Origin: Rhodothermales bacterium
Lineage (GTDB): Bacteria; Bacteroidota; Rhodothermia; Rhodothermales; JAHQVL01
Reading direction: 5' to 3'
NCBI GenBank assembly: GCA_034439735.1
Contig: JAWXAX010000074.1
Coordinates: forward strand, 1 to 35,000
DNA: 35,000 nucleotides
In this document: in pieces, positions 1-35,000 of the stretch
Position numbering within the stretch: the first letter of the stretch is position 1
Layout: each line of letters opens with the position of its first letter
Made by a program: the position numbers and the translations under genes
The notes under the pieces: model-generated
Seen by the model: the letters and a program-made list of their open reading frames with translations, nothing else
What the model was told of the DNA's origin: nothing
The model's database searches: none

Positions 1-375
1 CGCGAAGGCCGTGAGCCCCGTGAAGGGCGCGAAGGCCGTGAAGGTCGCGAAGGCCGTGAGCCGCGCGAAGGTCGTGAAGGCGGTGAGTGCCGCGAATGCC
101 GCGAAGGCGGTGAGCGCCGAGAGAGTCGCGAAGGCCGTGAGGCCCGCGAGCGGAGCGAGGGCGGTGAGCCCGCGGCCGGCCGTGAAGGCCGCGAGCGCCG
201 TGAAGGCCGCGAAGGCCGCGAGCCCCGCGAAGGTCGCGAAGGCCGTGAGCCCCGCGAAGGCCGTGAGCCCCGCGAAGGTCGCGAAGGCCGTGAGCCCCGC
301 GAAGGGCGTGAACAGGGCGAAGGACGGCAATCTCGTGGCCGTGATGGCCGCAACGGACGCGGTTCACGCGACGAT
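1..375 (+). repeat. Imperfect in-frame repeats coding REG/REP units
   Basis: The DNA is built from imperfect 9-base units such as CGCGAAGGC, CGTGAAGGC and CGTGAGCCC. In the RNase G/E frame they encode Arg-Glu-Gly and Arg-Glu-Pro with occasional Gly-Gly-Glu, Cys-Arg-Glu and Ala variants. The frame is kept open throughout and unit lengths are multiples of three, so the repeat is part of the protein. The last part (about 310-375) grades into a GRDGRNGRGSRDDR sequence resembling an RG-rich linker. Confidence 0.85.
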
Positions 376-1779
376 CGCCAGCCGGCCGAAAAACGAATCC
401 ATTCGCCCGAGGCGCATCTCAGGCGAGATCGACACATCCTCGTAAAGATTGTCAAGGAGCCGATTTCGGCCAAAGGCAGCCGCGTCTCGACCGATATCTC
501 GCTCGCTGGCCGCTTCCTCGTCTTGGTGCCGCTCGCCAACTACGTGGCGGTGTCCAAAAAAATCTTCTCGTACAAAGAACGGCGCCGCCTCCGCGCGTTG
601 GCCAAAAGCCTTCTTCCAGAGGGTTTCGGCGTCATTGTACGCACCGTAGCCGAAGGCAAGAAAGCCAAGGAACTGGATACCGATCTTCGCCTCCTCCTGG
701 ATAAATGGCGCAAGATCGAGAAAAAGCTGCAGGGCTCGCCGGCAGCGCCGATAGTCGTGCATGAAGACGTGAACATGGCGTCTTCGGTTATTCGCGATCT
801 GTTCTCGGACGACTACGACCGCATCCTCATCGACGACCCGAAGCTCTACCGTAACGTTAAGAACTACGTGCAGGCCATCGCGCCGCACATGGTGCCGGCC
901 GTGCAGCAGCACAAAGGGAAGCGCCACATCTTCCAGGAAGCCCGCATCGCCCGCGAAGTCCAGCAGGCGTTCGAAAGCCGCATCGAACTGCCCTCGGGCG
1001 GCTACCTGTTCATCGAACATACCGAGGCAATGCACGTCGTCGACGTAAACTCGGGGCGCGCCGGCCGGGGGCTTTCCCAGGAGGATAACTCCCTCAAGGT
1101 GGATCTCGAGGCCGTCCAAGCCATCACGCGACAGGTGCGGCTGCGCGACCTCGGCGGCATCATCGTCGTGGACTTTATCGATCTCCGCCTCGACCGTAAC
1201 CGCAAAAAGGTCTATAACGAGCTCCGCAAGGCGTTCCGGCAGGACCGCGCCGTCACGAAAGTGCTGCCAATGAGCGATTTTGGTCTCATCGAAATCACCC
1301 GGCAACGCCTACGTCCTAGCATCACGAAGACGTTTGCGCCCAGCGCCGGCGCGATCACGATCGTCGGGGATGCCGAGCCTGCACAGATGCCAGTCGCGCC
1401 GGATGCGCTGGTTGCTCCTCTGGACCACGGTCTCGAGCTGGCCACTGTGCTCGATCGGGAGGATCCGGTGCCGATGGACATCCAGACGTTCCTCGAGAAG
1501 GTGGACCGCTGGATCCAGAAGTTCAAAGAGAAGAAGGAAGGCAGCACGGTACATCTGCTTGTACACCCGTTCACGGCCGCATACCTGACGCATAACTTCC
1601 CGTCCATCCGATTGGGGTGGTTCTTCAAGTACTTCATCCGCGTGCACATTCGGGGTGATGAGAAGATGGCGCCTTTCCGGTACCGCTTCGTCGACCCCGA
1701 GACGGGCAAACCGTTTCGCAACGATCGCCGGCGCGGGAAGAAACGCAGTGAAGAATCCGGCCCTGAAGTCGTAGATTGA
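1..1779 (+). CDS. rng: Ribonuclease G/E (5' end outside window) with Arg/Glu/Gly-rich insertion
   Basis: Single-strand endoribonuclease of the RNase E/G family, used for rRNA maturation and mRNA decay. The reading frame is open from base 1, so the true start lies upstream; 592 residues are visible. Codons 1 to about 125 form a low-complexity stretch of REG/REP units. From about 436 the sequence resumes as the end of an S1 domain (ILVKIVKEPISAKG, then ISLAGRFLVLVPLANYVAVS), which is a clear family signature. The two catalytic Asp residues sit in VVDVNSG (codon 1042-1044) and VVDFIDL (codon 1171-1173). RLRPSI is followed by APSAG where most relatives have the CPxCxG Zn-link. The C-terminus ends in a basic tail (RRRGKKR). 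A start at 523 would cut the S1 domain and is wrong. The insertion lies in the S1 loop where other Bacteroidota enzymes also carry extra sequence. The family call is very secure; G versus E naming is by length and phylum. Confidence 0.95.
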   Translation, partial: REGREPREGREGREGREGREPREGREGGECRECREGGERRESREGREARERSEGGEPAAGREGRERREGREGREPREGREGREPREGREPREGREGREPREGREQGEGRQSRGRDGRNGRGSRDDRQPAEKRIHSPEAHLRRDRHILVKIVKEPISAKGSRVSTDISLAGRFLVLVPLANYVAVSKKIFSYKERRRLRALAKSLLPEGFGVIVRTVAEGKKAKELDTDLRLLLDKWRKIEKKLQGSPAAPIVVHEDVNMASSVIRDLFSDDYDRILIDDPKLYRNVKNYVQAIAPHMVPAVQQHKGKRHIFQEARIAREVQQAFESRIELPSGGYLFIEHTEAMHVVDVNSGRAGRGLSQEDNSLKVDLEAVQAITRQVRLRDLGGIIVVDFIDLRLDRNRKKVYNELRKAFRQDRAVTKVLPMSDFGLIEITRQRLRPSITKTFAPSAGAITIVGDAEPAQMPVAPDALVAPLDHGLELATVLDREDPVPMDIQTFLEKVDRWIQKFKEKKEGSTVHLLVHPFTAAYLTHNFPSIRLGWFFKYFIRVHIRGDEKMAPFRYRFVDPETGKPFRNDRRRGKKRSEESGPEVVD

Positions 1780-1824
1780 GCCGCTCGCTGTCGGGCGAGA
1801 TCGATTTAACCAGGCGGATATCCC

Positions 1825-2616
1825 GTGCGCCGAGACGCTGACGTAATGCCCCCAAGAGCCTCATGGCCACTTGTGCTAGGGGTGCTGTTATCGGTTATGG
1901 CCGGTTGGACGCGCGATACGCACGCCCAACCGTTCTATTTTGGCAACGACCGACCCCGTTTGGCGACGGCGGTGTTGATCGGGTACACGACGGTAGACTT
2001 CACTTTCGCCGGCGACACGCCTCCGCCGGCGCGGCTGGATTTTACGTCTCCCGCCATCACGGCCCAGTATTCCCGAGCCAACTTCTCCGCATCGCTCAGC
2101 TGGGGCACACAATCCGCCGCCGATACGTCCCGGCTGAGCCTGGGCTACCTGGACGCCACGCTGCTTTCGTGGGGCGAGATCTTTTTCTCGGAAGCGGCAA
2201 CTGACGCGGACCACCGCCTCTTCGTCCCGATCATGCTTTACACAAACTTCCGCCGGGTCGCCCCGCGCGACATCGACATCCTGGACGATTTTAGCATCAC
2301 CACGTTGGGGCTCGGGGTGGGTATCGGCTACTACGGACAACTGTCGCCCGTAGCGCTCCTGGAGGTGCGGGTCACGCCGGCGTTAGGTGTGGCGCTGCAA
2401 TCTTTTAGCGACTCGGCCGGCTCCGCCCGGCTTGCCGACGCCGACGTACAACTACACCTGGGGCCGCTCGTCAAACGACTCGGTTTCAGCCTGGGATACA
2501 CCTACCGCGTTACGCGTTGGAATGTGGGCGGATCCAGCGTATTCGTCACCCGTTCCCCCGATCTGTTTGACTACCACGAACAACGGCACACGTTTTCCCT
2601 GGGCGTAAACTGGTGA
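1825..2616 (+). CDS. Putative outer-membrane beta-barrel protein
   Basis: I do not recognise a named family. The protein starts with a signal-peptide-like segment (hydrophobic LVLGVLLSVMAGW, then a cleavage-like THA before Q). It continues with alternating polar/hydrophobic strands, many aromatic and Gly residues, and no further long hydrophobic helix. It ends in FSLGVNW, the kind of aromatic-terminated last strand seen in Gram-negative outer-membrane barrels. GTG at 1825 is chosen because AGGCGGA lies 6 bases upstream. ATG at 1846 gives a cleaner signal peptide and is a real alternative. It follows the RNase G/E gene by 45 bases on the same strand. A periplasmic role cannot be excluded. Confidence 0.7.
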   Translation: MRRDADVMPPRASWPLVLGVLLSVMAGWTRDTHAQPFYFGNDRPRLATAVLIGYTTVDFTFAGDTPPPARLDFTSPAITAQYSRANFSASLSWGTQSAADTSRLSLGYLDATLLSWGEIFFSEAATDADHRLFVPIMLYTNFRRVAPRDIDILDDFSITTLGLGVGIGYYGQLSPVALLEVRVTPALGVALQSFSDSAGSARLADADVQLHLGPLVKRLGFSLGYTYRVTRWNVGGSSVFVTRSPDLFDYHEQRHTFSLGVNW

Positions 2617-2669
2617 TCGCTTGGGGATCACAACCCTCCCGACGCCGCAACCGTATCCATCCGAAGCCT

Positions 2670-2963
2670 ATGAAGCCGGATAAGATCGTGAAAGAACTGG
2701 AAGAAGTAGCCCAGCAGCTGGGGCTGCGGGTTCGCCGCGAGCGCGGCAACTTTCGTGGTGGCCGCTGCACGGTCGCCGGCAAAGAGACGATCGTGCTCAA
2801 CCGCCTGCATGTGCCCGACATCCATGTTGCTGTGATGGCCGAAAGCCTGCGCGAACGACCGCTCGACGCGGTGTTTATCAAGCCGGCAGTCCGCAAAGCA
2901 CTCGAGGAAGCCTGGGACGCCCGGCATGCCCGTGATGCCGGAGAGGTGGATGCCGTCGAGTGA
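2670..2963 (+). CDS. Small conserved hypothetical protein
   Basis: A 97-residue soluble protein starting MKPDKIVKELEEVAQQLGL, then RRERGNFRGG and RCTVAGKETIVLNR. It ends with a helical segment (AVRKALEEAWDARH). It resembles, from memory, a short conserved protein of Bacteroidota/Chlorobi that has no assigned function and often begins with the same KI-KELEE-A helix. The ATG at 2670 is preferred over the GTG at 2613, which would overlap the upstream barrel gene. Its stop codon (2961-2963) lies within the ribosome-binding region of the next gene, so translation of the two is probably coupled. Confidence 0.75.
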   Translation: MKPDKIVKELEEVAQQLGLRVRRERGNFRGGRCTVAGKETIVLNRLHVPDIHVAVMAESLRERPLDAVFIKPAVRKALEEAWDARHARDAGEVDAVE

Positions 2964-2970
2964 AGGCGCG

Positions 2971-3762
2971 ATGCGCGTCACCCTGCTGGGCACCGGTACC
3001 TCGACCGGTATTCCCGTCATCGGCTGCACCTGCCGGGTCTGCCAGTCGAACGATCCGCGGGATAAACGGACCCGGTGTGCCTGTCTCATCGATGTCGATG
3101 GCCTGCACCTGCTGGTGGACGTAGGGCCCGATTTCCGCACCCAGGCCCTCCGCGCCGGCTTGACACGCATCGACGCCGTACTCCTCACCCATCATCATTT
3201 CGATCATGTCGTGGGGCTGGACGATCTGCGACCGTTTTTCTTCGATAATGCCACCCCCATCACGTGTTACGCGCGTCCGGATACAGCCGACACATTGCGC
3301 GACATGTTCCGGTATATCTTCATCGATCGTGCCTACCCGGGCGTCGCGAACCTTCGCATGGAGGCGGTCGTCGCCCCCTTCCGAATCGCGGGTCGGTACG
3401 ATATCAGCCGCTCGGTGATGGTCACGCCCATCGAGGCTTTCCATGGGAAACTGCCGCTTCATGGATATCGCGTCGGTCGGTTCGCGTACCTGACGGATAC
3501 CAGCCACATACCTCCGGAAAGCATGGCCCTGCTTGAAGACCTGGATGTACTTGTTCTGGACGCGCTCCGCCACGAGGCCCACCCTTCACACTTTACCATC
3601 GAACAGGCCGTCGAAGTCGCCCAGCGTCTTGGCGCACGGCAAACGTATCTGATCCACATGACACACCATATCCTCCATATGGAAGAAGAGGTGCGGCTCC
3701 CCGCCGGCATCGAACTGGCCTACGATGGCCTTTCGTTTGAAGTCCGACCCGGTGCCCGCTGA
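2971..3762 (+). CDS. PhnP-like MBL-fold metallo-hydrolase
   Basis: A 263-residue metallo-beta-lactamase-fold enzyme, probably a phosphodiesterase of the PhnP type (cyclic phosphate substrates). Visible features are [15 protein letters not shown] at the N-terminus; a CTCRVC cluster matching the structural Zn site (CxCxxC) of PhnP; the metal motif [19 protein letters not shown] (THxHxDH); a later LTDTSHIP strand; and YLIHMTHH near the C-terminus. The ATG at 2971 has GAAGG five bases upstream; earlier in-frame starts (2926, 2950) would add a non-conserved tail overlapping the previous gene. No phn genes are nearby, so a phosphonate role is not supported; Bacteroidota commonly carry this enzyme as a stand-alone gene. 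The substrate is inferred. Confidence 0.88.
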
Positions 3763-3784
3763 ACCCATCCTCCCGCATATCCCC

Positions 3785-4219
3785 ATGCATCTGCTCATCC
3801 TCAACGGACCCAACCTCAACTTGCTCGGCACCCGCGAGCCGGCTACCTACGGCCATGCGACGCTCGCCCACCTCGAGTCACGCCTCCACAAAGCCTTTCC
3901 AGCAGTCGACTTTCTCTTCTACCAGAGTAATCACGAGGGCGCCCTCATCGATGCGATCCACGCTGCCCTGCGCGAGGGGCGTCAGGGCATCGTGTTTAAT
4001 CCCGGTGCGTATACCCACACGTCGATCGCGCTCCGCGACGCCATCGCGGGCGTCGGGTTGCCGGTCGTGGAGGTCCACCTCTCCAATATTCACGCACGTG
4101 AGTCCTTTCGCCACGTTTCGATGATCGCGCCGGTCTGCCTCGGACAGATATGCGGCCTCGGCATGGCCGGCTATGAGCTGGCCGTGCAGTTCCTGTTGGA
4201 GCGCCGAGCGCAGGATTAA
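3785..4219 (+). CDS. aroQ: Type II 3-dehydroquinate dehydratase
   Basis: Third step of the shikimate pathway: dehydration of 3-dehydroquinate to 3-dehydroshikimate in the cytoplasm. The 144 residues match the usual family length. [17 protein letters not shown] carries the active-site Asn, Arg17 and the catalytic Tyr22. [17 protein letters not shown] and [15 protein letters not shown] hold the conserved substrate-binding and catalytic His/Asn residues, and the C-terminal [10 protein letters not shown] is typical. The ATG at 3785 puts the protein start at the conserved LLILNGPN strand; the upstream ATG at 3725 would overlap the MBL gene and add a non-conserved tail. It lies 22 bases after the hydrolase gene, probably cotranscribed. 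Confidence 0.96.
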
Positions 4220-4270
4220 CCACGTCGCTCGCTTCCCGTAGCGGCTCGCGGCTCACCCGGCGTAGCGGTA

Positions 4271-4347
4271 GCCCTGCCTGGTGGAAGCCCTGCCTGGTGG
4301 AAGCTCCGCCTGGTGGAAGCCCCGCCTCGTGGAAGCCCCGCCTCGGA
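4271..4347. repeat. 16-bp tandem repeat, about 4.8 copies
   Basis: Four complete head-to-tail 16-base units start at 4271, 4287, 4303 and 4319, with a partial fifth at 4335-4347. The consensus is GCCCTGCCTGGTGGAA; the first two are identical and later copies carry a few substitutions. The array lies between the end of aroQ and the terminator of the Asp-rich gene and is in no credible reading frame. Confidence 0.85.
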
Positions 4348-4363
4348 CGCCATTACAAATAAG

Positions 4364-4395
4364 CGAAGCCCCGGTATGAGGCTACCGAGGCTTCG
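4364..4395 (-). terminator. Rho-independent terminator of the Asp-rich gene
   Basis: The arms CGAAGCCCCGGTA (4364-4376) and TACCGAGGCTTCG (4383-4395) pair at 12 of 13 positions around a 6-base loop. On the reverse strand the stem is followed by CTTATTTGTAATG, a T-rich tail. The hairpin sits 35 bases downstream of the reverse-strand stop at 4430, so it fits a terminator for that gene. The forward-side flank is not T-rich. Confidence 0.75.
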
Positions 4396-4429
4396 AGGCA
4401 TAGGAAATGAGAAAGACGTGGATGAACGC

Positions 4430-4657
4430 TTAGAAGACGTCGTCCGGTTCGTCCAGATCGTCGAAGTCGTCGTCCAGATCGTCGAAATCATCGTCCAGGT
4501 CATCGTCGAGATCGTCGTCGTCCTCAAAATCATCATCGAGATCGTCGTCGAGATCGTCGTCGAGTTCGTCGTCGTCGAGATCGTCGTCAAGGTCGTCGCC
4601 GAAGTCGTCTTCGAGATCGTCGTCCTCGAACCCTACTGGATGGAGTATATCCCGCAT
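4430..4657 (-). CDS. Asp-rich acidic microprotein with DDDL/DDDF repeats
   Basis: A 75-residue protein not recognised as a named family. After a short head (MRDILHPVGFEDDD) nearly the whole chain is a run of three or more Asp followed by Leu or Phe: DDDLDDDL, DDDEL, DDDF, then DDLDDDFDDL and a DEPDDVF end. The hydrophobic residue recurs about every fourth position, which could give an amphipathic or metal-binding surface. Synonymous codons vary along the repeat (GAC/GAT, CTC/CTG/CTT, TTT/TTC), which argues for selection on the peptide and not only a DNA microsatellite. A hairpin terminator follows the stop. ATG 4657 is chosen; a TTG at 4693 would add 12 residues. The ribosome-binding site is weak. 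A role in binding divalent metal or basic proteins is speculation. Confidence 0.6.
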   Translation of the reverse strand: MRDILHPVGFEDDDLEDDFGDDLDDDLDDDELDDDLDDDLDDDFEDDDDLDDDLDDDFDDLDDDFDDLDEPDDVF

Positions 4658-4737
4658 TGCAATACGTTGGATTATGGAAGCGAAGCTGCTCAAAACAGCA
4701 TGTAGAAAGAGCTGGACTGCTCACTCCTGTAATGAAG

Positions 4738-4817
4738 ACCTAAATTTAATAACTGGGTAAGGGGAAAAAACCAGTACACGCTTTTTTGTCTAGAAAAAAA
4801 GTGTGAAGATGTAGACC
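4738..4817. other. AT-rich intergenic patch with A/T-run hairpin
   Basis: This stretch is much more AT-rich than its surroundings. It holds TTTAATAA, a GGGGAAAAAA run, and an imperfect hairpin in which ACACGCTTTTTT (4777-4788) faces AAAAAAAGTGT (4794-4804). It lies upstream of the reverse-strand Asp-rich gene and probably holds its promoter; TTAAATTTAGG on the reverse strand resembles the Bacteroidota -7 element (TAnnTTTG) only loosely. No gene is seen in it. Confidence 0.45.
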
Positions 4818-4845
4818 ATGGCTCAAAAAGCCGTGTGTAGCGCCG

Positions 4846-5058
4846 TTGCCGCCACGATTCTTGGCGCCTGCGGCCTCAAAAAAGACCGCCGGCAAGGAAT
4901 CCACAGCCCGCATCCGAGAGTACACAGCGTCCGCTACTTCGAATCGCGGTCGAATCTCCTATCGACGAATGGGCAGGCTCCTGGAGCGCGATGCCGGCCA
5001 GTTCCATGGGGAGGGCATTCGATTGGGGGACGAAGAGACAAACTTGAAGCAGACCTGA
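4846..5058 (+). CDS. Possible small basic protein (uncertain frame)
   Basis: The open frame here encodes a basic peptide ending with RISYRRMGRLLERDAG, FHGEGIRLGDEETN and LKQT. Third codon positions are GC-rich as in neighbouring genes, and the composition looks protein-like from about 4876 on. There is no good start: TTG at 4846 is used by default. A competing frame starts with ATG at 4818 (MAQKAVCSAVAATILGACGLKK) and meets this one at a run of six A near 4878, so a frameshifted single gene is possible. I recognise no family, and this may not be a gene. Confidence 0.3.
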   Translation: MPPRFLAPAASKKTAGKESTARIREYTASATSNRGRISYRRMGRLLERDAGQFHGEGIRLGDEETNLKQT

Positions 5059-5087
5059 AACTGTAAAGACCCGAGGTAGGGCCACGC

Positions 5088-5489
5088 ATGAACGATTATA
5101 ACGAGAGAAGTGCATACCCTCATGTCGAGGATTTCAAAGTGATGCGCCCGGAGTACGTGGAGATGGAGGACGGCCTGGTCCAGGCGTCGATCACGATTGC
5201 ACCGTTCAAAGTGGTCGGCGTGAGCGCGACAAAAGCCGGCGCCCGGCGCGCCGCCATCTACGAAGCGGCCAAAACCTATCGTTCCTATCATCCCTCCTTT
5301 CGAATCGACCCCCCCTATCCCGATGAATTCGTCGATCGCGACGGGGTGCGCTGGGATCAGGTTTCTCCGATGAAACGCAGCGAACTGGGTGACTATCGGT
5401 TCGTCGATGCCGACGACTACGAGGATTTTACCGACATCGAAACCATGCTGCTCTGGGATATTCGCCCTGCCGTCGCCGAGGAGGAATAG
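5088..5489 (+). CDS. Conserved hypothetical protein, 133 residues
   Basis: An acidic soluble protein with no signal peptide or membrane segment. It begins MNDYNERSAYPHVEDFKVM, has a hydrophobic middle (LVQASITIAPFKVVGVSATKAG) and ends in an Asp/Glu-rich tail (DADDYEDFTDIETMLLWD...AEEE). The ATG at 5088 has GAGGTAGGG upstream, a good ribosome-binding site. Codon use fits the genome. I do not recognise the family. It precedes the GH113-like lipoprotein gene by 46 bases, with a short hairpin between. Confidence 0.7.
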   Translation: MNDYNERSAYPHVEDFKVMRPEYVEMEDGLVQASITIAPFKVVGVSATKAGARRAAIYEAAKTYRSYHPSFRIDPPYPDEFVDRDGVRWDQVSPMKRSELGDYRFVDADDYEDFTDIETMLLWDIRPAVAEEE

Positions 5490-5495
5490 GGCGCG

Positions 5496-5510
5496 GCTCT
5501 CCCGGAGAGC
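5496..5510 (+). other. Short perfect hairpin before the GH113-like gene
   Basis: GCTCTC (5496-5501), a 3-base CCG loop, and GAGAGC (5505-5510) form a perfect small stem between the stop at 5489 and the start at 5536. No T-run follows, so it is not a convincing terminator; it could affect mRNA processing or be chance. Confidence 0.35.
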
Positions 5511-5535
5511 TCATGTGCTGGACCAGGAGACGTTC

Positions 5536-7863
5536 ATGATGCGTTTGCCATTCACGGGTGCCGCCGCAGGGCTGCTCCTCGTTGTTGCTAGTATTGTAGC
5601 TTGCTCGGAAACAACCGCCGAGGCGCCTGCGAGCGGCCCCGCCGGCACGCTGGCTGCGCCTCCCACCATGGTCGTGGCTTCCCTGGACGACACACTCCCC
5701 ACCCGGCAGCAGCTATACGAACGCTTTTTCGAAACCCGCCAGCTGCTCGTCGTCTACGGCGCCGCGGATACCACCACGGAACAGGCCTATCGGCAGATGG
5801 CCCAACGGTCCCCCGGCCGGTGGCGGACGCTTCCAGACCTCAAGCGTGCGGAAGATGTGGTCGACCTTGCCGCCGGCGCTGTCTTGCTCGTCGGCACCCC
5901 TCGCTCGAATCCCCACATCGCCCGCATCGCCCACCAATTACCCGTTTCCTTCGAGGGGGAGACTTTCACCTTCGCCGGCACCCTCTACGACAGCCCCTCC
6001 GATGTGCTCACACTCGTGTTTCCCAACCCGGAGAACACCAACTACCCGCTGTTCTTGATCACCGGCAATCAGGACGCCGATGTCGCCGCCCAGGGACAGG
6101 GCCTCCTCCGGATGTACGACTACCAGGTCGTTCGCAACGGGAAACGAATCCGCCTCGGGCACTTCTCACAGGAGAGCGGTCGGCGCTGGATGCTCGATCC
6201 GCAGCAGGACTTCGACCTGCGGCTCGCCACCGCACCCATCGCCAAAATCGGCCCGATTCGCATCCATAGCGCCCCAGATGCCTTTTCCACGCAGCGGGTC
6301 GAGGCGCTCGTCGCCGGCCGTGAGGCCAGCATGGCCCGGCTCGCGGGACGCCTCGGTGAGGCGGACACCTGGCCGGATGTAAATTACCACCTCTACCCCA
6401 GCCTCCAGCAGAAAGCGCTTGTTACGGACGACATGCGTCTTTCGCACCTCGACCCTGCAACGGGCGATGTACACGTCGCCCTCCAGGAATCCATCGGGCT
6501 CGGAGGCGACGTCACGGGGATCGAGATTGCCTCTATCCTCAATCGTGTCCTTGGGGCGCCGGCCTATCGTGCATTTGAGGATGGAGTTCGGATAGCTGTG
6601 GAGGCTTCATGGCACGGCCAGGAGGCGCGCCTCTGGGCCGGCCGCATCGCACAAGCCGGCCTCGCTCCCACCCTCGACGACCTACTCGACGAACAGCGCT
6701 ACGCTGAATTCCCGGCGTTGCTGCGTGAACCCGTTGCCGCCGAACTGGCCGCCCTGCTGCTCGAGGATCCGGATTGGCGCAATCGCTATACGGACGGCTT
6801 TACCCCGGACGAACGTCAGCGACTAGCCGCGGCTCTCGCCCATCGGCTCGATGAGGCCGCTGACGCCTCCGGCCGGCAGCCCCTGCCGGCGCCAGTCCGC
6901 CCCCGGCCCAAGATGCTGAAGGGCTTCAATTTCGCCCACGAAGGGTATGGCATCGTCAATGGTTACGGTTCGCGATCGGCCGCGGAAGCGCTGGCCTACA
7001 CGCAAGGCATGGGCGCCAACGCGGTCACTATCATCCCCTATTCCTTCATCAACGACGCTAACGTCCCGCAACAGCTCCCAATCCCGACGTCCGCCGGCAG
7101 CGAAAACGACGAATCGGTGCTCCACGCGGTGCTCGAAGCGAAACGCCTCGGACTACACGTCACCATCAAGCCGCAGATCTGGCTGCGCGGCGGATGGCCC
7201 GGAGATATCGAAATGCTCAACGAAGCGGACTGGGAGACGTTTTTCCAGCATTACGAACGGTGGATCGGTCACTATGCCGTCATGTCCGAACTCTACGGCG
7301 TCGATATGCTCTGTGTCGGCACCGAGCTGAGCAAAACGACGCTCAGCCACCCCGACCGCTGGCGCACGATGACGGCCGAATGGAGGGCCCTGTACTCCGG
7401 GCCGATGGTCTATGCCTCTAACTGGGGTGAAGAATTTGAAAACCTCGAGTTCTGGGACGCCTTCGATTTCATCGCGGTGAACTCGTATTATCCCATCTGC
7501 GATAAAGATGCGCCCAGCGACCGCGATCTTCGTAAAGGAGCGGAGTCGGCGGTGAGCCGGCTCGCGGCGGTCCACCGGCGCCACAACAAGCCGATCATCA
7601 TCACCGAAATTGGTTATCCCAGCACGAGCATGCCGTGGAAAGCCCCCTGGCTCGAAAACCGTGAGTTGGGCGCCCACGTCGAAGACCAGGCGCGTTGCTA
7701 CGAAGCGATCTGCCGCGCGCTCGACGATCAGCCGTGGCTCCGCGGCATCTACTGGTGGAAGTGGCCCAGCTACCTGGATCGTGGCGGACCCGATGAACTC
7801 GGCTTCACGCCGAACGGAAAGCCGGCCGCCGACGTAGTAACGGCATGGTTTAATGCCTGGTAA
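5536..7863 (+). CDS. Lipoprotein with C-terminal GH113-like glycoside hydrolase domain
   Basis: A 775-residue protein exported as a lipoprotein: MMRLPFTGAAAGLLLVVASIVAC ends in the lipobox IVAC. Residues about 50-450 are a domain I cannot name (it opens LPTRQQLYERFFETRQLLVVYG). From about residue 458 (KGFNFAHEGYGIVNGYGS) the sequence follows the GH113 TIM-barrel pattern: IKPQIWLRGGWPG, then LCVGTELS with the likely acid/base Glu597, YASNWGEEFENLEFWDAFD, and IITEIGYPS with the likely nucleophile Glu691, ending GIYWWKWPSYLDRGG. GH113 enzymes known are beta-mannanases; the substrate here is inferred only. The ATG at 5536 has AGGAG about 7 bases upstream; the frame is open further up (to 5389) but overlaps the previous gene. 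Probably located at the cell envelope, acting on extracellular or periplasmic glycan. Confidence 0.85.
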   Translation: MMRLPFTGAAAGLLLVVASIVACSETTAEAPASGPAGTLAAPPTMVVASLDDTLPTRQQLYERFFETRQLLVVYGAADTTTEQAYRQMAQRSPGRWRTLPDLKRAEDVVDLAAGAVLLVGTPRSNPHIARIAHQLPVSFEGETFTFAGTLYDSPSDVLTLVFPNPENTNYPLFLITGNQDADVAAQGQGLLRMYDYQVVRNGKRIRLGHFSQESGRRWMLDPQQDFDLRLATAPIAKIGPIRIHSAPDAFSTQRVEALVAGREASMARLAGRLGEADTWPDVNYHLYPSLQQKALVTDDMRLSHLDPATGDVHVALQESIGLGGDVTGIEIASILNRVLGAPAYRAFEDGVRIAVEASWHGQEARLWAGRIAQAGLAPTLDDLLDEQRYAEFPALLREPVAAELAALLLEDPDWRNRYTDGFTPDERQRLAAALAHRLDEAADASGRQPLPAPVRPRPKMLKGFNFAHEGYGIVNGYGSRSAAEALAYTQGMGANAVTIIPYSFINDANVPQQLPIPTSAGSENDESVLHAVLEAKRLGLHVTIKPQIWLRGGWPGDIEMLNEADWETFFQHYERWIGHYAVMSELYGVDMLCVGTELSKTTLSHPDRWRTMTAEWRALYSGPMVYASNWGEEFENLEFWDAFDFIAVNSYYPICDKDAPSDRDLRKGAESAVSRLAAVHRRHNKPIIITEIGYPSTSMPWKAPWLENRELGAHVEDQARCYEAICRALDDQPWLRGIYWWKWPSYLDRGGPDELGFTPNGKPAADVVTAWFNAW

Positions 7864-7892
7864 ACCTGTTCATCCAGCCGGGGTGGCCGCTT

Positions 7893-8426
7893 ATGGATAA
7901 TGTTATGGAACCGATCGTCAACCGCGTCGCCGAAAGCGATATCGATGTCTTTAACCTCGAATCCCTGTGGGATGGTCGGCCGGTTCTCTCGGTTGATATC
8001 GCTCCCTTCCTGGATGAAGGTATCTTGCTGCGCGAAAAGCCGTTCCGCGACGCCGTTCGGACACACGATTGGACACCGTACGCCGGCGCGCACGTAGCCG
8101 TGTTCTGCTCGACGGACGCGATCGTACCAACCTGGGCGTTTATGCTCATCGGCTCCCGGCTCGAAGGCGTCGCCCATTCTGTGGCCATCGGCACCGCAGA
8201 CGAACTTCGGCGGGACTATTTCGTCCGGGCGCTCGAGGCCTTCGACTGGTCCGTGTACACGGATCGCATCGTGGTCGTCAAGGGCTGCGCGAGCCGGCTC
8301 GTCCCCGCCAATGCCTATGCCGTTGCCACCCAGCAACTCCAGCGTGTGGCCCGCAAGCTGATGTATGGTGAACCATGCTCGTCAGTGCCTTTATGGCGTC
8401 GGCCGGCGGCCACGGTTGGATCCTGA
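7893..8426 (+). CDS. DUF2480 family protein
   Basis: A 177-residue cytoplasmic protein of the DUF2480 family, found mainly in Bacteroidota and of unknown function. Recognisable parts are IVNRVAESDIDVFNLESLWDG, VLSVDIAPFLDEGILLREK, AVFCSTDAIVPTWAFMLIG and VVVKGCASRLVPANAYAVATQ. In this family a tail near KGCA..PVP is typically conserved. The ATG at 7893 is preceded by a purine-rich GGGGTGG. It sits 29 bases after the GH113-like gene and is probably in the same transcription unit. The Cys residues are suggestive of metal binding, but that is inference. Confidence 0.85.
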   Translation: MDNVMEPIVNRVAESDIDVFNLESLWDGRPVLSVDIAPFLDEGILLREKPFRDAVRTHDWTPYAGAHVAVFCSTDAIVPTWAFMLIGSRLEGVAHSVAIGTADELRRDYFVRALEAFDWSVYTDRIVVVKGCASRLVPANAYAVATQQLQRVARKLMYGEPCSSVPLWRRPAATVGS

Positions 8427-8485
8427 AGCCTCTTTTTTACCCGCCCGAAACGTCCCAGTACCCTGCTTAGACGAATACGCCGGCC

Positions 8486-9667
8486 ATGGAAGAGTCGATA
8501 CCACCCCTTTCGCCTGGCGGCACCTCCTCCGAAACGCCTCGTCTGAACCGCCTCGCGCGATGGCAACAGGCGCCGGCCGTTCGACGGACGCTCGCCTTCC
8601 GTAGACGCTACCGGCGCTGGGAACCCATGCTCTTCTTCTTTGGCGGCGTCACGTGGGATGGCGCTACCCTCCGGCGTATCGATGCGTGGGTCGACAGCGC
8701 GCTGCTCCTGACGTACATCCTGGTACTGGGAGGCTTGATCGTGGTGGCATTGTTCGCCGATCAGGACCGACTGTCTCACCCGAAGCTGCTGCGTTACCGA
8801 GAATGGTATCCCGCCGCCATCCAATTCTTGATGGGGGCGCTATTCAGCGCCTATTTCATCTTCTATTTCCAGAGCACATCGTTCCAGACGGAATCGGTGG
8901 TCTATCTCATCCTCCTCTTCGCGTTGCTTATCGGCAACGAGTTTCTCCGCGAACGGCTTATCAATCCCTATTTCCTCTTTGCACTCTACTTCCTGGCTTC
9001 AGCCACGTTTTTTACGTTTTTCCTGCCGGTTCTGACAAAAACGATGGGGTATGGGATGTTCTGGGTTAGCAGCCTTGCGAGTCTCGGGCTCCTCACCGGC
9101 ATGCTTTACGTGCTCTGGCGGCACCAGGTACTGCCCGATGTACGCGCCTACCCGGGGATCGCCGGCATCGTGCTGGGACTCTTCGCCCTGCTGCACCTCT
9201 TCTACATCCAGAACTGGATCCCCCCCGTTCCTATGGCCATCCGGGATAGTGGGATCTACCGGGGGATGCAGCGCGATAAGGATACCTTCGCCTTTAAGTA
9301 CGCGCGGCCGGCGTGGTATGCCTTCTGGCAAGATTACGACCGCACCTTTTCCTATAGCCCCGGCGACACGGTCTATTGCTTCTCCGCCGTATTCGCCCCC
9401 ACGGCATTCGACACGAAAGTCGCACACATCTGGTATCGCTTTGAAGAAGCCGATCAGCAATGGGCGCCGCGAGATACCATTCCTTTTCGCGTTTTGGGCG
9501 GACGCGATGATGGGTTTCGCGGCTATACCATGAAGCGTTTCGTCGAGCCCGGCGCCTGGCGCGTCGATGTAAAAACGGAGCACATGCGCACGCTCGGACG
9601 CATTCACTTCGATATCGTCGAGACCGGTGTGCCGGTCACGGATGTCATCTGGAAAATAGTCGATTAA
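8486..9667 (+). CDS. DUF2914 domain membrane protein
   Basis: A 393-residue inner-membrane protein. After a polar N-terminus (about 1-65) there are about six hydrophobic segments (residues about 71-91, 109-129, 138-152, 162-182, 188-211 and 222-241). The final part (from YCFSAVFAPTAFDTKVAHIWY to RTLGRIHFDIVE) matches the DUF2914 pattern: a small beta domain expected outside the membrane, with the KVAHIWYRF strand and WRVDVKTE near the end. Function is unknown. It follows the DUF2480 gene by 59 bases and precedes the SDR gene by 14, all on one strand. Confidence 0.82.
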   Translation: MEESIPPLSPGGTSSETPRLNRLARWQQAPAVRRTLAFRRRYRRWEPMLFFFGGVTWDGATLRRIDAWVDSALLLTYILVLGGLIVVALFADQDRLSHPKLLRYREWYPAAIQFLMGALFSAYFIFYFQSTSFQTESVVYLILLFALLIGNEFLRERLINPYFLFALYFLASATFFTFFLPVLTKTMGYGMFWVSSLASLGLLTGMLYVLWRHQVLPDVRAYPGIAGIVLGLFALLHLFYIQNWIPPVPMAIRDSGIYRGMQRDKDTFAFKYARPAWYAFWQDYDRTFSYSPGDTVYCFSAVFAPTAFDTKVAHIWYRFEEADQQWAPRDTIPFRVLGGRDDGFRGYTMKRFVEPGAWRVDVKTEHMRTLGRIHFDIVETGVPVTDVIWKIVD

Positions 9668-9681
9668 GAGGCACTTGCGGC

Positions 9682-10443
9682 ATGACCATCGATCTATCCG
9701 ATAAAACCGTTCTGGTGACGGGCGCCAGCCGCGGCATCGGGGCGGCGCTGGCGCGGGCACTCGCCGGCGCCGGCGCGCGCATCGGCGTCCATTACAACCG
9801 CCGACGCGATGAGGCCGAGCGCCTTGTGGCCTCGCTTGGTGGGGATCACCCGATCATCCAGGCCGACCTCGCCGACGCCCGCGCCTGCGTTCGGTTGTGG
9901 GACGAGGCGGTGCTTGCCCTCGGCCATGTCGATGTGCTGGTGAATAATGCCGGCGTCGCGCCGCTCATGGACCCCGGGGCGGAACTGGACGACTGGCTGC
10001 AAAACTGGGATCTGACCATGAGGGTGAATCTCCGCGCCGCGGAACTACTCTCCCGGCAGGCCGTCGCCCATTTCAGGCAATTACCCGGCGGCGGCCGGCT
10101 CATCCACATCGCATCGCGCGCGGCGTTCCGTGGCGACCAACCCGAATACATCACCTACGCGGCGTCGAAAGCCGGCATGGTCGCGCTCTCCCGGTCAATT
10201 GCACGCGCCTACGGCAAAGAAGGTGTGCGCTCCTTCATCGTGGCGCCAGGCTTTACACGCACGGAAATGGCGCAAGAGTTTATCGATGTGTATGGCGAGG
10301 CGCACGTCATCAAGGACCTCGCCCTCGAACGCCTCACCGAGCCGGAAGACATCGCCCCGATCGTGGTCCTGCTGGCCAGCGGGCTCGCCGATCACGCGAC
10401 GGGCACAAGCATCGACATAAACGCCGGCAGCTACGTGCGGTGA
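9682..10443 (+). CDS. SDR family oxidoreductase (FabG-like)
   Basis: A 253-residue short-chain dehydrogenase/reductase with NAD(P)H as cofactor. The Rossmann motif is TGASRGIGAAL; NNAG is at the end of strand 4; the catalytic Ser is in IASRAAF; and the Tyr/Lys pair is YAASKAG. The C-terminal GTSIDINAGSYVR is like 3-oxoacyl-ACP reductases. HYNRRRDEAE after strand 2 (no Asp at the strand-2 end, basic residues after it) suggests NADP. Substrate cannot be told from sequence; no other fatty-acid genes are adjacent. ATG 9682 has AAGAGG upstream. It ends 16 bases from a convergent reverse-strand gene. Confidence 0.9.
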   Translation: MTIDLSDKTVLVTGASRGIGAALARALAGAGARIGVHYNRRRDEAERLVASLGGDHPIIQADLADARACVRLWDEAVLALGHVDVLVNNAGVAPLMDPGAELDDWLQNWDLTMRVNLRAAELLSRQAVAHFRQLPGGGRLIHIASRAAFRGDQPEYITYAASKAGMVALSRSIARAYGKEGVRSFIVAPGFTRTEMAQEFIDVYGEAHVIKDLALERLTEPEDIAPIVVLLASGLADHATGTSIDINAGSYVR

Positions 10444-10459
10444 CGATGGTGCGTCCAGG

Positions 10460-10729
10460 TTAACGCGCGGGTACGGGGCTGAACTGCAGCAGATAGATGA
10501 TCTGCGCGGCCTCGTCGGCCATGCGCTGATGGTCGAAGCGGGAGGTGAGCCATTCTTCCCAGTACACTTGTTCTTCCTGGGTCGCGCGGCTCAAGACCCA
10601 GTTGCGGAACGAGTCGTTGACGAGAAGCGCTTCCAGCGTCTCGGAGGGACGTAGCCGTTCCGAGCGTGGCGTAGATGAGTCGGATAAGGTCGATGGTATC
10701 ACTGGATTGCGGGCGGGGAGCCGATCCAA
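10460..10729 (-). pseudogene. Orphan FecR N-terminal-like (DUF4880) fragment
   Basis: The reverse frame encodes an 89-residue peptide whose second half (LVNDSFRNWVLSRATQEEQ, VYWEEWLTS, ADEAAQIIYLLQFS) resembles the N-terminal, sigma-binding part of FecR-type anti-sigma factors. The membrane helix and FecR signalling domain that should follow are missing; the stop comes directly after this part, and the convergent SDR gene ends 16 bases further on. No sigma factor gene is next to it. The start is unclear: only TTG 10729 and GTG codons are available, and an alternate frame (ATG at 10741) carries a protein-like SSDTIDLIRLIYAT, so a frameshift near 10670 is possible. It may be a gene remnant or a small stand-alone regulator. 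Confidence 0.4.
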
Positions 10730-10816
10730 CGGAGTGGGGCATGTCAGCGTCTACCCAACAACCATACCACACCGAGATGTAGGATGTGACGGGAGTGTGT
10801 GGCGGATGTCCCCATT

Positions 10817-12916
10817 TTATCCAATCCGTGAATAACCCATGCTCTGGCCGGCATAAAACGCCTGGAAAAACGACCTGAGGTCGGCGTGGTCATCCGCTCG
10901 AAGGTGTGGATCGTCGCGAAGGAGGGACTGGACGGCCTCGCGGGCCTTGACGAGCAGGTCGATGTCCACGGTGATGTCTGCTATTTTGAGATCGGGCAGG
11001 CCGCTCTGTCTCGTGCCAAAAAAATCGCCGGCGCCACGGAGCCTCAAATCCGCCTCGCTGATCTGAAACCCGTCGGTGGTTGCCACCATGGTTTCGAGGC
11101 GTTGCTCCGCCTCGGCCGTGCGCTTCACGTCCGCCATGAGAATGCAATAACTCTGCGCCCCGCCCCGGCCCACGCGGCCCCGTAGCTGGTGCAACTGGCT
11201 GAGCCCGAACCGCTCGGCGTGTTCGATGAGCATCACCGTGGCGTTCGGCACATCCACTCCGACCTCGATGACGGTGGTCGCGACGAGGAGGTCTGCCTCC
11301 CCCTTTTTGAAGCGATCCATCGCTTCTTCCTTCTCATAGGGCAACATCCGGCCGTGCACCATCTCGGCCTTGTAAGGGCGAAATTCCTGGAGGATCTGCT
11401 GATAGCCTGTCTCGGCGTCCTTAAGGTCCAGCTTTTCGCTCTCTTCGACCAGGGGGTAGACGATATAACACTGCCGGCCCTCGCGCAGCTGCTCGCGAAT
11501 AAACGCGTACACTTCGCCGCGCCGCGGCTCGGTGCGCAGCCAGGTCTCAATCGGTTTGCGCCCCGCCGGCAGCTCGTTCATAATCGTCACATCCAGGTCG
11601 CCATACAGGGTCATGGCCAGCGAGCGCGGGATCGGTGTGGCAGTCATCAGCAGCATATGCGGGTTTTCGCCCTTGCTCATCATCTCCGCGCGCTGCAGTA
11701 CCCCGAATCGGTGCTGCTCGTCGACGATGGCCATTCCGAGCTTTTGAAAAACGATCCGCTCCTGGATCACGGCGTGGGTGCCCACGGCCACCTGGGCGCG
11801 GCCCTCGGCCAGATCAGCCAGAATCTCTTCGCGCAGCACCTTCCGCTGCCCTCCGATGAGCAGCCGCGTCTCCACACCAAGCGGCTCCAGATAGCTGCGC
11901 AGATTGGCATAATGCTGCTCCACCAGGATTTCCGTCGGCGCCATGAAGGCGCTCTGGTAGCCGTTGTCCAGTGCGTGCAGCATCGCCGCGATCGCGACGA
12001 CCGTTTTCCCGCTCCCCACGTCGCCCTGAATCAACCGGTTCATCTGGACGCCCGAGGCCGTATCGACGAACACGTCGTCCAGGGCGCGTTGTTGGGCGCC
12101 AGTGAGGGTGAACGGGAGTACCTCGTCGATGAACCTCCGCATGTAGTCGCCGCCCCGGCTCAGGATAGGGCCGGCCACTTCCTGACGGCCCTGCCGCGTG
12201 ATGCCGAGCATCAGCTGGATGAACAGCAATTCCTCGAATTTGAGCCGCTCGCGGGCCTGCGCGAGCTCCCCCTGGTTTTTAGGGAAGTGAATGGCGCGGA
12301 GGGCAACGCGCCCGTCGATCAACCCGAACTGGTCGCGCATCCACGCCGGCAGGATATCGGGCAATTCCAGGCCCGACTCCTTAAAAAACGTATGGATGAC
12401 CCGCCGGAACGTCCGGCTCGTCAGACCGGCACGGTCGAACGCCGCGCCGCCTGGATACAGGGCGATGATACGTCCCGTGTCCAGCGCCGCCCCCTCTTCG
12501 TCCAACTTGTCAAAGTCGGGATGCGTCATCGACAATTGCCGGCCAAACGCCTGCACCTTGCCGTGGAACGCGACACGTTCGCCCTGTTTGAACACGCGTC
12601 CGATCCAGCCCACACGCTGGAACCACACACACTTAAGCCGCCCGCCCTCGCTGTCTTCCAGGGTCAGCTCGAAGCGTTTGACCTTGCCGCCGGGTAGGGT
12701 GCCCATTGTCACCACACGGCCCACGACCGTGGCCGAACCCATGGTGGGGTCGAGCTGACGGATCGGGACGATGGTCGACCGATCGAGGTAGCGGCGCGGA
12801 AAATAATGCAACAGGTCCCGCACCGTATGCATGCCGGCATCGGCCAGCACCTCGGCCTTGCGCGGACCGAGCCCTGGGACAAACTGGAGCGGGCCGGTAA
12901 AAATGTCGATGGGCAT
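10817..12916 (-). CDS. recG: ATP-dependent DNA helicase RecG
   Basis: Branch-migration helicase that remodels stalled forks and Holliday junctions. The 699 residues match the usual length. The N-terminal part ([29 protein letters not shown]) is the wedge/OB region. Helicase motifs follow: [15 protein letters not shown] (Walker A), [15 protein letters not shown] (motif II, DEQH), [13 protein letters not shown], and [15 protein letters not shown]. The C-terminal [16 protein letters not shown] is a RecG signature. ATG 12916 is chosen; the frame runs further upstream to 13003 but would overlap yqgE. The gap to yqgE is only 8 bases, so the two are probably cotranscribed and coupled. Confidence 0.97.
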
Positions 12917-12924
12917 GGTGAGGG

Positions 12925-13488
12925 CTAGTTCATCCGCGGGTCTTCGGGATAATTCGCCAGCAGCGCGAATTCTCCGCCGAGCCGGCGCAACGTGTCGCTC
13001 CACAGCCGCTTGGGCTCCGCGCTGAAGATCATAGACTCATCCGATATCGCCAGAATCCATCCTCCCTGTTCGATCTCGGTTTCCAGCTGACCGGGCGACC
13101 AGCCGGCGTAGCCAAGGAAAAAACGGAAATCGTCTTCGGAAGCCTCACGGGAGGCTAGTATTGCCTGAATCGCATCGAAATCCCCCCCCCAGTACACCTC
13201 CGAGACCACTTCGCGCGTCTCGCCCACGCGTGCGCCAATGCGATGGAGGACGTGCAGCGTATTCTGCAACACGGGCCCGCCCTGCGAAAGAAAACCGGTG
13301 TACCCGGTCATGCCGTCCACCACTTCGTTCAATTGCAGCGACAACGTGCGGTTCAGAATAAGCCCAAAGCTGCCTTCCGCACCATGTTCACATAGGAGGA
13401 TAATCGTGCGTTTGAAGTTAGGGTCATCCATCATCGGCGGTGCGATGAGGAGGACGCCGGTGGCGGGGGTAAGTTCGGAGTTCGCCAT
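12925..13488 (-). CDS. YqgE/AlgH family protein
   Basis: A 187-residue protein of the UPF0301 (YqgE/AlgH) family, of uncertain biochemical role. Typical parts are [64 protein letters not shown] and [25 protein letters not shown] 13488 begins 10 residues before the conserved first strand. A GTG at 13524 would add 12 residues. It lies between a conserved helical gene (80 bases upstream) and recG (8 bases downstream) in a reverse-strand unit. Confidence 0.93.
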
Positions 13489-13568
13489 ACGCTCAAGCAG
13501 GCTCTGAAGCGATTCGGTGGACACACGCCTGAGGGCATTACGCCCCTTCAGCGGGAAATATCCATCGG

Positions 13569-13997
13569 CTATTCCTTGCTGAATTCCTTTTGGAGAGCGG
13601 TATACGCCCCCACCCACCAATCGGCATCACGTGTCATTTGCACGATCGTGATGTCATTAAAATAGGGAACGAGGCCGACGAGGATCTCCGGGATCACATG
13701 CCACTTCTTCGTGCGAACACTCTTCGTCAACTTCTCGGCCGCGGTGCGGCTCCAGCGCCATTTCTCCCGAAGCGTCTCCGCCTTCTTCCAGTAATTTCGG
13801 TCGTCCCAGGCGAGGGCGCTTTCGTCAATCGATTTGTAGATCCCGCGCAGATTAATAATGAGAAACGCCAGCATATCCAGCGCCTCGTCGTCGAAGCCGT
13901 TCCGTTGCGCAAGGAGGCGCAGGACTTCGGCGCAACTGCGCATCTGCGCGTTGCGGACCTTGGCCGGCGTGTCCCCGGTGCTGATGATACGGGTCAT
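13569..13997 (-). CDS. Conserved helical hypothetical protein, 142 residues
   Basis: The product is mostly helical by composition (AQMRSCAEVLRLLAQRN, ALDMLAFLIINLRGIYKSID, NYWKKAETLREKWRWS) with many Trp, Lys and Arg residues and no signal peptide. I do not recognise a family. ATG 13997 starts MTRIISTGDTPAKVRNAQ. The gene begins 24 bases from the stop of the secreted peptidase on the same strand and ends 80 bases before yqgE, so it likely belongs to the same transcription unit as yqgE-recG. Confidence 0.75.
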   Translation of the reverse strand: MTRIISTGDTPAKVRNAQMRSCAEVLRLLAQRNGFDDEALDMLAFLIINLRGIYKSIDESALAWDDRNYWKKAETLREKWRWSRTAAEKLTKSVRTKKWHVIPEILVGLVPYFNDITIVQMTRDADWWVGAYTALQKEFSKE

Positions 13998-14021
13998 GCG
14001 ATTCGTATTGAGTTCAGGGCG

Positions 14022-16364
14022 TCACTTCACCAGCATCATCCGACGCGTGAACACGTCGGCGCCGGTATCGAGCGTGTAAAGATACAACCCGCTTGCCAGC
14101 GATTCTGCATGAAATGTTGCCCCATGGCGGCCGGCGGGCTGAAGGGCGTCGACGAGTTGGCCTACGGGGCGGCCCAGCAGGTCGTACACGGTCAGGCGGA
14201 CGTGCGCGGCGGATTCTAGTTCATAGCGGATCGTGGTGGTCAGCGTGAAGGGATTGGGGAAATTCTGTTCGAGCGCTGTACGGCGCGGCAACACGTCTTC
14301 GTCTTCATTGGCGACCGGCGCGCCGCCCACCAGGAAGGTCGCGCGGATCGGGATGATCGAACCCTCCAGCGGGAAAGCGCCCTCATCTTCACCCTCGAAC
14401 TGCGTCTCCCAGAGCGCGCCCCATTGGCCGCTGCTGCGGCGCACGAACGATCGGTCTTCGTCCGGATAGGCCGAAGCGCCCACCACCATATAGTTTACGT
14501 CCACTCCCGTCTCGCCATAGCCGATGTAATACGACGCGGGCAGGTCGTCGAGCGCTTCGGCGTCGTCCTCGAGGTCGATCGTGAAGTGGTTCAGCGTCAG
14601 CTGAGCGCCGGTGTAGGCGCGTGGGTCCTCGATTACTTTCGAAAACAACACGTCCCCCGGCGATCCGTCCGGCGCCACGGCCCAGATACGGAGCTCCACG
14701 TCCCGGCCGGCATCCGCGGGAATTCCGGCGCCCGCAAACTGATTCAAGTAGAAAGGCGCGAGGCCTACTTCGAGTAACCGACTGTCCGCCGGCGGGTCGA
14801 ACCGAGTGGCCACGGCCCCACTCGCTCCCGAGCTGAGCGAAAAGAACGTCCCGGATATCGCGGAGCCATCATCGAAGCTCTCGCTCACGATCGACCCCGT
14901 GAGTTCAGTCAACCACGAGGCCGACAGACCGACGCTGACGGTTGACGATAATTCGGGGCGAACATGGGTGGTCTGTACGATGATGCGGTCGAAAGAGCCG
15001 GCAAACAGACGGTTGGTGATCGGTAGAGGCAGGTCCTCGTACGTGTAGGCGCCGTCCTGCGCCTCTTTGATCACTCGCACGAGCATCCGGGAGCGGATCG
15101 TCGCGATCGGGTCGCTCGTGTCGACGGTAAGCACAAAATTCTGAACGTCCGACCATACTTGATACTGCGCGGCCCCCGGGGCGACGCTGAACGTGGTCGG
15201 CGGCGTCGCTTGCACGGATCGCCCGTCGGTGACGGCGGACGGGATGCTGGTGATGCCAACGTAGTCGGGGTGGTCGTACCCGAAATTGGGTAGAATCCTG
15301 GGGAGATTGAGGAGATTGGCCGAGTGGTAGTCCAGCAAAACCTGCGTATAGTTCAACCCCGCTCCTGTCAGCACGGCCTCGTATCCGGTCCGTCCCCTCC
15401 CGGCGTTGCGTGTGATCGACGCTGTTACAGCCGGCCCGAGGCGTTCCGCCAGGTAGGCGGTGTAGAGGCCGGCGCGGCGGTAGTCGTCCAGCACGTTGAC
15501 GCTCTCTTCCCAACTCATTAATCCGATGTTGTACAGGGTCGGGTTCAGCAGATAGGTCATGGGCCGGGGCAGATAGCCGTTGAGTACCTCGGCCCACTCG
15601 GACTGCCCTTCGTTGACGAAGGTGAGCTCGTTCAGATCGTAATTGAAATGGATCAGATGCTGGTGTTCGTGCGCCGCGGTGCTCAATAGCTCCGTGACGG
15701 GGCGCGATGTAAGGCCCGGGCTCGTGTCCAGATAGAGGATATCCTTGTTATTGCCGCCCCCAAACAGCGACAGATCCGAGGAGGTGACATAGCCGGCAAT
15801 ATAGATGTTGCCGTCCGTGGTGCCCTCGGAGATATCGTACAGCAGGATGTCCAGCTGTCCGTCCCCATCCACGTCGGGAGGGGCGCCGAAATAGGCATTG
15901 TTGTTCGCCACGATGCCTTTGGTGGCGTCGATTGAACCCGCCGGCGTCGTCCGAAGCAACGCCTCGTCGAGTACTGCCACGTCGGCATCCGTCACGTGCT
16001 CGAGGGTCAGTTCGCCGGTCTCGACCCAGATGTTGGCGATGTCGCTCGTGGCTTTGAGTTCGAATTCCTTCGTCTCCCAGATCGGGCTCGTTGCCAGATT
16101 CTTGAGCACCCGGAACGAAGTCATCATCCCGACGGCGTACACCCTTGGCGCGGGCTCTGCCCGTTTGCCGGCCGCCTTGTTGGCGTGGAACGCCTCCAGC
16201 GAGCGAACCGCCTCGGGAAGCCGATTCAGCCGATCGGTGACGTGGAGGATGCGCGGCGATTCACGATCGCTTATGGGTGTCTGCGGCGTTTCCTGGGCGA
16301 ACAGCGGGCCGGCGCCGGCTACGGCTAACATCGCGAAACATAATGCGTTCAGGCGAATGGTCAT
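14022..16364 (-). CDS. Secreted M30-like metallopeptidase with T9SS sorting domain
   Basis: A 780-residue exported protein. A signal peptide (LNALCFAMLAVAGAGPLFA) precedes Gln24. Residues 164-173 (DVDGDGQLDI) look like a calcium-binding loop. HEHQH at 232-236 is an HExxH zinc motif, and NEGQSEWAE at 251-259 supplies the probable third ligand Glu; this arrangement resembles hyicolysin-type (M30) peptidases. The middle (about 380-690) is beta-rich. The last 80 residues, from ALEQNFPNPFTLTTTIRYEL, are a type IX secretion type A sorting domain (LTVYDLLGRPV, ASGLYLYTLDTG, MMLVK end). It is probably secreted or anchored on the cell surface and degrades external protein. The start is at ATG 16364, followed by a typical signal peptide. 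Confidence 0.88.
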   Translation of the reverse strand: MTIRLNALCFAMLAVAGAGPLFAQETPQTPISDRESPRILHVTDRLNRLPEAVRSLEAFHANKAAGKRAEPAPRVYAVGMMTSFRVLKNLATSPIWETKEFELKATSDIANIWVETGELTLEHVTDADVAVLDEALLRTTPAGSIDATKGIVANNNAYFGAPPDVDGDGQLDILLYDISEGTTDGNIYIAGYVTSSDLSLFGGGNNKDILYLDTSPGLTSRPVTELLSTAAHEHQHLIHFNYDLNELTFVNEGQSEWAEVLNGYLPRPMTYLLNPTLYNIGLMSWEESVNVLDDYRRAGLYTAYLAERLGPAVTASITRNAGRGRTGYEAVLTGAGLNYTQVLLDYHSANLLNLPRILPNFGYDHPDYVGITSIPSAVTDGRSVQATPPTTFSVAPGAAQYQVWSDVQNFVLTVDTSDPIATIRSRMLVRVIKEAQDGAYTYEDLPLPITNRLFAGSFDRIIVQTTHVRPELSSTVSVGLSASWLTELTGSIVSESFDDGSAISGTFFSLSSGASGAVATRFDPPADSRLLEVGLAPFYLNQFAGAGIPADAGRDVELRIWAVAPDGSPGDVLFSKVIEDPRAYTGAQLTLNHFTIDLEDDAEALDDLPASYYIGYGETGVDVNYMVVGASAYPDEDRSFVRRSSGQWGALWETQFEGEDEGAFPLEGSIIPIRATFLVGGAPVANEDEDVLPRRTALEQNFPNPFTLTTTIRYELESAAHVRLTVYDLLGRPVGQLVDALQPAGRHGATFHAESLASGLYLYTLDTGADVFTRRMMLVK

Positions 16365-16544
16365 GGACGATCTCGGTTCAGCTGCGGAAGCGGGGCGTCG
16401 GGTGGGTGTGGTGCTCGAACAAATTGTATGCCCTCGCGGCCGAAAGGAGGGGCGAGCGAGGTTTATTCAGCGACGAACGGGTCCGAGACGGTGCGGACGG
16501 CACGGGCCGGTGTTATGTTGACCGTACGCCGCTCATCAATACAC

Positions 16545-16898
16545 ATGAAACATAACGTACACCGCAGTATGCCATCAACCACCTACCGGTGCCTTCTTTT
16601 AGGGCTTTTAGCGAGCGTTTTAACGGGTTTTTTCGGTGGATGCGCCGCCCCCCGATCCGCCGCGAGCGAGATCACCGTGGAAGGTGAGGTTACGGCCCGC
16701 GGCCAGGTGCCCTTTGTGGTGCAGGTGCTCGAAACAGACGATCAGAATGCCTACGTCCTGGTCATGGATGAGACCCTGCGCGCGCAATACGTCAATCCCA
16801 CCCGGTTGCGGGCGACCGGGGTGGTGTATGTCGCCGAGTGGAACGGCCGCCCGTTTACGCACCTCAGGGTGACGCGATTGGCGCCGGCGGGCGACTGA
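16545..16898 (+). CDS. Small putative lipoprotein
   Basis: A 117-residue exported protein. The hydrophobic segment CLLLGLLASVLTGFFGGC ends with a Cys in a weak lipobox (FGGC). The mature part is a short beta-rich domain (EITVEGEVTARGQVPFVVQVL, AYVLVMDETLRAQYVN, VVYVAEWNGRPFTHLRVTRL), possibly a small OB-like fold. ATG 16545 is chosen; ATG 16569 is an alternative, and the frame is open to 16428. It is divergent from the M30-like peptidase gene and ends 9 bases from the convergent flippase gene. No named family is recognised. Confidence 0.7.
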   Translation: MKHNVHRSMPSTTYRCLLLGLLASVLTGFFGGCAAPRSAASEITVEGEVTARGQVPFVVQVLETDDQNAYVLVMDETLRAQYVNPTRLRATGVVYVAEWNGRPFTHLRVTRLAPAGD

Positions 16899-16906
16899 CG
16901 CCGCGT

Positions 16907-18454
16907 TTAGGTGCGTCGGGCAGGAGGCATGAATTGACGGAACGACTGTACCGTTACAATCCGCAGGGTGAGAATACCCACCAGGTAGATGCCCAGGAGC
17001 ACAAGCTCCGCCCACCAGTGCTGCACGATGGGCAGGGCTCGCCAGACGCCGTACAGCCCGCCGGCCCAGCCGACCATCAGCGCCACCCCCCGCCAGTCGT
17101 ACGGCACCGGGAAAAAGCGCTGGACGAACACGTACAGCATGATCGCCATCGTCGCGTAGGCGGCGGTGGTGGCCCAGGCGGCGGCGATCATCCCGTACGT
17201 GGGCACCAGGAGGGCGTTCGCGATGAGGGTCAGCGCCCCGCCGGCGAACGTGCAATACACAAAGTAGCGGGTCTTGCGCTCGATATAAGCGCCCGCCGTG
17301 AAATGGTAGTACCAACCTTGAAACAGGTAGGCGAGTAGCGCGATGGGCACCAGGTAAAGCGCCGGCCAGTACATCTCGGGGATCAAGGGGCGTCCGCCTG
17401 CGATCGGTAACGCCACGAAGTCGTCGATCAAAAACGTGATCCCAAGCACCACGAGCAGGCTGAAAGCAGTGAATAGCGAGAAGATGCGCGCGAAAAGCGG
17501 GCGGGCGTCCGGGTCGTCGGCGTGCTGGAGGAAAAAGGGCTGCCAGGCGAAGCGAAACATCTGCGCGATCAACATCATGAACACGCCGAGTTTCCACACG
17601 GCCCCGAAGATGCCGGCCATGTGTTGCCCGTATTCGGCATTGGTCGTGGCGCTGTTGGCGATCAGCGCGCTCAGGTCAAACGTTTTTTCGTAAAGCACCC
17701 GGATCTGGGTCGCATCCATACGGCCGACGAAGATCACATTCACGCGATCGACCAGCGCATAACTCAGCCCGCTGGGGACAAAAGGGAGCCCAAACCAGAC
17801 CAACTCGCGCCAGAGTCCAGGCTGGATGCGAAAGCGGAACAGCTGGAAATACGTCGGGAGCACCATCAGAAACGTGGCGCCGGCAGCAATGAGGTTCGAA
17901 AGAAAGACCGCCTCGATACCCCACCCCAGCCCGATGATCAATACCACATTCAGGCCCACGTTCAACCCGATGTTGACCATCTTCAGGAGCGCGAACCGGC
18001 TCGCCTTGTTCTGAAGCCTGAGTTCCGAAAAGGGGAGGAGGGCGAGCGCGTCCAGTGTCTGGAATCCTATCGCGTAATAAAAGAGATACGCCCACTCCGC
18101 ATCGATCCCGATGATTCCACTGACGAGGCTTCGTAGAAATAGAACGAGCACCGAGAGACCTATCGAGACCACAAAAAGGGACCACGTGGCGGTGCTGAAC
18201 ACCTCGCTGATTCGGGCTCGACCTTCCTTGCCCGAGGCGAATTTCAGATAGGAGGATTCCATCCCATGCTGAAACAGGTGATTGATGATCGTGATCGTCG
18301 TATACATGGTCACCACGACACCGTATTCCCCGGGGGCGAAGAAGGCGACGTAGAGTGGGACCAGCAAAAAATTAATGATGCGGCCCACGATGGTCGAGAT
18401 GCCGTAGACCGCGGTTTCGGACGCAAGGGTGCGGATCCGTAGCGAAAAGCTCAT
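16907..18454 (-). CDS. Wzx-like polysaccharide flippase (MATE/MVF superfamily)
   Basis: A 515-residue integral membrane protein with about 12-14 hydrophobic segments. The start MSFSLRIRTLASETAVYGISTIVGRIINFLLVPLYVAFF is typical of lipopolysaccharide/polysaccharide flippases, as are FAPGEYGVVVTMYT and the central VWFGLPFVPSGLSYALVDRVNVIFVGR. It should move lipid-linked oligosaccharide across the inner membrane. No glycosyltransferases are next to it, so it is not part of a visible polysaccharide cluster. The ATG at 18454 is the first in frame. It faces a long intergenic region that it shares with nrdJ. Confidence 0.88.
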   Translation of the reverse strand: MSFSLRIRTLASETAVYGISTIVGRIINFLLVPLYVAFFAPGEYGVVVTMYTTITIINHLFQHGMESSYLKFASGKEGRARISEVFSTATWSLFVVSIGLSVLVLFLRSLVSGIIGIDAEWAYLFYYAIGFQTLDALALLPFSELRLQNKASRFALLKMVNIGLNVGLNVVLIIGLGWGIEAVFLSNLIAAGATFLMVLPTYFQLFRFRIQPGLWRELVWFGLPFVPSGLSYALVDRVNVIFVGRMDATQIRVLYEKTFDLSALIANSATTNAEYGQHMAGIFGAVWKLGVFMMLIAQMFRFAWQPFFLQHADDPDARPLFARIFSLFTAFSLLVVLGITFLIDDFVALPIAGGRPLIPEMYWPALYLVPIALLAYLFQGWYYHFTAGAYIERKTRYFVYCTFAGGALTLIANALLVPTYGMIAAAWATTAAYATMAIMLYVFVQRFFPVPYDWRGVALMVGWAGGLYGVWRALPIVQHWWAELVLLGIYLVGILTLRIVTVQSFRQFMPPARRT

Positions 18455-19034
18455 GGGGTATGTGGTAACCGGGAGATGCCGGCAAGATAAGGAACGGCTG
18501 ACGCACTTCCGCCAAGCTCGTGCCGGAAGCCGACCGTCCGGCCATTCTCCGAGAACGCCGGCGACTGAAACGACAGGATACCGTTATTGCCATCAATAAT
18601 GGCTTCCGAGGCTGGCCACAAAATCCACAGGTTGTGGATAACGTGTGAGTTGGCGGTGTAGAGACTGTGCGAAAGCCGTGGACGGTTCGTGTACATGTTC
18701 TGTTTTGGAACAAAAATGCTTGTTTTGAATCAATAAGAGGGTTTTATCCGATGAACGAATCAGGCTCGCTTTGTGGAAAAAAAACACTTGCTTTCCGGAT
18801 CCGGGGTCGTTTTATTATATTGACTTTTGTTCAGCGGACACATGCGGTTCGTAGTAAGGGTCGAATAGACCGTTATTCATGTTGGTTGCGGGGTTTTTTC
18901 GACGACCCACGTTTCAAGTCTGCCGGTCGTTGGCTCCCCAGCTAAATGCACGACATTTCTCCGGCATTGACCCGGCATCCCGACAGAATCCACCGCCGCC
19001 GTCCCCAAGCGAATCACCTGAAGTCTGAGCGAAT
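18455..19034. promoter_or_regulatory. Divergent intergenic region before flippase and nrdJ
   Basis: No credible gene in 580 bases. It carries two DnaA-box-like sites facing each other (18623-18641), a third at 18772-18780, and a 6-base-arm inverted repeat TTATTGCCATCAATAA near 18572-18587. A T-rich stretch (TTTTATTATATTG, 18810-18822) is a plausible promoter zone for nrdJ, but no clean -33/-7 or -35/-10 pair can be assigned. No cobalamin riboswitch B12 box and no clear NrdR box are visible. Confidence 0.5.
18622..18641. promoter_or_regulatory. Inverted pair of DnaA-box-like sequences
   Basis: TGTGGATAA at 18633-18641 is the exact complement of the strong DnaA box TTATCCACA. Seven bases of it pair with ATCCACA (18623-18629) around GGT, making a perfect inverted repeat ATCCACAGGTTGTGGAT. 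The left half has two mismatches to the box. A third site, TGTGGAAAA (18772-18780, complement TTTTCCACA), also fits the relaxed consensus. They lie about 395 and 255 bases upstream of the nrdJ start. Confidence 0.5.
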
Positions 19035-22000
19035 ATGTCCGTACGAAAAACGCTGTCATCTACTGCAAGCAACACCCTGTCCGATACCTTTTCTCCCGAA
19101 AAGGGTCTCTCTGTCGCGCGCGTCTTTACGCGCGCCGGCGCGGACCCGTTTGACTCCGTCGTGTTCGAGCACCGCGACGCGACCATCAAGAATCACAAGG
19201 GTGGCATTCTGTTCGAACAGAAGCAGGTCGAATTCCCCGTCTCCTGGAGCCAGCTGGCTACCAATGTGGTCGCCAGTAAGTATTTTTATGGGGACGTAAG
19301 TGCCTCTGGAGAACCGGGCAAAGGCGGCCGCGAACGCTCGCTCAAGCAACTTGTCCATCGCGTCACCCGCACCATTGCGGATTGGGGCGCCGCGCAGGGC
19401 TACTTCGCAACACCGGAAGACGCCGATGCGTTTTATGCGGAATTGACCTGGCTCTGCGTGAACCAGTACGTAGCGTTTAACTCGCCCGTCTGGTTCAACG
19501 TCGGGCTGCATCATCAGTATGGCGTGCGGGACTCGGGGGGCAAAAAGATCTACGCATGGGATGAACAGGCCGGCAAGATCCTCGAAGTCGACCCCTACGA
19601 GCGCCCGCAGGCCTCGGCATGTTTCATCATCTCGGTAGACGACTCTATCGACGATATCTGGCAGTTGATGGGCGAAAGCGCCCGCCTGTTTAAGTATGGC
19701 TCGGGCGTCGGGGCGGACTGGTCTCGCCTCCGCTCCACCCGCGAAAAACTTTCCGGCGGCGGCCAACCCTCCGGCCCGGTCTCCTTCATGCGCGTCCAAG
19801 ACGCCACCGGCGGCACGATCAAAAGCGGCGGCAAAACGCGCCGCGCCGCGATCATGCAAACGCTCAAGGTGTGGCACCCGGATATCCTGGAGTTCGTGAC
19901 CGCCAAGCAGGAGGAAGAGAAAAAAGCCTGGGCCCTCATCGAAGAGGGATATGACGGCTCCTTCAACGGGCCGGCCTATGGCTCCGTAGCCTTCCAGAAC
20001 GTGAACCAGTCTGTGCGCACCACGGATGAGTTCATGCAGGCCGCCATCGACGGCGAGCCCTTTGCGCTCCGCACCGCCCGCGAAGGCACCCCGGTCGAGG
20101 ACATCGACGCACGCGATCTGCTCTACAAGATCGCCGAAGGCACGCACGTCTGCGGCGACCCCGGCATGCAGTACGAGGACACGATCCAGCGCTGGCACAC
20201 GGTCAAGAACTCCGGACCGATCAACAGCAGCAACCCGTGCAGCGAGTACATGCACCTCGATAACTCGGCGTGCAACCTGGCCTCGCTCAACCTGCGCAAG
20301 TTCCAGAACGAAGACGGTAGCTTCGACGTGGCGCGCTTCCGCGCCGCCACCCGGGTAACCATCACGGCCATGGAAATCCTGGTCGACAACGCCGGTTACC
20401 CGTCTGCCCTCATCGCCAAAAACTCGCACGATTACCGCCCCCTCGGCCTCGGCTACGCCAATCTCGGCGCCCTGCTCATGGCCATGGGCCTCCCGTACAA
20501 CAGCGACGAAGGCCGCGCGGTCGCCGGCGCCATCACGGCCATCGAACACGGCGAAGCCTACGCCCGAAGCGCGGAAATCGCCGGCAACCCGAAAATCGGC
20601 CCCTTCGCCGGGTATACAAAAAACCGCGAGCCCATGCTCGAGGTCATGCGCATGCACCGCGATGCGGTGGCGGACATCCACCCGAGCTGCCCGCCCTACC
20701 TCCTCGCCGCCGCTCGCGAAACACTGGACCGCTGCTATAGCCTCGGTGAAACGCACGGCTACCGCAACGCGCAGGCGACCGTCCTCGCCCCCACGGGTAC
20801 CATCGCGTTTATGATGGATTGTGATACGACGGGCATCGAGCCGGATATCGCGCTCGTTAAATACAAGCTGCTCGCCGGCAAAGGCGACGGCATGCTCAAA
20901 ATCGTCAACCAGACGGTTCGCACCGCGCTCCATCGCCTGGGCTACTCGGCACTGGAATGTGATGGCATTCTCGCGTACGTCGAGAAAAACGATACGATCG
21001 AAGGCGCCCCGGGCCTGAAAACCGAGCACCTGCCGGTGTTCGACTGCGCCTTCAAGCCGTTCAACGGCAAGCGCTTTATCCATCACGAGGGACACATCAA
21101 GATGATGGCCGCCTGCCAGCCGTTTATCTCGGGCGCCATCAGCAAGACGGTCAACCTCCCCGAGGAGAGCACCATCGAGGACATCATGGATGCGTACGTC
21201 GAAGGCTGGAAACTCGGCCTGAAGGCGGTCGCCATCTACCGCGAGAACTCGAAACGGAGCCAGCCGCTGTCCACTTCGAAAGGGGGCAACACAAAAGGGA
21301 AAGAAGTCGCCGGCACCTCGGGCGACGGCGCCATGCGGGCCCCGGAAATCGTCGAACGCATCGTCGAAAAGGAAAAGGTCGTCTATAAGCCCATCCGCAA
21401 ACGCCTTCCCGACGAGCGTCCCTCGGTAACACACAAATTCTCGATCGCCGGCCACGAAGGCTACCTGCATGTCGGACTCTACCCGGATACTCACATGCCG
21501 GGAGAGATCTTCATCACCATGGCCAAACAGGGCTCGACGATTTCGGGCCTCATGGACGCCTTTGCGACCGCGATCTCAATCGCGCTCCAATACGGCGTAC
21601 CCCTGGAAGATCTCTGCACCAAGTTCAGCCACACGCGCTTCGAGCCGAGCGGCTTTACGAACAACCGGCAGATCCCGATCGCGAAGTCGATCATGGACTA
21701 CATCTTCCGCTACCTGGCTATCAAGTTCCTGGGGACCGTCCGCGAAGAGGAGTCCTACATGAACCCGATGCGCGCCGTCGCCGATGAAGTGCATCGCAAC
21801 GGCCCGGCGGAGGATGAAACGCAGATGGCGCTCGAATTCGACGAGCCAGACCCGCTCGTCGGTCGCACCGTGGAAGCGTTCCTGAACGACCACGCCGCGC
21901 AACAACCCACTTATACGCAGCAAGGCACCTTCCAGAACCAGGAAGATGCTCCCCCGTGTGCGGTGTGCGGTACCATCACCGTGCGCGCCGGCGCTTGCTA

Positions 22001-22040
22001 CTCATGCCCCTCGTGCGGGGCATCTACCGGATGTGGATGA
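19035..22040 (+). CDS. nrdJ: Adenosylcobalamin-dependent ribonucleoside-diphosphate reductase (class II)
   Basis: A 1001-residue class II ribonucleotide reductase making deoxyribonucleotides with coenzyme B12 and no oxygen need. Visible features are WLCVNQYVAFNSPVWFNVG; ASACFIISVDDSIDDI; the FKYGSGVGADWSRLRS active-site loop; NPCSEYMHLDNSACNLASLN near residue 400; and ATVLAPTGTIAFMMDCDTTG. The C-terminus has a Cys-rich module (CAVCGT, CYSCPSCGASTGCG) which in relatives shuttles electrons to the active site. A charged linker at about 740-795 separates it from the core. ATG 19035 is the only fitting start. A strong hairpin terminator follows (22074-22115), so it is probably transcribed alone. 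Confidence 0.96.
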   Translation: MSVRKTLSSTASNTLSDTFSPEKGLSVARVFTRAGADPFDSVVFEHRDATIKNHKGGILFEQKQVEFPVSWSQLATNVVASKYFYGDVSASGEPGKGGRERSLKQLVHRVTRTIADWGAAQGYFATPEDADAFYAELTWLCVNQYVAFNSPVWFNVGLHHQYGVRDSGGKKIYAWDEQAGKILEVDPYERPQASACFIISVDDSIDDIWQLMGESARLFKYGSGVGADWSRLRSTREKLSGGGQPSGPVSFMRVQDATGGTIKSGGKTRRAAIMQTLKVWHPDILEFVTAKQEEEKKAWALIEEGYDGSFNGPAYGSVAFQNVNQSVRTTDEFMQAAIDGEPFALRTAREGTPVEDIDARDLLYKIAEGTHVCGDPGMQYEDTIQRWHTVKNSGPINSSNPCSEYMHLDNSACNLASLNLRKFQNEDGSFDVARFRAATRVTITAMEILVDNAGYPSALIAKNSHDYRPLGLGYANLGALLMAMGLPYNSDEGRAVAGAITAIEHGEAYARSAEIAGNPKIGPFAGYTKNREPMLEVMRMHRDAVADIHPSCPPYLLAAARETLDRCYSLGETHGYRNAQATVLAPTGTIAFMMDCDTTGIEPDIALVKYKLLAGKGDGMLKIVNQTVRTALHRLGYSALECDGILAYVEKNDTIEGAPGLKTEHLPVFDCAFKPFNGKRFIHHEGHIKMMAACQPFISGAISKTVNLPEESTIEDIMDAYVEGWKLGLKAVAIYRENSKRSQPLSTSKGGNTKGKEVAGTSGDGAMRAPEIVERIVEKEKVVYKPIRKRLPDERPSVTHKFSIAGHEGYLHVGLYPDTHMPGEIFITMAKQGSTISGLMDAFATAISIALQYGVPLEDLCTKFSHTRFEPSGFTNNRQIPIAKSIMDYIFRYLAIKFLGTVREEESYMNPMRAVADEVHRNGPAEDETQMALEFDEPDPLVGRTVEAFLNDHAAQQPTYTQQGTFQNQEDAPPCAVCGTITVRAGACYSCPSCGASTGCG

Positions 22041-22073
22041 GGACACGTGTGAGTTGATCGCAGGGTAGGAATT

Positions 22074-22115
22074 CGCCCGGTCTCCTTGTGGTGGGGAGGC
22101 CGGGCGTTTCCTTTT
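22074..22115 (+). terminator. Rho-independent terminator after nrdJ
   Basis: CGCCCGGTCTCC (22074-22085) pairs with GGAGGCCGGGCG (22095-22106) over 12 positions with one G-T wobble, around a 9-base loop. TTTCCTTTT follows directly. It begins 34 bases after the nrdJ stop. Confidence 0.9.
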
Positions 22116-22184
22116 GTAGGCGGCCTCATTACGACTTACGATTGCGTCGCAGAAGGTCGATACACATCGACGTAGTGACCCTCT

Positions 22185-23588
22185 GTGTGCCAGGAGATAG
22201 AGTCCGGAGGTGGCAGCATCATACTTGAATCTTGTTGGGTCGACATCATAATCTCCATCTTTTCTGACAGAGCCAGGCGCGCATCACAGGAATTGGCGAG
22301 TACTCGCGGGCAAATCGAGGCGATGAATAGGTCACTGGCCGTGATCGAGTTTTCTCTCGACGGGACGATAACGTCCGCAAACGACAACTTCCTCAAGACG
22401 ATGGGCAACGGACTGGAAGAAATACGTGGAAAACGCCATCGAATCTTCGTGGAGGAAGCATTCGCCAGGAGTAACGACTACACACGGTTCTAGGAGAAAC
22501 TGGGCCGAGGAGAGTTTCATGCCGGCGAGTTCAAGCGCATCACCCGCGACGGGCGCGTAATCTGGCTTCACGCTACCTACAACCCGATCATGGGCCAGGA
22601 CGGCCGGCCCTTGAAGGTCGTCAAATTCGCGCAAGACATCACCGAGCAGGTCGCCCAGATGAACCTGCGTCAGGAAGTGACGAATATGCTGGGCATGATC
22701 GAGTCCATCGCGCAGGCCTCGCAAGGGATCTCGGCGTCAACTACACAGCTCGCGGCATCGGCGCAGGAACAGAGCTTGCAGAGCCAGGAGGTGGCTGTTG
22801 CCGTCGAGGAAATGGCGTGCACGATCGTCGACAACGCCAAAACGAGCACCCGCGCCTCGGACGTCGCCGCCGAAAATGGCGAGGCCGCCCGACAGGGGGC
22901 ACAAGTAGTTACACAGACGATAGAGAAGATCCGCGAAATTGCAAGCATGGTGGGTGCAACCTCGACCATCGTCGAACAACTGGGGGTATCAAGCCAGCAA
23001 ATCGGCGAAATCGTCCAGGTGATCGATGAAATCGCCAATCAGACAAACCTGCTGGCGCTGAATGCAGCCATTGAGGCAGCCCGCACCGGCGAACAGGGAA
23101 GAGGCTTCGTCGTCGTCGCCGACGAAGTGCGCAAACTGGCGAAACGCACCTCGGGCGCGACCAAACAAATCGAGGGCATGATCCAGTCCATCCAGGTGCA
23201 GAACCGGAGCGCGGTTGAATCCATGCAGAAAGGAAAAAAAGAGGTCGAGACCGGCATCGCCCTCGCCGATAAGGCCGGCACGGCCTTGAAGCAGATTGTC
23301 ACGGGAGCGGGCGAGACGGTAGATATGATCGCACAGATTGCGGCCGCCTCCGAGGAGCAGTCCACCACCAGCGGCCAGATTGCCCGCTCAGTCGACGTGA
23401 TCTCCTCGGTATCCGGCGAGTCCGCCCAAGCGGTCAGCAAGATCGCTTCCTCTACCTCCGACCTCACCCAACTCACCGAGCAGTTGCGGCTACAAGTGCT
23501 TCGACTTGACAAAGGGAGAAGAGAGGCCGGCAGTACGCGTACGTCGCCGGCTACGCCGAGGAAAAACGAGGGCTATCTGGTCAATTAA
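22185..23588 (+). pseudogene. PAS-MCP chemoreceptor interrupted by in-frame TAG
   Basis: Read through the TAG at 22491-22493, this frame encodes a soluble PAS-methyl-accepting chemotaxis protein. The PAS domain starts MNRSLAVIEFSLDGTITSAN (ATG 22321, GAGG upstream), goes on with EEIRGKRHRIFVEEAFARS and DYTRF, then the stop, then [36 protein letters not shown] and [13 protein letters not shown]. The signalling hairpin tip is intact ([38 protein letters not shown]). Relatives have Trp where the stop falls (FWxxL), so TGG to TAG explains it. Without readthrough, two products remain: a PAS half (stop 22493) and an MCP half that could start at ATG 22590. Bases 22179-22320 are open but do not look conserved. 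Calling it a pseudogene is an inference; suppression or a split gene is possible. Confidence 0.75.
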
Positions 23589-23637
23589 GGGCGATGCGCG
23601 GTGCGAGCGAAAGGGCGGGGTACGGATATCGTGCCGG

Positions 23638-25374
23638 CTATGGCTGGTATCCCGGCCCACGCAGCACACGTCCGGGAAGCAAACCGGTGTGACCCCCATA
23701 CGAAAGTACCTGAACCCCGTTCACAAACACGTGCTGCATGCCGGTGGCAAATTGGTGCGGCTGTTCAAACGTGGCGTGATCCTGGATCGTCACAGGGTCA
23801 AAAACAGCGATATCGGCAAAATAGCCGGGCGCAATCCGTCCGCGGCGTTCGATGCGCAGGTTCTCAGCTGGAAATGACGTCAGCCGCCGGATGGCTTCGG
23901 GCAGCGTGAGGACCTTTTCATCCCGCACGTATTTCCCAAGCAAACGGGCGAAGTTGCCGTAGGCGCGGGGGTGGGGATTACTATCCAAAAAGACCCCTTC
24001 CGGCGCCATGGAGCCGGCGTCGGAATCAAACGCCACCCAGGGCAATGCCAGCTGCCGGCGGACGTTTTCTTCAGACATCAAGAAGTAAACGGTGCCCACG
24101 CGACTGCTATCCTCGATAACCAGATCTATCGCCGCCTCTTCTGGCGAAACGCCCCGCTCCTGGGCGATCTGGGCCAGTGTCATTCCCGTCATGAACCGGA
24201 GCTTTTCATTTCGGAAGCCGACGAGCAACGTGCCCTCCGGCCCGGCCGCAAGCATCAGGTTCTCCCATGCGTCGGTGGGAGTGCGCATCTCCTCGGCCAC
24301 GCGGGCGCGCATGACCGGGTCCTGAAGCCTCGTCCGCCAGGCCTCAAACCCGCCCTCCTGTACCCACGGCGGCATCCCTGCATCCAGTCCCGTAGCACCG
24401 GCCGTGTATGTGTACATATCCGCCGTGATCGCCATGCCCTGTGCCCGCGCCGCCTCGATGCGGGCAATAACGTCCTCTATCTTGGTCCAGTTAGCCTGGC
24501 CGGCGGCTTTGAGATGGTAGATCTCCGCTCGGATGCCGGCGTCCCTCGCAATGGCGAGGAGTTCGTCGACGGATTCGACAAGCCGGTTGCCCTCGCTCCG
24601 TAAATGCGAGATGTACATCCCACCCCTTTTTGCGGCTACCTTGGCCAGCTCCGTCAGCTCGTAGGTAGTGGCAAAAAACGCCGGCGCATAAATCAACGAG
24701 GAGCCCACACCGAGCGCACCCTCCTGCATCGCCTCATCCACCAACGCCAGCATGCGCTCCATCTCCTCGGTAGTCGGCGCCCGGTTTTCATAACCCACCT
24801 CATGAACGCGTACGGTGGTCGCGCCAACGAAGGACGCTACGTTAGGGGCGATGCCCCGGGCAACAAGGAAGTCGAGGTATTCTCCAAGCGTCGTCCAGGG
24901 CAGTACGGGCTGGCCCGAGCTGTCTACCTCCAGCTCGAATCGCTCAACCATCTCCTGACGAGATGTGAACAGGGACTCGAGGTCTCGCATGGCTTCGATA
25001 CGCATGGCCTCGTTGAGTGGCCCCATCGACACGCCCTCCCCGAACACCTCAAGCGTTACGCCTTGTCGGATGTCGCTCTGCGATTTGCCGTCGATAAGCA
25101 ACGTCTCTGTCGCCCAGCTGAGCATGTTGATGAAGCCCGGCGCCACGGCCAATCCACTGACATCGAGTTCGCGACGACCGCTGGCGTTCCCGAGGTCGCC
25201 CAGCGCGGCGACGACATCCCCTTGAATTGCAACATCCCCTACGATGGGCGTAGAGCCCGATCCATCGTAGAGGATGCCGCCTCGCAAAATGAGGTCGTAT
25301 TCAGCCGGACGCTCACATCCCGGCAACAGGACACAAACAAGAATCACAGCGCAGGCGAACGTACGTTGGAGCAT
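23638..25374 (-). CDS. D-aminoacylase-like amidohydrolase lipoprotein
   Basis: A 578-residue exported enzyme of the amidohydrolase superfamily, most like N-acyl-D-amino-acid deacylases. The signal MLQRTFACAVILVCVLLPGC ends in lipobox LPGC (Cys20). The fold is seen in DLILRGGILYDGSGSTPIVGD, VSGLAVAPGFINML, VGSSLIYAPAFFAT, then YISHLRSEG (His257), IYHLKAAG (His287), VAFDSDAGSMAPEG (Asp) and GRIAPGYFADIAVFDP. The usual HxH after PGFI/VD is replaced here by NMLSWA (residues 83-88), so one metal site may be lost. Substrate is likely an N-acyl amino acid or related amide; exact specificity is unknown. It lies 59 bases downstream of clpP on the same strand. Confidence 0.85.
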   Translation of the reverse strand: MLQRTFACAVILVCVLLPGCERPAEYDLILRGGILYDGSGSTPIVGDVAIQGDVVAALGDLGNASGRRELDVSGLAVAPGFINMLSWATETLLIDGKSQSDIRQGVTLEVFGEGVSMGPLNEAMRIEAMRDLESLFTSRQEMVERFELEVDSSGQPVLPWTTLGEYLDFLVARGIAPNVASFVGATTVRVHEVGYENRAPTTEEMERMLALVDEAMQEGALGVGSSLIYAPAFFATTYELTELAKVAAKRGGMYISHLRSEGNRLVESVDELLAIARDAGIRAEIYHLKAAGQANWTKIEDVIARIEAARAQGMAITADMYTYTAGATGLDAGMPPWVQEGGFEAWRTRLQDPVMRARVAEEMRTPTDAWENLMLAAGPEGTLLVGFRNEKLRFMTGMTLAQIAQERGVSPEEAAIDLVIEDSSRVGTVYFLMSEENVRRQLALPWVAFDSDAGSMAPEGVFLDSNPHPRAYGNFARLLGKYVRDEKVLTLPEAIRRLTSFPAENLRIERRGRIAPGYFADIAVFDPVTIQDHATFEQPHQFATGMQHVFVNGVQVLSYGGHTGLLPGRVLRGPGYQP

Positions 25375-25433
25375 AGGTACCGGGGTTGATGAACGTCATA
25401 CACAACCGTCGCACGCCGCCACGAACCTTGTCG

Positions 25434-26012
25434 CTACTTCACCTTGAGCACGTCGTCGATCGTCTCGACGATGTGACCGACCAGGCCGTAGACTTTTGCA
25501 TCTTCGGCCGTCAGCCAGAAATTCCGGTTGGTGTCTTTTTCGATTCGCGCCAGCGGCTGTGTAGTTTGTCGGGCGAAAATCTGATTCAGCCGATGCCGCA
25601 TCTTGATGATTTCCTCGGCCTCGATCTCGATATCGCTGGCCGTCCCACCCGCGCCTCCCGCCGGCTGATGCAGCAGGAAACGTGTGTTCGGGAGGCAGAA
25701 CCGGTCCGTGACAGGCACAGACACAAAGATAAGCGCGCCGGCGCTGGCAACCCAACCCGTACCGATGATCCGAACACGCGGCCGGATGAAACGGATCATG
25801 TCGTGAATTGTGTCGCCCGATTCCACATGCCCGCCCTGCGAGTTGATGAACATGGTAATGTCGTCGTCCGACGAAGCCGCCATCCCGATGAGTTGCGCGA
25901 TCACACTGGACGCGCGGCGCTGGTTGATTTCGCCGCTGATAATGATCGTCCGGGATTCGAAAAGCCGACTTGTCAGGTTATTAGAGATTTTTTCGACGTC
26001 TTTTTCTTCCAT
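25434..26012 (-). CDS. clpP: ATP-dependent Clp protease proteolytic subunit (ClpP family)
   Basis: A 192-residue serine peptidase subunit that should form the ClpP barrel and work with ClpX/ClpA/ClpC unfoldases. The catalytic triad is visible: Ser90 in [11 protein letters not shown], His115 in [10 protein letters not shown], and Asp160 in [15 protein letters not shown]. The handle region is [11 protein letters not shown]... [10 protein letters not shown]. The loop sequence NSQGGH differs from the usual NSPGGS, so this may be a second, divergent paralogue. ATG 26012 ([20 protein letters not shown]) is preferred; the frame is open upstream to 26285 but that part is Arg/Gly-rich and lacks conservation. 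A GAAGAAG lies about 12 bases upstream. Confidence 0.9.
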
Positions 26013-26539
26013 ACAGGTAGTCTTCTTCGGATAAGAGGTGCGTTCGGCAATGCGAACATCGGTCACTTGAGACGGTCCCTTCAACATGAATCGGTGCCGC
26101 AGGTTGCCACTTGTGTCGCGGGCAACAAAAATGCCCAATGTTGAACCGAGGCCGGCGCGGCGCCCATTGCCCGGGTCCGGATCGCGGCGATACGGGTTGA
26201 GTCCTGGTCGGCTCGTGATCGATCGCATCACGGCATGCCGGCTTCCGCATACACCCGCCCCATTGAGACGATGCGGCTGGAACATTTGATGAAGCAGTTC
26301 GATTAGCCTGCTTCATCCCGCCTCCTGGCGCTTACCACAACAGCCCGGTTTAGATCGTCGACAGGCGATCGATCCTTATGCTGAGGGCCCTTTGTGACAT
26401 GGCACCCTGTGGTTGACCGGCATCGACGTCATCCACCTCTCCCGCTGCTGGATATTCCCCATTTTATGCCTGGCCTGGTTCTTGAGAACCCGCAAGGCAC
26501 CTACAGGCTAACGATTGCCGCCCAGGCAACCCATCTGTT
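26013..26539. other. Divergent intergenic region with 10-bp hairpin
   Basis: About 530 bases between clpP and the choice-of-anchor-B gene with no convincing gene. The clpP frame stays open up to 26285, but its extra 91 residues look non-conserved. GATGAAGCAG (26288-26297) and CTGCTTCATC (26308-26317) form a perfect 10-bp inverted repeat around a 10-base loop. There is no T-run, so it is more likely an operator or 5'-leader element of clpP than a terminator. Promoters for both genes probably lie here, but I cannot place them. Confidence 0.5.
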
Positions 26540-28195
26540 ATGACTCGATTTCTAGCTGGTGTACTGTTGGGTCTGCTGGTGGCAGGCCCGCTTTCGGCCC
26601 CCAATACATACGCTCAGGAAACTTATAAAGGCAGTCGACTCTCCGAAGCGGCGCTCGCGGCGCCCTCGCCGGCTAAATCCGGTATACGGGGTCAGGTAGC
26701 GTGCGCTCAAGGCAAGGCCGGTGAATACCCCTGCTTGAATGCCGATCTCATGTCCTTCATGTCCTTCACGGACCTGGTCGGCACCCTCAGCCCTACGACC
26801 AACGAGGCGAACGATGTGTGGGGATGGACGGACCCTGAGACCGGCGTAGAATATGTGCTGCTTGGCCTGGAACACGGTACGGCCTTCGTAGACATCAGCG
26901 ACCCCGAAGCACCGTTCACCGTCGGATTTTTGCCATCGACCAACGTGCAGCGCGGCGAGATGCGCGGCATCGTGCCGCAACCCTATTACTCCGTCTGGCG
27001 CGATATCAAGGTCTACGCCAACCACGCGTTTGTTGTCGCCGATGCTTCCAATACGCACGGGATGCAGGTGTTCGACCTTACCCGGCTTCGTGGCGTGGCT
27101 AGCCCTCCCGTCACGTTCGACAATACGGCGCTGTATACCGGCATCGCGAGCGCCCATAATCTGGTCATCAACGAGGATACGGGTTTTGCTTACGCGGTCG
27201 GTTCCAACTCGGGCGGCACGACCTGCGGCGGCGGGCTCCATATGATCGATATCCGGACACCGGCGGCGCCATTATCCGCCGGTTGCTTCGCGGATATCCT
27301 CACCGGCCGCAGCGGCACCGGCTATACACACGACGCCCAATGCGTCATCTACCATGGGCCCGACACCGACTATACCGGCCACGAAATCTGTATCGGCTCG
27401 AACGAAACGATGGTCAGCGTGGCCGACGTAACCGACAAGGCGAACCCGGTCGCGATCAGCCGGATCTCCTATCCCGGCGCGGCTTACATCCACCAGGGTT
27501 GGCTTACAGAGGATCACCGCTATTTCTTTCAGGACGATGAACTCGACGAACTGAACCAGTTCACCAGCCGAACGCGCACGCTGGTGTGGGATCTGTCGGA
27601 TCTGGACGATCCGCTATATTTTTCCGATTTCCTTTCGTCGCAGGCGTCGATCGATCACAACCAGTATGTCCGTGGCAACTTGCTCTATCAATCCAACTAT
27701 TCGAGCGGCCTGCGGATCTACAACATCGCGGATGTAGAGACACCCGTCGAGGTCGGCTACTTCGATACGCGTCCGACGGATGGCGCGATTACGTTTACGG
27801 GCAGCTGGAGTAACTACCCCTATTTCGAAAGCGGCATCGTGGCCGTCTCGAGCATCGACGAAGGGCTCTTCCTGGTCCGTCCCACGGGTACGGCTGTAGA
27901 TACGGCCGCCGAACAACCTGACCCTACCGGTGCCTTCCAGCTTTCGCCGGCTTACCCCAATCCGTTTACCGACGTATCCCGCGTGTCCCTATCTGTCGAT
28001 GAAAGCGCTCTGTTGACCGTGGAGGTCTTCGATATACTGGGCCGGCAGGTCGCCACCCTGTACCAGGGCACCGTGGCCGGGGGATCGACACTTTTGCTCG
28101 ATTTCGTCGCGGGCGACCTACCCGATGGCCACTACCTTATCCGGGCCCGCAGCGGGGAAGCGACGGTATCGCGCCTCGCCGTCATCCTTCGGTAA
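26540..28195 (+). CDS. Choice-of-anchor B family protein with T9SS sorting domain
   Basis: A 551-residue exported protein. A signal peptide (FLAGVLLGLLVAGPLSAPNTYAQ) is followed by a beta-propeller-like body of LVIVD/choice-of-anchor-B type: NDVWGWTDPETGVEYVLLG, GTAFVDISDPEAPFTVGFLP, VWRDIKVYANHAFVVAD, MQVFDLTRLRG, AYIHQGWLTEDHRYFFQDDE and GLRIYNIADVETPVEVGYFD. It ends with a T9SS type A domain (LSPAYPNPFTDVSRVSL, VFDILGRQVATLYQG, PDGHYLIRARSG, AVILR). It should be exported through the type IX system and attached to the cell surface. The function of the propeller is unknown; adhesion or scaffold roles are guesses. A terminator follows at 28237. Confidence 0.9.
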   Translation: MTRFLAGVLLGLLVAGPLSAPNTYAQETYKGSRLSEAALAAPSPAKSGIRGQVACAQGKAGEYPCLNADLMSFMSFTDLVGTLSPTTNEANDVWGWTDPETGVEYVLLGLEHGTAFVDISDPEAPFTVGFLPSTNVQRGEMRGIVPQPYYSVWRDIKVYANHAFVVADASNTHGMQVFDLTRLRGVASPPVTFDNTALYTGIASAHNLVINEDTGFAYAVGSNSGGTTCGGGLHMIDIRTPAAPLSAGCFADILTGRSGTGYTHDAQCVIYHGPDTDYTGHEICIGSNETMVSVADVTDKANPVAISRISYPGAAYIHQGWLTEDHRYFFQDDELDELNQFTSRTRTLVWDLSDLDDPLYFSDFLSSQASIDHNQYVRGNLLYQSNYSSGLRIYNIADVETPVEVGYFDTRPTDGAITFTGSWSNYPYFESGIVAVSSIDEGLFLVRPTGTAVDTAAEQPDPTGAFQLSPAYPNPFTDVSRVSLSVDESALLTVEVFDILGRQVATLYQGTVAGGSTLLLDFVAGDLPDGHYLIRARSGEATVSRLAVILR

Positions 28196-28236
28196 ACCGC
28201 TCGTCCCCAAGACCTTTTCTACTTCGAGCTCCGACT

Positions 28237-28272
28237 GGGATCCGCGGGTGCATGCCGGCGGATCCCTTTTCG
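28237..28272 (+). terminator. Rho-independent terminator after the choice-of-anchor B gene
   Basis: GGGATCCGC (28237-28245) and GCGGATCCC (28258-28266) pair perfectly over 9 bases around a 12-base loop and are followed by TTTT. It lies about 40 bases after the stop at 28195. Confidence 0.85.
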
Positions 28273-28433
28273 TATTTGCTGGCGCATGAAACATCCGGGC
28301 CCCATCTGTCATACGCTTAGACGCCCGGGATATGTGTGTCCTTGTCTTCCAATAGACTTGGCTCGTCTACTTAAAGTAAAATTTTAACGAGGGGCTACTT
28401 CCTTTGGGCGTGATGCCCTATATTTTGAGCGCT

Positions 28434-28446
28434 TATGCTGAGCATA
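28434..28446. promoter_or_regulatory. Palindrome upstream of the cytochrome/propeller gene
   Basis: TATGCT, one central G, then AGCATA form a perfect palindrome 26 bases before the ATG at 28473. A TATATTTTG just upstream (28420-28428) resembles the Bacteroidota -7 promoter element with one extra base, so the palindrome could be an operator near the transcription start. Nothing else identifies its protein. Confidence 0.35.
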
Positions 28447-28472
28447 TCTTGCTCGATGCCATCTTCAAGGCT

Positions 28473-29897
28473 ATGAAAAGAACCTGTTCCGTCCCGCTGC
28501 CCATTCTGCTCCTCTTCAGTGTAATCGGCCTGATCTCCGGTTGTGAGCTAACGAATGCGCCTCCGCCTTTCGACCGATTTGATGTCGAGGACATCATCTA
28601 CACCCAGCACATCCAACCGATCTTTAACGAGAAGTGCACGCGGTGTCACGCCGGCCCGGACGCCGCCAACGGCCTCCGACTGAATACATGGGAAAACCTG
28701 ATCGCCGGCTCCGACGATGGCGAATCCATCATTGCCTATGACGGCGATAAAAGCCTGCTCATCGGGATGACATCGCGTCTCGTCGGTGGTCCGCATCCTT
28801 TTGAGCAAGAGGCTGCTGATACCCTCACGACGCAGGAAGTCAACTTCATAAAGCGCTGGATTGACTTCGGCGCCCGGTTTGACGGTGGTATTATCCCGTA
28901 TGCCGACGCCACGCAACTCTTGTATGTCCCGAACGAAAACGACGCGTTGATCTCTGTGATCGATGCTGAAAGCCAACTGGTGATACGCAATGTGGACCTT
29001 GTGGCCGACTTCCGTCTCTCACCAAACTCCCGCCCGACTCACGTCGTGATCGATCCTGACAGCAATCACTGGTACGTTTCGCTGAGCGGCATCAATCGTG
29101 TGCTCAAGCTGGATCGTCTGAATACGTTGGTGGGCCAGGTGGAAATCGAGACGCCAGGTCTTCTGGCTGTACACCCGCGAGAAGACCTGCTATTTGTAAG
29201 CCGCGCCCAGTCGGCCGTCAATCCGCCCCCGAAAATCGGGGTGATCGAGCGGTCGACGATGACACTGCGTGAAGTCGATATCCCGTCCTCACGGCCCTAT
29301 GCCCTGGTAGCCGATCCGCGCGGAGGTTTCGTCTATACAGGCAGCCTGATGGAAAACCGCATCATGAGCATCAATACGCAGACTGACGCGGTCACTTTTA
29401 CGCTGCTCGCGTCCCCGTTTCATTCCTTTGGTCAGTTCGCCATTTCCCCCGAGGGCACCCGTACCGTGCTCTCCGGTCAGCTGACGAACCAACTCCTCAT
29501 CATGGACTCGAGCGCGCCGGGGTCGTTTGTCCGAATAGGCGACATTGAGCTCGGGACACGACCAGGACATCCGGTGTTTTCCCCGGACGGACGGTTTGTA
29601 TACGTGGGGAATGGCGGCGCCAACACGGTCTCCGTGATCGATGTGGATACTCGAACGATCTCAGCTACCATCGAGGGTCATGGTCTCGCTGAGCCCTTCG
29701 GCAGTGCCATCTCTCCGGACGGTCGTTTCCTCTTTGTGTCCAACCGGAATTCGAGCAAGCTCTACACGCCCCGTTTTAACCTGGGCACTAACGACGGCAT
29801 TGGCACGGTCACCGTGATCAATACGGAAACGAACCAGATCGAGCGCGTCATCGAAGTCGGTCGTGCGCCGGGCGCTTTGTCGCAGATCATGTTTTGA
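28473..29897 (+). CDS. Lipoprotein with c-type heme site and YVTN-like beta-propeller
   Basis: A 474-residue lipoprotein. MKRTCSVPLPILLLFSVIGL ends in lipobox ISGC (Cys24). Residues 38-140 are a c-type cytochrome-like domain: IQPIFNEKCTRCHAGPDAANG has one CxxCH heme site (55-59), and LIGMTSR may give the axial Met. From about 160 the chain is a seven-bladed type propeller with YVTN-like repeats (LLYVPNENDALISVIDAES, FVYVGNGGANTVSVIDVDTR, FLFVSNRNSSKLY, TVTVINTETNQIERVIEVG). It is probably on the periplasmic or outer face of a membrane; partner and electron route are unknown. ATG 28473 is chosen from the signal peptide; the frame is open to 28404. Confidence 0.87.
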   Translation: MKRTCSVPLPILLLFSVIGLISGCELTNAPPPFDRFDVEDIIYTQHIQPIFNEKCTRCHAGPDAANGLRLNTWENLIAGSDDGESIIAYDGDKSLLIGMTSRLVGGPHPFEQEAADTLTTQEVNFIKRWIDFGARFDGGIIPYADATQLLYVPNENDALISVIDAESQLVIRNVDLVADFRLSPNSRPTHVVIDPDSNHWYVSLSGINRVLKLDRLNTLVGQVEIETPGLLAVHPREDLLFVSRAQSAVNPPPKIGVIERSTMTLREVDIPSSRPYALVADPRGGFVYTGSLMENRIMSINTQTDAVTFTLLASPFHSFGQFAISPEGTRTVLSGQLTNQLLIMDSSAPGSFVRIGDIELGTRPGHPVFSPDGRFVYVGNGGANTVSVIDVDTRTISATIEGHGLAEPFGSAISPDGRFLFVSNRNSSKLYTPRFNLGTNDGIGTVTVINTETNQIERVIEVGRAPGALSQIMF

Positions 29898-29983
29898 GCC
29901 GATTCGTTAACAGCAGGCAGCCTTTGATCGATCGGTTCTGCGGATCGGGGCGTATATAGTTCCGGTTGGGCTCCGGTCGCCTC

Positions 29984-30892
29984 TTATACGCGGCCGGCCT
30001 GTGTCAGACGATGACTCCACCACGTGAGCGCGGAGACGGCGACAAATCCGGCAGTCGCCAGCAAAAGGATCAGACCAATCGGGTCCGTTGGTGCGGGAGC
30101 ATGCAATGTGCCGGCGCTTTGCCAGGGCCACAGTGCACGAAGGGAGCCGATCATAAGACCTACAAGGGCAGCCATCGTGCGATCATGCTGGCGTTCCAGG
30201 AGCCACTTGAGCAGATTGGAGAACAGGCCGAGACCTGTAGCGGCGCCGGCTATAAAGACGCCGACATACAGCAACTCGCGCTCATGCAACGCCTTCAATG
30301 TCGGTTCATACATCCCGAGGACGAGGAGTAGGAAGGCTCCGCTGATTCCAGGGAGGATCATGGCGCAAATGGCGATCATCGCGGCGCCGAAAACTTGAAG
30401 CAGAGTGGGTTCCGGCACTACAGCGGGTGCTAGACCCGTCAATACAAAGGCCGCCAGGGCCATACTGGTGGCCAGCATATATCCGGAAGCGTTCATGCGC
30501 CCCATGCGCGACCAGGGAATGGCTACCGATGCAGCGATCAAACCAAAAAACAGGCCTTTGCTCTGGAGAGGGTAGGTCTCGAGCAGATGTGGGATGAAGC
30601 TGGCGCCGATCAGGATGGCCGAGACGATACCGGAGCCAAGGGATAAAAAAAAGACCCACTCCACCCGCGCCAGATGAAGGCGCACCTCGGCCATGTTAAA
30701 ACGCAACAGGGCGAGGACGGCATGAAAACAGGAACTGATCGCATTCACGAGGCGCTCGTATATCCCCACGACCAGAGCGACCGTACCGCCGCTGACCCCC
30801 GGGATGATGTCGGCGCCGCCCATCAATAGCCCCTGGGCGAAATGGAGTAGCCCGGACCGTAAGCTCCTTCTCGGTGTCGTGTTAAGATGCAC
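29984..30892 (-). CDS. DUF368 protein, PopT-like undecaprenyl-phosphate translocase
   Basis: A 302-residue integral membrane protein of the DUF368 family. Members called PopT were shown to recycle the lipid carrier undecaprenyl phosphate across the inner membrane; that role is transferred here by family. The hallmark is GLLMGGADIIPGVSGGTVAL, repeated in weaker form as AICAMILPGISGAFLLLVLG, as expected for an internally duplicated transporter. About eight hydrophobic segments follow. GTG 30892 is chosen because AGGGAG lies 6 bases upstream and gives a normal N-terminus; ATG 30994 would add 34 residues with no ribosome-binding site. It ends 86 bases from the convergent propeller gene and lies 113 bases after the TPR gene. 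Confidence 0.87.
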   Translation of the reverse strand: MHLNTTPRRSLRSGLLHFAQGLLMGGADIIPGVSGGTVALVVGIYERLVNAISSCFHAVLALLRFNMAEVRLHLARVEWVFFLSLGSGIVSAILIGASFIPHLLETYPLQSKGLFFGLIAASVAIPWSRMGRMNASGYMLATSMALAAFVLTGLAPAVVPEPTLLQVFGAAMIAICAMILPGISGAFLLLVLGMYEPTLKALHERELLYVGVFIAGAATGLGLFSNLLKWLLERQHDRTMAALVGLMIGSLRALWPWQSAGTLHAPAPTDPIGLILLLATAGFVAVSALTWWSHRLTQAGRV

Positions 30893-31005
30893 GTAGATCT
30901 CCCTGATGATAAAGATAGATAGGGGTGGAAAGCCACCAGTGGAGATTCGTTTCAGCGATTGGACCGGGCGGTAAGAAATGCCAAAAATCGCCATCGAGTA
31001 AGCCT

Positions 31006-32418
31006 TCAGCTATCCAATCCCAGTTCTCGTCGAATGCGCGCGTCTCGATAGAGCTCCGGATAAGTCTGTCGGAACTCCTCCTTCTTCTTCGGATCCAGCG
31101 AGAAGGCGCGTTTCAATGACCGAATGCTTTCGTCAGGCCGGCCCAGCGCAAATAGTGCCTTCGCTTGCTGGAAATAGGAACTCGCGTGATTGGGCTCGAG
31201 GGTGAGGGCGTTGTTGTACGCGTGCAGGGCCTCTTCCAGGCGCTGGGCTTCGAAGAGGGTCTCTGCGTAATCCAACCAGGCCTCCCGATTGGCCGGCTCC
31301 ATGCGAACCACCGTCTCGTAGGATTCCAGCGACTCGTCGATGAGGCCGGCGTTGTACTCGCAATCCGCTTTTGCATACCAGAGATCCGCGGACCGAGGAG
31401 TCAGGTGAACCGCCTTCTGGTAAAACTCCAGTGCCTCGAAAAAACGCTCCTGCGCGTCGAAGCAACAACCAAGTCCGTACCAGGCTTCCGCATACTGAGG
31501 GTCCTTCAACAAGGCCTTCTCAAAGCAGGCGATCGCCTGGGGATACTCCTGTAATTCTTCGTACGCGAGCGCAATATTGTAAAAGGTGGCGGCGTCGCCA
31601 TCCTCTAGTTTTATGACCTGCTCATAGCTTTCAATCGCACCCCGAAGATCCCCCACATTCGCCTGGGCGTTGCCTTTATTATAATAGGCCGACGCGAACT
31701 CCTCGTTGATCACGAGCGCCATATCGTATGACTGTACCGCCTCCGCGAATCGGTTCATCCGATTCAGGACAATGCCCCTGTTGTACCAAGCGTCATACGA
31801 ATACGGGTCGATCTCAATGTGGCGATCGTAACAGGAGAGGCTCTTTTCATCCTCGGCTAACCTGTCGAAGCAGTATCCAAGTTCGTACCAGACTTCCGGG
31901 TGCTCCGGGTTCAACTCCACGCACGCATAAAACGCTTCGATCGCTTGTTCGAGCAGATCCGCCCGCTCCAGGGTCACGCCCCGATTAAACAAGGCGTCCT
32001 CGTTGAGTGGATCGATCTCGAGCGCCGTCTGATAGGACTTGAGAGCCTCTTCCGTACGTCCCAGGCTGTCTAGCGTGATGCCCATGTTGATAATCGTCTC
32101 CGGATCGGAGGGATTTAGCGTCATGGCCTTCTCATAAGCCGTCATCGCATCTGCGTGGCGGTTCATATTATTCAGGAGAATACCGCGTCGCATCCACGCA
32201 TCGGATGAGTAGGGCTGTGTCTCGAGAATACGGTCGATAGCACCGAGGGCATCCCCAAATCGCCCCAATTCGAAATAAAACGTCGCAATTTCCTCAAGGG
32301 CGTCCGAATCGAAATACGTGCCTGCCCCACCCTGTTCGTAGGCATGAACGAGGTCTTGCACGCTGAAATTCTCATCCGAGTCTTCGAGGTCGTCGTAGCC
32401 GAAATCGAACATGCTCAT
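31006..32418 (-). CDS. Tetratricopeptide repeat protein
   Basis: A 470-residue soluble protein. After an acidic head (MSMFDFGYDDLEDSDENFS) it is made almost wholly of about 12 consecutive 34-residue TPR units from residue about 40 to 440 (for example SDAWMRRGILLNNMNRHADAM, YDAWYNRGIVLNRMNRFAEAV, AEAWYGLGCCFDAQERFFEAL). It ends with FRQTYPELYRDARIRRELG. There is no signal peptide or membrane segment, so it acts in the cytoplasm as a protein-protein scaffold; the partner is unknown. ATG 32418 is at the head of the frame. The gene is divergent from tmk and may be cotranscribed with the DUF368 gene downstream. Confidence 0.92.
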   Translation of the reverse strand: MSMFDFGYDDLEDSDENFSVQDLVHAYEQGGAGTYFDSDALEEIATFYFELGRFGDALGAIDRILETQPYSSDAWMRRGILLNNMNRHADAMTAYEKAMTLNPSDPETIINMGITLDSLGRTEEALKSYQTALEIDPLNEDALFNRGVTLERADLLEQAIEAFYACVELNPEHPEVWYELGYCFDRLAEDEKSLSCYDRHIEIDPYSYDAWYNRGIVLNRMNRFAEAVQSYDMALVINEEFASAYYNKGNAQANVGDLRGAIESYEQVIKLEDGDAATFYNIALAYEELQEYPQAIACFEKALLKDPQYAEAWYGLGCCFDAQERFFEALEFYQKAVHLTPRSADLWYAKADCEYNAGLIDESLESYETVVRMEPANREAWLDYAETLFEAQRLEEALHAYNNALTLEPNHASSYFQQAKALFALGRPDESIRSLKRAFSLDPKKKEEFRQTYPELYRDARIRRELGLDS

Positions 32419-32828
32419 CGGGCGCAGATTAAGGTTATAGCAGAGAGGCTGCGCGAATGGACTGACCGGTGTATCGAGATCTTAAGCAGTATGCGCCAAA
32501 AGGTTCACGAAGTATACCGGGCCAGGGGCCATTTTGCAACATGATTACAGGATGCTCTCGTTCCGAATCGGAAGAGAGACCTAATTTAGGCGATCCGTGA
32601 GGGCGCTTTTTCCAATTCTGTCATGTAGTTTTGGATGAGGGCCATGATATATGCCGGGTTTGATGGTCTCAGCAGAGCCGGTCGCAGGCGCGCGCCTTCT
32701 ATTCATATCGTCAAGCCGGCCGCCCGGTTAAGCTAGGCCTGTTGATGTGCCCGGGGGCGCCTTCACAACGCCAGTCCGTGTGTTAGGGTGAAATCACGAG
32801 TCATGCCGGGTTGTTATTCGAGGTGGGT
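32419..32828. other. Divergent intergenic region between TPR gene and tmk
   Basis: 410 bases with no convincing gene. Two inverted repeats sit next to each other: CTCTCGTTCCG (32555-32565) with CGGAAGAGAG (32569-32578), one base bulged, and the palindrome CCTAATTTAGG (32580-32590). Promoters for both genes are expected here but none can be assigned with confidence. Confidence 0.45.
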
Positions 32829-33470
32829 ATGTTGATCAGTTTCGAGGGTATCGACGGCAGTGGAAAGAGTACGCAGGTTGCGCTGCTGAAGCAAAGGCTT
32901 GAAGCACAGGGGTATGTGGTGGATCTCGTCCGAGAGCCGGGCGGAACCCCGCTCTCGGAACGAATACGGACGCTTTTACTAGACCCCGCGTTAGTCGTAG
33001 ATCCCATGACGGAGTTATTACTGTTTTCTGCGTCGCGGGCGCAGCTGGTTAGAGAGCATCTGCAGCCGAGTCTGGCAAAAGGCAATATTGTGATTTGTGA
33101 TCGGTTCTTTGACTCGACGACCGTCTATCAAGGTGCGGGCCGAGGTCTTGACCGGGACGGCTGGCTCGACGGGTTTAATAGAAGAGTGACAGGCGGGCTC
33201 GTTCCTTCGCGTACGTATCTCATCGATATGGATCCGGACGAGGCCCTGCGTCGGAGAGCGGCGCGGGGCGGTAAGGCCGCGCGAGATCGCATGGAACAGG
33301 CAGACCCGGAATTTTATGCTCGGATTGTCAATGCTTATCGCGCCCTCGCTCGCGCCGAGCCTGCGCGCTGGTGCGTGATCGATGGTCGTCGTTCCATCGA
33401 AGAAATCGCTCAGCACGTATGGTCTGACCTGAACATGCCGGCCAATCACTCTAGGAACACCCCTCGATAG
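32829..33470 (+). CDS. tmk: Thymidylate kinase
   Basis: Phosphorylates dTMP to dTDP with ATP, an essential step in dTTP synthesis. The 213 residues match the family length. Seen are the P-loop FEGIDGSGKST (residues 5-15), the DR(Y/H/F) region REPGGTPLSERIRTLLLDP, ICDRFFDSTTVYQGAGRGL, and the LID region RGGKAARDRMEQADPEFY. ATG 32829 has GAGGTGGG directly upstream and puts the P-loop at its normal position; the frame's earlier start at 32811 adds six residues. It is divergent from the TPR gene and precedes the Fur-family gene by 99 bases. Confidence 0.96.
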   Translation: MLISFEGIDGSGKSTQVALLKQRLEAQGYVVDLVREPGGTPLSERIRTLLLDPALVVDPMTELLLFSASRAQLVREHLQPSLAKGNIVICDRFFDSTTVYQGAGRGLDRDGWLDGFNRRVTGGLVPSRTYLIDMDPDEALRRRAARGGKAARDRMEQADPEFYARIVNAYRALARAEPARWCVIDGRRSIEEIAQHVWSDLNMPANHSRNTPR

Positions 33471-33569
33471 AGGCCGTTCTTCCTGCATTCCAGGCGCAGC
33501 AGTAGCTGACGCGTTATTTAGTGCACATTACGCTCAGATACGGGTCTACCCGGAACGACCAGGCCATCT

Positions 33570-34037
33570 ATGCCCCAGCTTCCTCAGAAACAGCTTGATG
33601 AAGTGCGTACGATCTTCAGCGCATTTCTGAAGCGCCGGAACCAGCGTCAGACGCCTGAGCGATACGCCGTTCTGGACGAGGTGTATGAGACTGACGACCA
33701 TTTCGATGCTGATGAGCTCTACATCAGGCTGAAACAGCGGGGATCGAGCGTTAGCCGCGCGACCGTTTATAACACGCTGGAGCTACTGATCGACTGCGAC
33801 CTGGTCGTGCGCCACCAGTTTGGTTCGAACCAGGCAAAGTATGAACGAGCTTACAGCTACTGGCAACATGATCATCTTATTTGTATGGATTGTAATGAGC
33901 TCTTCGAGTTCTGCGATCCGCGATTACAGGGCGTTCAAGAGATGATTGCCGACATTTTCAAGTTTGACATCAAACACCACTCGCTGAATCTATACGGTCA
34001 TTGCCGTCGGGAGCAATGCCCGAATAAAACCGTCTAA
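33570..34037 (+). CDS. Fur family transcriptional regulator
   Basis: A 155-residue metal-responsive repressor of the Fur/PerR/Zur family. The winged-helix region contains RRNQRQTPERYAVLDEVYET, DELYIRLKQRGSSVSRATVYNTLELLID. The dimer domain holds the metal sites HDHLICMDCNELFEF and HCRREQCPN, with Cys pairs CxxC and CxxxxC as in structural Zn binding. Which metal it senses (Fe, Zn or peroxide) cannot be read. Upstream is the 99-base gap after tmk; downstream is a small secreted protein gene. Confidence 0.93.
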   Translation: MPQLPQKQLDEVRTIFSAFLKRRNQRQTPERYAVLDEVYETDDHFDADELYIRLKQRGSSVSRATVYNTLELLIDCDLVVRHQFGSNQAKYERAYSYWQHDHLICMDCNELFEFCDPRLQGVQEMIADIFKFDIKHHSLNLYGHCRREQCPNKTV

Positions 34038-34061
34038 GTACATTCTTTGTTTATTTTCCCG

Positions 34062-34077
34062 CGTGTCGTACGATACG
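34062..34077. promoter_or_regulatory. Near-perfect 16-bp palindrome downstream of the Fur-family gene
   Basis: CGTGTCGTACGATACG reads the same on both strands except for one mismatched base pair (T/G at positions 4 and 13), with an 8-base perfect core TCGTACGA. It lies 24 bases after the Fur-family stop and 81 bases before the next start. It could be an operator for the secreted-protein gene, but this is only suggestive. Confidence 0.35.
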
Positions 34078-34158
34078 GTAGGATATCTGATGGGGGCTTG
34101 GCGGAAGCGTCGGATTTCCTTTATTTATGGATCAGGATAGTGTATTACAGTGATAGAT

Positions 34159-34572
34159 ATGAGACGCTACCTCACCAGTCTCGCCTTATTGATCGTCGTC
34201 AGTGCGGCATCGCCCCTATCTTCAGGGAAGGTCCAGTTGACCTTTTTCCGGGTCTCCGAAGACCCCGGGGGGATGGTGGTTAGCTGGCAGACGGATGCCG
34301 AGGAGGAGGTTCGCGAGTATGAGTTGCAGCGAATGACACGGTTTACAAACGACCGGTTCATCAAAGTCGAGTCCTTCCAGCCTCATGGCGTCGACAAGGC
34401 TTATACCTTCAAGGACACACAGATTTTCAAAACGAGCACGGAACAGGTCGATTATCAGCTCGAAGTCGTCTATTCGAACGGTCTGCGCGAGTTACTCGCA
34501 CGAGAGCAGGTTAATTACACGTCAACGGCTATCCGGCGTACCTGGGGAAGTATCAAAGCTATGTTTCAGTAG
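34159..34572 (+). CDS. Small secreted protein, FnIII-like
   Basis: A 137-residue exported protein. MRRYLTSLALLIVVSAASPLSS is a signal peptide. The mature chain is one beta-sandwich-like domain (VQLTFFRVSEDPGGMVVSWQ, VREYELQRM, YQLEVVYSNG) that resembles a fibronectin type III repeat, with the W and YELQR pattern of such domains seen in Bacteroidota proteins. ATG 34159 is preferred; GTG 34150 adds three residues. I do not recognise a named family. It lies 29 bases before pyrR. Confidence 0.7.
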   Translation: MRRYLTSLALLIVVSAASPLSSGKVQLTFFRVSEDPGGMVVSWQTDAEEEVREYELQRMTRFTNDRFIKVESFQPHGVDKAYTFKDTQIFKTSTEQVDYQLEVVYSNGLRELLAREQVNYTSTAIRRTWGSIKAMFQ

Positions 34573-34601
34573 ATTTCCTGTGCTGCTGCGCAGATCTTAG
34601 T

Positions 34602-35000
34602 ATGCCTCGAACCCTGATTTTGTCTGGAGAACGCGTCCGCAGGACGATCAATCGACTGGCTTTCGAAGTAATAGAGCATAATCGGGGAGTGGAAAATCTG
34701 GTCATTGTGGGGGTCCGCAGCGGAGGAACCGGTCTTGCCGAGGCGCTCGCCGCGCACATTCATCACAATGAAGGGCATGCCGTACGTGTGGAGCACCTTG
34801 ATGTAACCGAATACAGAGACGATCGGGATCGTACCGTCCCTCGCCCTGCACCGCTGGCCAGGCCGGCCACGATCGATGATCGGGATGTGTTGCTGGTTGA
34901 CGACGTACTCTTTACGGGCCGCACAGCGCGTGCAGCGCTGGACGCCATCGTACATCTAGGTCGCCCGCGCTCCATCCAGCTTCTTGTACTGATCGACCGC
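34602..35000 (+). CDS. pyrR: PyrR bifunctional pyr regulator / uracil phosphoribosyltransferase (3' end outside window)
   Basis: The last 133 codons of the window encode the N-terminal part of PyrR, which in relatives binds pyr mRNA and also has uracil phosphoribosyltransferase activity. The start MPRTLILSGERVRRTINRLA is typical, as are LVIVGVRSGGTGLAEALAAH and the PRPP-binding motif VLLVDDVLFTGRTARAALD. The frame is open to the last base, so the stop is beyond the window. ATG 34602 is 29 bases after the stop of the secreted-protein gene; the ribosome-binding site is weak. Confidence 0.93.
   Translation, partial: MPRTLILSGERVRRTINRLAFEVIEHNRGVENLVIVGVRSGGTGLAEALAAHIHHNEGHAVRVEHLDVTEYRDDRDRTVPRPAPLARPATIDDRDVLLVDDVLFTGRTARAALDAIVHLGRPRSIQLLVLIDR

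Follow-up and report, generated by a model that had tools for sequence, protein, structure and literature searches.

The RNase E/G of a Rhodothermales bacterium carries within its S1 domain a long, charged and predicted disordered insert that contains dozens of Arg-Glu-X (R-E-X) units, and with moderate confidence this insert is regarded as a putative RNA-binding and clustering element acting from the S1 loop. Insertion into the S1 domain of RNase E is already known; what is new here is the length of the insert, its R-E tandem array and its occurrence in the order Rhodothermales. The literature searched contained no paper on the RNase E of Rhodothermus.

The window, that is, the whole stretch of 35,000 nucleotides analysed, is contig C74 from base 1 in a draft genome of 304 contigs, and at coordinate 1 it opens with a contig break inside the repeat. 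The first frame begins REGREPREG..., continues through about 104 codons of R-E-X and a basic RG-rich linker, and then reaches ILVKIVKEPISAKG. A preliminary description made from the sequence alone had called the gene RNase G/E, and this identification is borne out by matches of the frame to TIGR00757 (358 bits, above the cutoff of 326) and PF10150 (312.7 bits, cutoff 25.5, E 2.9e-93). The parts of the protein in the window are as follows.

1 to 1779, plus strand: partial frame of an Rne/Rng ribonuclease, the N-terminal half of which lies on contig C96.
1 to 312, plus strand: R-E-X (REG/REP) tandem array within the S1 domain, C-terminal part, extending onto C96 (L003, 1 to about 280, reverse strand).
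313 to 402, plus strand: end of the insert, a basic RG/D-rich linker, QSRGRDGRNGRGSRDDRQPAEKRIH.
403 to 492, plus strand: remaining half of the S1 domain (SPEAHLRRDRHILVKIVKEPISAKGSRVST), located from the match of a relative to E. coli RNase E (S1 36-118) and from the strands in the AlphaFold2 model of a relative.
493 to 1320, plus strand: 5'-sensor and DNase I-like catalytic region with the conserved VDVNSGRA and VDFIDLR, placed by PF10150 (residues 167-436), alignment of a relative to 2bx2 and invariant columns.
1321 to 1460, plus strand: variable linker at the site of the CPxCxGxG zinc-link of other RNase E/G, the motif being absent.
1461 to 1779, plus strand: small domain and short basic C-terminus, without a long C-terminal tail.

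A long disordered C-terminal region was looked for and not found, 119 residues following core position 325 with the small domain included, which fits the earlier proposal that the disorder sits in the S1 loop rather than in a C-terminal tail.

The missing part of the gene is on another contig. A search of the whole genome with the first 2 kb of the window gave one other place, the end of C96 (3457 bases), where the N-terminal half (L003) is read on the reverse strand from an ATG at 1036. It consists of MQKEIIINAEKNQTR...AAFIDIGQKQDAFLHFSDLADNLPEWLELLEQ, the missing N-terminus including the first half of the S1 domain, followed by an acidic stretch, the basic motif KSRGRRRSAQRRTRQ and the beginning of the same repeat. 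Window positions 1-43 are identical to the last 43 bases of C96, in frame, but this overlap is not by itself proof of the join, because the end of C96 is perfect repeat, and synteny is required. In the relative G029 the RNase gene lies on one contig, with sdhC/sdhA on one side and a porin-like gene, w2670 and a metallo-hydrolase on the other, and these flanking genes are those of C96 and the window. C96 and C74 are thus two halves of one RNase E/G gene, the only copy in the genome. An assembly artefact, in which the repeat fuses two unrelated genes or is inflated, is very improbable: both contigs do terminate in the repeat and its copy number is uncertain, but C96 supplies exactly the missing N-terminal part of the sole RNase E/G, the overlap keeps the frame, the gene order recurs in G029, and genomes of the order that consist of a single contig (e.g., G019 and G034) also have an insert at this site. 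Joining gives a protein of 923 residues, of which about 411 make up the insert between DAFL and KIVKEP, probably a minimum and a lower-confidence figure, since the end of C96 is made of perfect 27-bp copies and the copy number is therefore uncertain. The insert is thus roughly three times longer than the 125 or so residues first estimated from the window.

The position inside the S1 domain was supported in several ways. The first half of the domain is on C96 (TIGR00757 residues 14-78; the Pfam S1 profile gives 16.9 bits on this half, below its cutoff of 22) and the second half is in the window, so that a complete separate S1 domain upstream, which had been named beforehand as an observation against the proposal, is excluded. 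The window species' protein has phenylalanines at the positions of E. coli RNase E F57 and F67, which we take to have an RNA-binding role. When a relative was aligned to E. coli RNase E, the alignment broke at about 76-77 and resumed at about 87-90, inside the S1 domain (36-118, PMC4245959), and the earlier placement of the insert in this domain is upheld by this alignment together with the C96 half. The insert would leave the domain about ten residues after the F67 equivalent, beside the RNA-binding face. Since the protein itself is split over two contigs, disorder was modelled in the same-family relative G030 (799 aa with a 278-aa insert; AlphaFold2, 20-sequence alignment), whose residues 100-330 scored less than 50 in pLDDT and were flanked by confidently modelled S1 strands, and whose best PDB match was the E. 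coli RNase E catalytic domain. The model suggests that the G030 insert is disordered within an otherwise normal RNase E fold. By its charge and hydropathy the window species' own insert classes as disordered, and blocks of charge alternate along it; the disorder suggested earlier is thus supported by charge-hydropathy in one case and by the model in the other.

The insert contains an acidic block, DDDELEVTSLDDVADDPLEIEPHDELEVAMHDGDEESEEE, shortly after the S1 strand, then a conserved RRRSAQRR motif and then the R-E-X units. Tandem repeat periods of 9/27/45 were detected at the window start, in agreement with the 9-base units proposed before. Runs of four consecutive R[DE]X units number 35 in the 5.1-Mb genome and are confined to this locus (the start of C74 and the end of C96), and the pattern written backwards, as a control, has 0 matches in the same genome; the R-E-X array is far beyond chance. 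Among the window repeat tiles, R codons differ at positions 1/2/3 with values of 0.27/0.06/0.57 and E codons with 0/0.06/0.53, while the third residue of the unit is free between G and P. Because the R and E codons vary almost solely at third positions, this shows that selection keeps the R-E pattern in this frame. Repeat slippage would then set the length of the insert, with selection retaining the charge pattern. In composition the repeat part is R 31%, D+E 32%, K 0% and G 22% (FCR 0.64), its net charge is about zero (NCPR -0.011 per residue), and per 80 aa all other ORFs in the window stay within R 0.20 and FCR 0.40. The segment had been described as RG-like and charge-patterned; the charge patterning stands, but with high, balanced R and D/E it is of the mixed-charge arginine-rich kind rather than plain RG. 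Greig et al. are said to have described, in 2020, arginine-enriched mixed-charge domains in eukaryotic nuclear speckles, which the repeat part resembles in near-equal arginine and acidic content and low hydrophobicity, without homology.

Across 98 genomes of the order, one per species, the insert ranges from 46 to 611 aa and varies strongly between species, so the answer to whether the loop is always extended in Rhodothermales is no. It is minimal in family f12 (46-66 aa) and in most of f3, about 100-160 aa in most families, 205-411 aa in the family of the window species and 299-611 aa in f8, f11 and f14. In sister orders the site holds 49-70 aa, and some of these proteins have a long C-terminal tail; in the rest of the phylum, as sampled, it holds 56-112 aa. 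The insert sequences are too divergent to show common descent with the S1 insertions of alphaproteobacteria and plants, and since only short loops are seen in the sampled rest of the phylum, an independent gain is likely; the tree of the RNase core indicates at least two gains of a long insert. The R-E-X repeat is private to the window species among those compared; inserts of the same family are dissimilar (K/P/S/Q-rich in G029, D/R/G/N-rich in G030), and many relatives have tandem repeats of unrelated sequence and period in their inserts or tails. These data bear on a near-neutral, tolerated expansion, which is rather unlikely: replication slippage would have lengthened a permissive surface loop, opposed by weak selection that acts only where aggregation or frameshift results. 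The unrelated repeats, the wide range of lengths and the privacy of the R-E-X unit agree with it, but the codon variation described above and the consistently mixed-charge, arginine-rich nature of unrelated long inserts do not. The lack of sequence conservation within the family, and the fact that f12 manages with 46-66 aa, count against the RNA-binding and clustering role. A trade-off between insert and tail was considered as a rule and rejected. No protein in the sample has both an insert and a tail of at least 200 residues, and across genomes the Spearman correlation is negative (-0.31), but at family level it is not significant (p 0.28), and with only two long-insert gains and one or two independent pairs in the tree it stays a pattern.

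RNase E S1 insertions in alphaproteobacteria and plants are 50-150 aa, charged and predicted to be disordered (PMC4245959); the position first contrasted with that in other RNase E is correct but not new. The present insert likewise lies inside S1 and is charged and predicted disordered, but exceeds that range at about 411 aa, and at up to 611 aa in the order. Caulobacter crescentus RNase E (PDB 4OXP; PMC4245959) is alike in the S1 position, high charge, predicted disorder and variable sequence and length; its insert, however, is partly helical and accompanied by a C-terminal scaffold, whereas here there is an R-E tandem array and no long tail. In Arabidopsis, deletion of the S1 insertion lowers activity (PMC4245959). 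The Caulobacter insert protrudes into the predicted RNA site, where its acidic residues may mimic RNA (PMC4245959), and this, together with the acidic block followed by a basic block in the window species' own, f11 and f14 inserts, would agree with an autoinhibitory or RNA-mimicking role, in which the acidic block (DDDELEVTSLDDVADDPLEIEPHDELEVAMHDGDEESEEE) sits in the RNA cleft until freed by the basic part. Such a role is improbable, as G029 and G030 are without a strong acidic block and the G030 model has no predicted structure in the corresponding part.

The closest functional analogue of the insert is the REER repeat of Pseudomonas RNase E. In P. aeruginosa the C-terminal REER repeats bind RNA together with two other motifs and drive or support foci, the repeat number differs from species to species, and mutation of REER alone reduces RNA binding only slightly (PMC11964227). 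Both repeats are rich in RE, vary in number and lie where the enzyme is disordered, but the Pseudomonas unit is RE[ED]R at the C-terminus and the present one is RE[GP] in the S1 loop, and no homology is claimed. By analogy, the S1 insert may do what the C-terminal REER/AR motifs do in Pseudomonas: it would supply the enzyme with extra multivalent, weak contacts to RNA and would allow the enzyme to form clusters that take in RNA and other arginine-rich partners. Given the near-zero net charge of the repeat, its binding to RNA could be weak. In the same phylum, charged motifs in the disordered part of Bacteroides thetaiotaomicron Rho have been shown experimentally to drive RNA-dependent condensation (PMC13269538); that segment belongs, like the present one, to an RNA-handling enzyme, but to a different protein, and is K/E-rich. 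Candidate partners with arginine-rich disorder are encoded in the window species' genome, which counts in favour of the RNA-binding and clustering role: Rho (L244, G000:C56) has a disordered insert of about 300 residues rich in SRD/RDRD, PNPase (L232, G000:C146) has a terminal (GGDRRGGGG)n tail, and such parts are seen in DEAD-box proteins too. Across the order, Rho proteins differ widely in how long their N-terminal parts are.

The main rival of the RNA-binding and clustering role is that the insert is mainly a scaffold, binding degradosome partners (PNPase, DEAD-box helicase) through short linear motifs, with the REG/REP array only as a spacer; it is a possible but doubtful reading of the motifs. 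Of 118 inserts, 18 from several families, the window species' own among them, have the pattern R..RR[SL]AQR, against 0 in 300 shuffles. It resembles the cyanobacterial PNPase-binding nonapeptide, whose consensus is quoted as RRRRRRSSA (PMC12489471); G029 and G030, the two closest relatives, lack the motif, however. FVIDLTSK-like motifs (17 VIDLT seen, 0.19 expected) occur in the inserts of f8 and f11, a DEAD-box helicase found throughout the order (L235, G000:C76; L258-L277) has a conserved N-terminal [FY]xxVIDLTxxAQ motif, and one Rho (L289) has AVDLTSS. VIDLT is thus a possible docking motif common to the helicase and the RNase inserts. None was found in the window species' own insert, so this shared motif concerns the relatives and not directly the window protein. 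In addition, RhlB of Caulobacter binds an S1/5'-sensor fragment that holds the S1 insert (PMC4245959), and PNPase is present in the window genome. Against a mere spacer, the array is under its own selection for R-E, which would not be expected.

More broadly, and tentatively, it may be that in Rhodothermales, where the zinc-link was also lost, the degradosome or condensate scaffold of RNase E was shifted on two or more occasions from the C-terminus to the S1 domain, tying RNase E/G, DEAD-box helicase and Rho together through arginine-rich disorder and, in some families, VIDLT. A 2011 survey gave 503-570 aa for RNase E/G of Bacteroidetes/Chlorobi, with no predicted degradosome potential (PMC3071783), whereas the open frames in the phylum reach 1316 aa, with long disordered parts in the S1 loop or at the C-terminus. 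The inserts form a natural series, from 46 to 611 aa at one site, on which the effect of an insert beside the RNA-binding face of an essential RNA-decay enzyme could be tested.

The CPxCxGxG zinc-link is common but not universal in RNase E/G. CPxC is absent in 98 of 98 genomes of the order, which have a variable linker instead; in the class's other orders 11 of 11 genomes have it, as do 8 of 9 taken more widely from the phylum. It is also absent in all 30 named Flavobacteriales, and the zinc-link was therefore not treated as defining RNase E/G. Coupling of its loss to insert growth was rejected as a rule, as the proteins of these Flavobacteriales are short (about 512-543 aa). Two or more losses of the motif are probable, with no tie to the insert.

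Elsewhere in the window, a 16-bp tandem repeat of 4.6 copies lies at 4270-4343, just downstream of a 3-dehydroquinase gene, and a putatively coding 87-aa ORF with an acidic DDDLDDDFDD repeat lies on the minus strand at 4430-4693, with a TCGTCG tandem repeat on the plus strand.
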